IMG/VR virus record: IMGVR_UViG_3300034524_000131
Span: 1-49,215 of that record
Direction: 5' to 3' (one strand)
Length of the DNA stretch: 49,215 nucleotides
Source: a virus
Shown: piece after piece, positions 1 through 49,215 of the stretch
Layout of the letters: each line of letters opens with the position of its first letter
How positions within the stretch are numbered: position 1 is the stretch's first letter
The notes under the pieces: model-generated
What the model was told of the DNA's origin: nothing
The model's database searches: none
What the model saw: only the letters and a program-made list of their open reading frames with translations
Made by a program: the position numbers and the translations under genes

Positions 1-117
1 TTATATGATGCATTAAGCCCTGAAGGTATTTTGTTTGTGGGAAGTACTGAACAGATAATCATGTCAAATAAATATGGGTTTTATCCTATAGAAAATTTTT
101 TTTACAAAAAGGCTTAA
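1..117 (+). CDS. CheR-type chemotaxis methyltransferase, C-terminal end (host gene, partial)
   Basis: An open frame enters from the left edge and ends at TAA 115-117, giving 38 residues. The segment GILFVGSTEQI followed by a final aromatic-KK stretch resembles the C-terminus of CheR-type methyltransferases (usual form GGYLFLGHSE ... YRK), which methylate glutamates of chemoreceptors with SAM. Only the last strand region is visible, so the family call is moderate. It is host DNA, lies outside the phage repeat, and is followed directly by a terminator. Confidence 0.55.
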   Translation, partial: LYDALSPEGILFVGSTEQIIMSNKYGFYPIENFFYKKA

Positions 118-121
118 AACT

Positions 122-160
122 AAAAAAAGTGTGCTATCATTTAGCACACTTCTTTTTTTA
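122..160. terminator. Rho-independent terminator, probably bidirectional
   Basis: A perfect 10-bp stem AAGTGTGCTA (127-136) / TAGCACACTT (142-151) with a 5-nt loop is preceded by A7 and followed by CTTTTTTT. It ends the cheR-like gene on the plus strand and could also stop leftward transcription. Before phage insertion the tRNA-Lys gene would have ended just to its right. Confidence 0.85.
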
Positions 161-162
161 AT

Positions 163-211
163 TGGTGGGCCATCAGGGACTCGAACCCGGGACACCCTGA
201 TTAAGAGTCAG
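163..211. other. attL (49-bp core, 3' part of tRNA-Lys)
   Basis: This 49-bp segment is identical to 49089-49137. It starts exactly at the CCA-encoding end of the tRNA-Lys gene and runs through the T arm and anticodon loop. Identity stops at 162 on one side and 212 on the other. The 5' half of the tRNA is absent here, so it is the displaced chromosomal 3' half and not a functional tRNA gene. Confidence 0.95.
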
Positions 212-444
212 CCTGAACATAATATCATGGTGAAATATATTATAAATCGTGAATAATGATATTAAGCGAAAGCCTTATATATAGCGGTTTTTAGCCACTC
301 TTTTTGTGTCGCTGGAAAATAAAAAATAATAGTTGGGAATAAAATTAATAAAAATTTAGTGTAGTTTGTGACCTAATTTGTGACCTTGATGGAATTTATC
401 GGCAAAAATGTGACCTTATATACCGTATCCATTTTCTTTTTGTT
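212..444. other. Left attachment arm, noncoding, with integrase arm-type repeats
   Basis: Noncoding stretch between attL and the integrase stop. It contains three copies of TGTGACCT on the plus strand at 367-374, 379-386 and 409-416, the first two exactly 12 bp apart. The same octamer occurs at the right end (49001, 49013, and inverted at 49045), as expected for arm-type sites of a tyrosine integrase. An 8-bp inverted repeat AATATCAT / ATGATATT (221-228, 256-263) lies next to attL. I see no gene here. Confidence 0.7.
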
Positions 445-1629
445 CTAACGGATATAAAGAGCGTCTCTTAACCACGAGAATGCCGGAATTAAAACAGCTT
501 CATCCAGCCAATCCACGTATTTCCTCATATCCTCAACCTGTGTATGAATATACACATCCGCAGTAATATTATCCATTTTACCGTGTCCCAGGGCATCGCT
601 GATATACTTTAAATTTGCTCCGGCTTGCTGCATCGCAGAGGCGTAGAAGTGCCGGAGTGCATGAAAAGTAGCTTTCTTTGGGAAATTTATTATTTTTAAA
701 GTCTGTGTAAATGTTCTACTCAAATAGTGTGGGTCGAAAAATCTTCCATCTTCCCAGGCTAAAACATACCCCTGATCATTGTATTTAGGACCTTTATCTT
801 CTGGCCTTTCTATATTAGCTCCGTAAATCTCTTTGATACGATCCTGCTCTTTTTTATGTTTCTGGAGTATGGCGGCAAGCCCAGGTGTCATCGGCACATA
901 TCTTGTCTTCTTGTTCTTTGTAGGGCCGAGAACCAGCTTGCCGCTCTCTCTTTTCACGGCTTTGTGTATTTTTATAGCCATCTTATTAAACATAATATCA
1001 GGCCACCTAAGGCCGCATACTTCTCCAGCACGCGCTCCGGTCATAGTAGAAATTATAATAGGAAGTTGAATTGGTTTACTATTGGTAGCAATAATAATAT
1101 CAGATATTTCTTCTGGATCCAATTCAGCGGGTTTAAAATCATTTTTTTCTGGAGGTTCCACTGCATCGCATGGGTTCATCATCCATGGCAGGAGACGTGC
1201 TTTGACTGCCTGTTGATAAGCGGCATGTAAAATACGATGATGATATAACACAGAGGTGCCGGAGAGACCCTGAGTCAGTTTACGATTATAGTATCTTTGT
1301 ATATCGTCCGGTGTTACTCTGTCGAATGGCTTTTTGCCTATCTCATCTTTGCCGATATGGACCTCTATAGTTTCTTTATAGCTTTCATATGTCCTAACGG
1401 CAAGTTTATGCTTTTTGTATGTATCCAGCCAGTGAAGCATATATTGTTTCAGTGTCATATTTTTGGCACTCGTTTGAAATCTATATAGAGCTTTCAACCT
1501 TGCTTCCTCAGCTCTCGCCTCAGCCTTTGTCCCCCGGAAGGTGAACACCTTTTGCTGCCTTTTGCCATCTTCTGTTTTACCTACATCGATGACGATTTGC
1601 CACGCATCGCCACGTTTACGTATACCCAT
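445..1629 (-). CDS. int: Phage tyrosine recombinase (integrase)
   Basis: Catalyses site-specific integration and excision at the tRNA-Lys gene. The protein has an N-terminal AP2-like arm-binding region (KRGDAWQIVIDVG), a SAM-like core-binding domain around residues 55-155, and a catalytic domain. The conserved set is present: Arg in TGARAGEVCGLRW, Lys in the TKNKKTRYVP beta-hairpin, HALR, LGH, and the nucleophile Tyr in DVYIHT. The length (about 394 aa) is normal for the family. The frame also allows a GTG at 1638, but AAAGGAG would sit almost on top of it; the ATG at 1629 has proper spacing. It lies next to attL and reads toward it, the usual layout. Confidence 0.95.
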   Translation of the reverse strand: MGIRKRGDAWQIVIDVGKTEDGKRQQKVFTFRGTKAEARAEEARLKALYRFQTSAKNMTLKQYMLHWLDTYKKHKLAVRTYESYKETIEVHIGKDEIGKKPFDRVTPDDIQRYYNRKLTQGLSGTSVLYHHRILHAAYQQAVKARLLPWMMNPCDAVEPPEKNDFKPAELDPEEISDIIIATNSKPIQLPIIISTMTGARAGEVCGLRWPDIMFNKMAIKIHKAVKRESGKLVLGPTKNKKTRYVPMTPGLAAILQKHKKEQDRIKEIYGANIERPEDKGPKYNDQGYVLAWEDGRFFDPHYLSRTFTQTLKIINFPKKATFHALRHFYASAMQQAGANLKYISDALGHGKMDNITADVYIHTQVEDMRKYVDWLDEAVLIPAFSWLRDALYIR

Positions 1630-1678
1630 ATATATCACTCTCCTTTCTTAGGTGTCGAATATATGTTCGATAATAAAG

Positions 1679-2173
1679 TTAAAAAAATTTATACCGCAAA
1701 TTTTCATATTCACCTGATTCCCGGAGGGCCCAGCCGAGTTTCTTCCGGAACCGCACAAGCTCAATTGTAACGCCGAATACTTCAGTCAAAGCAAAGTCCG
1801 ATTCGTTTTGAGCCCAATGCGTTTCAAAAACACCAACAGGCATAAGGAAGTAGGCGGCGAAGGCTTGAGCTTGAGATTCGTTTTTTTCTATTATGATAGG
1901 GTCTAAAAGCGCAGTATTGCCAACATGATACATATGCCCTGCTTCGTGCACAAGATATTCTCTTCGGCAGCTGTTCTCTAAGGCATGTCCAATATAAATA
2001 GCTTTTGTTCTGCCATCTTCATGGTAAAGACCTTTTTTAAGGTATTTTGTTATTTCGATGTTTATTCCCTCACTATGTATGATTTGCTCTATAATGTCTG
2101 TCGGTATCGGAAAATCTTTAACATGGTATTTTTGTAAAATTTGATTGGCTTTTTTGGCCATAAGAAGATGCAT
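1679..2173 (-). CDS. ImmA/IrrE-family zinc metallopeptidase
   Basis: A 164-aa single-domain member of the ImmA/IrrE family, whose members cleave or inactivate XRE-type repressors (known for ImmA of ICEBs1). The zinc site HEAGH is at residues 76-80, with a downstream glutamate in KNESQAQAFAAYFLMP, the usual third ligand region. A GGAGG motif precedes ATG 2173. It lies between the integrase and a PIN-toxin gene on the same strand, so it may be cotranscribed with both. Inference: it could destroy the phage repressor at 5662-6024 on induction, which would make it an anti-repressor protease. No HTH domain is attached, unlike the 384-aa relative at 2689-3843. Confidence 0.85.
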   Translation of the reverse strand: MHLLMAKKANQILQKYHVKDFPIPTDIIEQIIHSEGINIEITKYLKKGLYHEDGRTKAIYIGHALENSCRREYLVHEAGHMYHVGNTALLDPIIIEKNESQAQAFAAYFLMPVGVFETHWAQNESDFALTEVFGVTIELVRFRKKLGWALRESGEYENLRYKFF

Positions 2174-2203
2174 AGGGAGCCTCCAGATTTGATGGAGTTT
2201 TTT

Positions 2204-2683
2204 TTAGAATTGCCAGCACTGGCGTTTCATAAATGTTTCCAGGTCAATGCACTCAATATTTAGGGTTTTGCAGATATTAGGTATCTTTGCAGCATTAGGC
2301 TTAATCTTCTCTAAAGTTACCACTGAACCATTAATTACTTTAGCTTTCGCGATAATGAAGGGGTCAGCACATGGTCTACCCGCTAAAAGTGTTTGCTTTG
2401 AGATCAAATATCGAAAATGTTGCGTCTCAAAAATCTTTCTTACCCACAGTTGCTCCTCCTCAGTTGGTTCTTCAAAAAAATTAAGATTGTTTCTAGTCCA
2501 TTGTTGTAAAGCGGCTTCTTCAGGATTAGGAGATGACATTATTTCATGGTATGCCTCACGTACAGATATTACAGAACGTGTAGTCACTAGCGAGTTAAAC
2601 TTGTCCCACAAAGAAGTGAAGACTGACGGATAATAAGAATTAAACCACTGTATTAGTACATTTGTGTCAAAAACATACTTCAT
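2204..2683 (-). CDS. PIN-domain protein, DUF4411-type, probable toxin
   Basis: A 159-aa PIN-fold protein. The N-terminus MKYVFDTNVLIQWF carries the first catalytic Asp of the PIN fold; the middle has conserved acidic residues (SVREAYHEI), and ADPFIIAKAKV carries the late Asp. PIN toxins are Mg-dependent RNases, usually acting on tRNA or rRNA. The size and sequence pattern fit the DUF4411 group, which is typically encoded beside an XRE-ImmA fusion protein. That partner is 5 bp upstream at 2689-3843, so the two probably form a toxin-antitoxin pair. Confidence 0.8.
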   Translation of the reverse strand: MKYVFDTNVLIQWFNSYYPSVFTSLWDKFNSLVTTRSVISVREAYHEIMSSPNPEEAALQQWTRNNLNFFEEPTEEEQLWVRKIFETQHFRYLISKQTLLAGRPCADPFIIAKAKVINGSVVTLEKIKPNAAKIPNICKTLNIECIDLETFMKRQCWQF

Positions 2684-2688
2684 TTTAC

Positions 2689-3843
2689 TTACCTACCTAA
2701 AGCAATTTCAAGCCGATGGATGCCATCAATTTTCTTTACTCCTAAATACTCGCCTAATTCAGAGATAGATATTTGATTACGGTAATACTTTTCAAAAGTA
2801 AGTGCAAGATATTTAGATCCTAAATAGGTTGCAATATTGTTATAGTAATTACCCCCCGATGATTGTTGACGCTCTTTTTTAAAGTCTCTATTCCATTCCT
2901 GAACCAATTGATTATATTTATTATTAGATATTAGGTTCTTATCTAACAATTTTCTTAAAATAACTTCGCGGCTAACTAGGTAATGTTGGGCTAATTCCGG
3001 TACATACGAAATAATATTATCTTTTCTGAATTCAACAAGGTGCTTCTCGAAATCATAATCTGGAACAAGAAATTCACCTGCAAATGCATTGCAGAAGATT
3101 TCAATTTCCTTTTCTTTTCCTTCAATATCCGTTAAATAGGTGTCATTAATATAGTCAATTCCACCTGTAAAGAACAACAGATGAGCAATTTCGTGGAATA
3201 AAGTGAAAATTTGCCTTGTTTCTGACATCGAGTTATTTACATAGATTAATGGAAACTTCTCATCGTACAAGCAAAATCCAGAAATCAGATCATTTCTGAA
3301 AGCATCTTTAAATATAAATATACCACATTCTTCAATTGTTTCTCTCCATTTAGCAAAAGCTTCTACTGGATTGTTCCATTGAGTTTGTTCTTCAATGGTA
3401 ATTCCCAGATACGAACGGATCTTTTTAGCTACGTTAGGTAACGGAGAATCTAATTCTAATCTCATGTCCTTAATGATGTTTTTTGGAGCTGGATTTCTTC
3501 CATCGCACAATTCTATTAAATTTTCGCGCATAACTTGAGCTTTACGAATTAACTTAACAACTGCCGGTGAAAAAGTCTCAAGTATAAAGTTTGGTAATGT
3601 TCTAAATTGTTCTTTTGGTTTTTCTTCAAGCGGAGGTTCTGGAAAGTAAAAAACAGCAACAGGTCGCCTATAGATATTAGCAAGCTTTTCCAATTGCTTA
3701 TAAGTAGGGTGCGCCTTTCCAGTTTCCCAATCTTTTATTTCTTGGGGAGACTTTTTAAGCTTTTTGGCAACATCCTCTATAGAATAATTAATGGATTCTC
3801 TGGCCCACCTGAGCATAAAGGGCACAGGCAGAGCTTTACCCAT
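2689..3843 (-). CDS. XRE HTH plus ImmA/IrrE metallopeptidase fusion, probable antitoxin
   Basis: 384 aa. Residues about 5-65 form an XRE helix-turn-helix (INYSIEDVAKKLKKSPQEIKDWETGKAHPTY is not exact but has the typical pattern). Residues about 200-290 form the ImmA/IrrE domain with HEIAH (217-221) and the second motif FCNAFAGEFLVP. Proteins of this architecture are the usual partners of DUF4411 PIN toxins and are thought to bind both the operon promoter and the toxin. The RBS is TAGGAGGG ahead of ATG 3843. An extended -10 sequence TGTTATAAT lies about 30 bp upstream. Confidence 0.85.
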   Translation of the reverse strand: MGKALPVPFMLRWARESINYSIEDVAKKLKKSPQEIKDWETGKAHPTYKQLEKLANIYRRPVAVFYFPEPPLEEKPKEQFRTLPNFILETFSPAVVKLIRKAQVMRENLIELCDGRNPAPKNIIKDMRLELDSPLPNVAKKIRSYLGITIEEQTQWNNPVEAFAKWRETIEECGIFIFKDAFRNDLISGFCLYDEKFPLIYVNNSMSETRQIFTLFHEIAHLLFFTGGIDYINDTYLTDIEGKEKEIEIFCNAFAGEFLVPDYDFEKHLVEFRKDNIISYVPELAQHYLVSREVILRKLLDKNLISNNKYNQLVQEWNRDFKKERQQSSGGNYYNNIATYLGSKYLALTFEKYYRNQISISELGEYLGVKKIDGIHRLEIALGR

Positions 3844-3870
3844 TTCAAACCCTCCTACATTTTTTACCTT

Positions 3871-3880
3871 AATTATAACA
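3871..3880 (-). promoter_or_regulatory. Extended -10 promoter for the XRE-ImmA/PIN operon
   Basis: Read leftward, the sequence is TGTTATAAT with TATAAT at 3877-3872, the TGn-TATAAT form of an extended -10 element. It lies about 30 bp before the start codon at 3843. No good -35 box is visible, as often with extended -10 promoters. The same TGTTATAAT occurs ahead of the other leftward cassette (5626-5634). Confidence 0.5.
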
Positions 3881-3894
3881 CGAATTCTGCGTTT

Positions 3895-3966
3895 TTACTC
3901 CTTCTTTTTCTCCTTCCTCCTCGCCTTCAACCCCTGCAAAAATATCTTCAGGTTCTCGTTATCAGC
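3895..3966 (-). pseudogene. Fossil C-terminus of an XRE-type repressor
   Basis: Read leftward, a short open stretch ends at TAA 3897-3895 and encodes NENLKIFLQGLKARRKEKKKE. This closely matches the C-terminus ESLKIFLQGLLARRKQK of the intact repressor at 5662-6024. No start codon or HTH part remains, and the stretch begins inside the tail of the 97-aa gene upstream in a different frame. I read it as the leftover end of a second repressor copy, displaced by recombination. Confidence 0.6.
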
Positions 3967-3967
3967 A

Positions 3968-4261
3968 TTATCTAATTTTGCGAAGTTCTTCAATATCTGC
4001 TTCTTGCTCAATAGACCTAAGAGCTAACCGTTCAAGTATTTTTTCCTGCCGGGCTTGTATATCTGCCAGTCGTTTTATATCCTTCTTGATATGCTGTATA
4101 TCGCCCTGGATGTAATTGATATTTTCCGATACAGATGTAATTTGGGCCGAATCCTCTTCAACCCGATGCAGTAAGGCTTCTATGTATTTCGAATTTTCTT
4201 TTGTCTGCTCTTTAATGTGTTTGATTTCATTTAATATTTCATTAAGAAAATTTTCATTCAT
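3968..4261 (-). CDS. Small coiled-coil protein of unknown function
   Basis: 97 aa, almost wholly heptad-patterned helix (IKHIKEQTKENSKYIEALL and onward), with no signal peptide or membrane segment. AAGGAATG precedes ATG 4261. Short coiled-coil proteins like this are common among phage accessory genes, but I cannot assign a role. The gene is leftward, divergent from the 96-aa zinc-motif gene, and upstream of the repressor fossil and the toxin-antitoxin operon. It may replace the front part of the lost repressor copy. Confidence 0.6.
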   Translation of the reverse strand: MNENFLNEILNEIKHIKEQTKENSKYIEALLHRVEEDSAQITSVSENINYIQGDIQHIKKDIKRLADIQARQEKILERLALRSIEQEADIEELRKIR

Positions 4262-4345
4262 AATAAGGCATTCCTTTCTTAATAGGGTAAAATATTTTTA
4301 CTTTCTAACTAATATTTGAGATAATATTGATAGAGGTGATTTCTA

Positions 4346-4636
4346 ATGTATGCATATTACCATGAACATTTTGAAATAAACACATGGAGTGATGTGGTTA
4401 AAATAACATGCGTATGCGGTAAAGACTTTATATGGTCTTTCAAAAAAGGTGCGGGAGTAACCCATAGGTGTCCTCATTGTTATGAGCAATGGGGTTTAGG
4501 TCATATTGATAATATTCTTAGCCTGACCAGAATAAAGACTGGTGCAAAAATTATTTTGCATTTGGAAGATAATGATGCTCTATCGATTATTTCCGATCTA
4601 TCTGAGAACGATAAGCCGAAGACTTTGAAAGAGTAG
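4346..4636 (+). CDS. Small zinc-ribbon-like protein
   Basis: 96 aa, rightward inside an otherwise leftward region. The motif CVCGKDF followed about 20 residues later by HRCPHC suggests a four-cysteine zinc site (CxC plus CxxC). The C-terminal half is acidic with no recognisable fold. GAGGTGAT precedes ATG 4346 with good spacing. It has its own intergenic promoter space (4262-4345), which points to independent expression, possibly in the lysogen. Family unknown. Confidence 0.65.
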   Translation: MYAYYHEHFEINTWSDVVKITCVCGKDFIWSFKKGAGVTHRCPHCYEQWGLGHIDNILSLTRIKTGAKIILHLEDNDALSIISDLSENDKPKTLKE

Positions 4637-4700
4637 TTTGAACTCTTGTCTTTTTGATTTTTTTTGAAGGATCAATTTCGGAAGTATTTAGAAAACTTAT

Positions 4701-5480
4701 TCAATACATAAGCTCCCTAAATATAAGAATAGGAGTTATTGCATAGTTCCCAGAGCTATATATTTCTCGAATTGCTTGGCCAAATTCATCTAAGGAATCC
4801 CTCATGTTTGAAGCAAGTGATATTTGTTTTTCTGTCAATTCCGATGATGAAAAAATGCCTAATACATACCATTTGCCCGGAATGTGATTGCCGTAAATTC
4901 TTAGCAAGTCATTGTGATTGTCTTCTAGGTATTCTTCTTTTATAGGGCCTATAACTGATTCTTCATTTTCGGTTTTTATTTCTATCTCTAAACCAAAAGG
5001 TATTAGTTTAAGCAATTCTACTATGGGTTTGATTTCACTTTTTATTTTTTTCTTTTCTTTAGAACTTGTGTTAGGGTTATAGGTCATTATTTCGGGGAGC
5101 ATAGGAAGGATATTAAAAAGAGATTGATAGTTTCTTATAATTAAATTGCCTTTTAATAAGACTATCTGACCGTTAAGTAGCCTGGAAAGACTATCTTCAT
5201 ATGGAGAAAGGTTGAGTATATTTAATATATCAACAATGCGTTGATCATGTGGTTCAATTCGCTTTTCAATAGTATCAGATTCAGTATTTTTGCTGCTGCG
5301 TTCTCCTGCAGCAATTTGTGCATCGAGTTTTACAGATTTCGAAGTTGATTTGGATATATTTTCAATTGTAGCTATTTCGCGAATAGCCCCCTGATATAAT
5401 TGAGCAAATATCGAATCTATTCTTGACAAATCACGATATAAAAAATCAACTATACCTGTTCTTTTTTCGGTTTCCCCCAT
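4701..5480 (-). CDS. Unknown protein, DUF6414-like N-terminus
   Basis: 259 aa, soluble. The N-terminal motif VDFLYRDLSRIDSIFAQLYQG resembles the start of DUF6414-type proteins as I remember them; this was not checked by search. The middle is charged, and the C-terminal half has an alternating beta pattern ending in WYVLGIFSSSEL. No catalytic motif is obvious. The start at 5480 lies inside the end of a 49-aa gene (5450-5599) in another frame, so translation is probably coupled. As leftward cargo next to the repressor it is likely expressed in the prophage state; a defence or exclusion role is possible but unproven. Confidence 0.65.
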   Translation of the reverse strand: MGETEKRTGIVDFLYRDLSRIDSIFAQLYQGAIREIATIENISKSTSKSVKLDAQIAAGERSSKNTESDTIEKRIEPHDQRIVDILNILNLSPYEDSLSRLLNGQIVLLKGNLIIRNYQSLFNILPMLPEIMTYNPNTSSKEKKKIKSEIKPIVELLKLIPFGLEIEIKTENEESVIGPIKEEYLEDNHNDLLRIYGNHIPGKWYVLGIFSSSELTEKQISLASNMRDSLDEFGQAIREIYSSGNYAITPILIFRELMY

Positions 5481-5599
5481 TTAGCCCACTCCTTGCGGAA
5501 TTCTTTTTCTCTTAACTTTTGTTCCTGTTCAGCAGAGTTTATATCCATAAGATTTCTTTTAATAAAAGACAAAGGATGGAGTATATTATTTTTTTTCAT
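5450..5599 (-). CDS. 49-aa leader peptide or small partner of the 259-aa protein
   Basis: ATG 5599 is preceded by GAAAGGGG with suitable spacing, and the frame runs to TAG 5452-5450. The product begins MKKNNILHPLSFIKRN and ends REKEFRKEWAKWGKPKKEQV; it is basic and helical. It overlaps the next gene by 31 bp, a tight arrangement that suggests coupled translation. A TGTTATAAT extended -10 lies about 30 bp upstream (5634-5626). Too short for a family call. Confidence 0.6.
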   Translation of the reverse strand: MKKNNILHPLSFIKRNLMDINSAEQEQKLREKEFRKEWAKWGKPKKEQV

Positions 5600-5625
5600 T
5601 GAAAACAACCCCTTTCTTTGCCTTT

Positions 5626-5634
5626 ATTATAACA
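5626..5634 (-). promoter_or_regulatory. Extended -10 promoter for the 49-aa/259-aa pair
   Basis: Read leftward it is TGTTATAAT, identical to the element at 3872-3880. The surroundings are also alike: each copy follows the end of an XRE repressor reading frame and precedes a leftward cargo operon by about 30 bp. Confidence 0.5.
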
Positions 5635-5661
5635 CAATCTTATGACCCCCGCACCAATCTT

Positions 5662-6024
5662 TTACTTCTGTTTTCTTCTTGCCAGCAATCCCTGGAGGAA
5701 TATCTTCAGGGATTCTTTTTCTTCCTGACTCATCCCCTTCAAGTCATAAAACATAATCGTCACATCCGGTCCAAGCTCCCGCATGATGGCCATGATCTCG
5801 TCGTCGATGGTGGGGGGGTCGATGTCGGATTCTTCCCCTAAAAGGTAGCTTGTTGTTGTTCCTAATACCCTGGCAAGAATTTCAAGAGTGGCTAATGATG
5901 GATTACTTCTTCCCGATTCGATATCAGCAATAAATGAATGGGAAATATGCGCTAAATTTCCTAATTCTCTAAGAGATAATTTTTTTTTCAATCTTAATTG
6001 TTTTAATCTTTCTCCTAAGTTCAT
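5662..6024 (-). CDS. XRE-family repressor, probable lysogeny repressor
   Basis: 120 aa. Residues 3-58 form a clear XRE helix-turn-helix (GERLKQLRLKKKLSLRELG, then SHSFIADIESGRSNPSLATLE). The C-terminal part (residues 70-120) is an acidic then basic oligomerisation-like tail. It is divergent from the XRE gene at 6249-6482, with 224 bp of repeat-bearing intergenic DNA between them: the classic CI/Cro arrangement. It lacks a LexA-type self-cleavage domain, so induction would need another route such as ImmA-type proteolysis (candidate at 1679-2173). Confidence 0.85.
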   Translation of the reverse strand: MNLGERLKQLRLKKKLSLRELGNLAHISHSFIADIESGRSNPSLATLEILARVLGTTTSYLLGEESDIDPPTIDDEIMAIMRELGPDVTIMFYDLKGMSQEEKESLKIFLQGLLARRKQK

Positions 6025-6248
6025 TTTTAACCTCCGTTCGCTTATACCATACAGTTATATTATATAATTTTATAAGGTAGTTGTATATCTGATTTATGTA
6101 TGTAAATAACGAACAAAAAATTAAGAATGAACGAGAAAAAGCTAGGATGCAATAAATAAAGAAATATAATCGGTCGTAATAAGCGAACAAAAAGTTTTAC
6201 AAGTGGTCGTATATAACATACAATAATAATTGAAAGGAGGCATAAAAC
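6025..6248. promoter_or_regulatory. Divergent CI/Cro-type control region with repeated half-sites
   Basis: AT-rich intergenic DNA between two divergent XRE genes. GTTCGCTTA (6036-6044) recurs in inverse orientation as TAAGCGAAC (6180-6188), and GGTCGTA occurs at 6172-6178 and 6205-6211, the last just before the 6249 RBS. Related GAAC half-sites lie around 6110 and 6128. These are the likely operators of the two regulators. Promoter hexamers are not clear enough to place. Confidence 0.6.
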
Positions 6249-6482
6249 ATGATCGGGAACACATTAAAGAGATTAAGAAAACAACGAGGATTTTCCTTAA
6301 GAAAACTCGCAGAACTTTCTGGTTTGTCACACAGCTTTATTAGTGACATTGAAAATTATCGGTGTAATCCTTCAATAGAAAGCTTACAGAAAATAGCATC
6401 TGCGTTGAATGTAAAACCGCATATTTTTTTATCTGATGTGGTCGTAGAAAACGACCACAAAAACAAAAACCAAACAGCATGA
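6249..6482 (+). CDS. XRE-family regulator, Cro-like
   Basis: 77 aa, one XRE helix-turn-helix domain (LKRLRKQRGFSLRKLAELSGLSHSFISDIEN is the core pattern). AAAGGAGG precedes ATG 6249. It is the first rightward gene opposite the repressor. The HTH is similar in sequence to the repressor (shared SHSFI-DIE), consistent with overlapping operator recognition. Its last residues end in NQTA-stop, a tail shared with two other small genes downstream (see findings). A palindrome GTGGTCGT / ACGACCAC lies within its 3' coding end. Confidence 0.8.
   Translation: MIGNTLKRLRKQRGFSLRKLAELSGLSHSFISDIENYRCNPSIESLQKIASALNVKPHIFLSDVVVENDHKNKNQTA
6438..6458. promoter_or_regulatory. Palindrome inside the Cro-like gene, candidate operator
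   Basis: GTGGTCGT (6438-6445) and ACGACCAC (6451-6458) are perfect 8-bp inverted arms around AGAAA. The half-site GTGGTCGT also occurs at 6203-6210 before the start of the same gene, which supports a shared DNA-binding protein. Confidence 0.5.
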
Positions 6483-6496
6483 AGGGAGGGAGAGGG

Positions 6497-6652
6497 ATGG
6501 AAAGGACACTGGAACAGCGGATAGAGGAATTAGAGAAGAGAGTGGCTGAACTGGAGAAGGTAATCAATACGGAACAAATTTTAAATACGAGTCATAAACA
6601 TTTTAAATCATATAATGGGCCGGACAGTAAAGTTTATGTTGAACCCATTTAA
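6497..6652 (+). CDS. 51-aa leucine-zipper-like peptide
   Basis: GGGAGGGAGAGGG precedes ATG 6497; the frame stops at TAA 6650-6652. Residues 3-28 have regular heptads (LEQRIEELEKRVAELEKVI), typical of a short dimeric coiled coil. It follows the Cro-like gene by 14 bp and overlaps the 3' end of the opposing hydrolase gene by 50 bp. The strong RBS and heptad pattern support it as a real gene. It may be a small antirepressor or partner of an HTH protein, but that is a guess. Confidence 0.55.
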   Translation: MERTLEQRIEELEKRVAELEKVINTEQILNTSHKHFKSYNGPDSKVYVEPI

Positions 6653-7292
6653 TTTCTTTAGGAGTAATCAAAAGAATATCTATAGGACCACCACAACTTA
6701 CTGGCTTATATAAAAATTTATCAAGTTTAATAGTTGTTTCTAAACAAAATTTAACGAATTCGATAGCATCTACTATTGACATTATATCGTACTGAATATC
6801 GTTACGGTTTGAAATTAGTCTACTCATTGTATCTGGTTGACCTCCCCATGCCATACCGTAAATAACGGAGTTATCGTTATGATTTACAATATCTAATTTT
6901 TTTCTAGAGGGGTCAATAATGTATACAAATGGCTCGTTATTGCTATATCCTGCTAAATGGAAAGCCAGCGAATATTTACTAACTTCTTTGTTTATAAAGT
7001 CATAAAGTTTCTGGGCAATAATGTTTATATCATCACCTTTATGCAAATATTCATTCTTAAATTTTTCTAATGTGAATGGAAGCAATTTGCCATTTGGTAA
7101 AGCTATGCCAAATGAAGAAATACCAATGTTAAAGCCATCAAATAAAAATATTTTTTGTGAGTTGTAAGAAGAAACGAAGATTTCATGAATAGTATTTCCT
7201 AAATTATCTTTACTTGGTTTTGTAGTAATACGTGAACTGTCAGCAGCCATAACAATACCTTCCGACACGTAAATAGTAGCTATTATGGTCAA
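6603..7292 (-). CDS. Proteasome-like Ntn-hydrolase, N-terminal Thr
   Basis: 229 aa. After the start the sequence reads TIIATIYVSEGIVMAADSS, which aligns with the proteasome beta/HslV N-terminus (TTIVGVK..GGVVLAADSR): Thr1 and Asp17 are in register, and a KI pair further on may hold the catalytic Lys33 equivalent. The C-terminal CGGPIDILLITPKEIKWV also fits the family. The frame is open from a TTG at 7325, but AAGGAAGGGG lies 6 nt before a second TTG (7292) that is followed directly by ACC (Thr), so Met removal would expose the nucleophile. The gene lies 34 bp after an XRE gene on the same strand. Substrate unknown; the class cleaves peptide or amide bonds. Confidence 0.7.
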   Translation of the reverse strand: MTIIATIYVSEGIVMAADSSRITTKPSKDNLGNTIHEIFVSSYNSQKIFLFDGFNIGISSFGIALPNGKLLPFTLEKFKNEYLHKGDDINIIAQKLYDFINKEVSKYSLAFHLAGYSNNEPFVYIIDPSRKKLDIVNHNDNSVIYGMAWGGQPDTMSRLISNRNDIQYDIMSIVDAIEFVKFCLETTIKLDKFLYKPVSCGGPIDILLITPKEIKWVQHKLYCPAHYMI

Positions 7293-7326
7293 GACAAACC
7301 CCTTCCTTCGTAACCACTGATTCAAT

Positions 7327-7635
7327 TCATTTTAAAACTTTCAAGAATTCATTCAATTGTCTAAGCTGTTCTGAAGTGAGAGATTTGGCCGTATTAAGTA
7401 GCTGGCGAAGTTCAGGTGATAAAGTTTTATCGTTTGTGTTATCTAAATCAAAAAATTCTTTGAGAGTTATACCTAAGCCTTCACATATAAACATTATGGT
7501 TTCAATACTTGGGCTTTTATTGCCGGCTTCAATATAACTAAGACTAGATTGAGCAATTTTAGCCCTTTTGGCTAACTCGTTTTGACTCAACCCAAAATTT
7601 TCACGTAAAGTTTTGATGCGCTTTCCAACATCCAA
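7327..7635 (-). CDS. XRE-family regulator paired with the Ntn-hydrolase
   Basis: About 102 aa. An XRE helix-turn-helix covers residues 3-58 (GKRIKTLRENFGLSQNELA and SSLSYIEAGNKSPSIET), followed by a short tail DNTNDKTLSPELRQLLNTAKSL that resembles the dimerisation tail of small SinR-type regulators. The start is uncertain: TTG 7635 has GGTGGTG at good spacing, while the frame is open to a GTG at 7662. It ends 34 bp before the hydrolase start, so the two probably form an operon. It faces the 66-aa XRE gene at 7750 across a repeat-rich promoter. Confidence 0.75.
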   Translation of the reverse strand: MDVGKRIKTLRENFGLSQNELAKRAKIAQSSLSYIEAGNKSPSIETIMFICEGLGITLKEFFDLDNTNDKTLSPELRQLLNTAKSLTSEQLRQLNEFLKVLK

Positions 7636-7659
7636 TGAATTCACCACCCAAAAGATTAA

Positions 7660-7728
7660 CACTATAGTGATTTTATCACAAAAACAATCAAAATAGTTAT
7701 TGACAGATAATCAAAATAGTGATATTAT
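7660..7728. promoter_or_regulatory. Strong sigma-A promoter with operator repeats between two divergent XRE genes
   Basis: The rightward promoter has TTGACA at 7700-7705, a 17-bp spacer and TATTAT at 7723-7728, near consensus. The 12-mer AATCAAAATAGT occurs twice in direct orientation (7686-7697 and 7709-7720), the second copy within the spacer. A palindrome CACTATAGTG (7660-7669) and GTGAT/ATCAC arms (7667-7679) lie on the leftward side. The layout predicts repression of both directions by one or both XRE proteins. Confidence 0.75.
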
Positions 7729-7749
7729 ATTATCGAAAGGGTGATAAGT

Positions 7750-7950
7750 ATGAACAGTATTAAAAAATTAAGGGAAGCAAAAAAAATGTCACAAGCTGAA
7801 CTTGCAAAAAAAGCAAATATTTCACAAGCAGCTGTCCATTATATTGAATCCGGACAGAAATCACCAACTTTAAAGGTATTAACGAAAATAGCAAAAGCTC
7901 TTGAGGTTGAATTAGAAGATTTGATTAGCAGCCATAACCAAACAGCCTGA
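7750..7950 (+). CDS. Small XRE-family regulator
   Basis: 66 aa, a single HTH domain (IKKLREAKKMSQAELAKKANISQ, then YIESGQKSPTLKVLTKIAKALEV). ATG 7750 has GAAAGGGTGAT at good spacing; a GTG at 7741 would be too close to that RBS. Expressed from the strong promoter at 7700-7728. It ends in HNQTA-stop, sharing its 3' end and following RBS with two other genes in this operon. Its target is probably the adjacent repeat-bearing promoter. Confidence 0.8.
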   Translation: MNSIKKLREAKKMSQAELAKKANISQAAVHYIESGQKSPTLKVLTKIAKALEVELEDLISSHNQTA

Positions 7951-7961
7951 GGGGGTGAGGG

Positions 7962-8225
7962 ATGATGAAAACATTTGCAGGGAAAAGATTTTTCCGTGTG
8001 TTTGTGCCAAGTGAGGCAAGAAAAGACGGGGTGCAGTTGAACGAGATGCATGAGATAATCGCCAATGATGAGGTTGACGCTATACTGCAGGCTTTCAACG
8101 CCAAAGACTATAGACCGGGTTATTATAAAGGCGTGATCGTAGTTGAGGTTTTTCTTGGTGGCGGACATAAAGTCACAGAATGGTCACACAGGCACTATGC
8201 GGATGCATATGAGCAAACAGCATAA
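7962..8225 (+). CDS. Unknown small phage protein
   Basis: 87 aa, soluble, beginning MMKTFAGKRFFRVFVPSEARKDG and ending EQTA-stop. Alternating hydrophobic strands (YYKGVIVVEVFLGGG) suggest a small alpha/beta fold, but I do not recognise the family. GGGGGTGAGG precedes the tandem ATG ATG. It sits 11 bp after the 66-aa XRE gene and 12 bp before an HTH gene in the rightward early operon. Confidence 0.65.
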   Translation: MMKTFAGKRFFRVFVPSEARKDGVQLNEMHEIIANDEVDAILQAFNAKDYRPGYYKGVIVVEVFLGGGHKVTEWSHRHYADAYEQTA

Positions 8226-8237
8226 AGGGGGTGAGGG

Positions 8238-8480
8238 ATGATGAACCAACCAATATACGAACCAGAGCAGCTACCGTATGTGCTCAAAACCCAAGACGTA
8301 ATGAATCTCTGCCGGTGCTCCCGGCCCTGGGCGATGAAAATCATTCGCAAGGCAGAAAAGAGAGGTGTCGGGGTGCACTGGGTGGGGAAGCAGCCTAGGG
8401 TGAATAGGGATTCGTTTTTGGAATACTTGAGAACATGCAAAAGACAACCTAAATTAAAAACGACGGAGGTGAGCTCATGA
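8238..8480 (+). CDS. Excisionase-like winged HTH protein
   Basis: 80 aa. The segment YVLKTQDVMNLCRCSRPWAMKIIRKAEKRG, then a basic wing VHWVGKQPRVNRDSFLEYL, matches the MerR/HTH_17 excisionase-like pattern. Such proteins bind DNA near att sites and favour excision, or act as small regulators. It is far from the integrase but within the early operon, where some temperate phages carry xis. Function is inferred from the fold only. The next gene starts within its stop region (8477). Confidence 0.6.
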   Translation: MMNQPIYEPEQLPYVLKTQDVMNLCRCSRPWAMKIIRKAEKRGVGVHWVGKQPRVNRDSFLEYLRTCKRQPKLKTTEVSS

Positions 8481-8695
8481 ACATACAGTTTCAGGGCGAC
8501 GCCAAGCGCGTAGCCTGCCAGAATTACAGTTACGGCCTCTGCAGCATGCAGGGCTACAAGTTGTGCCGCATGCACGAGTGCGAGAAGTATGTGCTTCTGC
8601 CCGAGGCCAAGTGGCGGAAGTGGCACAATGAGCGGAAGGAGAGATTCAGAGGGAGAGGGGTTTTTGGATTGCTGGGAGGGGGGATGAGAAAGTGA
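8477..8695 (+). CDS. Small cysteine-rich protein
   Basis: 72 aa with four to five cysteines in the first 35 residues (ACQNYSYGLCSM, then LCRMHECEKY), suggesting a small zinc knuckle. The C-terminal part is basic and glycine-rich. ATG 8477 overlaps the end of the preceding gene by 4 bp, with GGAGGTGAG ahead of it. No recognised family. Confidence 0.65.
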   Translation: MNIQFQGDAKRVACQNYSYGLCSMQGYKLCRMHECEKYVLLPEAKWRKWHNERKERFRGRGVFGLLGGGMRK

Positions 8696-8883
8696 AGCTA
8701 TCTGCAGAAGAATTGATTTTCTTGCGGAGGATAGTCCAAAGAGCACGAAAAGAAGAGCTAGAAGACATTGATATTTTCACAGATTCCCAAACCGCAAAGA
8801 CCGCACTTGAAATTGCAAAACAGCAGTTGAAAACATGCGACTCAATTTTGAAAAAAATCGAAAAGGAGCTGACGGAAGAATGA
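8692..8883 (+). CDS. Small helical protein
   Basis: 63 aa starting at GTG 8692, overlapping the previous stop, with GGGAGGGG upstream. Predicted as two or three amphipathic helices, acidic overall (EELIFLRRIVQRARKEELEDI). No motif that assigns function. Part of an overlapping run of small early genes. Confidence 0.6.
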   Translation: MKLSAEELIFLRRIVQRARKEELEDIDIFTDSQTAKTALEIAKQQLKTCDSILKKIEKELTEE

Positions 8884-9074
8884 AAAAATATGCCCGGGGA
8901 GACGGGCGAATGGGGATTGAGAGCTTTGCAGGGAAGATGGAGGAATTTCGGAAATATCTCTCTGAGAGGAGGGGGTTTGTAGAGTGGAGCTTTGATACCC
9001 TTTACCGATTCCATTATACACCCGTGAAAGGAGGGAAACAATGTATCGTGATGCACGAAAAAGAGCAGGATTGA
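8880..9074 (+). CDS. Unknown small protein
   Basis: 64 aa from ATG 8880, which overlaps the previous TGA (ATGA junction) and has AAGGAG 10 bp upstream. A longer frame opens at 8835 but lies inside the preceding gene. The sequence GIESFAGKMEEFRKYLSERRGFVEWSFDTLYRFHY is mixed helical and aromatic, with no known family. Its end overlaps the next gene by 34 bp. Confidence 0.55.
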   Translation: MKKYARGDGRMGIESFAGKMEEFRKYLSERRGFVEWSFDTLYRFHYTPVKGGKQCIVMHEKEQD

Positions 9075-9577
9075 CCCGAGAAGAGGCAGCTTTTCGGCTA
9101 CATGTTGCACCAAGGACGCTTGCGAAATATGAATCAGGGGAAACAGTTCCCCCGCCGGAAGTAGCGTTGAAAATGGCAGAAACATATAGGGCATCACAAT
9201 TGACGGCGGCATACTGTCGGTATGAGTGCCCAATAGGGCAAAAATATAGCTACGAAGTTTTGAATAATGTAGACCTTTCCCCCGTAGCGATATTGACTAA
9301 ATTCATTGACGAAAAGCAGGAAGTTGATGCTTTATTAAACGAGCTGATGGTTACCGTACTAAACAAGAACGGGGAAAGTGACCTTAACCTAGAGGAAAAG
9401 GCCAAACTTGAGAAAGCAACGCTTGAATTGCTTGACCTTGAACATGTTATAGAAACTTTGAAGTTACAGCTCTGGAGATTCCTAAATATAGGAAAATTAA
9501 TCAAAAAACACAATGAAAAATGCAAAAACAAAGGATACGTGGACACAAAAAAAGACGCCCTTTCAGGCGCAAAATAA
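9041..9577 (+). CDS. XRE HTH protein with C-terminal helical domain
   Basis: 178 aa. Residues 1-50 form an HTH of XRE type (YRDARKRAGLTREEAAFRLHVAPRTLAKYESGETVPP is the visible pattern). Residues 55-70 contain a Cys pair (YCRYECP). Residues 85-160 are helical and rich in Leu/Glu/Lys. AAAGGAGGG precedes ATG 9041. HTH plus extended helical tail is common in phage early regulators of Clostridia. It is the last gene before an inverted repeat (9586-9612), and its target is unknown. Confidence 0.7.
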   Translation: MYRDARKRAGLTREEAAFRLHVAPRTLAKYESGETVPPPEVALKMAETYRASQLTAAYCRYECPIGQKYSYEVLNNVDLSPVAILTKFIDEKQEVDALLNELMVTVLNKNGESDLNLEEKAKLEKATLELLDLEHVIETLKLQLWRFLNIGKLIKKHNEKCKNKGYVDTKKDALSGAK

Positions 9578-9585
9578 ACTCGCTA

Positions 9586-9612
9586 CCCTCATTGTATCAC
9601 ACGCAATGAGGG
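9586..9612. repeat. Perfect 9-bp inverted repeat in an intergenic gap
   Basis: CCCTCATTG (9586-9594) and CAATGAGGG (9604-9612) flank a 9-nt loop. There is no T-run on the plus side, so it does not look like a simple terminator. It may be an operator or an mRNA hairpin before the gene at 9635. Confidence 0.5.
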
Positions 9613-9634
9613 AAATCAAGGGAGAGTGAGAAAC

Positions 9635-9898
9635 GTGAAGGGGATGACCAAAAACGAAATCTACAGCTGGTTCGAAAGGGCCAAGGCAGAAACAAGATTC
9701 CCTGAAGTGAGAAATTTTCTCGAGAAAGAAATTCAGCTCTACACTGATACCTGCCCGGGCTGCGGGCTCCGGATATATGAATCGTGCCGGATTCTGTATA
9801 TCCGGGAGTATTGTAGATATGACTTCGTAACATATATATGTTCGAACTGTTTTACCGGGTTCAGAAAGATTGAGTTCAAAGACGAGGAGGAGGTCTGA
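9635..9898 (+). CDS. Small protein with two CxxC motifs
   Basis: About 87 aa. TCPGCGLRIYESC and YICSNCF give two CxxC pairs about 35 residues apart, the typical layout of a treble-clef or zinc-ribbon site. The start is uncertain: GTG 9635 follows AGGGAGAG at reasonable spacing; GTG 9626 and ATG 9644 are alternatives. It is followed after 3 bp by a small membrane protein gene. Confidence 0.65.
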   Translation: MKGMTKNEIYSWFERAKAETRFPEVRNFLEKEIQLYTDTCPGCGLRIYESCRILYIREYCRYDFVTYICSNCFTGFRKIEFKDEEEV

Positions 9899-9901
9899 AG
9901 C

Positions 9902-10051
9902 ATGGAAAAAGAGCTGAAGGACCTGGCCAAAGCCGGGACAGGATATATTCAAGCCAAAACGGCAGAGGTATGGATGAGTATAGGGCTGACTGTAGTTTTA
10001 TTGGCACTCATGGGGATACTGTATGGAACTCTGAGAGCTTTTCTAAAATAG
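9902..10051 (+). CDS. 49-aa single-pass membrane protein
   Basis: ATG 9902 is preceded by GAGGAGGAGG. The product has a charged N-terminal helix (MEKELKDLAKAGTG) and one hydrophobic segment from about residue 25 to 45 (SIGLTVVLLALMGILYGTL), so it should sit in the membrane. It ends just before the structured intergenic region at 10056. Function unknown. Confidence 0.6.
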   Translation: MEKELKDLAKAGTGYIQAKTAEVWMSIGLTVVLLALMGILYGTLRAFLK

Positions 10052-10055
10052 ACAA

Positions 10056-10160
10056 AACCAAAGGCTACCCCGTTCGCAACGGTGGGTAGAAAGCCGAGAT
10101 GGTCGGTAGGCGCCGGACGGGGAAACGGCTTGGCGGCGGGGTGGCTTGGAAACCAAAAAG
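10056..10160 (+). ncRNA. GC-rich structured RNA candidate
   Basis: A 128-bp gap holds dense pairing potential. Hairpin 1: CTACCC+CGTT (10065-10074) with AACG (10078-10081) and GGGTAG (10084-10089), a 10-bp stem with a 2-nt bulge. Hairpin 2: CCGA (10094-10097) with TCGG (10103-10106). Hairpin 3: CGCC (10111-10114) with GGCG (10132-10135). A closing helix can pair CCAA near 10059 with TTGG at 10146-10149. There is no T-run. It precedes the AAAGGAGG of the gene at 10180. It could be a cis-acting leader or an independent small RNA; I do not recognise a known family. Confidence 0.45.
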
Positions 10161-10179
10161 AAAAAAGGAGGCATGAATA

Positions 10180-10644
10180 ATGCGTACAGCCGAGACTATT
10201 CTGGCTGATCTTGAGACCAGCACGCTGAAAGCAAAGCTGCTGGAATATCCGGCACTAATACACCGTAGGAAAGAAGACCTGTTTCGAGCACGTCAACAGC
10301 TGACTGAAGCTCAGAATGCCAGAATCGAAGCAGAAGCTTTGCTGGTGTCTATGATTGCGGCCGAAAAGAACCCTAATACTGGCAAGCCGGCCTACAGCAA
10401 CGCCGAGGCCAGGGCCGCAGAATTGGTGAACCGGAAAAAGACCAGCATAGAGTATCAGGAAGCTGACAGACTGGTACAGGAAATAGAAGCCTTGGTCAAT
10501 ACCCTGCAGTTCGATCTAGAACGGCTGCAGGACGAATTTAGGGCATATCGATACGTCGTAGACCTCACCGCCCGGGAGCTGGCACTTTTGGCCAGCGATA
10601 ACGTAAACGGCGGCGGGAACGGTGAAGAAAGGCAACCTTATTAA
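10180..10644 (+). CDS. Helical phage protein of unknown function
   Basis: 154 aa, nearly all helix. Residues 25-60 and 85-130 have coiled-coil heptads (RKEDLFRARQQLTEAQNARIEAEALL). A loop NPNTGKPAYSNAEARAAEL separates them. The C-terminal NVNGGGNGEERQPY is flexible. AAAAGGAGG precedes ATG 10180. First gene of the recombination/replication operon, directly ahead of the zinc-motif protein at 10671; probably a DNA-metabolism accessory protein, by position only. Confidence 0.6.
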   Translation: MRTAETILADLETSTLKAKLLEYPALIHRRKEDLFRARQQLTEAQNARIEAEALLVSMIAAEKNPNTGKPAYSNAEARAAELVNRKKTSIEYQEADRLVQEIEALVNTLQFDLERLQDEFRAYRYVVDLTARELALLASDNVNGGGNGEERQPY

Positions 10645-10670
10645 AAATTTTAAAAGGAGGATGAAAAATT

Positions 10671-11384
10671 ATGTCAATTACTCAAAGTGATTTGTTTTCA
10701 ACCGGCCAAGAATTAGTTGAGGTAGACGAAAAGCAGCTCCAGGAACTGCTTCAAAGCGAGGTGCAGACGGCCCTGGAAAACATCGACCCCAGGCCACCGC
10801 GGATAAAAATATCGCGGGAAAGCCAGGCGTTTCTACTTCCAGATGGAAGTACGCAGAAAACCATCGAAGGCGTCATCGTATTCCACCACAAGGCCCGGGG
10901 ATACTGGGAAATGGAAGGACAGCAGGTGCCCACGTGCAGCTCACTAGATGGGAAAATGGGCACCGATGAAAATGGCAATACCAGATCCTGCATAGGCTGC
11001 CCGCATAATGCCTGGGGAACAGGTAAAGACGGACGCGGCAAAGCTTGTAAAGAAATGCGCTGGATTTATATTCTGCAAGACGGTGAAATCATCCCCAGCC
11101 GTATCAGCCTGCCGCCTACTTCACTCGGTCAATTTGACGCTTTTGTGACAGCTTTGGCTCAGAAGAGGAAAGCGCCGATCCAAAAGAAAGTACGGCTCGG
11201 GCTGGAAACGGCAGAACGGCACGGTTATAAATTCTCTGCCCTGGCACAGCCGGAAGTAATCGGCGATACGCCGTTCAATGAAATCCCGAGGCTTATCAAG
11301 CTCAGAGAAGCGGTTGTCCAGGCAGCCAAGAAAGAAGGCATCACCGCAGAAGATTATTACGAAGAAGACAAAGAACCATTCTAG
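10671..11384 (+). CDS. Zinc-motif DNA-metabolism protein, possibly ssDNA-binding
   Basis: 237 aa. A cysteine cluster C89, C107, C110 and C126 (VPTCSS, CIGCPHN, KACKEM) sits in a glycine-rich loop region, preceded by beta strands (TIEGVIVFHHKARGYW) and followed by MRWIYILQDGEIIPSRISLPP. This arrangement is seen in uncharacterised phage proteins located with recombination genes and could be an OB-fold single-strand binding protein, which is otherwise missing from this phage. The C-terminal end EDYYEEDKEPF is acidic, a typical feature of phage SSBs. The gene is followed by a strong terminator. Confidence 0.55.
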   Translation: MSITQSDLFSTGQELVEVDEKQLQELLQSEVQTALENIDPRPPRIKISRESQAFLLPDGSTQKTIEGVIVFHHKARGYWEMEGQQVPTCSSLDGKMGTDENGNTRSCIGCPHNAWGTGKDGRGKACKEMRWIYILQDGEIIPSRISLPPTSLGQFDAFVTALAQKRKAPIQKKVRLGLETAERHGYKFSALAQPEVIGDTPFNEIPRLIKLREAVVQAAKKEGITAEDYYEEDKEPF

Positions 11385-11393
11385 TTTCCCCCA

Positions 11394-11442
11394 CTCCCTG
11401 GTCGGGCAGCTTCCCCCCGGCTCCCGACCGGGAGGTCTTTTT
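11394..11442 (+). terminator. Strong Rho-independent terminator
   Basis: Stem CTCCC + GGTCGGG (11394-11398, 11400-11406, one bulged T at 11399) pairs with CCCGACC + GGGAG (11423-11434), 12 bp in all, with a 16-nt loop and then GTCTTTTT. It separates the zinc-motif gene from the SbcC-like operon, so partial read-through or a new promoter is needed downstream. Confidence 0.85.
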
Positions 11443-11479
11443 GGAAGATTGAACCCTATTTAGGAAGGAGGTTTTGCAC

Positions 11480-12919
11480 TTGAACCCCATCAGAAAGCTT
11501 ATCATCGAAAATTTCCAATCGCATGTGAAAACTACAATTACACCGGCACCTGATGGCCAGCTAACCGTCATTACCGGCCCCAGCGACGCAGGGAAAACGG
11601 TCGTGCTTCGAGCCCTACGCTGGCTGCTGTTCAATGAACCCCAGGGGACGGACTTTATCCGTGTTGGCGCGTCTTTTGCCCGGGTAACTGTGGAGCTTGA
11701 AAGCGGCCATACGGTGATGCGGGAGCGGACAAGGGCCACAAATAGGTATAAGATTGTTGCTCCAGGCAGCGATGGGCCGCAGGTATTTGAAGGTTTCGGC
11801 AATTCCGTGCCCCTGGAGGTGCAGGAGATTACCGGCGTTCGCCCCGTAAAAATCGGCGACCTGGAACTGAATCTCAACCTGGCCGAGCAGCTTGCCGGAC
11901 CGTTTCTGGGTAGTTCCATTTCTGCCGGTGCCAGAGCCAAAGTCCTTGGCAAGCTGGCGGGGACGGAAGAGATAGATTATGCAGCTAAACAGTTGGGAAC
12001 GGACCTGTATAGACGCCACCAGGACGAAAAGCGACTTACCGGCGAAGTAGCGGAGTTGGAAGAAAAACTCCAGGAATATGATTGGTTGCCGGCGGCGAAG
12101 ATGAAGATTGAGGCGCTGGAAAGTATTGTGGCGAAGATTAAGGCGGCGCAGGAGCGGCGGGTGGCATTGGTGGAGTTAAAAGAGCGGCTGGCCGAAGCGG
12201 ATGAGAAGATTACAGGTTGCCATGCCGTACTTTATCGCTGGCGTAACCTGGAGCAAGGGGAAGAGCTTGCGACGGACATAGCGGAAAACCAGCGCAGCAA
12301 AGAAACGCTGGTGAAGCTGGTAAACAATTACTGGACGTATCAGCAAAGCATTTGGGCGTGTGAAAAGATTGTTGCAAAATACGCCAGCCTGCAGGAAGCG
12401 GAAGAAAAGTTCCAGGTAACACTGAAGGGCATAGAGAGAGCGGAACAGTTGCGTAGTTTGAAAAATGGCTATCTGGCCGTGCAGGAAGCGATTCAAAAAA
12501 ACCAGGACATATTAAATCGTCTTCAAGGCATTGACCAAGCTGGAGAAATAGCGGCTGCCGTGCGGGAGAAAATCACACAGCGTGATATTCTTCTCAGGCT
12601 GGCACGGTCCTATGGAAGCGCAGGGATGCTTATTGCCCAAGAACAGATTAAAGTTGAAACCCTACAGCAGGTGGCAGAAGCGGAAAAGTTTTTGCAGGCT
12701 GCCGCGGAGAAGCGCCGTCGCTGGGAAAAGCTTGTCGTTCTTCATGATAAATATACGAGCTTATCAGGCTTAATTGAAGATGCCCGGGCAAAAGTCGTCG
12801 TGTGGGAAAATCGGGTGGCGGAGCTGCAGGGGGCATATCAGGACGAGTTGGCCGCTGCCGGTATATGTCCGTTGTGCGGCCAGGCTATTAATTATCAAAA
12901 AATTAAGGAGGCTGTATAG
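11480..12919 (+). CDS. SbcC/Rad50-type ATPase, N-terminal half with zinc hook
   Basis: About 479 aa. The N-terminus has LIIENFQSHVKTTI and the Walker A motif GPSDAGKT of SMC-like ATPases, then a long coiled coil (about residues 170-450) ending in the hook motif CPLCGQ near the C-terminus. There is no signature or Walker B motif in this protein; they occur in the protein at 13152-13817. TTG 11480 has GGAAGGAGG at 8-nt spacing. With the downstream SbcD-type nuclease the complex should process DNA ends (T4 gp46/gp47, SbcCD). Confidence 0.85.
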   Translation: MNPIRKLIIENFQSHVKTTITPAPDGQLTVITGPSDAGKTVVLRALRWLLFNEPQGTDFIRVGASFARVTVELESGHTVMRERTRATNRYKIVAPGSDGPQVFEGFGNSVPLEVQEITGVRPVKIGDLELNLNLAEQLAGPFLGSSISAGARAKVLGKLAGTEEIDYAAKQLGTDLYRRHQDEKRLTGEVAELEEKLQEYDWLPAAKMKIEALESIVAKIKAAQERRVALVELKERLAEADEKITGCHAVLYRWRNLEQGEELATDIAENQRSKETLVKLVNNYWTYQQSIWACEKIVAKYASLQEAEEKFQVTLKGIERAEQLRSLKNGYLAVQEAIQKNQDILNRLQGIDQAGEIAAAVREKITQRDILLRLARSYGSAGMLIAQEQIKVETLQQVAEAEKFLQAAAEKRRRWEKLVVLHDKYTSLSGLIEDARAKVVVWENRVAELQGAYQDELAAAGICPLCGQAINYQKIKEAV

Positions 12920-12921
12920 CT

Positions 12922-13155
12922 ATGACAGATATTACCGCCAGATTAAATAATTTAAAAACCCAAATCGAGCAGGGCAAAATTGAAAAGACCAGGGCTGAAA
13001 CTAATCTCCAGAATTACACCAAGCAGAGAGATGATATTGTGGCGCAAATGGCAGAACTGGGCGTAACGCCGGAGACGGTGGACAATGAAATTGAGCGGTT
13101 GGAACAGGAGATTGAGGAAAGCCTGAAGCAGGCGGAGGAGCTGTTAAAAGGATGA
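12922..13155 (+). CDS. Short coiled-coil protein between the SbcC halves
   Basis: 77 aa, one continuous helix with heptads (NNLKTQIEQGKIEKTRAETNL, then IERLEQEIEESLKQAEELL). TAAGGAGG precedes ATG 12922, and its TGA overlaps the start of the next gene. Its place between the two ATPase halves suggests it is a linker segment of the same coiled-coil arm made as a separate subunit. Confidence 0.65.
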   Translation: MTDITARLNNLKTQIEQGKIEKTRAETNLQNYTKQRDDIVAQMAELGVTPETVDNEIERLEQEIEESLKQAEELLKG

Positions 13156-13817
13156 TCACCACAACCCTTTCCCATATAGAATTTTCCCTTTCCGATCTAC
13201 GCTCCCGTTACAACCAGGCCCTGGGGCAGAAAGAAATGCTGGAGCGCCAGAAATCCGAAAAACAAGAAGCCCTTATCCAGGCCAAAAAAGATATTGAGCT
13301 CTGGCAGCAAGTACAAGTCCTTTTCGGTAAGGTATCTGAATTCGCCAGGGCGCAGCTCAAAGCCCGCATAGAAGAGACCGTTACCGCCGCACTCCAGGCT
13401 GTATTCGAGCGCGACGATATAGCATTTCAGATTGAAATGCGAACAATAAATAACCAGCCTGCAGCAAGCTGGAACGTGGTTTCTTATTATAGCACTGGCG
13501 AGGATATCTCCACCGTATCCGGCAATCCGGAAGATGCCCGTGGCGGCGGGGTGAGTGATATCGTGAGTTTGGCCCTGCGTTTGGCGCTGCTGGAGCTGGC
13601 CAGGCCAAAGCCTGCCGGACCGGTGCTGCTCGATGAAGTTGGGAAACACGTGAGCCGAAATTACGCCCCGAATGTAGCAGCGTTCTTGAAGCAGTATGCC
13701 CAGAAGACGGGCAGACAGATAATTTTAATAACGCATGATCCGAATCTGGCTGAAGTGGCGGACATAAGTTACAGAGTAGAACAACAAAACGGGGTATCGG
13801 AGGTGGAACAGATATGA
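13152..13817 (+). CDS. SbcC/Rad50-type ATPase, C-terminal half
   Basis: 221 aa. Residues 1-80 are coiled coil. The SMC/Rad50 C-lobe follows: signature-like GGGVSDIVSLALRLALLEL (about residues 131-149), Walker B GPVLLDEVGKHVS, and the H-loop ILITHD. There is no Walker A, so it must assemble with the N-half at 11480-12919 for ATP binding. The start overlaps the previous stop (ATGA), and its own TGA overlaps the nuclease start, which indicates coordinated synthesis. Confidence 0.85.
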   Translation: MITTTLSHIEFSLSDLRSRYNQALGQKEMLERQKSEKQEALIQAKKDIELWQQVQVLFGKVSEFARAQLKARIEETVTAALQAVFERDDIAFQIEMRTINNQPAASWNVVSYYSTGEDISTVSGNPEDARGGGVSDIVSLALRLALLELARPKPAGPVLLDEVGKHVSRNYAPNVAAFLKQYAQKTGRQIILITHDPNLAEVADISYRVEQQNGVSEVEQI

Positions 13818-14794
13818 AATTTTTAGTTATAGGGGATGTTCATTTCCGCGGGGTTAACCCTCGTGCCAGGCTCGATAACTACATGGAAGCTATCTCTCGG
13901 AAATTGCATGAAGTTTTTGCCCTGGCCGCACAGCACAAAGTATCAGCAATTATTTGTCCCGGCGATCTCCTGGATAGCCCGGCAACGGGCTGGAGTACGG
14001 TGGCAGAACTGGCGGAAATCCTGCAGGGCGCGCCTTATCCATTTTTAACGATTAACGGCAACCATGATATCTATGCAGGAAATCCAGGGAGCAAATACAG
14101 GACGCCATTTGGCTTCCTGGCAAGGCTGGGGATAATCCAGGATCTGAACGACGAACCGTACGAAAAAAACAATGTTTTAATTACCGGTCACGGTTTTAAT
14201 ATAGAAACAGATACAGAGTTAGGCCGACATCAATTTATTCCATCCCGCAAAAAAGAAGGCTGTTTCTCTATCCATGTTGTCCACTCCATGCTTATGGACC
14301 ATTCTCCGGGCTTCGAGATGCGGCATACTCTTGTCTCCCAGGTCAAAACAACAGCAAATGTCATCATATCAGGTCATCTTCATACAGGGTTGGGCAGTTA
14401 TTACCTTCTTCGTCGCGAAGATGGAGTATTATTCATCAATCCTGGAGCCCTGTGCCGGCTGTCGGCTCACCCCGAAGAAATTGAACGGACTATCCAGGTT
14501 GCGCTTTTAACTGTGGAAAATAATAAAGCAGATGCCAGATTCATCCCTCTCAAAAGCGCAGTCCCCGGACATGAAGTTCTTTCCCGGGCGCACCTCGAAG
14601 CCGAGGCAGAGCGCAATGAACGGCTGGAAAAGTTTTTGAACCTGCTGGCCAGTGAAGGTGAAAGCAAGTTCCTTGAGATCCGGGAAATCGTGGAGGATAT
14701 CGCGGCCCGTGAAAATCTGCCTGAAGAAGTGAAGCAGGAGGCATTGCGGCGAATTGGCAAAGCGAGAGAAGCGCTGGGAGTAGGTGCAGCGTAA
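13814..14794 (+). CDS. SbcD/Mre11-type metallophosphoesterase nuclease
   Basis: 326 aa. All phosphoesterase motifs are present: GDVHFRG, GDLLDSP, NGNHD, HVVHSML and SGHLHTG, which bind two Mn ions. The C-terminal helical part (residues 240-326) would contact the ATPase coiled coil. It is translationally coupled to the split SbcC genes. It degrades DNA ends or hairpins, probably in phage recombination or replication restart. Confidence 0.9.
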   Translation: MKFLVIGDVHFRGVNPRARLDNYMEAISRKLHEVFALAAQHKVSAIICPGDLLDSPATGWSTVAELAEILQGAPYPFLTINGNHDIYAGNPGSKYRTPFGFLARLGIIQDLNDEPYEKNNVLITGHGFNIETDTELGRHQFIPSRKKEGCFSIHVVHSMLMDHSPGFEMRHTLVSQVKTTANVIISGHLHTGLGSYYLLRREDGVLFINPGALCRLSAHPEEIERTIQVALLTVENNKADARFIPLKSAVPGHEVLSRAHLEAEAERNERLEKFLNLLASEGESKFLEIREIVEDIAARENLPEEVKQEALRRIGKAREALGVGAA

Positions 14795-15000
14795 TGACTA
14801 CCAATAAAACCTTATTTGATGGCCCCTGTCCTTTTCTGACATGCCTGAAAATTACGAAGCATTCTCATCCGGTTTGCCCTAAATGCGGCGCCGTAAGATA
14901 TGGAAATATGTTTTGTGATATATGCAAAGCTAACCGGCATAAAGAAGAAACCGAATATATGAAAGATGTTGCCAAAGAGGTATTGGGGGTATTAGAATGA
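14794..15000 (+). CDS. Small zinc-finger protein
   Basis: 68 aa with three Cys pairs: GPCPFLTC, PVCPKCG and FCDICKA. Probably one or two zinc sites. The start overlaps the nuclease stop (TAATG) and the stop overlaps the RecD2-like start. No family recognised; likely an accessory of the recombination operon. Confidence 0.65.
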   Translation: MTTNKTLFDGPCPFLTCLKITKHSHPVCPKCGAVRYGNMFCDICKANRHKEETEYMKDVAKEVLGVLE

Positions 15001-17231
15001 CGACCACAACAAAGCGTAAAAAGAAAACCAAAAGGCCCGAAGCCCAAAAAGAACTCATTGCTCTCCGGGGCATTGTCACCAGGCGCATATTCTACAATGC
15101 AGAAAACGGATATTGTGTTTTGATTATTTCCGTTCCTAATGAAACAGAAGATATCAAAGTCACCGGTTACATGTCTACCATCCGTGAAGGTGACGAATAC
15201 AGGTTTATGGGCTCCTGGGTGAATCATCCACGCTTTGGCAAGCAGTTCAAGTTCTCCCAGGCTGAATTAATTCTGCCCTCCGGCAAAGCCGGCGTTGCCC
15301 GGTACTTGTCCAATATCACGTACGGTGTCGGCATCAAAAAAGCCGAGAGAATCGTCGAGACCTTGGGCGAAGATGCCTTGGAGCGCATAAAAGAAAACCC
15401 GTCTATTTTGGATCATCCCGATCTTTCTTTCCTGGACGAAACCCAAAAAGACGAAATCGTTTTTGACCTCTCCAAAAACTCCGTCCAGGCGGAGCTGGCC
15501 GGGATGCTCTGCCGCCCCGGGTCCGGCATCGGCATGGGGACCGTGGCCAAAATCATGGCCAAATACGGTCAAGATGCGGTGCGCGTCGTCAAAGAAAACC
15601 CCTACATTTTGGCAGACGATCTCTTCGGCATCGGTTTCATCAAGGCCGACGCCATTGCCCAGGCCGTAGGTATTGCTCCGAATTCGCCTTTCCGTATTGA
15701 GGCTGCTATCAATTTCCTGCTCCGTGAGGCCGGCAACGAGGGCCATGTCTACCTGAAGCCTTCCGATATAGTTTCCCGGCTCATCGGGCGTAAAGGGCTT
15801 CTTGAAGCTTCCGGCGTAGAAATTCCCGATATTGCTAAAGCAAACCAAAAACTCATTGACGAGGGGCACTGTATCAGGGAAGGAGATTATATTTATGCTG
15901 CCGAGCTGTATCATGCAGAAAAAATCGTGGCCGCGGCGGTGCGGAGGCTGGCGGAACGGGAGAAGAAGGAAGCTGCCGGGCTGGATGAGATGATTGCGCT
16001 ACTGGAACAGAAATACTCTATCGAATATGCTCCTGAGCAGAAGAAAGCAATTCAGGCGGCACTGGAATGCAGTATTTCCGTTATTACCGGTGGCCCCGGG
16101 ACAGGCAAATCGGAGATCACCCGGGCCATTGTGGAGGCTTATTACACGCAAAATCCAAGGCATGAAATATATCTTTGTGCTCCAACCGGCCGTGCCGCCA
16201 AGCGCCTGGGCGAAGCTACGGGATACAAGGCAAAAACAATCCACCGGCTGCTACACTATCATCCGGAAGCCGGCGGATTTGAATATGGCTATGGCAACCC
16301 GCTCCCTGGGCCCGGACTGCTTATTGTGGATGAAGTCAGCATGATGGACATTGAGCTGGCGGCCGCACTATTTTCCGCTGCGGAAGAACTCCAGGTTGTC
16401 CTGGTGGGCGATGTAGACCAGCTGCCGTCTGTGGGCCCCGGTTCTGTGCTCCGTGACATTATCGCCAGCGGCAAAGTGCCGACAACTCGTCTCCTGTTCA
16501 ACTACCGCCAGGCGGGTGGGAGCAAGATCGCCGAGTTTGCCAATATGGTCTGCCGCGGGGAGATGCCCGTTCTCCGGAACGAAGGAGATTTCGAGTATGT
16601 CCCCGTGGAAGACGCCGACCAGGCGGTGGATGTCGTGCTGAAGCTTGTGGCCGGCATTATGGCTGACGGTTACGGTCCGCTTGACTGGGCAGTGCTGGCT
16701 CCGATGCGGCGAGGAAGCGCAGGAGTAAACAATCTCAACGAGCGGATCCGGGAGCTGGTGAACCCGGCAGCGGAAAACAGGCCGGAGCTGTGTGGGTTCA
16801 GGCTTGGGGACAAGGTAATGGTAATCAAAAACCACTACGGTCTGGGGGTCTTCAACGGTGATCTGGGCATTGTTACCGATATCCAAAAAAACCGCCTGAC
16901 CGTGGATTTCGGCGACTTTTCCGTTGACTTCGCGCCGGAAGACCTGGAAATTCTGACCCTGGCATATGCTTCGACGATACACAAGAGCCAGGGGAGCGAG
17001 TTTCCGATTGTGATTATGCCCCTGGTGCAGCAGCATTATATGATGCTGCAGAGGAATCTCCTTTATACCGGTATGACCAGGGCGAAGCGTCGCCTGGTGC
17101 TGGTGGCTGAAGAAAGATCGGTCAAGCAGGCGGTGCGCAACAACGTAATCGAGGAACGATTCTCGCTGCTGGCGGAACGGATCCGCGGAAGCACAGAAAA
17201 CAATAAAACCAGCATAGCCCGGGCGCTTTAG
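14997..17231 (+). CDS. RecD2-type helicase
   Basis: 744 aa, typical RecD2 length. The N-terminus has an OB-like domain (IALRGIVTRRIFYNAENGYCVLI is the family opening), then helix-hairpin-helix repeats, then helicase motifs: Walker A GGPGTGKS at about residues 364-371, Walker B LLIVDEVSMMD, motif III LVGDVDQLPSVGPG, and motif V/VI STIHKSQGSEFPIV ... TGMTRAKRRL. SF1B 5'-3' helicases of this kind act in repair and replication. It is a complete stand-alone RecD2 with no RecBC nearby. Confidence 0.9.
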   Translation: MTTTTKRKKKTKRPEAQKELIALRGIVTRRIFYNAENGYCVLIISVPNETEDIKVTGYMSTIREGDEYRFMGSWVNHPRFGKQFKFSQAELILPSGKAGVARYLSNITYGVGIKKAERIVETLGEDALERIKENPSILDHPDLSFLDETQKDEIVFDLSKNSVQAELAGMLCRPGSGIGMGTVAKIMAKYGQDAVRVVKENPYILADDLFGIGFIKADAIAQAVGIAPNSPFRIEAAINFLLREAGNEGHVYLKPSDIVSRLIGRKGLLEASGVEIPDIAKANQKLIDEGHCIREGDYIYAAELYHAEKIVAAAVRRLAEREKKEAAGLDEMIALLEQKYSIEYAPEQKKAIQAALECSISVITGGPGTGKSEITRAIVEAYYTQNPRHEIYLCAPTGRAAKRLGEATGYKAKTIHRLLHYHPEAGGFEYGYGNPLPGPGLLIVDEVSMMDIELAAALFSAAEELQVVLVGDVDQLPSVGPGSVLRDIIASGKVPTTRLLFNYRQAGGSKIAEFANMVCRGEMPVLRNEGDFEYVPVEDADQAVDVVLKLVAGIMADGYGPLDWAVLAPMRRGSAGVNNLNERIRELVNPAAENRPELCGFRLGDKVMVIKNHYGLGVFNGDLGIVTDIQKNRLTVDFGDFSVDFAPEDLEILTLAYASTIHKSQGSEFPIVIMPLVQQHYMMLQRNLLYTGMTRAKRRLVLVAEERSVKQAVRNNVIEERFSLLAERIRGSTENNKTSIARAL

Positions 17232-17245
17232 ATATGCCCCGGGCT
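17216..17245. repeat. Hairpin over the RecD2 stop codon
   Basis: AGCCCGGG (17216-17223) pairs perfectly with CCCGGGCT (17238-17245). No T-run follows, so termination is doubtful; it may stabilise the mRNA end. Beyond it, the palindrome GTTCGAAC occurs twice (17276-17283 and 17354-17361) before the 17391 gene. Confidence 0.45.
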
Positions 17246-17390
17246 GGCTGCCCAACCGGTGGTTGTTTGAACAGCGTTCGAACAAAGCAAGAATTAAGCT
17301 ATACACGAAATGCATATATGCCGATTATAACTGACTTTGCGCTTGTTCAGAATGTTCGAACGGACGGAAAAACATAAAAGAGGTGAGCAT

Positions 17391-17549
17391 ATGAAAGGCA
17401 AGAATCCCACCCGCAGGCAGAAAGAAATACTCGCAAAGCGGCGGCTCAATCCCGACAACTGGCTCATCTGCAAAAATTTGATACATCAGGGCGAGCTGCA
17501 CGTTGTACACAGATATTCAAACAGGGAGAGAATAATCAGGTTAAGTTAA
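17391..17549 (+). CDS. Small DUF6906-like protein
   Basis: 52 aa, starting at ATG 17391 after GAGGTGAG. The pattern KxPTRRQKEILAKRRLNPDNWLICKN...ELHVVHR resembles small phage proteins of the DUF6906 type, from memory only. The frame is open upstream to 17337 but without an RBS. Basic, probably nucleic-acid associated. It sits between the helicase and primase genes. Confidence 0.55.
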   Translation: MKGKNPTRRQKEILAKRRLNPDNWLICKNLIHQGELHVVHRYSNRERIIRLS

Positions 17550-17602
17550 ATTTTGCAGATCAAAGAAGAGAACAATCAGGCTAAATTACGGGGGGTTGTT
17601 TT

Positions 17603-20179
17603 ATGTCTAACAGCGGTTTCAAAAATGTCTCGCGTCAGAACCCCTGCCCAATATGCGGCAAGACAGACTGGTGTTCTATCAGCAAAGACGGTGTCTGGTG
17701 CTGCTGCCGTCGCGTTGATACGGGCGAAGGGCTGCACAAAATTGATGCCGCCGGCGTCGATTATTGGCTTTACCGCCTGGACGGCAGGCCATTCCAGCAT
17801 CAGGAACCGGACAATCCTGAAACATTCAGGCCTGTCTTGAGCTCAGACGACTCGGAACCTGAGCGCGCTGATCCGGATACTCTACACAGGGTCTATACGG
17901 CTCTTCTTGATGAGCTTACCCTGTGTGAAAACCACCGGGAGAACCTGCACAAGCGGGGTCTGAACGACGATGAAATTGCTTTTCGCGGCTATAAGAGCCT
18001 TAATAAAAACCGATCACAAACAGCAAAAAAACTCATCGATAAGTTCGGACCTGAGGTGTGCACAAAGGTGCCCGGTCTATTCAAGAAGGCGAATAGAAAG
18101 GGAGAGTACTGGACTATCAGCGGTCCTAATGGCATTATCATTCCGGTCCGCGACAGCCGTCATCGTATCGTGGCGCTTAAGGTGCGCGCCGACGAGCCGG
18201 TAGGTGGCAACAAATATCTGTATGTCACAAGTCGCAGGAGGAATGATGCCCTCTGGGACGGCCCAGGACCCGGTACGCCTGTGCATATTGCTCTGGCCAG
18301 AGAGGTTAATTCTGACGTTATACGCCTCACGGAAGGCGAACTTAAAGCTGATATTGCAACCGCTTTAAACTGTATTTTGACGATAGCAATCCCCGGGGTA
18401 TCGGTGTGGAGACCGGCATTACCGGTCATAAAGGAATTGGGAGCAAAAACGGTGCGCCTGGCATTTGATGCGGATGCAAGGAATAATAAGCATGTAGCCA
18501 GAGCGCTGAAAATGACTGCCGAAGCGTTGAAAAAGGAGGGATTTAACGTAGAACTCGAAACGTGGCCGTTGGAACGCGGCAAAGGTATTGACGATATTCT
18601 CGCTGCCGGATATCAGCCGGAGGTTTTATCCGGCCAGGAAGCGTTTAAGGAAGTGAATAGTATTACCAAAGCTGCGGGTGTTGAACCTGAACGCATCCCG
18701 ATCAATGCGGGCATCCAGGATCTTGGCTTCCTGATGAAAAAATCCTGGGAGGCCCTGGACAAATACCGCCAGCAGAAAGAACCGCTTGTGTTCGTGCGTT
18801 CCGGAGCGCTGACCCGCGTCAAAATCGATAAGAAAGACGGCCCCATCCTGGACATCATGAGCGAAGCGGCACTGAAAAACACCCTGGATAAGGTAGCCTA
18901 CTGGTACCGCATGGATAAAAACGGTCAGGAGAAGTCAGCATTCCCAGTAACGGAATGCGTGAAAGGGATGCTGGCCGAAGCATCTCCGCCCGTGCCGAGG
19001 CTTCTGCGCATCGTCCAGGCACCGGTATTCGGCAGAGACGGGACGCTGATTACTTCGCCCGGATATCACGAAAAGGCGGAAACCTGGTATCACAAAACTT
19101 GTGATATTCCGGAAGTACCGGAAAAGCCGACTAAGGACGACCTTGTCGAGGCGTACAGGCTGCTGTTTTATGAACTGCTTGTGGACTTCCCTTTCGATGA
19201 TGAGAGCAGTATGGCATATGCCCTGGCCGCTATGCTTCAGCCCTTCGTGCGGGCCATGATCGACGGACCGACACCGCTGCACGTCATTGACGCCAAGAGC
19301 GGAAGCGGAACGGGAAAGTCCCTGCTGGCCGACATGATCGCTATGCCGGCATTAGGCAGGCCTATCCCGGCTATGGCAGAGGGACGCGACGGCGATGAGT
19401 GGCGCAAGCGCATTACCGCGAAGCTGGCAACGGGCAGTCAGTTTGTGCTGATTGACAATGTCAACCGCAAGCTGGATTCCGGGGAGCTGGCCGCGGCGAT
19501 TACGTCTACTGTCTGGGAAGATAGACTGCTGGGTTCCACTCGAATGATTCAGCTGCCGGTAGAATGCTGCTGGCTGGCTACGGGGAACGCCGTCAGGACT
19601 TCCAGGGAGATGGCCCGAAGAATCGTAAAGATTAAGCTGGATGCTAAACGCGATGACCCATGGATGCGGACCGATTTCAAGCACCCTAACATAAGGGAAT
19701 GGGCAGCGAAAAACAGAGGGCAGCTGATCTGGGCATGTCTGGTGCTGATACAGGCCTGGATCGCAGAAGGGAAGCCCCTGGGGAAGCAGACTCTGGGGAT
19801 GTTTGAGTCGTGGGCAAAGGTTATGGGAGGTATTTTGAGCATTATTGAAATGCCCGGTTTCCTGGAAAATCTTCAGGAGATATATGCTGAGGCTGATGAA
19901 GAGACGTTTATGTGGAGGGAATTTATCTCTGCCTGGTGGGAGCGATATCATGTGCAGGCGGTCGGAGTCGCGGAATTGTATGATCTGGCGATTAGGAAAG
20001 ATTTGCTGATGCCCGTACTGGGCGATAAGGGCGAGCGGTCGCAGAAAACCAGGCTGGGAAGAGCGCTGAGCAGGATAAACGGCAGGTATTTCGGCAAATT
20101 CAGGGTTGTAGAAACGGTAGGTGATGCCAGGAACAGGACTAAAGCATATATGCTTGAGTGCGACGAACATCCGTTTTAA
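17603..20179 (+). CDS. Replicative primase-helicase (DUF3854/Toprim-like plus AAA+)
   Basis: 858 aa. Residues 10-40 form a primase-type zinc finger (NPCPICGKTDWCSISKDGVW plus CC). Residues about 180-330 are a Toprim-like DUF3854 region: IRLTEGELKADIA, then VRLAFDADARNN and GKGIDDILAAG. The C-terminal half is an AAA+ domain with Walker A DAKSGSGTGKS (about 564-573), Walker B QFVLIDNVNR and a sensor-like WLATGNAV. This is the phage's main replication protein: primer synthesis plus unwinding. GGGGGG precedes ATG 17603. The probable origin lies directly downstream. Confidence 0.85.
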   Translation: MSNSGFKNVSRQNPCPICGKTDWCSISKDGVWCCCRRVDTGEGLHKIDAAGVDYWLYRLDGRPFQHQEPDNPETFRPVLSSDDSEPERADPDTLHRVYTALLDELTLCENHRENLHKRGLNDDEIAFRGYKSLNKNRSQTAKKLIDKFGPEVCTKVPGLFKKANRKGEYWTISGPNGIIIPVRDSRHRIVALKVRADEPVGGNKYLYVTSRRRNDALWDGPGPGTPVHIALAREVNSDVIRLTEGELKADIATALNCILTIAIPGVSVWRPALPVIKELGAKTVRLAFDADARNNKHVARALKMTAEALKKEGFNVELETWPLERGKGIDDILAAGYQPEVLSGQEAFKEVNSITKAAGVEPERIPINAGIQDLGFLMKKSWEALDKYRQQKEPLVFVRSGALTRVKIDKKDGPILDIMSEAALKNTLDKVAYWYRMDKNGQEKSAFPVTECVKGMLAEASPPVPRLLRIVQAPVFGRDGTLITSPGYHEKAETWYHKTCDIPEVPEKPTKDDLVEAYRLLFYELLVDFPFDDESSMAYALAAMLQPFVRAMIDGPTPLHVIDAKSGSGTGKSLLADMIAMPALGRPIPAMAEGRDGDEWRKRITAKLATGSQFVLIDNVNRKLDSGELAAAITSTVWEDRLLGSTRMIQLPVECCWLATGNAVRTSREMARRIVKIKLDAKRDDPWMRTDFKHPNIREWAAKNRGQLIWACLVLIQAWIAEGKPLGKQTLGMFESWAKVMGGILSIIEMPGFLENLQEIYAEADEETFMWREFISAWWERYHVQAVGVAELYDLAIRKDLLMPVLGDKGERSQKTRLGRALSRINGRYFGKFRVVETVGDARNRTKAYMLECDEHPF

Positions 20180-20180
20180 A

Positions 20181-20196
20181 TAGAACGTTTGTTCTA
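20181..20196. promoter_or_regulatory. LexA (SOS) box-like palindrome
   Basis: TAGAAC GTTT GTTCTA has perfect 6-bp arms and contains GAACnnnnGTTC (20183-20194), the Gram-positive LexA/DinR box core. It lies just after the primase-helicase stop and before the origin region. A-rich DNA follows, so a weak terminator is the alternative. Confidence 0.4.
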
Positions 20197-20247
20197 AAAA
20201 AATCAGCTGCGGATGATGTTAGGAGTTTTGCTTTTAGATTATATTAT

Positions 20248-20275
20248 GTAAACTTCGTGTCATTCCGAAGTTTAC
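20248..20275. repeat. Perfect 10-bp inverted repeat
   Basis: GTAAACTTCG (20248-20257) and CGAAGTTTAC (20266-20275) flank an 8-nt loop. It is preceded by a segment (20241-20254) that recurs as a 14-bp direct repeat at 20692-20705. There is no T-run; probably a protein-binding or origin structure. Confidence 0.6.
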
Positions 20276-20403
20276 GACCCAATTATAGCAAAAAAAATTC
20301 GGAGCATGACCGAACTTTTTTCTGATTTTTATAAGAAATGTTCGAGATGTCCCGAACTTTAAGCTAAATTGGAAAAAATATTCAAAAAATCTGTATATAC
20401 AAG

Positions 20404-20914
20404 TGCGGACATTGCGGACTTTTTCCGTTATCACTTCCCCCCACTTTAGGGTATTTTTTAGGGGTATTTTTGGGCTGAGCCCCCACTTTTCGAACATCAA
20501 AAAAAGTCCGCAAAAAAGTCCGCAAAAACGTAAAACCCTTGCGGCATGTGGATTAGAAAGCATTTTTTCTCTCGATTTTTTGCGGACTTTTTTAAAAAAG
20601 TCCGCAGGGTTTAAAGCCTTACGTGGCAAGGGTTTCAGAAAGTGGTGCGGACTTTGCGGACATTTTCCCGTACCCCGGCTAGTTTGGGAAAATATTATGT
20701 AAACTATATAATTTTCTATATAATAAAGATCGGGAAAAAAGTCCGCAAAGTCCGCAGCGATCCCGGAAGTGCCCGTAAATACTAGGTTTGAGGGGTGCGG
20801 ACTTTTTCTGTCAAGTCCGCAAAAAAAAAGGTTGACAATTGCCTTTTAACCCTTGTGTCGTAAGGGTTTGAAGCACTTGCGGACATTGAAAGTAAACGTC
20901 CGCAAACATCCGCA
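20404..20914. other. Putative phage replication origin with GTCCGCA/TGCGGAC iterons
   Basis: The 858-bp gap between 20179 and 21038 carries no convincing gene. It holds TGCGGAC at 20404, 20413, 20581, 20646, 20655, 20796 and 20878, and the reverse GTCCGCA at 20506, 20518, 20600, 20741, 20750, 20815 and 20898, plus a near match at 20908. Neighbouring copies often lie 9-12 bp apart. An AT-only-like stretch (20690-20730) between iteron groups could be the unwinding element. Position right after the primase-helicase gene supports an origin. The binding protein is not known. Confidence 0.6.
20533..20868. repeat. Three diverged copies of an AAACCCTTG palindromic motif within the origin region
   Basis: AAACCCTTG or TAACCCTTG starts at about 20533 and 20847, and the reverse form CAAGGGTTT ends near 20635. 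Two copies are near-palindromes, for example CCCTTGTGTCGTAAGGG at 20850-20866. They alternate with the GTCCGCA iterons and may be sites for a second protein. Confidence 0.5.
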
Positions 20915-20916
20915 AA

Positions 20917-20964
20917 GTGGAAAGAAAACTTTCCACATCGTGGACATTCGGTGTAAATGTCCAC
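20917..20964. repeat. Two adjacent perfect inverted repeats
   Basis: GTGGAAAG/CTTTCCAC (20917-20924, 20929-20936) with a 4-nt loop, then GTGGACATT/AATGTCCAC (20940-20948, 20956-20964) with a 7-nt loop. They lie between the iterons and the gene at 21038 and could be operator sites or RNA hairpins in its leader. Confidence 0.6.
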
Positions 20965-20984
20965 CGGATGCGGAAACGGAGGAT

Positions 20985-21023
20985 GCAAACAAAAGATACA
21001 AACAAAAGATACAAACAAAGGAG
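20985..21023 (+). repeat. Three tandem 13-bp repeats before the 21038 gene
   Basis: The unit ACAAACAAAAGAT (first base varies) occurs three times in a row; the last copy changes into the AAAGGAGG ribosome binding site. It may be a slippage product in the leader. Confidence 0.6.
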
Positions 21024-21037
21024 GCGCAGAAGCAAAA

Positions 21038-21430
21038 ATGAAGAAAGGACAAACAATTCTTCCTGTTGAGGAAGAAAAATTACGCATGACCCTGTACAAG
21101 CAGGGCTTCAGCGATACGGAGATAGCGAAGAAGCTAGGGGTGACAAAAGCTACGATATACCACTGGCGTATGAGGAGAGGGCTGACCTTGAATATCTCGA
21201 ATATAGGGGGAAAATCGATCTATAAAGCTGGAATTCCGATGGAAAAAGCACTCCCTCCTGAAAAATGCACCATCATGAAAAAATTTCTGCATGACCTGGT
21301 GGAATACGCAAAAATGCTTCCGCTCGAAGCAAAACCTGATGTTTCGGCATTTCTTCAAGAATGGAGGAGAACGTATTCGTATCGTTCTGAACCTAATCGA
21401 ACAGTCAAAAAAGGGAGGGGTCTTTCGTGA
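21038..21430 (+). CDS. Helix-turn-helix protein
   Basis: 130 aa. An HTH of homeodomain/resolvase type is clear at residues 15-50 (LRMTLYKQGFSDTEIAKKLGVTKATIYHWRMRRGL is the run seen). The remainder is helical and basic. AAAGGAGG lies 13 bp before ATG 21038; the frame is open further up to 20957 but that part is repeat sequence. Being the first gene after the iterons, it is a candidate iteron- or operator-binding protein. Confidence 0.65.
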   Translation: MKKGQTILPVEEEKLRMTLYKQGFSDTEIAKKLGVTKATIYHWRMRRGLTLNISNIGGKSIYKAGIPMEKALPPEKCTIMKKFLHDLVEYAKMLPLEAKPDVSAFLQEWRRTYSYRSEPNRTVKKGRGLS

Positions 21431-21660
21431 CAAAGACTGACATACTCATCCAAGCCTTCTGGCGTGCTCAAGAAGAGCTCCGGCAGGCGGAACAAAATTT
21501 TGAATATGCAGACCCTGAATTCAGGGAAACAGCAGTTGTTGACCTACTGGCGAAAAGGAAGAAACTTGACGCAATTCTAAAACAAATCAAGGAGGTGCAT
21601 GGCGAGTATGGTGAAGAAAACATGCCCAGCATGTGGCAAAAACTCATACAGTGCGGCTGA
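21427..21660 (+). CDS. Small helical protein, DUF2508-like
   Basis: 77 aa starting at GTG 21427, overlapping the previous stop. The pattern LIQAFWRAQEELRQAEQNFEYADPEFRETAVVDLLAKRKKLDAI resembles the YaaL/DUF2508 family of two-helix proteins; not checked by search. It overlaps the next gene by 62 bp. Confidence 0.55.
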   Translation: MTKTDILIQAFWRAQEELRQAEQNFEYADPEFRETAVVDLLAKRKKLDAILKQIKEVHGEYGEENMPSMWQKLIQCG

Positions 21661-21802
21661 AGAGGGGCAATGGATATGCCCCTACTGCAAAACGGATATG
21701 ACAAATGTGCCAAAGAAAGCGGCGAATGTGTCTACAAAACCCAAGAACAACAAGAACAAGAAACTAGGCGCAGGCAATTGGATAGACCAAATGTGCCCAT
21801 AG
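21599..21802 (+). CDS. Zinc-ribbon protein
   Basis: 67 aa with CPACGKNSYS and WICPYCKTDM, a standard two-CxxC zinc ribbon, then a Lys/Asn-rich tail. AAGGAGGTGC precedes ATG 21599. It is read in another frame than the end of the preceding gene. Function unknown, likely nucleic-acid or protein binding. Confidence 0.65.
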   Translation: MASMVKKTCPACGKNSYSAAEEGQWICPYCKTDMTNVPKKAANVSTKPKNNKNKKLGAGNWIDQMCP

Positions 21803-21833
21803 CTCAAGGGAAAAAAGAAAGGAGCTGAATAAC

Positions 21834-22190
21834 ATGACAATTACATCTTTTGGAAGTCACAACGTTCACCGCCAGAAAATCAAAGAATCCGGCATCCGAC
21901 GCCAAATCCAGGACTACCTTCGCTGGAATGGCTGGACGGTTCTCTACCACCTGCAGGGCCTGGGGTCGATGAAAGGAATGAGTGATCTGCAGGCCCTGAA
22001 AGACGGCCGGGCAGTATTCATCGAGGTCAAACGCCCCGGCGGCCGGCAGAGTGAAGCGCAGAAGAAGTTTCAGGAGCTGGTAGAAAAGGCGGGGTTTGAA
22101 TATATCCTGGCCAAGTCGGTGGAAGATGTGGAGCATCTGGGCAAACAGAAACAGATGAGACTGGACCGGATGAAGCTGGACCGGAGGTGA
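21834..22190 (+). CDS. VRR-NUC domain nuclease
   Basis: 118 aa, a minimal VRR-NUC protein (PD-(D/E)xK fold). Visible motifs: an N-terminal basic helix ESGIRRQIQDYLRWNGW, then GMSDLQALKDGRAVFIEVKRPGGRQSEAQKKF holding the catalytic D and ExK, and the final hydrophobic strand YILAKSVEDVE. Stand-alone phage VRR-NUC enzymes are thought to resolve branched DNA before packaging. AAGGAGCTG precedes ATG 21834. Confidence 0.85.
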   Translation: MTITSFGSHNVHRQKIKESGIRRQIQDYLRWNGWTVLYHLQGLGSMKGMSDLQALKDGRAVFIEVKRPGGRQSEAQKKFQELVEKAGFEYILAKSVEDVEHLGKQKQMRLDRMKLDRR

Positions 22191-22293
22191 GCGGGGTGTG
22201 AAGTATGCAAACCTGAAACGCTCGGCAGTGAAGGTCCGTTTTCTTCCGCATGCCCTTTACTTTAGAAGATATCCTTGCAAAGGAGGCTGGGCG

Positions 22294-22455
22294 GTGAATG
22301 ATGACATAATAAAACTGATATGGCGGATGGTATTGAATGCAATGGTGGGACGGAGAGAGAGGACTTGTGATTTATATGAAAAGTATCTTCGGAAGACACG
22401 GCTGTATGTACCGGTACAGGAGATACTGGAGGCAAAAGGGAAGAAGGTGTGCTGA
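22294..22455 (+). CDS. Small unknown protein
   Basis: 53 aa from GTG 22294, which has AAAGGAGG at good spacing; the frame is open to another GTG at 22198 with GGAGGTGAG, giving 85 aa, so the start is uncertain. The product is basic and helical (LIWRMVLNAMVGRRERTCDLYEKYL). No known family. Confidence 0.5.
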   Translation: MNDDIIKLIWRMVLNAMVGRRERTCDLYEKYLRKTRLYVPVQEILEAKGKKVC

Positions 22456-22460
22456 ATAAT

Positions 22461-22754
22461 ATGAAATATATTCGATTGCAAAGAAGTCATTATGAAGGAA
22501 TCATTGCAATTGGTGAATATATCCAGGAGACAGAACCGAATATTTATTTAAGATTAAAACTTTTTGAAGTATCAATGTATTTTAAAATAACAGCAAAAAT
22601 CGCAGCTGAAAGAATAAGAGATGTTACTGAACAAGTATTACAAGCAGCTGACATTTCTAGTAAGAACAAATTCTATGCAAGACTTATGCAGGAGCGCCCG
22701 CTTCCAGGCCGGGGCGGGCTGCTTCGCGGGGAGAAGGAGGGAGCGTTGTATTGA
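22461..22754 (+). CDS. Small unknown protein
   Basis: About 97 aa from ATG 22461; GTG 22449 is an alternative. The first 80 residues are AT-rich helical sequence (HYEGIIAIGEYIQETEPN), while the last 20 (RPLPGRGGLLRGEKEGALY) come from a GC-rich stretch, which suggests a recombined 3' end. Overlaps the start of the late regulator. Confidence 0.5.
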   Translation: MKYIRLQRSHYEGIIAIGEYIQETEPNIYLRLKLFEVSMYFKITAKIAAERIRDVTEQVLQAADISSKNKFYARLMQERPLPGRGGLLRGEKEGALY

Positions 22755-23233
22755 ACTATTACAAAGCAACTGAGAAATTTTTATATAACTACAACAGCCT
22801 GAAAGCCAGCATCGAAAATATGAAACAAGAGATAGAAGAAATTGAATATCTTGGAATGTCGGCTATTAACTATGACCACGAGATTACCGGGAAAACATTT
22901 GTTTTTCATTCAATTACCGAAAATGAGGCTATCAAGGTATCAGAAAAGAAAAGAATACTTGAAACGAGAATCAAGATATTAGAAAATAAATTAGAGCGCA
23001 TAGATAGGGCTGTAGATGCGCTGAATGACATAGAACAAAAAATTATAAAACTGCGATATTATGAAGAATGGCAATGGTGTCAGATAGCTTACGAAGTGAG
23101 ATATTCTGAGAAATGGTGCAGGGAATTAAGACGAAGAGCTGTCAGGAAAGTAGCAATAGGCCTTTTTGGAGAAGAAGCACTTGCAAAAGACTTCCTTTAT
23201 AGTTCCCCTTATAAGCAGGAAAATGCGGTATAA
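22751..23233 (+). CDS. Late-gene regulator, RinA/ArpU-like with sigma-70 region 4-type HTH
   Basis: 160 aa from TTG 22751 after GAAGGAGGGAG. The N-terminal half is coiled coil. Residues 95-140 (LNDIEQKIIKLRYYEEWQWCQIAYEVRYSEKWCRELRRRAVRK is the run, not quoted in full elsewhere) form a region 4-type HTH. Proteins of this kind stand ahead of the terminase genes in Gram-positive phages and activate late transcription. The position here is the same, apart from the insertion of unknown genes and hicAB. Confidence 0.75.
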   Translation: MNYYKATEKFLYNYNSLKASIENMKQEIEEIEYLGMSAINYDHEITGKTFVFHSITENEAIKVSEKKRILETRIKILENKLERIDRAVDALNDIEQKIIKLRYYEEWQWCQIAYEVRYSEKWCRELRRRAVRKVAIGLFGEEALAKDFLYSSPYKQENAV

Positions 23234-23304
23234 TAGTATCAAAGGAAATTATAAACAGCTATAATAAAGTGTATTTTACTTATAATTTGAATGGGGTGAA
23301 AGAG

Positions 23305-24192
23305 GTGTCTAATGGGGTTAAAGTAAAGATACGCTTTGAAGGGCAACACCATCAAATGGATTTGGACACCTTAATTTTATCCCTATTGAATTTTGCTGAA
23401 TTGACAAGAGCAGCATCTGAGGAAGTGATGCCTGGACAAAAAATACAGATAGCGATAGATGCTACAGAGAAGGGCAGCTTTGATGTATTGCTCAATTTAT
23501 TCACAGAAATACAACAAGGACTATTATCCTTTTTTAATTGGAATAATATAGGTAAAGTTTCTACAGTTATAGGGTGTGTTGTAGGAGTTTTAGAGATAAA
23601 AAAGCATTTGAAAGGCAAAAAACCAGAAAGTGTACAAAGCAATAATAATGGAATTACAATAATAACACATGGTAATTCCACTATTAAAGTCTCGAGCAAA
23701 GTATACAACTTTTATAAAAGCAATGCAAAGGCAAATGAACATGTAGAAAGTTTATTTGATAAATTAGTAGAAAGACCGGAAATAGAGGGCCTAACTATAG
23801 AGGCGGAAGGTCAAGATACTTTTCATGTAGCGAGTGAAGATTTTGTCGGAATGGCCCAAAAGAATGAAATGATACAAGAAAAAGAGGAAGTTAGAGTTAT
23901 TGAGACCAATGTTTCAGTGTTGAAAGTTGTATTTCAAAAAAACAGAAAATGGGAGTTTATCTATCAAGGGAATAAAATATCTGCACAAATAACTGATGAA
24001 CGATTTTGGAAAGAAATAGATTCTTTTGGGTTTAGATTTGGGAAAGGAGATATTTTAACTGTTAAATTAGAGATAACACAAGTTTTTGATCATGACGTAA
24101 ATACATATTTAAACAAAGGATATAGAGTTCTCGAAGTAATCGATTTTAAACAGGCACCGCGTCAGATGCAGCTTGACTTAACAGACGAATAA
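23305..24192 (+). CDS. Unknown protein, possible cargo
   Basis: About 295 aa from GTG 23305 with GGGGTGA upstream; the frame is open to 23269. A beta-rich N-terminal domain (VKVKIRFEGQHHQMDLDTLI) is followed by a hydrophobic helix pair near residues 80-105, a Gly-rich loop (GITIITHGNSTIKV), and a beta-rich C-terminal half. I do not recognise the family. It is AT-rich and sits between the late regulator and terminase, where phages often carry foreign genes. Confidence 0.6.
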   Translation: MSNGVKVKIRFEGQHHQMDLDTLILSLLNFAELTRAASEEVMPGQKIQIAIDATEKGSFDVLLNLFTEIQQGLLSFFNWNNIGKVSTVIGCVVGVLEIKKHLKGKKPESVQSNNNGITIITHGNSTIKVSSKVYNFYKSNAKANEHVESLFDKLVERPEIEGLTIEAEGQDTFHVASEDFVGMAQKNEMIQEKEEVRVIETNVSVLKVVFQKNRKWEFIYQGNKISAQITDERFWKEIDSFGFRFGKGDILTVKLEITQVFDHDVNTYLNKGYRVLEVIDFKQAPRQMQLDLTDE

Positions 24193-24268
24193 TATGCGAG
24201 TTTTCTGCAAACTTGAGGGGAGTAAACTATGGTAAAGGGATACTAAGAAGACTGGTGCTTTTATAATT

Positions 24269-24306
24269 TTTCGACAATTGCAGGATTTCCCCTTCCAGCG
24301 TCGAAA
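24269..24306. promoter_or_regulatory. Inverted repeat with Spo0A-box-like arms
   Basis: TTTCGAC (24269-24275) and GTCGAAA (24300-24306) flank 24 bp with GCAGGATTTCCCC. The left arm plus the next A gives TTCGACA, the complement of the 0A box TGTCGAA. A TATAAT-like hexamer is at 24262-24267. It may be a regulatory region for the 24333 gene or a genomic repeat element. Confidence 0.4.
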
Positions 24307-24332
24307 TAGGACGGGGAAGGGAGGGAGAAAAG

Positions 24333-24614
24333 ATGGAAAGCAATATCACAGAACTAATTGCAGATATAAATAAATTTGGTAAAATACAAATTACACTAAT
24401 TCATCATTATGGTAATAAAGTAACAACTCAACGTTATAATTTATATGGAGTTAAAGCACAGGAAAAAAGTAAAAGCTTAAATTTCGGGGAAAAATTAGAA
24501 GGATTTTATATAACCAAAAATGATAAAATAGTAAAAAACAGCAGTGACGAAAAACGAGCTACATATAGTATTTACAGAGATGACTTATGCATAGCACAAT
24601 TTTATTTATATTGA
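24333..24614 (+). CDS. Unknown small protein
   Basis: 93 aa, AT-rich, with GGAGGGAG before ATG 24333. Beta-strand pattern throughout (KIQITLIHHYGNKVTTQRYNLYG). No motif. It has its own upstream regulatory repeat and its own terminator, so it looks like an independent cargo unit. Confidence 0.6.
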   Translation: MESNITELIADINKFGKIQITLIHHYGNKVTTQRYNLYGVKAQEKSKSLNFGEKLEGFYITKNDKIVKNSSDEKRATYSIYRDDLCIAQFYLY

Positions 24615-24616
24615 TT

Positions 24617-24638
24617 AGAGCCCACCGGGCTCTTTTTT
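24617..24638 (+). terminator. Rho-independent terminator
   Basis: Perfect stem AGAGCCC (24617-24623) / GGGCTCT (24627-24633) with a 3-nt loop, then TTTTT. Ends the 24333 gene. Confidence 0.85.
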
Positions 24639-24649
24639 CTTGCCCAAAA

Positions 24650-24670
24650 TAAAAAAGGCCATTAAGGCCT
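24650..24670 (-). terminator. Rho-independent terminator for hicAB
   Basis: Read leftward: AGGCC, TTAAT loop, GGCCT, then TTTTT. It overlaps the hicB stop. With the previous terminator it insulates two converging units. Confidence 0.75.
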
Positions 24671-25069
24671 ATCATGAATACCAAGTTTTTCTTTTAATGC
24701 ATTTTGTAATATTTGAGAGAAATTGACGTTGTTGTTTTCTGCTATAGTATTTAACCATGCTGGTATAGTAAGTGTTTTTTTAACTGCACGGTTATCATGT
24801 TTTTTGCGGTATTCTATCATATCAATATCAATTAAAGTAACAAATTGACCGGGTTTTATTTTTATTTGTTCGGGTTTAGAAGGAGTTGGTATAGGAGCCT
24901 TTTCTTCTTCGAGAGAGTAAAGATAAAGGCCTAAAGCGTCTCTAGCCATTTCAATGGCCTGTTCGAGAGTATCTCCTTCTGTGCAGCAACCCAAAAGGTC
25001 AGGAAACGTTACAGAGTAACCGCCAACCTCTTCGGTTTGAAAAATAGCTGGATAAACATATTTAGCCAT
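24662..25069 (-). CDS. hicB: HicB-family antitoxin
   Basis: 135 aa. The N-terminal partial RNase-H-like HicB fold reads YPAIFQTEEVGGYSVTFPDLLGCCTEGDTLEQAIEMA, the family signature. The C-terminal part (NRAVKKTLTIPAWLNTIAENN) looks like a ribbon-helix-helix DNA-binding domain, so the protein can bind its own promoter. It neutralises HicA and represses the operon. It follows hicA by 46 bp. Confidence 0.93.
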   Translation of the reverse strand: MAKYVYPAIFQTEEVGGYSVTFPDLLGCCTEGDTLEQAIEMARDALGLYLYSLEEEKAPIPTPSKPEQIKIKPGQFVTLIDIDMIEYRKKHDNRAVKKTLTIPAWLNTIAENNNVNFSQILQNALKEKLGIHDRP

Positions 25070-25115
25070 TTTAATACCTCCATTTCTATGTTTTAAAATA
25101 CCCTCTTAGCAGGGC

Positions 25116-25298
25116 TTATTTCAACCCTGCCTGTTTGAGGATATTGTTTAGAGTTCCTGGTTTTAGGTCTTTATTGTGGTAGGGGATTACTGGTCTTCCG
25201 GGTTTACTGGGATGCTTTAGGATGTAATGTGAACCTTGTATTCTATCTATGTACCATCCTTCAGCTTTCAGCTTTTTTATTAATTCTTTTGGTTTCAT
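25116..25298 (-). CDS. hicA: HicA-family mRNA interferase toxin
   Basis: 60 aa, a full-length HicA: dsRBD-like fold with KELIKKLKAEGWYIDRIQGSHYIL, where the His of GSHY is the conserved catalytic residue, then PYHNKDLKPGTLNNILKQAGL. It cleaves mRNA when free of HicB. TTAGGAGGGGA precedes ATG 25298. As the first gene of a leftward operon in the rightward late region it is likely a moron that stabilises the prophage. Confidence 0.93.
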   Translation of the reverse strand: MKPKELIKKLKAEGWYIDRIQGSHYILKHPSKPGRPVIPYHNKDLKPGTLNNILKQAGLK

Positions 25299-25322
25299 TT
25301 GTTATCCCCTCCTAACAATTAT

Positions 25323-25351
25323 ATTATAATACGTATTAATACGTATGTCAA
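25323..25351 (-). promoter_or_regulatory. Consensus promoter of hicAB with an 18-bp palindromic operator
   Basis: Read leftward: TTGACA (25351-25346), exactly 17 bp, TATAAT (25328-25323), a perfect sigma-A promoter. The spacer is ATACGTATTAATACGTAT (25346-25329), a perfect 18-bp palindrome made of two ATACGTAT units. A repressor bound here would block RNA polymerase; HicB is the natural candidate. Confidence 0.85.
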
Positions 25352-25379
25352 GAGTTTTTTATAAAAAATTATGGGGCTA

Positions 25380-25495
25380 ACCGGCTCTTTCTTTTTTTCA
25401 AACAAAGCGGGTCCTTTCAAGAGATATAGAGGTTGCGGAAGCTCACGAGCCCAAAATTCGGCTAGGTTTACAGCAAAAAAATCAAATTTCCTTCG
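25380..25495. other. Noncoding gap before terminase, candidate cos region
   Basis: No gene is visible. The segment has a pyrimidine-rich run, then GCGGGTCCTTTC and a GAAGCTCACGAGCCC element (about 25408-25465). The terminase is of the lambda GpA type and lambda cos lies just upstream of nu1, so by analogy the packaging site should be here. No staggered cut can be placed by eye. Confidence 0.35.
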
Positions 25496-25519
25496 ATGCT
25501 CATAAGGAGAGGATTTAGA

Positions 25520-26071
25520 ATGGATTTTAAATGCGATGTTGATGTAGTTGCAAAATTCCTAGATTTAACTACTAGAAGAGTTTATCAGCTGGTAAAAGCA
25601 GAAGTTATAGAAAGACTTCCAGACGGGAAATTTGACTTAAAAGATGTTTCGGAAAAATACTATGAATTTAAGTTTGGCAGCGAAAGCAGAGATTTAAACC
25701 AGGTCAAGGCTGAACATGAAGAAGTTAAGAAGAGAATTAGTGAACTCAAACTGGCAAAAATGGAAGGGAAACTGCATGAAGCAGATGATGTAGAACTGAT
25801 TATGACAAATATGCTTGTCACCTTCCGTAACCGGATATTGTCAATACCTTCAAAACTTGCACCACAGCTAATTGGCATGAAAAACATCGGCAAAATAAGC
25901 GATTTGATAGATAGAGAGCTTCGAGACGCTTTGAACGAGCTATCAGAGTATGATCCGGCTTTATTCGCTGGAGAAGATATCATAGAGGGTGATGATGGTG
26001 CAGAAGAAGACGATCGATCTGTTCCAGAAGATACTGAAAGCGGTTGCCCCACCACCGAGCCTAACAATTAG
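25520..26071 (+). CDS. Terminase small subunit, Nu1-like
   Basis: 183 aa from ATG 25520, with AAGGAGAGG upstream. The N-terminal HTH (DVDVVAKFLDLTTRRVYQLVKAEVI) recognises the packaging site; residues 55-90 are a coiled coil (ELKLAKMEGKLHEADDVE) typical of the Nu1 dimer; the acidic tail EDIIEGDDGAEEDD likely contacts the large subunit. Its end overlaps the large-subunit gene. Confidence 0.85.
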   Translation: MDFKCDVDVVAKFLDLTTRRVYQLVKAEVIERLPDGKFDLKDVSEKYYEFKFGSESRDLNQVKAEHEEVKKRISELKLAKMEGKLHEADDVELIMTNMLVTFRNRILSIPSKLAPQLIGMKNIGKISDLIDRELRDALNELSEYDPALFAGEDIIEGDDGAEEDDRSVPEDTESGCPTTEPNN

Positions 26072-27842
26072 TGAGTGGGCTGATCGCTACAGAAAACTAT
26101 CCTCAGAAACATCTGCCGAACCAGGCCAATGGAGAACTGACCGGGCACCATATCAGCGGGGAATAATGGATGCAGTGAGTGATCCTGACGTTGAAAAAAT
26201 AGTTGTCATGAGTTCATCACAGGTGGGGAAATCGGAAATTATTTTAAATGTTATTGGTTATTTTATTGACAACGACCCATGCCCAATGCTGTTAATACAG
26301 CCGACCATAGAGACAGCTCAGGATTTTTCTAAAAGAAGAATTGCTCCAATGATTAGAGATACCGAAGTAATTCGGGATAAAGTGGCCGATAGCAAAACCC
26401 GGGATACAAATAACACCATCCTTATGAAGGTGTTCCCCGGGGGATTTTTGGCCATAGGTGGGGCAAACAGCCCGGCGGGGCTTGCAAGTAGGCCTATAAG
26501 AATATTACTTGCTGATGAAATTGACCGTTATCCTGATAGCGCCGGTTCTGAAGGTGATCCACTTGCCTTGGCTGAAAAACGGACCATAACTTTCTGGAAT
26601 AAGAAAAAAATTTATGTTTCTACTCCAACAATCAAGGGGATATCTAGAATTGAGGATGAATATGAGCAGGGAACCCAGGAAAAATGGTGTTTAAAGTGTC
26701 CAAACTGCGGAAAATATCAATTCATAAATTTATATGGCATTAAATTTGAGTATGAAAAGGATGAAAAAGGTAACTATAAAGTTTGGGATGTAAATTTTCA
26801 ATGCCCTGACTGCCTTGAAAAATTCAATGAGCTCACATGGAAAGGTCGGCCCGGCAAATGGATTGCAGACAACCCTAATGTTAAAGGGGCTAGAAGTTTT
26901 CACCTCAATTCATTCGTCAGCCCCTGGGTTTCCTGGGAAGAAATTATAAAGGAATGGCTTAGAGTAAAAAAAGACCCTGAGCAATATAAAGTTTTTAAGA
27001 ACACAGTTCTCGGCCAGACATGGGAAGAAAAAGGAGAAATTGAGAGCGAGGATTTCTTGCTAGAACGTAGAGAAGAGTATCCTGCGGATTTATCGGGCGG
27101 AGTTTTGCTGCTTACAGCAGGCGTTGACGTTCAGGATGACAGGTTAGAATATGAAGTTGTTGGCTGGGGAAAAGGCCAGGAGTCCTGGGGAATTGAATAC
27201 GGGTTTATTATGGGCCGACCGGACGATCCGACAACCTGGCAGCTGTTATCCGATAAACTTGACCAGGTTTATTACTTTAAAAATGGCCTGGGGTTGAAAG
27301 TGGCCTGTACCTGCGTGGACTCAGGAGGGCATTATACCTCGGAAGTTTACCGTTTTTGCAAAGCAAATGAACACAGAAGAATATTTGCTGTCAAAGGTAA
27401 AGGCGGTCCTGGAATACCATTGATTCACAAGATATACCGCAGTAAAAAGGAAAATGCTGCGGTGTTTATTTTGGGTGTTGATAGCGGCAAGTCAACTATT
27501 ATGTCCAGACTTAAAATAAAACAGCCTGGAGACGGATATTGTCATTTCCCCTTGCAAGAAGAACGTGGATATGATCGGCAATACTTTAAAGGGCTCATAT
27601 CTGAAAAACTTGTTAGGAGAAAAAGGAATGGTCAAATAAGATTGGTGTGGGAAAAAATAAATGAAAGTCAGCGAAATGAACCTTTAGACATACGGAATTA
27701 TGCTCTTGCAGCTTTAAATATATTGAATCCAAACTTTGAATCCCTCGAAAAAAGACTTAAAAGCGGCAAAAAAAGTGAAACTGATACGGCAAAAACACCA
27801 AAAAGACGGCGTGGAGTGATTAGAAAAGGTATTCAAATATAA
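25995..27842 (+). CDS. Terminase large subunit, GpA family
   Basis: About 615 aa. The ATPase domain shows the opening WADRYRKLSSETSAEPGQWRTDR is family-typical; Walker A-like SSQVGKSE; Walker B LLADEIDRYP; then a zinc-type segment CPNCGKY ... CPDCLEKF; the nuclease domain begins LTAGVDVQDDRLE and includes CVDSGGHYT. It cuts and pumps DNA into the prohead. The start could be ATG 25992 or 25995. A GpA-type terminase predicts cos-type packaging. Confidence 0.95.
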   Translation: MVQKKTIDLFQKILKAVAPPPSLTISEWADRYRKLSSETSAEPGQWRTDRAPYQRGIMDAVSDPDVEKIVVMSSSQVGKSEIILNVIGYFIDNDPCPMLLIQPTIETAQDFSKRRIAPMIRDTEVIRDKVADSKTRDTNNTILMKVFPGGFLAIGGANSPAGLASRPIRILLADEIDRYPDSAGSEGDPLALAEKRTITFWNKKKIYVSTPTIKGISRIEDEYEQGTQEKWCLKCPNCGKYQFINLYGIKFEYEKDEKGNYKVWDVNFQCPDCLEKFNELTWKGRPGKWIADNPNVKGARSFHLNSFVSPWVSWEEIIKEWLRVKKDPEQYKVFKNTVLGQTWEEKGEIESEDFLLERREEYPADLSGGVLLLTAGVDVQDDRLEYEVVGWGKGQESWGIEYGFIMGRPDDPTTWQLLSDKLDQVYYFKNGLGLKVACTCVDSGGHYTSEVYRFCKANEHRRIFAVKGKGGPGIPLIHKIYRSKKENAAVFILGVDSGKSTIMSRLKIKQPGDGYCHFPLQEERGYDRQYFKGLISEKLVRRKRNGQIRLVWEKINESQRNEPLDIRNYALAALNILNPNFESLEKRLKSGKKSETDTAKTPKRRRGVIRKGIQI

Positions 27843-27872
27843 CAAATAATTAGATTAAAAGCGGGTGATAAA

Positions 27873-28112
27873 ATGACGGTTTCAGACCGTTTGGAAAAGG
27901 CAAAAGCCAGGTTAGATGCTTATTATGAAGCTGAATTAGCAGTTTTAGCTGGTCAGGAATATAAAATAGGCAGCAGGAGTTTAACTAGGGCAGACTTAGG
28001 GGAAATAAAAAATGCTATTCGTGACCTTGAAAATTTGATCGAAGAACTAGAAGCTCAGGTAAACGGTCAAGGAAGGCGGAGGGCTTACAGAATAACATTA
28101 AGAGACCTCTAA
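27873..28112 (+). CDS. Head-tail joining protein, gpW/DUF6148-like
   Basis: 79 aa, helical, with LDAYYEAELAVLAGQEYKIGSRSLTRADLGEIKNAI, the conserved pattern of small gpW-like proteins found between terminase and portal in lambda-type heads. It would help close the head after packaging. Confidence 0.75.
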   Translation: MTVSDRLEKAKARLDAYYEAELAVLAGQEYKIGSRSLTRADLGEIKNAIRDLENLIEELEAQVNGQGRRRAYRITLRDL

Positions 28113-28143
28113 TTAAGCGAAGGGAGGGACAGGGAGTGATACT

Positions 28144-29802
28144 ATGAACATAATTGACAAAGCAATATTATTTATTAGTCCGGAAAAGGCATTAAGACGG
28201 GAAGTAGCCCGTGCAAAACTGGAAGTATTTAAACAGATACATAATTCCGGCTATGACCGGAGCGGGGCAAGCCAGGTGAAAAAGAGTTTAAAAGGCTGGA
28301 GCGCTCTGAGCAAAAGCCCCCAGGAAGATATTGACCCTAATCTTAACACCTTAAGGCAGAGGTCTCGGGATTTATTTATGTCAGCCCCTTTAGCCCGTTC
28401 AGCAATCGGCACAAACAGGACCAATGTAGTAGGGGCGGGTCTTAAACTGAAGGCCAAAGTGGATTACAAATTCCTGGGGCTAACCCGGGAACAAGCAGAT
28501 TCCTGGGAAAAGAATGTCGAAAGGGAATTTGCTTTATGGGCAGATTCCAAATGGTCTGATGCGTTAAGGTTAAATAATTTCTATGAATTACAGGCTTTGG
28601 CTCTCATCTCCTGGTTGATGAACGGAGATAGTTTTGCCCTTATAAAATATGATGAGCCCAAAAGCTGGATGCCTTACAGTTTGAGGTTACATTTAATCGA
28701 GGCAGATAGGGTTTCAACCCCTAATGTTGGTTATACAGTTAGCTTTTTCCCTAATCAAGCAAACACAATTGGTATGAACAGTAAAAACGGTAACCCAATA
28801 TATAACGGTGTGGAGGTTGATAAGGAAAAAGGGGAAGTTGTAGCTTACTGGATCAGCAATCAATACCCCGGTAGCAATATTAAAGGTATTAAAACAGAGT
28901 GGAAACGGATAAAAGCTTTTGGTGAAAATACAGGTAACCCTAATATATTACAATTAATGGAACCGGAGAGATGTGAACAATATAGGGGAGTTCCCTACTT
29001 GGCACCAGTCATAGAAGCCCTGAAACAAGTGACCAGATACACGGAAGCTGAGCTTACAGCTGCAGTTGTCCAGGCATTCTTTACTGCATTTATTAAACAG
29101 GAAGGACCGAAAAATGAAATCCCCTTCGGGGAAGCTATTCCTGAAGAAGACCAGGTCGATTCTGACCCCGCATCATATGAACTGGGGGCTGGTACAATAA
29201 ACATACTGGGTACCGGTGAGGATGTAGTTTTAGCAGACCCCAAAAGGCCAGCCAGTGGATTTGAACCATTTGTAAATTCCATGGCCAAACAGATTGGTGC
29301 AGCTTTGGAGATACCGTATGAACTGCTGATTAAAGCATTTATGGCTTCCTATTCTGCCAGCAGGGCAGCATTGCTGGAAGCCTGGAAGGCGTTCAAAATG
29401 AGAAGAACATGGTTTGCTAACGATTTTTGCCAGCCTGTATATGAACTCTGGCTTGCAGAAGCCGTTGCCAGCGGCAGGATAATTGCTCCGGGTTTTTTTA
29501 ATGACCCGGCAATAAGAAAAGCCTGGTCAAAAGCTCAATGGATTGGCCCGGCACCAGGGCAAATTGATCCAGTTAAAGAAGTTACTGCAGCTAAGATGAG
29601 GGTAGAAGAGGGCTTTTCTACTAGAGAAAAAGAGACTATAGAGCTTAATGGCGGAAATTGGGATGATAATATAGAGCAAATTACTAAGGAAAACGAACTA
29701 ATACAGCAAGCTAGAGGAGGAGAGGGTATTGGTGAAATACAAAATCTGAATAACAAAATCATACAGAAAGAGATAGAAAGGAGTGTGATGGAGGTTGAGT
29801 AA
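28144..29802 (+). CDS. Portal protein, lambda GpB family
   Basis: 552 aa. The core contains SRDLFMSAPLARSAIGTNRTNVVGAGLKL, LISWLMNGDSFALI, HLIEADRV and the stem/clip part EIPYELLIKAFMASYSASRAALLEAW, all typical of this family. It forms the dodecameric channel for DNA at the head vertex. The gene overlaps the protease gene by 8 bp. Confidence 0.95.
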   Translation: MNIIDKAILFISPEKALRREVARAKLEVFKQIHNSGYDRSGASQVKKSLKGWSALSKSPQEDIDPNLNTLRQRSRDLFMSAPLARSAIGTNRTNVVGAGLKLKAKVDYKFLGLTREQADSWEKNVEREFALWADSKWSDALRLNNFYELQALALISWLMNGDSFALIKYDEPKSWMPYSLRLHLIEADRVSTPNVGYTVSFFPNQANTIGMNSKNGNPIYNGVEVDKEKGEVVAYWISNQYPGSNIKGIKTEWKRIKAFGENTGNPNILQLMEPERCEQYRGVPYLAPVIEALKQVTRYTEAELTAAVVQAFFTAFIKQEGPKNEIPFGEAIPEEDQVDSDPASYELGAGTINILGTGEDVVLADPKRPASGFEPFVNSMAKQIGAALEIPYELLIKAFMASYSASRAALLEAWKAFKMRRTWFANDFCQPVYELWLAEAVASGRIIAPGFFNDPAIRKAWSKAQWIGPAPGQIDPVKEVTAAKMRVEEGFSTREKETIELNGGNWDDNIEQITKENELIQQARGGEGIGEIQNLNNKIIQKEIERSVMEVE

Positions 29803-30937
29803 GTTCTGGAAATTTATAAACCAATCCGATGAAGAAGCAGAGCTGCTGTTGTATGGCCCAATATCTGAACAAACGTGGTGGGGCGATGAAGTAACACCCA
29901 AACAATTTGCAGAAGACCTTAAAGCACTGGGAGAAAAAGAAAAAATAACGGTCCGCATAAATTCTGGTGGTGGTGATGTTTTTGCTGCCAATGCAATATA
30001 TTCGCTCCTCAAGGATAATTCAGCAGATATCATAGTTAAAATAGATGGGCTGGCAGCCAGCGCAGCTACCATTGTAGCTATGGCAGGGGATGAAATACAG
30101 ATTCCTTCTAATGGTATGATGATGATCCATGATCCAGCGGTAGTTTTGATAGGGTATTACAATACCGAAGATTTTGCAGAACTTACAGAAGTGCTAGAAA
30201 AGGTTAAAGAAACAATCATAATAGCTTACGAGAAAAAAACCGGTAAAGATAGAGATGAGATATCTCGGTTGATGAAGGAAGAAACCTGGATGACTGGGCA
30301 GGAAGCTGTTGACCTGGGGTTTGCGGATACATTACTTGATGAAGAAGTTGAATCGATATTAAATGGCAAAATGCTGATAGTTAATGACATCAGCCATGAT
30401 ATATCTAAATACAGTAAAATTCCTAAAAACATTACTGCTGCAAAGCCTAGTAATTTTATACGCAACCAGGTAATAAAGCCTGTTTCTTTTAAAGATAACA
30501 CCAAAATCAAAAAGGAAGGTGAAAAAAGGATGAATGAAATTAAAACGGTTGAGGACCTGGAAAAAGCTTATCCAGATTTAGTAAACGAACTGATTTCTGA
30601 AGCTAAGAAGAAGGGTGCCGAAGAAGAAAGGGCCAGAATTAAGGATATAGAAGATATCCAAAATAACATTGAGCCAGAGCTGGTATATAAAGCAAAATAT
30701 GAAGAACCTATGGATGCTAAAGAACTGGCATTCGAGGCTTTGAAATTGGACAGTGTTAAGGGGCAGAAATATCTAAATGATATTAAGAAAGACCAGGATG
30801 ATTCAGGTATCAGGGATATAAAACCTTCTTCCACCGATGTGCCGGCGGAAGAAAAGCCCAAAACAGTTGCTGACAAATTTAAAAAAGTTGCGGCCATTCT
30901 GGACGCAAAGAGGAGAGGAGTGAATATTAATGGCTAG
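29795..30937 (+). CDS. ClpP-type head maturation protease with C-terminal scaffold
   Basis: 380 aa from TTG 29795 after GGAGG. The protease domain (1-180) has INSGGGDVFAANAIYS, the nucleophile Ser89 in GLAASAATI, and His112 in MIHDPA, as in ClpP-like prohead proteases. Residues 245-380 are a charged helical scaffold. This matches lambda gpC, which also carries the scaffold Nu3 in its 3' part. An internal start at 30530 probably makes the scaffold separately. Confidence 0.92.
   Translation: MSKFWKFINQSDEEAELLLYGPISEQTWWGDEVTPKQFAEDLKALGEKEKITVRINSGGGDVFAANAIYSLLKDNSADIIVKIDGLAASAATIVAMAGDEIQIPSNGMMMIHDPAVVLIGYYNTEDFAELTEVLEKVKETIIIAYEKKTGKDRDEISRLMKEETWMTGQEAVDLGFADTLLDEEVESILNGKMLIVNDISHDISKYSKIPKNITAAKPSNFIRNQVIKPVSFKDNTKIKKEGEKRMNEIKTVEDLEKAYPDLVNELISEAKKKGAEEERARIKDIEDIQNNIEPELVYKAKYEEPMDAKELAFEALKLDSVKGQKYLNDIKKDQDDSGIRDIKPSSTDVPAEEKPKTVADKFKKVAAILDAKRRGVNING
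30530..30937 (+). CDS. Nested scaffold protein (internal in-frame start)
   Basis: ATG 30530 is in frame with the protease gene and is preceded by AAGGAAGGTG with about 9 nt spacing. It would give a 135-aa helical protein beginning MNEIKTVEDLEKAYPDL. The arrangement is the same as Nu3 within lambda C. Seen: the RBS and frame. Inferred: that it is used. Confidence 0.65.
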   Translation: MNEIKTVEDLEKAYPDLVNELISEAKKKGAEEERARIKDIEDIQNNIEPELVYKAKYEEPMDAKELAFEALKLDSVKGQKYLNDIKKDQDDSGIRDIKPSSTDVPAEEKPKTVADKFKKVAAILDAKRRGVNING

Positions 30938-31304
30938 TTACGAAGTTACTGGTTCTGTTAATCCGGATAAGCTCATTGCCGGGCATGAAATTCCTCTATT
31001 AACTACCGGTATTTTGCTTGCATCCGGGCAGGGAATTTTAAAAAGAGGAAGCGTAATCGGAATTGTAACTGCAGATGGTAAAGGGAAGCTTTGTGATAGT
31101 GCTGCAGCAGATGGAAGTCAGGTTGCAAAATACATTCTGGCAGAGGATGTAGATACTACCGGTGGAGATGTAATGGCTGTATGCTACAAATCCGGAGTAT
31201 TTAACCGAAATGCTCTAATCTTTGGTGGAACTGACACTGCAGATGTCCACGAAGATGAGTTAAGAGATGTAAATATTTATCTCAAAGATGAAATTTCTTA
31301 TTAA
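30930..31304 (+). CDS. Head decoration protein, gpD-like
   Basis: 124 aa, beta-rich, with LIAGHEIPLLTTGILLASGQGILKRGSVIG, characteristic of lambda gpD-type trimers that sit on and stabilise the capsid. It overlaps the protease gene by 8 bp and precedes the capsid gene, the standard place. Confidence 0.88.
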   Translation: MASYEVTGSVNPDKLIAGHEIPLLTTGILLASGQGILKRGSVIGIVTADGKGKLCDSAAADGSQVAKYILAEDVDTTGGDVMAVCYKSGVFNRNALIFGGTDTADVHEDELRDVNIYLKDEISY

Positions 31305-31319
31305 AAGGAGTGAAAGCCG

Positions 31320-32393
31320 ATGGCTGATATTACTAACGGAAATGTTAATATCTATGAACCTCGGAGTATGGCCGGTAGTTTTGATAAACGCATGCCGGTC
31401 ACAACATTTTTAAGGGATACTTTTTTCCCTGCTGTAAAAACTTTCATGACTGAAAAGGTTGATGTAGATTTTAGAAAGGGAGGATATTTAATTGCACCAT
31501 TCGTTGCACCTAACGTTGGTGGAATTAACATGGAGCGGAAAGGTTATGAAACCAGGACTTACACACCCCCGAGAATCGCTCCGCAAAGAACCATCAGTCC
31601 TGAAGTTTTGACCCCTCGTATTCCCGGAGAAACTTTGCACACCAGTATGTCGCCGGAAGAGCGCCAGGATTATTACCTGCAGCAGGATGCTCAGGAACTG
31701 GACGATGCTATCTCGCGCCGGGAAGAAGTTATGTGTGCCCAATTGCTCACTAATGGTATTATTAATGTTCGGGGCTATATCGATGATAACCTTGAGAAAT
31801 ATATTGATGACAATATTGACTTCCAATTCTCCAACAAAGTTACTCTAACCAGTACCGATGCCTGGAGTGACCCGAATTCTACTAAATATGAAGATCTTGA
31901 AACAGGAGTCGAAACAATACTTAAAGCAGGATATAATCCGGATATCTGTGTTTTAGGAAAGGATGCCTGGGGATATCTAAGATCTGATGCAAACTTCCTG
32001 AAATTGCTGGATAACAGAAGGCTTGAAATCGGACTGCTAAGGCCGGATTTAAGAACTGTTGATGGTAATGGTTTGAAATATATCGGTGACCTTCCTGACT
32101 TAGGACTCAGTTTATATGTTTACTATGCGTGGTATAAAGATTACGACGGTACCATTAAACCTGTATTCCCAACCGATCATGTATTAATTGCCCCTGAAGG
32201 TCTTGGTGAAATGCTATATGGCGCAATTACTCAACTTGAAGAGGACAAGCGTTACCATACCTATGAAGGGACCAGGGTTCCCAAGATCATTGCAAATATG
32301 AATGATGATGTAATGACCTTCAGGCTTTCTTCCAGGCCATTACCTAAACCGTTTGATGTTGATGCCTGGTATGTAATGGATGTTGTCGGTTAA
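31320..32393 (+). CDS. Major capsid protein, lambda GpE family
   Basis: 357 aa, HK97 fold of the GpE type. The opening PVTTFLRDTFFPAVKTFMTEKVDVDFRKG and GGINMERKGYETRTYTPPRIAPQ are typical, and residues about 155-310 form the A domain. No propeptide is apparent. AAAAGGAG precedes ATG 31320. This is likely among the most abundant phage proteins. Confidence 0.95.
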   Translation: MADITNGNVNIYEPRSMAGSFDKRMPVTTFLRDTFFPAVKTFMTEKVDVDFRKGGYLIAPFVAPNVGGINMERKGYETRTYTPPRIAPQRTISPEVLTPRIPGETLHTSMSPEERQDYYLQQDAQELDDAISRREEVMCAQLLTNGIINVRGYIDDNLEKYIDDNIDFQFSNKVTLTSTDAWSDPNSTKYEDLETGVETILKAGYNPDICVLGKDAWGYLRSDANFLKLLDNRRLEIGLLRPDLRTVDGNGLKYIGDLPDLGLSLYVYYAWYKDYDGTIKPVFPTDHVLIAPEGLGEMLYGAITQLEEDKRYHTYEGTRVPKIIANMNDDVMTFRLSSRPLPKPFDVDAWYVMDVVG

Positions 32394-32409
32394 TAGGAGG
32401 GGATAATCG

Positions 32410-32820
32410 ATGTTTAGAATAATACATGGAAAAGTAAAATTTAAAGGTGTTCTGTACGGACCTGAGGAAGAGGCCGGAGATATCATCTCCGGCCTTTCTC
32501 CTGAGCAAGAAGAAAGGCTTGTAATGAAAGGTTATGGCGAAATTGTTAACCCCAAGTCTTCTAATAAGAAAAGAGAGCATGAAAACTTTCCAAACATAAA
32601 GGAGATGAATGTAGAACAGGTTAATGAGCTTATTGAAAAAACACAAGATATTGAAATGCTATACAAAATAATGAAAATTGAAGAGAGTAGCAAAAAACGA
32701 ACAACTATTCTTAAACCTTTAAGAGAAAAAATTAAAGAATTGGAAAGTGTATTAGAAGAAGAAATTGAAAACCAGGATATAAATATAAATTTTGACCCTG
32801 ATGATGTTATTAAGGATTGA
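32410..32820 (+). CDS. Head-region protein of unknown function
   Basis: 136 aa. A short beta N-terminus (FRIIHGKVKFKGVLYGPEEEAGDII) is followed by long acidic helices. It lies where lambda-like phages carry gpFI-type or connector-complex proteins. TAGGAGGGG precedes ATG 32410. Exact role unclear. Confidence 0.6.
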   Translation: MFRIIHGKVKFKGVLYGPEEEAGDIISGLSPEQEERLVMKGYGEIVNPKSSNKKREHENFPNIKEMNVEQVNELIEKTQDIEMLYKIMKIEESSKKRTTILKPLREKIKELESVLEEEIENQDININFDPDDVIKD

Positions 32821-33149
32821 TGACTATGCCTAAATTGAAAGATTACTTTGACTCTGACATAAATACTTTTTTCAATTTAGATGAATTTGCACAGATTCAT
32901 ACCATCGACGGAAAAGAAGTTCCTGCTGTGATAGATAGCGATGTACTAAAAATCCGAAGCAACTATAAATCAGAACAATATGACGGGGTGTATTTAAACG
33001 AGATTGTAGTATACGTAAAAGCTGCTGACTTACCTGAAAGGCCTGTTTATGGGCAGCAATTACGTTTGGATGGAAATCTATACATGGTGCTTGAATGCAC
33101 CGAAAACATGGGAGTTCTCGAAATTATATTAGGAGCGAATGAATCATGA
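32820..33149 (+). CDS. Head-tail connector protein, gpFII-like
   Basis: 109 aa, beta-rich, with IHTIDGKEVPAVIDSDVLKIRSN and RPVYGQQLRLDGNLYMVLECTENMGVLEI, a pattern seen in head-tail attachment proteins. It starts at an ATGA overlap with the previous gene (an ATG at 32826 is the alternative) and overlaps the next by 4 bp. Confidence 0.65.
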   Translation: MTMPKLKDYFDSDINTFFNLDEFAQIHTIDGKEVPAVIDSDVLKIRSNYKSEQYDGVYLNEIVVYVKAADLPERPVYGQQLRLDGNLYMVLECTENMGVLEIILGANES

Positions 33150-33709
33150 TAACTGTTGACGCTAAACAGATTGAACGGGCTGAAGAACTCCTGAAAAATA
33201 TTCCCAATGGTGTTTCAAAGGCTATTGTAAATGCCATTAACAGGGCCGCTGAAGGTGCCAGAACTGATGCTGTCAAAAAGATACGTGAGCGATATTATGT
33301 AAAATCCAAAGATATTAGGGAGATCATACAAATTACAAAGGCAACATATGAGAACCAGGCGGCCATCATTAGAGCTAAAGGTTCCCCCCTTGCCCTGTCT
33401 AAATTTAAAATTATACCATCAAAACCTCCCCAAAAACGACGTAAGAAACCCGTTATAGCTCGTGTTGTCCGAGGAGAAGGTGGCCCAATATCAGATGCAT
33501 TTGTGGCCAAAATGGAGTCAGGACATATTGGTGTATTTAAGCGTGCAGGGGAGTCACGATTACCAATTATTCAGTTATATGGTCCTTCAGTCCCACAGAT
33601 GCTGGGCCATAAATCAGTAACAGAGTATGTCGAAGAAAAAGCAAAAGAGAGACTTGAAGAAAGGCTCGAGCATGAAATAGAACGTTTATTGAGAGGTGCG
33701 GGTAAATGA
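33146..33709 (+). CDS. Minor tail protein, gpZ-like
   Basis: 187 aa. Helical N-terminus (AIVNAINRAAEGARTDAVKKIRERYYVK) and the middle IRAKGSPLALSKFKI fit prophage minor tail Z proteins, which act in tail completion and joining. Basic PQKRRKKP loop. Overlaps both neighbours. Confidence 0.8.
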   Translation: MITVDAKQIERAEELLKNIPNGVSKAIVNAINRAAEGARTDAVKKIRERYYVKSKDIREIIQITKATYENQAAIIRAKGSPLALSKFKIIPSKPPQKRRKKPVIARVVRGEGGPISDAFVAKMESGHIGVFKRAGESRLPIIQLYGPSVPQMLGHKSVTEYVEEKAKERLEERLEHEIERLLRGAGK

Positions 33710-34161
33710 CACCGACATTGCTGGTTGATGAGCTTAGAAATTTTATTGATGATGTGGTTAAAAATTACTGGCTGGAAACTAAGCAGGACCTGAATAAACC
33801 GCCTCAGGTTGTTACCGGTTACCTTCCTCCTAAAAAATCAGCGCCGAATCCGGACTATCCGTTTGTCATTGTGAGACTGGTGGAAGGTACTGATAACCAG
33901 GAAGGTGCAACGGTTACAGTCAAGATTATCGTTGGGACCTACTCGGAAGACGCTCAAAACGGCTGGCGGGATGTAGCGAGTATTATTCAACGTATCTGGA
34001 CGAAGCTATTCAAAAGGCGGATAATTGCTAAAAAGTATAAAGTAGAATACCCCATGAAGTTTGAAATGCCGGAAGAGCAGCCGTTCCCTGAGTGGATTGG
34101 TATTATGATCACCAACTGGACGGTTGCTCATCCTGTTTTGGAGGAGGTTGCATATGAGTAA
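33706..34161 (+). CDS. Tail completion protein
   Basis: 151 aa, alpha/beta. PDYPFVIVRLVEGTDNQEGATVTVKIIVGTYSEDAQNGWRDV is typical of tail terminator-like proteins in myophages. The position between the Z-like gene and the sheath supports a role in capping the tail. Confidence 0.7.
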   Translation: MTPTLLVDELRNFIDDVVKNYWLETKQDLNKPPQVVTGYLPPKKSAPNPDYPFVIVRLVEGTDNQEGATVTVKIIVGTYSEDAQNGWRDVASIIQRIWTKLFKRRIIAKKYKVEYPMKFEMPEEQPFPEWIGIMITNWTVAHPVLEEVAYE

Positions 34162-34438
34162 AAAAAAGAAAGCAGTTTTAACAGAATTTTTTTCAAAGCA
34201 AGAACAGTTAATATACTGCGGTCCAAATATTCCTGGTGGAGTGCTACAGCGATATTCAGTGTATAAAGGTATTCCCGGATATCTTAATGATTTATTTAAT
34301 AAGTGTTCTGCAGTAGAGAAATTATTTGTTCCCGTTAAAGAACTGGCAAAAACAGAAAAGGCAATTAAAACTAAAGGCACACCCGAGAACACCTTTTATT
34401 ATCAAGTAATGAAGTTTATTGAAAAAGGTGGTGTTTAA
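34154..34438 (+). CDS. Small tail-region protein
   Basis: 94 aa from ATG 34154 with GGAGGAGG upstream. The segment EQLIYCGPNIPGGVLQRYSVYKGIPGYL is typical of small proteins seen before sheath genes in Clostridia myophages. Role unknown. Confidence 0.65.
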   Translation: MSKKKKAVLTEFFSKQEQLIYCGPNIPGGVLQRYSVYKGIPGYLNDLFNKCSAVEKLFVPVKELAKTEKAIKTKGTPENTFYYQVMKFIEKGGV

Positions 34439-34441
34439 TAA

Positions 34442-35899
34442 ATGGCATATAAACATGGAGTATATGTTTCAGAGGTATCTACTTCTGTAATCCCACCGGT
34501 ACAGACGAATGTAGGACTGCCGGTGGTATTCGGGACGGCGCCGGTAAACCTTGTTTCGGGGGACGGCTCCGGCAAGACAAACGAGCCTATTCTCTGCTAC
34601 ACCTATCAGGAGGCAGTGCAGGAACTCGGGTATTCGGATGACTGGGAGAAGTATACCCTTTGCGAATTTATGAAGTCGCACTTCGGGCTGTTCGCTGTCG
34701 CCCCTGTAGTCTTTGTGAACGTCCTTGACCCTTCAACCCATAAGGCAACTGTTACTGCTGAATCGGTGACGCTTGACAGTAATGACCAGGCTGCCCTAGT
34801 AAATAAAGGAGTTCTTTTGTCAACCGTTGTGGTGAAGTCCTCTGATGGTGCAACAACCTATGTCAGAAATACGGATTACACAATAGCCTTTGATGATAAT
34901 GGAAACGCAGTAATTACCAGACTTTCCTCCGGAAGCATTTCTGAAGGTTCCAGCTTACAGGTTGATTACGATTATCTAGATCCTTCGGCCGTAACAGCAA
35001 ATGACATCATAGGAGGCGTGGATACCACTACTGGTGCTTTAACCGGCCTTGAGTTGGTAAATGCGGTATTTCCGAGGTTCCGGATGGTGCCCGGGATGAT
35101 CCTGGCTCCCGGATGGTCCCAGGACCCGACTGTGGCAGCCGTCATGGTGGCAAAAGCAAGCAATATAAATGGGCATTTCAGGTGTATTGCATTAACGGAT
35201 GTTCCGACTGATACGGTTACAAAATACACAGATGTTCCATCATGGAAAACTGACAACAATTACATTTCTGAACGCCAGGCTGTATGCTGGCCAAAGGTGA
35301 AGCTGGGCGATGAAGAGTTTCATCTGTCTACTCAGCTAGCCGGGTTAATCTGCAGTCTTGATGCCGAAAATAACGATGTTCCATTTGCAAGTCCCTCAAA
35401 TAAGGGCCTCCAAGCTGATAGTGCGGTATTGAGTGACGGCACAACCATAGCCCTGGGTCCTGACCAGGCTGTCTATTTAAACGGCCAGGGTATCATTACA
35501 GCGCTTAACTTTGTAGGTGGCTGGAAGGCCTGGGGCAACCGCACCGGTGCATACCCGGCTGTTACTGATCCGAAGGATGCCTTTTTACCCATAAGGCGCA
35601 TGTTTGACTGGATTGCCAATCAGCTGGTGCTGATGTTCTGGCAGAAGGTAGACTATCCCATTACTAGGCGCATGGTGGAGACCGTCGTTGATTCCGCTAA
35701 CATCTGGCTTAACGGCCTTACGGCCAGGGAATTTATAGTAGGTGGCAGGGTTGAGTTTATCCCTGAAGAGAATCCCGAAACGGACCTCATGGACGGTATT
35801 GTTCGCTTCCACGTGTATGTAACTCCGCCATCGCCAGCTCGGGAAATAGATTTTGTAGTTGAGTATGACCCCAAGTATCTTGAGTCATTGTTTGGTTAA
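34442..35899 (+). CDS. Contractile tail sheath protein
   Basis: 485 aa. The opening MAYKHGVYVSEVSTSVIPPVQTNVGLPVVFGTAPVN and the C-terminal core (QAVYLNGQGIITALNFVGGWKAWGNRT, then IRRMFDWIANQL) are diagnostic of sheath proteins. The gene is GC-richer than both neighbours, so it may have been exchanged as a module. It defines a myovirus tail. Confidence 0.95.
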   Translation: MAYKHGVYVSEVSTSVIPPVQTNVGLPVVFGTAPVNLVSGDGSGKTNEPILCYTYQEAVQELGYSDDWEKYTLCEFMKSHFGLFAVAPVVFVNVLDPSTHKATVTAESVTLDSNDQAALVNKGVLLSTVVVKSSDGATTYVRNTDYTIAFDDNGNAVITRLSSGSISEGSSLQVDYDYLDPSAVTANDIIGGVDTTTGALTGLELVNAVFPRFRMVPGMILAPGWSQDPTVAAVMVAKASNINGHFRCIALTDVPTDTVTKYTDVPSWKTDNNYISERQAVCWPKVKLGDEEFHLSTQLAGLICSLDAENNDVPFASPSNKGLQADSAVLSDGTTIALGPDQAVYLNGQGIITALNFVGGWKAWGNRTGAYPAVTDPKDAFLPIRRMFDWIANQLVLMFWQKVDYPITRRMVETVVDSANIWLNGLTAREFIVGGRVEFIPEENPETDLMDGIVRFHVYVTPPSPAREIDFVVEYDPKYLESLFG

Positions 35900-35913
35900 G
35901 GGCAGATGATTAT

Positions 35914-36000
35914 AACCTCCCTTGAAAAATTTATAAATAAATTAGAAGGAATTGGATATATTTTGGCGAAGTTAATGATTAAAAATTCTCAAGGGGGGTT
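35914..36000. repeat. Imperfect inverted repeat in the lipoprotein leader
   Basis: AACCTCCCTTGAAAAATTT (35914-35932) is nearly the reverse complement of AAAAATTCTCAAGGGGGGTT (35981-36000). The right arm contains the RBS AAGGGGGG of the lipoprotein gene, so pairing could hide it and limit translation. It may also mark the edge of an inserted unit. Confidence 0.5.
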
Positions 36001-36008
36001 AAACTCAA

Positions 36009-36605
36009 ATGAGGAAAATTTTATCAATGATTATTATTCTGTTGATGCTTGTAACGTTGGTTGCTGGTTGCAGTGGTGAACCATCTGAAAGCGTTCAAGG
36101 GGATCAGAAGGAAGCAAAAAACACTGAAGCTGAAAGTATCAAGTATATAAAAGCAGGTATGTATAAAGTGGGTAAAGATATCCCTGCTGGAGAATATCTA
36201 ATAATTGCAGAAGGTATGGGTTATTATCAAGTAACAAAGGATAGTAGCGGAAGTTTAGATAGTATAATTACTAATGATAATTTTTCTAGCACTAGATATG
36301 TAACTGTTTCTGACGGCCAGTATATAGAAATAGTAGCCTCCAAAATGATACTAGCATCCGAAGCAAAACCGCAAAAGCCACAAAATGATGAATATGCAGA
36401 TGGAATGTATAAAGTTGGCAAAGATATTCCCGCAGGAGAATACAAGATTGTTTCTACAGGTGGAATGGCGTATTTTGAAGTTGCAAAGGACAGCAGTGGT
36501 AGCCTTGATTCAATTGTCACAAATGATAATTTTGAAGGTGAAAAATATATAACTGTAAAAGATGGACAGTATCTGAAATTAGTCGACTGCAAAATAGTTA
36601 AATAG
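36009..36605 (+). CDS. Lipoprotein with two tandem repeats, lysogenic cargo
   Basis: 198 aa. Signal peptide MRKILSMIIILLMLVTLVAGCS with lipobox LVAGC, so it should be anchored on the cell surface. Two copies of a roughly 60-aa beta repeat follow (residues about 50-110 and 128-190), each with MYKVGKDIPAGEY and KDSSGSLDSI(I/V)TNDNF. It interrupts the sheath and tube genes, is AT-rich and has its own terminator. A surface lipoprotein made by a prophage may block superinfection, but this is inferred. Confidence 0.85.
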   Translation: MRKILSMIIILLMLVTLVAGCSGEPSESVQGDQKEAKNTEAESIKYIKAGMYKVGKDIPAGEYLIIAEGMGYYQVTKDSSGSLDSIITNDNFSSTRYVTVSDGQYIEIVASKMILASEAKPQKPQNDEYADGMYKVGKDIPAGEYKIVSTGGMAYFEVAKDSSGSLDSIVTNDNFEGEKYITVKDGQYLKLVDCKIVK

Positions 36606-36617
36606 AATAGAATATTT

Positions 36618-36645
36618 ATAGCCCCCAAACTGGGGGCTTATATGT
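36618..36645 (+). terminator. Terminator of the lipoprotein gene
   Basis: AGCCCCCA, AAC loop, TGGGGGCT (36618-36636), followed by a weak T-rich stretch TTATATGTT. Strong stem, poor T-run, so leaky read-through into the tube gene is possible. Confidence 0.6.
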
Positions 36646-36681
36646 TGCCTATATTGAACATGTAGAAAGGAGCTGTGGTGC

Positions 36682-37203
36682 ATGAATAACGTGCCCGAAA
36701 AGCTTATAAACTTCCGTGTATATGAAGATGGAAATGATTTGCTTGGCATAGCTGATGTAGAGTTACCTAGCATTGAGGCTATGACCGAGACAGTGAAGGG
36801 TGCGGGTATTGCCGGTGAAGTAGAAAGCCCTGTCCTCGGCCATTTCGGCAGCATGACGCTGAAGCTAAACTGGCGCACGGTTACGAAGCCAACAGTGCAT
36901 TTAGCACAACAGAAATCTCACAATCTTGACTTACGGGGTGCTATTCAGGCATATAACGCGGGAACGGGTGAGTATAAAGTATCTCCCCTTAAAGTTGCAG
37001 TTAGATGTATACCTAAAAAGACAGAGCTTGGCAAACTAGATGTGGGTGCAACATCTGATGCATCAAATGAATTTGAAGTAACTTATATTAAGGTATCACT
37101 GGACGGCAAGGAAATAGTAGAAATTGACAAGTACAATTACATCTGCAAAATAAACGGAGAAGACTATTTAAGAGATATCAGGCAGGCTCTTGGCCTTGCT
37201 TAA
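36682..37203 (+). CDS. Contractile tail tube protein
   Basis: 173 aa. PEKLINFRVYEDGNDLLGIADVELPSIEAMTETVKGAGIAGEVESPVLGHFGSM is the P2 FII-type tube opening; the rest is a beta barrel. AAAGGAG precedes ATG 36682. It polymerises inside the sheath. Confidence 0.93.
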   Translation: MNNVPEKLINFRVYEDGNDLLGIADVELPSIEAMTETVKGAGIAGEVESPVLGHFGSMTLKLNWRTVTKPTVHLAQQKSHNLDLRGAIQAYNAGTGEYKVSPLKVAVRCIPKKTELGKLDVGATSDASNEFEVTYIKVSLDGKEIVEIDKYNYICKINGEDYLRDIRQALGLA

Positions 37204-37252
37204 AATTTAAAAGACCCGCTGCTATTTGTTAAGATGCAGTGGATCTTGAATA

Positions 37253-37465
37253 TCATTTTTCGTTGGTTGGTTGTTCATCTTTTACAAATAAAATGGGGCT
37301 CATATAGAAAATAAAGGCTGCAGCACCAACTATAAAACCTATCCAGTATCCTATAGGCCCAAATATGGGTTTGATAAAGCTGGCAAAGACTACACCAGGG
37401 ATAGAAGAAAAAATCAAGACAATAATCCATAAAAAGGCAGTTATTATCAAATCAAGAATAGACAT
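37253..37465 (-). CDS. Small two-helix membrane protein, reverse-oriented cargo
   Basis: 70 aa with two hydrophobic segments (about 5-27 and 33-60: LIITAFLWIIVLIFSSIPGVV and GYWIGFIVGAAAFIFYM). GGGGGAAA precedes ATG 37465. It is leftward between two rightward tail genes, and an extended -10 TGATATAAT (37510-37502) lies upstream. Likely expressed from the prophage independently of late genes; an exclusion role is possible. Confidence 0.7.
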   Translation of the reverse strand: MSILDLIITAFLWIIVLIFSSIPGVVFASFIKPIFGPIGYWIGFIVGAAAFIFYMSPILFVKDEQPTNEK

Positions 37466-37501
37466 AATATTTCCCCCGCTTTGTTTGTTTTATCTACTTA
37501 A

Positions 37502-37510
37502 ATTATATCA
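37502..37510 (-). promoter_or_regulatory. Extended -10 promoter for the reverse membrane gene
   Basis: Read leftward TGATATAAT, the TGn-TATAAT form, about 37 bp before ATG 37465. It overlaps the leader of the tail chaperone gene on the other strand. No clear -35. Confidence 0.5.
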
Positions 37511-37527
37511 TTTTTGAGGTGAAAAAT

Positions 37528-37806
37528 ATGCAAAAATTTGTTCTTAGCAAGCCTTTTTCTTTTGAAGATAAGGAATATAAGGAATTAAACATCGATCTGG
37601 ATTCATTGACCGGAAGAGATATCATTAATGCAGCACAAGAAGCCAGAACTTTAGAGGGACCTGTTCCGGTGCCAGAACTTTCAAAAGCGTATCATGCTGT
37701 GATAGCAGCAAAAGCTGCAAAGGTTCCGGTGGAAATGCTTTTAAAGTTGCCGGCAAAGGATTTTAGTAAAATTACGTTATTGGTTGAAAATTTTTTACTG
37801 GATTAA
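37528..37806 (+). CDS. Tail assembly chaperone, short form
   Basis: 92 aa from ATG 37528 after GAGGTG. Sequence KFVLSKPFSFEDKEYKELNIDLDSLTGRDIINAAQEAR is the usual start of the P2 gpE/Mu gp41-type chaperone. It ends LLVENFLLD. Near its end is a T TTT TTA slippery heptamer (37791-37797) for making the long form. The gene precedes the tape measure, as in nearly all tailed phages. Confidence 0.85.
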   Translation: MQKFVLSKPFSFEDKEYKELNIDLDSLTGRDIINAAQEARTLEGPVPVPELSKAYHAVIAAKAAKVPVEMLLKLPAKDFSKITLLVENFLLD

Positions 37807-37964
37807 GCTTACGACGTGGGAAGTTGATAAATATCATTATGGATGTATGTCTGAAAATGTCTATCAGTAGTTATACCCCAGTTTCATATTGGCTTTCCAG
37901 ACCACTGGTAGAATTGACCGAGTGGATGCAGGTGTTGATTAACCTGCAGGATGGAAGGAAGTGA
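37528..37964 (+). CDS. Tail assembly chaperone, long form by -1 frameshift
   Basis: After a -1 shift at T TTT TTA (37791-37797) the reading continues open from 37797 to TGA 37962-37964, adding 55 residues. The extension includes SISSYTPVSYWLSRPLVELTEW, which resembles the second part of other frameshifted chaperones (tyrosine-rich, then PLxELxxW). The stop lies 5 bp before the tape-measure ATG. The equivalent products are lambda gpGT and P2 E+E'. Confidence 0.75.
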
Positions 37965-37969
37965 GCTGA

Positions 37970-40243
37970 ATGGCACAGCGGAAAATGTTTGAAATGGCCT
38001 TCGAGATAGCCGGAAAAATAAATTCTTCCTTTGGACGCACTTTTACGTCGGCAAATGAAAAGCTTCAGAGAATGAACAGACATATTTCGTCTCTACGTTC
38101 AGAGATGAGAGAACTTGAAAGGGCTCAAAAAAAAGGAGAAATAACTGCAAAAAAATATGCAGAATCGTACGAAAAACTAACAAGGCAGCTGGATAAAGCT
38201 GAAAGGGCACAGCGCAGGCTTTCTAAGGCTGTCTCGAGACAACAAAGACTTAGCAATTTCCGTCAGAGAATGCGAGGTGCAATGTTAGGTGCGGTTGAAA
38301 CAGCTGTTACAGTAGGCGCACCAATTGCTGCAGCTATAAAATTTGAATCAAGTATGGCAGATGTCAAGAAAGTAGTAGATTTTGAAACACCGGAGCAGTT
38401 TAAGGCCATGGAAAAAGACATTATAAATCTATCTAAACGTATCCCTATGGTTGCTGATGAACTAGCTCAAATCGTTGCTGCAGGCGGACAGGCAGGTATT
38501 GCTAGAGAAGATTTAATTAAATTTGCTGAGGCTGCTGCCCAAATGGGTGTAGCATTCGATATTTCGGCTGAAGAGGCCGGGCAGATGATGGCACAGTGGC
38601 GCTCTGCATTCAAGATAAACCAGGAAGAGGTCAACAGGCTGGCAGACCAGATTAACCACCTGGGGAACACGACAGCTGCTTCGGCACCAAAAATCTCTGA
38701 AGTGGTACGCAGAATAGGACCTTTAGGCGATGTAGGCGGGGCTGCAGCTTCTGAAATAGCTGCCCTGGGTGCTACTATGGTATCGGCAGGTATAACCGAA
38801 GAAGTAGCGGCCACCGGCATCAAGAATATGATCCTCAGCCTGACGGCTGGAGCGGCAGCAACAAAAACTCAAAAAGAGGCCTTCGCAGCGCTTGAGCTTG
38901 ATGCAGAAAAAATGGCAAAAATGATGCAGGAGGATGCCAGGGGAGCCATTCTGAAGGTGCTGCAGGCCTTGCAGAAGCTTCCCAAACACACGCAGGCCGC
39001 CGTAATGTCGGACCTGTTTGGAAAAGAAAGCATAGGGGCTATATCACCGCTATTAACGAACCTAGATGCTTTAAAAGACAATTTAAACAAAGTTGGCGAT
39101 GCTTCTCAATATGCCGGAAGCATGCAGAAGGAATTCGAGGCCCGTTCAAAAACAACGGAAAACCAGCTGCTGCTTCTTAAAAATAATACTAATGCCCTGG
39201 CTATTTCACTGGGTGAAATGTTGCTGCCCGGTATAACAATGCTGTCAGAAATACTGTCAAAAGGGGTAAATAAGCTTCAAGCTTTTACAGAAAAGCACCC
39301 CAAGTTAGCTAAGGTATTGGTTATAGGTACAGCTTCAGTATTGGGTCTTAGTGCTGCTTTAGCAGGAGCAGGCTATGTTATTAGTATTTTAGCGACACCT
39401 TTTGTTAACTTACATGCTTTAATAGTTAGATTCACGACAGCAGAAAAAGCGGGTGAAATAGCAACAAAAAGGTGGACAATAGCTCAAAAAGCATGGAACC
39501 TGACCAAAAAAGCTGGCCAGGGCCTGCTTAATGTGGGTAAGCTGGTTTTATACCGCACTAAAACACTGGCCATTGCAGCCGCTACTAAAGCATGGACGGC
39601 AGCGCAGTGGCTGTGGAATGCTGCCATGTCTGCTAATCCTATAGGTCTGGTAATACTGGGCATAGGTGCTTTAATCGGTGCCGGTTATTTGCTTATCAGA
39701 AACTGGGACAAAGTAAAAGAGTGGTTTATAACTTTGTGGAATAATCCTAAAGAAGCTTTATATCAATTTGTGGAAGGAATTAGGAATAGGTTTTCCGGCA
39801 TTTTTGATTGGCTTGAGGAGAAATTTGCATGGTTGAAAGAAAAACTTGCCTGGGTAACAGAGAAATGGGATAAGGTTAAATCATTCTTTGGTTTTGGTAA
39901 AGAAAAAGATGTAACTGCCACTGCTGTTAATCTTCCCGCCCATGCCGATGGAGGAATTTTCACCCGTCCGCATATAGCCTGGTTTGCGGAAAAAGGACCG
40001 GAAGCTGCCATTCCTCTGGACGGCTCACCCCGTGCATTGTCAATATGGGCAAAGGCCGGAGAAATACTTGGTATACGCCCAGTCGGTGGTGAACAGGTAT
40101 TTAATGTAACCTTTGCGCCGGTTATTAACGTTAGTGGTGGGGACGTCGGAGCTATACAGCAGGCAATTAAAGCGGCGCAGAGTGATTTTATGGCTCAGCT
40201 TAAAGCTGTAGTGCACCAGGAAAGGCGGTTAGACTATGCGTGA
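37970..40243 (+). CDS. Tail tape measure protein
   Basis: 757 aa. Residues 15-90 are coiled coil; about 120-360 is the TP901-type core (MADVKKVVDFETPEQFKAMEKDI, then LAQIVAAGGQAGIAREDLIKFAEAAAQMG); two hydrophobic segments near 455-480 and 545-570; a C-terminal part with HADGGIFTRPHIAWFAEKGPEAAIPLDG, the common end of this family. Its length sets tail length; about 750 aa suggests a tail near 110 nm by the usual 1.5 Å per residue rule. Confidence 0.95.
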   Translation: MAQRKMFEMAFEIAGKINSSFGRTFTSANEKLQRMNRHISSLRSEMRELERAQKKGEITAKKYAESYEKLTRQLDKAERAQRRLSKAVSRQQRLSNFRQRMRGAMLGAVETAVTVGAPIAAAIKFESSMADVKKVVDFETPEQFKAMEKDIINLSKRIPMVADELAQIVAAGGQAGIAREDLIKFAEAAAQMGVAFDISAEEAGQMMAQWRSAFKINQEEVNRLADQINHLGNTTAASAPKISEVVRRIGPLGDVGGAAASEIAALGATMVSAGITEEVAATGIKNMILSLTAGAAATKTQKEAFAALELDAEKMAKMMQEDARGAILKVLQALQKLPKHTQAAVMSDLFGKESIGAISPLLTNLDALKDNLNKVGDASQYAGSMQKEFEARSKTTENQLLLLKNNTNALAISLGEMLLPGITMLSEILSKGVNKLQAFTEKHPKLAKVLVIGTASVLGLSAALAGAGYVISILATPFVNLHALIVRFTTAEKAGEIATKRWTIAQKAWNLTKKAGQGLLNVGKLVLYRTKTLAIAAATKAWTAAQWLWNAAMSANPIGLVILGIGALIGAGYLLIRNWDKVKEWFITLWNNPKEALYQFVEGIRNRFSGIFDWLEEKFAWLKEKLAWVTEKWDKVKSFFGFGKEKDVTATAVNLPAHADGGIFTRPHIAWFAEKGPEAAIPLDGSPRALSIWAKAGEILGIRPVGGEQVFNVTFAPVINVSGGDVGAIQQAIKAAQSDFMAQLKAVVHQERRLDYA

Positions 40244-40442
40244 ATATATAACGGTACAGGGAGATACCTGGGATTTAATTGCTCTAAAGGTTTATGGCAG
40301 TGAAAAATACATGACAAAACTAATAGAGGCCAACGCCGAGCACCGGGAGACGGTCTTTTTTTCTGCCAATATAAGGCTTAAGGTGCCGGACATAGAGATG
40401 CCGATCCCAGATAAACTCCCACCGTGGAAGCGAGGGGATTAG
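40236..40442 (+). CDS. Tail protein X, LysM-like
   Basis: 68 aa, a single LysM-like domain (YITVQGDTWDLIALKVYGSEKYMTKLIEAN), as in P2 gpX. Overlaps the tape measure gene by 8 bp. Probably a baseplate hub part that may touch peptidoglycan. Confidence 0.9.
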   Translation: MREYITVQGDTWDLIALKVYGSEKYMTKLIEANAEHRETVFFSANIRLKVPDIEMPIPDKLPPWKRGD

Positions 40443-41458
40443 TGGTGGAGTTAGGACGTCGAACCAGGCTATCGCTTATCTATGACAACAAGGATATATC
40501 AGCATATTTGGAACCGTACTTAATTGATTTTTCTTACACGGACCATGCAAGTGCCAGAGCCGATGATCTTCAGGTAACCCTTGAGGACAGGGCAGGCCTG
40601 TGGCGGGGAGACTGGTTTCCTGAAAAAGGTGCCGTTTTACAGGCTGCCATCATTGTTTCTGATGATGGTCGGGTAAAAAAACTGCCTGCAGGCACCTTTG
40701 AAATTGATGAAATTGAATGCAGCGGGCCTCCTGAGACGGTAAAAATTAAGGCTGTCTCGGTGCCGGTTTCATCATCGTTAAGAGGCGAAAACAAGACCAG
40801 GGCATGGGAACAGACGCGGTTATCTATAATCGCCAGGGATATAGCCGGCGGTGCTGGCATGGAATTGCTTTATGAAACCGATGATAACCCGGAGTATGAC
40901 CGTATAGAACAGACGGAACAGTCGGACCTGGCATTTCTTCTAAAATTGTGTGAGAATGCAGGCCTTTCTTTAAAGGTGACTGGTAAACAGATAGTTATTT
41001 TCGATGATAGCAAATATGAGCAAATGGAACCGGTGATTACAATTATTAGGGGTAAATCACTAACCCTTTCATATTCAGCTGTATCTTCAACCAGGGATAT
41101 TTACTCAAGTGCAAAGGTTACTTATCAGAGCAGCAAATATTCTGACCCTATAATATATACTTTTACTCCTTCAAACCGGCCGAAAACCGGTAAAACTTTA
41201 ATAATCAACGAGCGGGTAGGCAGTTATGCAGAAGCTGAAAGGCTGGCTAAAAAAAGACTGCGGCAGAGAAATAAGGAAGAGGTAAGGTTTAGTCTTACCA
41301 TGGTTGGCGATGTCACTCTGGTTGCCGGAGTAACTGTAATGCTTCAGGGCTGGGGAAAATTTGACGGTAAGTACTTTATTGATGAAGCAGTACATGAAGG
41401 TGGCGGAAACGGTTATACAACAAAAGTGGAGCTTCGCAGGGTCCTGGAGGGATACTAG
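40442..41458 (+). CDS. Baseplate hub protein D (late control D family)
   Basis: About 338 aa from GTG 40442 (GTG 40445 is the alternative) behind CGAGGGG. Shows DISAYLEPYLIDFSYTDHASARADDLQVTLEDR, WEQTRLSIIARDIAGGAGMELLYE and SDLAFLLKLCENAGLSLKVTGKQIVIFD, all typical of gpD/gp27-type hub proteins. Confidence 0.93.
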   Translation: MVELGRRTRLSLIYDNKDISAYLEPYLIDFSYTDHASARADDLQVTLEDRAGLWRGDWFPEKGAVLQAAIIVSDDGRVKKLPAGTFEIDEIECSGPPETVKIKAVSVPVSSSLRGENKTRAWEQTRLSIIARDIAGGAGMELLYETDDNPEYDRIEQTEQSDLAFLLKLCENAGLSLKVTGKQIVIFDDSKYEQMEPVITIIRGKSLTLSYSAVSSTRDIYSSAKVTYQSSKYSDPIIYTFTPSNRPKTGKTLIINERVGSYAEAERLAKKRLRQRNKEEVRFSLTMVGDVTLVAGVTVMLQGWGKFDGKYFIDEAVHEGGGNGYTTKVELRRVLEGY

Positions 41459-41932
41459 ATGAATAGTGTTCTTAAGAACCTAATTAGAATAGGCCGTATT
41501 TCGGCGGTGAATCCAGAAAAAGCGACGGCCAGGGTTGTTTTTGAAGCTCAGGGGGTAGTGTCTTACGATCTTCCGGTTCTCCAGCGGCAGACACTTAATA
41601 ATAAAGACTACTGTCTGCCGGATGTGGGCGAATATGTAGTATGTATTTTTTTACCTACGGGCAATGCAGAAGGATTTATCCTGGGAGCTATTTATTCAGA
41701 GGAAAATGAGGCTCCAGCAAACAGTAGCGATAAGCGAGTTATCTCTTTTTCCGACGGCACAACCATAGAGTATGACCGGTCTACCCATACTCTGAGTATT
41801 AATACGGTTGGACCCGTCAACATAGTGGCAAGCGGAAATATTAATATAACTGGTGACGTGATTGCCGATGGTATTAGCCTAAAAAACCATACACACCCTG
41901 AAACGGGGACTAATACAGAGACGCCCCAGTAA
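41459..41932 (+). CDS. Baseplate spike protein V
   Basis: 157 aa. An N-terminal OB-fold (RIGRISAVNPEKATARVVFE), then a short beta-helix (GTTIEYDRSTHTLSINTVGPVNIVASGNINITGDV), and a tip NHTHPETG whose HxH could bind iron as in P2 gpV. It forms the membrane-piercing spike. Confidence 0.9.
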   Translation: MNSVLKNLIRIGRISAVNPEKATARVVFEAQGVVSYDLPVLQRQTLNNKDYCLPDVGEYVVCIFLPTGNAEGFILGAIYSEENEAPANSSDKRVISFSDGTTIEYDRSTHTLSINTVGPVNIVASGNINITGDVIADGISLKNHTHPETGTNTETPQ

Positions 41933-41947
41933 AGGAGGCGGTGTACC

Positions 41948-42337
41948 ATGATCGGAGCTCTTGGTAATATTGTGTTTGTCGCCTCTGCCGATACGATCCG
42001 GACTTTTGAAGATTTTTCCCGAAGTTCGGCCGGCCGATGGGCAAAACATGAAATTATAGGGCAGAAGCCAAAATCAGAGTATATTGGACCCGACCTGGAC
42101 ACTATAAGCTTCAAAATGCGGTTCGATGTTATGTATGGCATGAATCCGAGAAAAGAGATGGATGCACTATTGGAACTCGCAAGGTCGGGAAAAGCAGTGC
42201 CCCTGGTCATTGGGGGCAAGGGGCTGGGTGTAAACAAGTGGGTTGTAAAATCTGTAGACCAGGAATGGGTCCGTGTGGATAATCGGGGGAATGTGCTGGT
42301 CGGGATTGCAAACGTGACATTAGAAGAATATGTTTAG
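41948..42337 (+). CDS. Tail protein U
   Basis: 129 aa. MIGALGNIVFVASADTIRTFEDFSRSSAGRWAKHE and the later SFKMRFDVMYGMNPRKEMDALLELA match P2 gpU, a tail-end protein. AAAGGAGG precedes ATG 41948. Confidence 0.88.
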   Translation: MIGALGNIVFVASADTIRTFEDFSRSSAGRWAKHEIIGQKPKSEYIGPDLDTISFKMRFDVMYGMNPRKEMDALLELARSGKAVPLVIGGKGLGVNKWVVKSVDQEWVRVDNRGNVLVGIANVTLEEYV

Positions 42338-42351
42338 GGGGTGTGATGCTT

Positions 42352-42672
42352 ATGGAGTACGAAGTAACAGCAACCTTAGATGAAATAGATTTTGCTCCTG
42401 CTTCGGAACTAGCTGAGATTTTACAGAACGTCAGAACAATACTTAGCACCCCTAAGTACTCGGTACCCCTAAACAGAGAATTTGGCCTTTCAGCAACGAT
42501 GCTGGATGAACCGCTACCAGTGGCCCAAGCAAAGTTATCGACAGAGATAATTGAGGCTATCCAAGAATGGGAACCCCGTGTAAAGGTAACTCAGGTGACA
42601 TTTGAAAGGGATGCTCAGGAAGGAATTTTGCGCCCGAAAGTGAAGGTGAGGCTGAATGAGCAGCTTGAATAA
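42352..42672 (+). CDS. Baseplate wedge protein W (gp25-like)
   Basis: About 106 aa. EILQNVRTILSTPKYSVPLNREFGLSATMLDEP is the GPW/gp25 signature. AGGGGG lies 10 bp before ATG 42352; ATG 42346 and GTG 42343 are alternatives. Starts sheath polymerisation at the baseplate. Confidence 0.9.
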   Translation: MEYEVTATLDEIDFAPASELAEILQNVRTILSTPKYSVPLNREFGLSATMLDEPLPVAQAKLSTEIIEAIQEWEPRVKVTQVTFERDAQEGILRPKVKVRLNEQLE

Positions 42673-43774
42673 TTTGCCCAATATTGAGTTTGCATCGAAG
42701 GATGTCAGTCAGATTGAAGCGGATGTGATAACAACATATGAGGCCATTTCTGGTCGGAAACTGGCACCTGGCGATCCGGTAAGGTTATTTTTACAGGCTA
42801 TTGCATCAATTATAGCTCAGCAAAGGGTACTTATAGATTATTCGGCTAAGCAAAACCTGCTTGCATTTGCTGAAGGGGATTTTCTGGACCACATAGGTGC
42901 GAGGTTTAATACCGACAGGCTGCCGGCACAACCTGCTCAAACAACAATCCGCTTTACAATAAATCCTCAACCGCAAACAGTTACTATACCGGAGGGAACC
43001 CGGCTTACTCCGGATGGAAAAATATTTTTCGCAACTGTAGAAGCAAAGGATATACCTTCCGGGACAACTGAAGTGGATGTGGCAGCTGAATGTACTACTG
43101 CCGGAACCATTGGGAATGACTGGGAGCCGGGGCAGATAAACAGACTGGTTGACCCATTGCCCTGGGTCGTGAAGGTTGAAAATACGACAACAAGTTCCGG
43201 CGGTACCGATACCGAAGATGATGACAGCTACCGGGAACGCATCCGGAAGGCTCCTGAAAGCTTTTCCGTAGCGGGACCGTATGGAGCTTATGAATACTGG
43301 GCAAGGACAGCGCATCAATCAATTATTGATGTAACAGTGAGTTCACCATCTGCTGGACAGGTGGAAATCCGACCGCTTTTAGAAGGCGGAGAAATTCCAA
43401 CACAGGAAATCTTAGATGCCGTGGATGCGGTCTGCAATGATAAAAGCATAAGACCGCTGACAGATCAGGTGACAGTGTTAGCCCCAACGGTAGTTAATTA
43501 CGATATTACCCTGACTTATTGGATAGATGAGAGCAATTCTTCAATTGCTGCCAGTATTCAGGAGAAGGTTAATGATGCTGTTAATGACTATATCACCTGG
43601 CAGAAGTCGAAACTCGGGCGGGACATCAACCCATCAGAACTGATTGCTAGGATTATGGCTGCGGGAGCTAAACGGGTAGAAATTACTTCTCCGGTATTTA
43701 CTCAAATTACGCGAGAGCAGGTTGCGGTTGCGAATAATGTAACCGTGACATACGGAGGTCTAGAAGATGGCTAA
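42656..43774 (+). CDS. Baseplate wedge protein J
   Basis: 372 aa. Contains DPVRLFLQAIASIIAQQRVLIDYSAKQNLLAFAEGDFLDHIGA, TIPEGTRLTPDGKIFFAT and the DSYRERIRKAPESFSVAGPYGAYEYWARTAH motif of gpJ proteins. Overlaps the W and I genes, as usual in P2-type clusters. Confidence 0.95.
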   Translation: MSSLNNLPNIEFASKDVSQIEADVITTYEAISGRKLAPGDPVRLFLQAIASIIAQQRVLIDYSAKQNLLAFAEGDFLDHIGARFNTDRLPAQPAQTTIRFTINPQPQTVTIPEGTRLTPDGKIFFATVEAKDIPSGTTEVDVAAECTTAGTIGNDWEPGQINRLVDPLPWVVKVENTTTSSGGTDTEDDDSYRERIRKAPESFSVAGPYGAYEYWARTAHQSIIDVTVSSPSAGQVEIRPLLEGGEIPTQEILDAVDAVCNDKSIRPLTDQVTVLAPTVVNYDITLTYWIDESNSSIAASIQEKVNDAVNDYITWQKSKLGRDINPSELIARIMAAGAKRVEITSPVFTQITREQVAVANNVTVTYGGLEDG

Positions 43775-44330
43775 TATCAGGGAGATTAGCTTAGTTGATC
43801 TTATTCCGCCGAATTTGGCCAAAGATCCAAAAGTAAAAGCTGCTGCTGAAGCGCTGGATGCTGAACTGCAAGCTGTAACGCAGGCAGTGGACCAGTGTTT
43901 AATTATTTCCCGTATTGATGAACTATCGGAAGAAGCGCTGGACCTTCTAGCCTGGGAATACCATGTAGATTTTTACGAACCGGACTTACCAGTAGAACAG
44001 AAAAGGGAACTCATTAAAAATTCAGTTAAATTCCACAAGAAAAAGGGGACCCCGAAAGCAGTAGAAGATTTAGTTATCACTATTTTTGGAGACGGCCAAG
44101 TCCAGGAATGGTTTGAATACGGTGGCCAGCCCTATCATTTTAAGGTCCTCACCAATAACGGTTCAGCAACAACAACAGATGTTCAACGGTTTACAAGGGC
44201 TGTCGAATCTGTTAAAAATGCTCGTTCTGTTCTTGAAGCTGTTGAAATAACACTTACGGATGAAATGGAGCTGTATTTGGCTGGTGTGGTGCATATTGGT
44301 GAATATTATGAAGCAAGGCAGGTGGTGTAA
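43767..44330 (+). CDS. Tail protein I
   Basis: 187 aa. EEALDLLAWEYHVDFYEPDLPVEQKRELIKNSVKFHKKKGTPKAVEDLV is the gpI signature. It links the baseplate wedge to the fibers. Confidence 0.93.
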   Translation: MANIREISLVDLIPPNLAKDPKVKAAAEALDAELQAVTQAVDQCLIISRIDELSEEALDLLAWEYHVDFYEPDLPVEQKRELIKNSVKFHKKKGTPKAVEDLVITIFGDGQVQEWFEYGGQPYHFKVLTNNGSATTTDVQRFTRAVESVKNARSVLEAVEITLTDEMELYLAGVVHIGEYYEARQVV

Positions 44331-45851
44331 ATGAGTGCGTTCGGAGGGCTTATATTAACAAACAAGGGAAGGGCTCTTCAAGCAAAAGCCCAGACTGGCG
44401 TACAGCTTAATTTTACAAAAGTTAAGGTTGGAGACGGCAGTCTGAGTGGGCAGAGTATTCTTGAATTAAATGACCTTATCAGTCCTAAAAAAGAACTGAG
44501 TATTCTTGAATTAAAAACACTACCCGAAGATAAAGCAAGTTTAAAAAGCTTCCTCAGCAATTCTGATATTACCACAGGTTTTTACTGGCGTGAACTTGGA
44601 GTATTCGCCCAGGATCCGGATGAAGGGGAAATACTGTATTGCTACGGTAATGCCGGAGCAAATGCGGAGTATATACCTGCAGGCGGCGGAGCAGATGTAG
44701 TAGAGAAACATATCAACATAGTAACTATAGTAGGGAATGTTTCTAGTGTTTCTGCCACGCTAGGATCAGAAATATATGTAACCCAGGCTGACTTTGATGC
44801 ACATGTTAACAATGTTTCTAATCCTCATAACGTAACTGTAACGCAGATAGGTGCAGAAACCCCTGCTGGTGCTCAATCAAAGGCCGATGTCGCAGAAACC
44901 AACGCAAAAAGTTATACAGATGGGTTAATTGATAATTTAGCTGGAACTGGTAGGACTACCGAAACGGTGAAAGGAAATGCTGATAATATCTCAGCACATA
45001 TAAATCAAACCACAGAAGCTCATGGAGGAATTATTGCTACTAGTGAAAAAGGGCAACCCAATGGTGTGGCAACACTGGATGCAAACGGGCAAGTGCCAGC
45101 GATTCAAATTCCAGATAACGTGAAAGAAATAAAAGTTGTTAATACCATTGCTGATAGAGATGCTTTATTGGTATATGAAGGGCTAAGAGTTCATGTAATA
45201 GATGCTACTGCAGATCCTACCGTAGATAGTGGATGGGCTGAATACCTTTGGACCGGGGCAGAATGGGTTAAAACTGCTGAAAATGAAAGTATTGACATAG
45301 TTCTTGATTGGGCTAATATACAAAACAAGCCTTCTTCTTTTACGCCAACGGCCCACAAATCCACCCACGCCACGGGTGGAAGTGACGAGCTTACCCCTGC
45401 CGACATAGGGGCAGAAACCCCGGCAGGCGCACAGACGAAGGTGGATGCTCATGCGAACGCTACTGCTGTTCACAGTGCTACATCTGCTGCTATCGCAAAC
45501 CGTATCATGATGCGGGATAGTGCGGGCAGGGCAAAGGTGGCTGCTCCGGCTGCGGCGGATGATATTGCGAGAAAGGATACTGTTGATGCAGTACAAACTA
45601 ATCTAAACAATCATACTGGGAATACAAGTAATCCTCACAATGTTACAGCTGCACAGCTCGGGGCTTCAAATATACTCGCGCAAATCAAAACAGTAGACGG
45701 CGCAGGAAGCGGGCTGGATGCGGACACGGTAGACGGGTTGCACCATTCTTCTTTTACCCGTGCTCGAAGCGGGGGTCAAAATATTTGGGTGCAAAGCACA
45801 GCTCCTACAGCAATAGCGGTAGGCGATATTTGGGTTGATACCTCGGCATAG
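44331..45851 (+). CDS. Tail fiber protein, gpH-like
   Basis: 506 aa. The N-terminal collar domain (FGGLILTNKGRALQAKAQTGVQLNFTKVKVGDG) attaches to the baseplate. A shaft with repeats follows: VSNPHNVTVTQIGAETPAGAQ and later TSNPHNVTAAQLGAS, plus THATGGSDELTPADIGAETPAGAQ. The C-terminus (GLDADTVDGLHHSSF) is a common fiber ending. The segment near 45340-45560 is GC-richer and almost repeats an earlier unit, a sign of fiber module exchange. It binds the host surface. Confidence 0.92.
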   Translation: MSAFGGLILTNKGRALQAKAQTGVQLNFTKVKVGDGSLSGQSILELNDLISPKKELSILELKTLPEDKASLKSFLSNSDITTGFYWRELGVFAQDPDEGEILYCYGNAGANAEYIPAGGGADVVEKHINIVTIVGNVSSVSATLGSEIYVTQADFDAHVNNVSNPHNVTVTQIGAETPAGAQSKADVAETNAKSYTDGLIDNLAGTGRTTETVKGNADNISAHINQTTEAHGGIIATSEKGQPNGVATLDANGQVPAIQIPDNVKEIKVVNTIADRDALLVYEGLRVHVIDATADPTVDSGWAEYLWTGAEWVKTAENESIDIVLDWANIQNKPSSFTPTAHKSTHATGGSDELTPADIGAETPAGAQTKVDAHANATAVHSATSAAIANRIMMRDSAGRAKVAAPAAADDIARKDTVDAVQTNLNNHTGNTSNPHNVTAAQLGASNILAQIKTVDGAGSGLDADTVDGLHHSSFTRARSGGQNIWVQSTAPTAIAVGDIWVDTSA

Positions 45852-45865
45852 GGAGGAATGAACTA

Positions 45866-46594
45866 GTGGCACAGATAAAAGTTTGGGATGGAGCGGCTTG
45901 GGTAGAACCTAAAGCAATATATGTGTGGAATGGTTCTAGTTGGGAACAGAAGGCAGGTAAGTATTGGGACGGTAGCAACTGGATTGATTTTATAAGTTAT
46001 CACGTCATCTGGCATTGCGATATCACAGAAGGTAAGGTATACGAACTTAATCCTGATGATTTTACTGTAATACGTTCTGCAAATTCTCCATCTACTCAGC
46101 CTAGCGGTATTGGCGGTACGCTAGGTATTATATGGCACGTTGACGACGCAGCAGGTAGAATCTATGAATTAAGTACGTCGGATTTTAGTGTAGTGCGCTC
46201 TGCTTCTGGTTATGACCGAGGTGTTGGAGGAGACGAGAGTGTTATTTGGGCCGGTTATGATGACTGGATTCGAGAATACAGTCCTTCTAACTTCAGTGTT
46301 GTAAGAACGAGCGGTGATATTGGGTCAAACATTCAGGGTGTAGGTGGAAAAAGTGATGTTATTTGGATAACAGATGCGACAGAAGAAAAATTAAAAGAGA
46401 TAAATGTATCGGATTTAACAATTATTAGAACAGCGTCTACTGGAGTATTCAAGTTCAAGGGGTGCGGTGGGAACAGAGAAAAGCTCTGGGTGTGTGGAAG
46501 TTATTTCATTGATGAACAAGACCCTGAAACACTTATACGTATTCGTTATGCGAATTCGCCTGGACCATCTGCTTCGGGTATAGGAGGACAATAA
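45866..46594 (+). CDS. Fiber-tip or receptor-binding protein with repeat blades
   Basis: 242 aa from GTG 45866. The N-terminus (IKVWDGAAWVEPKAIYVWNGSSWEQKAGKYWDGSNW) has three short WDG-type repeats often found in phage fibers. After it come about five repeats of roughly 40 aa: VIWHxD..xGxVYEL..xDFxVxRSAxS..GxGG, a beta-propeller-like pattern. It follows the fiber gene and probably forms the adhesin tip. Confidence 0.7.
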   Translation: MAQIKVWDGAAWVEPKAIYVWNGSSWEQKAGKYWDGSNWIDFISYHVIWHCDITEGKVYELNPDDFTVIRSANSPSTQPSGIGGTLGIIWHVDDAAGRIYELSTSDFSVVRSASGYDRGVGGDESVIWAGYDDWIREYSPSNFSVVRTSGDIGSNIQGVGGKSDVIWITDATEEKLKEINVSDLTIIRTASTGVFKFKGCGGNREKLWVCGSYFIDEQDPETLIRIRYANSPGPSASGIGGQ

Positions 46595-46611
46595 TATAGG
46601 AGGTGTATATA

Positions 46612-47052
46612 ATGCTTTATGGTCTTAAGATACAGGTAGATTTTGAAACTGGAAAGAGGGCAGGTAACATTGACCCGCGGGATAGGGGATTGGCATGTCA
46701 TCCGACATGGCAGAACATTGATGTTGGCTACGAAGTTAGACTGATTGTAGATGGTAGAGATGTCGCAGTGTATGAAAATGTCCCTGGAATAGAGATTCTG
46801 TACGGGGAAAATGTGATTAATGCTGAAGTTCAAGCAATGCAAAAAGACAGATATACTGTAAAAAACGAAGCTCTATTAGTAGAAAGTATCAAACAAAAAG
46901 GAATAGATATAAGCGACATACCTCCTGACTTGTCACCGGAAGAGGAAGCAAGAGAGTTATATCTACGAGGAGCGCTTGGTATTGTCAGGTACTCTCCAAA
47001 TCCGCCTACAGCGGCAGAGCTGTATAATAAGTTTTCGACGGAGAGTAGATAA
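46612..47052 (+). CDS. Unknown tail-lysis junction protein
   Basis: 146 aa from ATG 46612 after ATAGGAGG. YGLKIQVDFETGKRAGNIDPRDRGLACHPTWQNID begins the protein and a helical C-terminus LSPEEEARELYLRGALGIV ends it. No known family. Probably a fiber-associated or chaperone-type protein by position. Confidence 0.6.
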   Translation: MLYGLKIQVDFETGKRAGNIDPRDRGLACHPTWQNIDVGYEVRLIVDGRDVAVYENVPGIEILYGENVINAEVQAMQKDRYTVKNEALLVESIKQKGIDISDIPPDLSPEEEARELYLRGALGIVRYSPNPPTAAELYNKFSTESR

Positions 47053-47053
47053 A

Positions 47054-48553
47054 ATGCAATACATCAAACAAAACCTCAAAGAATACGACCTCTCCGGCAT
47101 CCTCCGCTGGCATGAGGCAGGGTATACGGGGGAGGGAATAAAAATTGCTGAAATTGAATCCGCAAAGCCAGACCTGCCGTTTTTTGACGGCAAATTGCAC
47201 GACCCGTTCGGAATTGGCAAGGATTCCAAACTTAACAGCCATGGTCAGAAGGTGCTTGACGTTATTCATCAGGTCGCACCTGATGCAGATTTGTATTGTC
47301 TGCCTAGCGGATTTTCCAATTTGAACGGCAAAGTTGGGGGGAGTTTTTTAGAAAAAACTCTACCCTTTGTTATTCAGGAGGGTATTCATATAGTCAATGC
47401 GAGCCTTGGCGGTTTTGATGACGAGGTAGTTAGACAGGAAATGCAAAAGGCTATAGAGAAGGGAGTAGTATTTACTACAAGTGCTGGCAACAAAGGTAAA
47501 AAAGGATTAGGAAAATTTGCAAAGAGCAACATGTGGATTAGTATAGGCGCAGTAGGTTTGAATGATAGGCGTAAAGAAATATTTTTGAAAAATTATTCCA
47601 GCAGAGGTCCTGAATTGGATGTTGTTTGTTTCTCCGGATTATATATTCATGATGCCAAGAATCCAAGCAGGGTATTCCCTGAAGAAGGAACGAGTTTTTC
47701 GGCCCCTATGTTAGCGGGGATGCTTGCGTTAGTTCAGCAGTTTTTCTTAGAGAAAGCAGGCCGAACACTGTATCAGGACGAAGTAGAAAAGTTTATACGG
47801 GATTATGTGATAGATTTAGGCGCAGAAGGCTTTGACGAGGAATACGGTCATGGCCTTTTTGTTTTGCCTGAACCTGATGAAATTGAAATCGAAAGATATT
47901 TGTTGAGAAAAGGCGGTGATTGCGTGGCTGATTACAAGAAATACCTTAATTTGGACCTTAGGTCCGAATCAAATATTTCGGCCCGGGCGCTGGACAAATA
48001 CCTTGAAGGCACTCCGATGGGAGGTTTGGGCGCCTATTTTATTGCGGCAGAGAAGAGATACTCCGTCAACGCCCAGTATCTCTGTGCCCATGCAGTGCAT
48101 GAGAGCGATTTTGGCAGAAGTCGAATAGCACGGGATAAGAAAAACCTATTCGGATTCGGAGCATACGACAGAAATCCTTATGAGAATGCTAAATCTTTTA
48201 GTTCATTTGAAGAGTGCATATACTATGTAGCTGAATACATTGCTGAAAACTACCTTGCGCCAACGGGAAAATATTACAACGGTCCAACATTGAAGGGTAT
48301 GAACGTGAAGTATGCAACCGATCCATATTGGGCTGAGAAAATCGCCAGGCACATGGCTAAAATAGAGGAGGTGGCAAAGAATATGAAAGACTATAAAGGC
48401 CACTGGGCCGAAGCGGCAATCGAGAAAGTGAAAGCTGCAGGGCTTATGTCGGGCTATCCTGACGGCAGTTTCAAGCCGGACCAGCCCGTCACCAGGGCGG
48501 AACTGGCGTCGGTATTGATGCGAATATTAGAGAAGGTAGGTGTGGAAAAGTGA
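47054..48553 (+). CDS. Three-domain lysin: subtilase, glucosaminidase, SLH
   Basis: 499 aa from ATG 47054. Residues 25-270 are S8 subtilase-like: His63 in NSHGQKV, Asn146 in TSAGNKG, Ser214 in GTSFSAP; the usual catalytic Asp position (DTG) reads E35-S-A. Residues 305-440 are a glucosaminidase domain (catalytic Glu350 in AVHESDFGRS, NLFGFGAYD). Residues 445-490 are one SLH repeat (GHWAEAAIEKVKAAGLMSGYPDG). It would cut peptidoglycan and perhaps S-layer or cell-wall protein at lysis. An internal RBS and GTG at 47924 lie exactly at the domain junction. Confidence 0.85.
   Translation: MQYIKQNLKEYDLSGILRWHEAGYTGEGIKIAEIESAKPDLPFFDGKLHDPFGIGKDSKLNSHGQKVLDVIHQVAPDADLYCLPSGFSNLNGKVGGSFLEKTLPFVIQEGIHIVNASLGGFDDEVVRQEMQKAIEKGVVFTTSAGNKGKKGLGKFAKSNMWISIGAVGLNDRRKEIFLKNYSSRGPELDVVCFSGLYIHDAKNPSRVFPEEGTSFSAPMLAGMLALVQQFFLEKAGRTLYQDEVEKFIRDYVIDLGAEGFDEEYGHGLFVLPEPDEIEIERYLLRKGGDCVADYKKYLNLDLRSESNISARALDKYLEGTPMGGLGAYFIAAEKRYSVNAQYLCAHAVHESDFGRSRIARDKKNLFGFGAYDRNPYENAKSFSSFEECIYYVAEYIAENYLAPTGKYYNGPTLKGMNVKYATDPYWAEKIARHMAKIEEVAKNMKDYKGHWAEAAIEKVKAAGLMSGYPDGSFKPDQPVTRAELASVLMRILEKVGVEK
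47924..48553 (+). CDS. Internal start: stand-alone glucosaminidase-SLH lysin
   Basis: GTG 47924 is in frame with the fusion and preceded by AAAGGCGGTGAT at good spacing. The product would be 209 aa, beginning at the segment ADYKKYLNLDLRSESNIS, which is the natural start of the muramidase part. It could be a relic of the gene fusion or an active second product. Confidence 0.5.
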   Translation: MADYKKYLNLDLRSESNISARALDKYLEGTPMGGLGAYFIAAEKRYSVNAQYLCAHAVHESDFGRSRIARDKKNLFGFGAYDRNPYENAKSFSSFEECIYYVAEYIAENYLAPTGKYYNGPTLKGMNVKYATDPYWAEKIARHMAKIEEVAKNMKDYKGHWAEAAIEKVKAAGLMSGYPDGSFKPDQPVTRAELASVLMRILEKVGVEK

Positions 48554-48966
48554 AGGAAAAAACATTATATCAATCCATCGTAGCAGTAGGTGGTTCACTA
48601 TTGACGTATCTCTTCGGGGGGTGGTCAGCATTGCTGGGGGTGCTTGTGTCGTTTGTGGTTGTAGACTATATCACCGGTGTGCTGGCCGCTGCTACAGAAG
48701 GGAAACTGAATAGTGAAATAGGATTGAAGGGTATCGGCAAAAAAGCGTTCATTTTCTTATTCGTGGCAATAGGAAATCTTGCGGATACTGCACTTGGGTC
48801 TACAGGGAATCTGTTTCGCGACGCAGTGATATATTTCTACCTTGCGAACGAGCTTTTGAGTATCATTGAAAATGCAGGGAGAATGGGCGTGCCGGTTCCT
48901 AGCATCCTAAAAAAAGCAGTAGAGATATTCAATAGCAAAAGCGAAAAACAAAACACCCCCGGTTGA
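48550..48966 (+). CDS. Holin, phage_holin_4/TcdE-like
   Basis: 138 aa from GTG 48550, overlapping the lysin stop. Three hydrophobic segments: about 10-28, 28-50 (LLGVLVSFVVVDYITGVLAA) and 66-85; the VDYITGVLAA motif is the family hallmark. The C-terminal tail is charged. It opens the membrane for the lysin at the end of infection. Its last codons form the terminator stem. Confidence 0.92.
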   Translation: MKEKTLYQSIVAVGGSLLTYLFGGWSALLGVLVSFVVVDYITGVLAAATEGKLNSEIGLKGIGKKAFIFLFVAIGNLADTALGSTGNLFRDAVIYFYLANELLSIIENAGRMGVPVPSILKKAVEIFNSKSEKQNTPG

Positions 48967-48984
48967 TGCCGGGGGATTTTTTTT
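48956..48984 (+). terminator. Terminator of the late operon
   Basis: CCCCCGG (48956-48962), loop TTGATG, CCGGGGG (48969-48975), then ATTTTTTTT. It overlaps the holin stop codon and ends the rightward late block. Confidence 0.9.
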
Positions 48985-49000
48985 GTTGTTGATAAAAGTA

Positions 49001-49052
49001 TGTGACCTAAAATGTGACCTTTTGGCATAAAACCCCATTTTAGAAGGTCACA
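49001..49052. other. Right attachment arm, integrase arm-type repeats
   Basis: TGTGACCT occurs at 49001-49008 and 49013-49020 (12-bp spacing, as in the left arm) and inverted as AGGTCACA at 49045-49052. Together with the three copies at the left end they are the likely arm sites bound by the integrase N-terminal domain. Confidence 0.7.
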
Positions 49053-49075
49053 AAAAACCCTCCTTTTCAGGAGGG
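49052..49075 (-). terminator. Phage-supplied terminator downstream of tRNA-Lys
   Basis: Read leftward from the tRNA: CCCTCC, loop TGAAAA, GGAGGG, then TTTTTT. The host's own terminator for this tRNA was separated by integration (now at 122-160), so the prophage brings a replacement. It starts only 13 bp after the tRNA CCA end. Confidence 0.8.
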
Positions 49076-49088
49076 ATGCGCTTTCTGA

Positions 49089-49137
49089 TGGTGGGCCATC
49101 AGGGACTCGAACCCGGGACACCCTGATTAAGAGTCAG
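49089..49137. other. attR (49-bp core)
   Basis: Identical to 163-211. Here the core is joined to the 5' half of tRNA-Lys, so the gene is whole again. Mismatches begin at 49088 and 49138. Confidence 0.95.
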
Positions 49138-49164
49138 GTGCTCTACCAACTGAGCTAATGGCCC
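49089..49164 (-). tRNA. tRNA-Lys(CUU)
   Basis: 76 nt including encoded CCA. Acceptor stem GGGCCAT/ATGGCCC, D arm TAGCTCAGTTGGTAGAGCA, anticodon stem CCTGA/TCAGG with loop CTCTTAA (anticodon CTT), T arm GTCCCGGGTTCGAGTCCCTG. The 3' 49 bases come from the phage. Confidence 0.95.
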
Positions 49165-49165
49165 A

Positions 49166-49215
49166 TGGCTGGGGCGGCAGGACTCGAACCTACGCATGCG
49201 GGAGTCAAAGTCCCG
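49166..49215 (-). tRNA. tRNA-Gln(UUG), partial
   Basis: The 3' part of a tRNA with encoded CCA (49168-49166), discriminator G, acceptor strand CGCCCCA, T arm with GGTTCGAGTCC, and anticodon loop CTTTGAC (anticodon TTG). It is 1 bp from tRNA-Lys on the same strand and runs off the window. Host DNA. Confidence 0.9.

Follow-up and report, generated by a model that had tools for sequence, protein, structure and literature searches.

HslV (ClpQ/CodW) is a bacterial relative with a Thr (or Ser) nucleophile, and both residues are hydroxyl nucleophiles known in the proteasome-like class. Beyond the classical proteasome and HslV, proteasome-like proteins are numerous, but hardly any has a known role. 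In 2021, Fuchs, Alva and Lupas (PMC8665760) described 22 uncharacterised subfamilies of such homologs, some of them in phages, and recognised them by the catalytic set Thr/Ser1-Asp17-Lys33-Gly47. In Anbu, removal of Met exposes Thr1, and there is no propeptide (PMC5666114); in the proteasome-like class, it is the norm and no oddity for the start codon to abut the catalytic residue (PMC8665760, PMC5666114). The hydrolase gene analysed here belongs to a kind already described in 2021 (Fuchs, Alva and Lupas; PMC8665760), of which it is a new member.

The window, i.e., the whole stretch of 49,215 nucleotides that was analysed, is a complete integrated tailed prophage of ~49 kb, as judged from its gene content and attachment repeat. 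An integrase gene stands at the left end, and tail sheath, portal, terminase, and baseplate genes follow rightward (functions read from the translations). The two copies of a 49-nt repeat are perfect and direct, and on this basis we read them as the attachment sites of the complete prophage (Table 1).

Table 1. Positions in the window of the hydrolase gene, its regulatory surroundings, and the prophage ends.
Feature	Position	Strand	Basis or remark
Attachment site, left copy, 49-nt direct repeat	163..211		
XRE regulator of the second divergent repressor pair	5662..6024	minus	HTH_3 1.4e-15
XRE regulator, Cro-like, second divergent pair	6249..6482	plus	HTH_3 9.2e-16
36-nt junction sequence	6468..6503	plus	repeats at 7936-7971 (72%) and 8211-8246 (67%)
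Proteasome-like Ntn-hydrolase gene, 229 codons from TTG	6603..7292	minus	TTG at 7292, stop at 6603
XRE (HTH_3) CI-like repressor, upstream of and co-directional with the hydrolase gene	7327..7641	minus	HTH_3 5.2e-15
Strong sigma-70-like promoter for the Cro-like gene, TTGACA-17-TATTAT, 11/12	7700..7728	plus	consensus scan
Divergent XRE gene, Cro-like, ATG at 7750	7741..7950	plus	HTH_3 8.8e-19
Attachment site, right copy, 49-nt direct repeat, inside tRNA-Lys	49089..49137		
tRNA-Lys	49089-49164	minus	

Homologs of the hydrolase were collected from bacterial genomes and viral contigs (twenty at first, with more added through an alignment query and whole-genome searches), and the aligned family of 27 rows, window included, was used for AlphaFold2 modelling. 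The resulting model is confident (pLDDT 91.5, pTM 0.88), and its Foldseek matches include proteasome beta subunits (down to 4.7e-10) and Anbu (5.3e-9). VIA-align gave Z scores of 21.6 to human 20S proteasome beta (3.0 A over 184 residues) and 21.1 to Anbu, and both alignments start with the first residue of the model paired to mature-chain residue 1 of the other protein. The original prediction had called a proteasome/HslV/Anbu-type Ntn fold from the sequence, and the comparison with proteasome beta and Anbu bears this out. A profile search against solved structures also matched proteasome beta subunits by sequence alone (best E 2.1e-5), and a library of viral protein structures contains a close match annotated as a proteasome beta subunit of an uncultured siphovirus (TM 0.79-0.82). 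In Pfam, the window protein alone is a weak match to PF00227 (16 bits vs. a curated cut-off of 22.4); 14 of the 27 family members match the Proteasome family at E <= 0.1, and one distant member, L044 (same gene as L036/L048), exceeds the curated cut-off. In PHROGs, 23 of the 27 relatives match phrog_5990 (unknown function), and there is no good match for the window protein. Judged from the model and the start site, the hydrolase is a propeptide-less member of the proteasome-like Ntn-hydrolases, a fold call that we consider well supported.

The hydrolase frame is complete and full-length, with AAGGAAGGGG upstream of the TTG at 7292 and a Thr codon directly after it, as originally described. In all 36 sequences with a readable N-terminus (34 family members, window included, and two more distant relatives, L030 and L050), the start codon is followed directly by Ser (25) or Thr (11), 16 residues before Asp17, which agrees with the predicted register between the N-terminal nucleophile and Asp17. 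Further, many homologs have an in-frame stop 0-9 codons upstream of the start, which makes a real propeptide impossible in those. The agreement of the 36 starts, together with these upstream stops, shows that the TTG at 7292 is the right start, as had been proposed; a longer version from an in-frame TTG at 7325 (+11 residues) was rejected on the same agreement among homologs. The TTG itself is unique to the window among the 36 sequences, the rest having ATG (ATG-ACT in the distant L030) except for the distant L050 (GTG-ACC). The mature hydrolase of 228 residues would begin T1-I-I-A and carry D17, K46 (=K33), and G61 (=G47).

The original prediction further held that Met removal leaves an N-terminal Thr, and named a Thr that is not conserved among homologs as evidence to the contrary. 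The abutting start stood, but homologs have either Ser or Thr as the conserved nucleophile instead of Thr alone; taken literally, the Thr is therefore not conserved, but its substitute, Ser, is likewise a hydroxyl nucleophile of this class. Members with Ser and members with Thr are interspersed: the best tree requires at least five changes, although its well-supported branches force only one. Such an exchange at the nucleophile within one family amounts to a natural experiment on nucleophile choice.

Asp17, Lys46, Gly61, Gly150, Gly200-Gly201, Asp204, and Lys219 are invariant in 27/27 rows. In the profile search, Lys46 falls in the column of Lys33 of solved beta subunits. Gly61 probably corresponds to Gly47, since Lys and Gly are 13-15 residues apart across the family, against 14 in the proteasome. 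The segment from Asp17 to Lys33 is longer than the 16 residues of the proteasome (29 in the window protein, 19-40 in the family) and forms an extended S3-S4 hairpin in the model. Position 19 is Ser in the window copy and Arg in the other 26 aligned members, which calls for some caution over the activity of this copy; it might be impaired through Ser19.

Compared with the 20S proteasome beta subunit, the window protein shares the fold and the positions of Thr1, Asp17, Lys33, and Gly47, but differs in the missing propeptide, the extended S3-S4 hairpin, a short helix H3, and a non-acidic residue in the D166 column (Lys in the window protein, mostly Arg/Lys in the family). Neither an alpha subunit nor an AAA+ ATPase, the partners of the 20S proteasome, was recognised among the neighbouring genes. 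The model aligns with Anbu from its first residue but lacks the long C-terminal helix of that protein, and none of the Anbu operon genes (transglutaminase, ATP-grasp, and Alpha-E) was recognised beside the hydrolase gene. As for HslV, a separate and much stronger HslV-type Proteasome-family gene is present in 4/4 tested genomes that carry the family, and hhalign found no significant match between the family and an HslV profile of only four sequences (probability 0.8%). From these sequence comparisons, the hydrolase family is probably a lineage separate from HslV.

The homologs of Fuchs et al. share several features with the window protein, namely a proteasome-like fold with Thr/Ser1-Asp17-Lys33-Gly47, the lack of a propeptide and of a recognised AAA+ partner, and a patchy distribution in prokaryotes and some phages (PMC8665760). 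Among them, PPH and AAH are likewise encoded by phage-borne proteasome-like genes, but PPH has ~140 residues and no helix 2 (PMC8665760), whereas H1 and H2 are both present in the 228-residue window protein. PMI-2 to PMI-6 have a variable loop between helices 3 and 4 (PMC8665760), as do the relatives found here, many of which have a long H3-H4 loop; it is short in the window protein. The closest subfamily is probably in group II of Fuchs et al., either the PMI variants or the Firmicute cluster FC1.

The hydrolase start lies 34 nt downstream of the co-directional XRE gene (7641-7327), consistent with the apparent operon of the original prediction, and from this short gap the two genes probably share an operon. 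The XRE pair facing each other over a strong promoter was confirmed in part: the divergent XRE gene is present (7741/7750-7950), but the promoter points right, to the Cro-like gene, and the consensus scan returned no convincing promoter for the XRE-hydrolase pair. Two 15-nt direct repeats (7686-7700 and 7709-7723) resemble operators. The hydrolase gene sits between two divergent pairs of XRE repressor and Cro-like genes (5662-6482 and 7327-7950) within 2.3 kb, an arrangement that amounts to a doubled immunity region. Its neighbours in the window are XRE regulators and a DUF6414 protein; a search for viral relatives of the DUF6414 protein found zero, and the XRE repressor had only two partial matches in viral contigs.

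At 30.7%, the GC content of the hydrolase gene is the lowest among the segments measured (window, 43.2%). The 36-nt junction sequence spans gene ends and ribosome-binding sites, and its copies 1 and 2 bracket the hydrolase-XRE-Cro segment. The low GC content together with the recurring junction suggests that this block may have been imported by recombination there, the 36-nt repeats being possible recombination junctions. A related prophage record (L031) matches much of the replication module of the window and lacks both the hydrolase and the repressor of the window, which points to the hydrolase as part of an exchangeable block. The lysogeny end of L031 differs, with a serine integrase and one XRE gene; a similar junction, GAGGGGGTGAGGGATG, follows that XRE gene near 4300.

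The family is rare: counting the seed genomes, 8 of 398 genomes carry it in the phylum to which G001 belongs, and 1 of 398 in the phylum of G008; tblastn with P0001 and other family members gave zero matches in deposited phages (50,697 records) and plasmids (72,556 records). No neighbour gene family is common to the loci beyond close sister genomes. Some phage copies (L020, L024, and L026-L029) stand between tail and lysis genes, others near terminase or capsid genes (L021-L023 and L048) or elsewhere. The cellular copies adjoin uvrC and a ROK kinase, gpsA, or an oligopeptide transporter, or stand in defence-like stretches. Three cellular relatives have defence-type neighbours: one (L018) has a DrmD-like helicase and a candidate phage-defence family nearby, one (L013) adjoins a NucC/PD-DExK-like gene, and one (L012) is near a type II methyltransferase.

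A distant relative of ~400 aa in a viral contig (L030:5302-6498) starts with ATG-Thr and carries a long insertion in its middle. In L018, the gene immediately downstream of the family member (L018:2911-3729), itself followed by a DrmD-like SNF2 helicase, also encodes a proteasome-like motif at the N-terminus (MT, then D17); the proteasome-like call for this gene is tentative, with a weak profile match and a poor single-sequence model.

We consider it fairly probable that the gene encodes a propeptide-less proteasome-like Ntn-hydrolase, an acquired, mobile accessory gene (moron) that is probably co-transcribed with the XRE repressor and processes peptides in the host cytoplasm. Sequence and model ground this reading in the fold, the start site, the catalytic residues, an accessory and patchy distribution, and the position behind the repressor; Met removal, catalytic activity, and lysogenic expression are what we infer beyond them. 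Translation would begin at the TTG at 7292, and the host methionine aminopeptidase would clip the Met and expose Thr1, as reported for Anbu (PMC5666114). A propeptide would not be needed. Thr1 would then act as nucleophile with its own amino group, supported by Asp17 and Lys46 and with Gly61 in the oxyanion hole, and this proteasome-type centre may hydrolyse or otherwise process peptide bonds in the host cytoplasm. The short distance of 34 nt to the repressor gene points to expression in the lysogen, where the target of the enzyme would be the host or an incoming phage and virion production would not be its task. Against this, the location of several phage relatives in the tail/lysis region would suggest late rather than lysogenic expression. 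The substrate and the physiological role are a guess; one candidate role, with a small chance of being right, is that of a lysogenic conversion factor: made from the repressor operon, the enzyme would selectively degrade or modify proteins of the host or of invading phages. If true, this would give a proteasome homolog carried by a phage its first assigned function. Most relatives offer no concrete hypothesis such as the lysogenic expression to which the immunity-region position points here, and a small, propeptide-free member of this kind is easily expressed and tested.

The spacing that suggests an operon could also mean that repressor and hydrolase belong together as a dedicated unit: by cleaving or activating the repressor, the hydrolase would control induction or serve as a toxin-like effector. 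The repressor pair directly beside the hydrolase fits this, but when all loci were searched with an XRE profile, only the window had an XRE gene right next to the hydrolase; the profile was built from only five sequences and could miss divergent HTH genes. The nearest other XRE genes lie ~0.6 kb (L008) and ~1.5 kb (L045) from the hydrolase. A conserved XRE pairing was thereby ruled out, within the reach of that profile, and with the varying neighbours between loci and the lack of the hydrolase in L031, the self-contained unit of the original prediction is not supported. Repressor processing by the hydrolase, also suggested originally, loses ground to the two ImmA/IrrE-type peptidases that the prophage already encodes (1679-2173 and 2689-3843), as enzymes of this kind are known to cleave repressors and are the more obvious candidates. 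We therefore regard the dedicated unit as very unlikely. Anti-phage defence or superinfection exclusion, with the lysogen-expressed enzyme degrading incoming-phage proteins, draws on the position in the immunity region and on the three cellular relatives with defence-type neighbours. On the other hand, the hydrolase protein has no match in PADLOC-DB, other cellular relatives stand among housekeeping genes (e.g., uvrC, ROK kinase, and gpsA), and many phage copies lie in tail/lysis regions, leaving this role rather unlikely.

The extended S3-S4 hairpin by the active site might instead narrow specificity and make the protein a processing or ligase-type (connectase-like) enzyme rather than a degradative one. 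The long Asp17-to-Lys33 segment coincides with the insertion site of connectase (PMC8665760), and a conserved AAA+ partner is absent among the neighbours; in the model, however, the inserted residues extend a strand where connectase has a two-helix cap, and helices H1-H2, absent from connectase, are present. We thus hold this activity to be quite unlikely. Finally, the window-specific R19S at an otherwise invariant position, a TTG start where all other tight-family members have ATG, and a long branch in the tree could indicate a decaying gene whose inactive product makes it passenger DNA only. This is very improbable in our view, as the open frame is full-length and all catalytic residues and invariant motifs are kept at ~35% identity to relatives.

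Elsewhere in the prophage, an ImmA-type peptidase, a DUF4411 PIN-like protein, and an XRE-ImmA fusion are encoded in series (1679-3843) and look like a toxin-antitoxin-type module. A lipoprotein-like gene within the tail operon (36009-36605) is a possible moron, and a predicted protein near the right end (46976-48553) seemingly combines subtilisin-like, glucosaminidase-like, and SLH domains, as read by eye from its translation.
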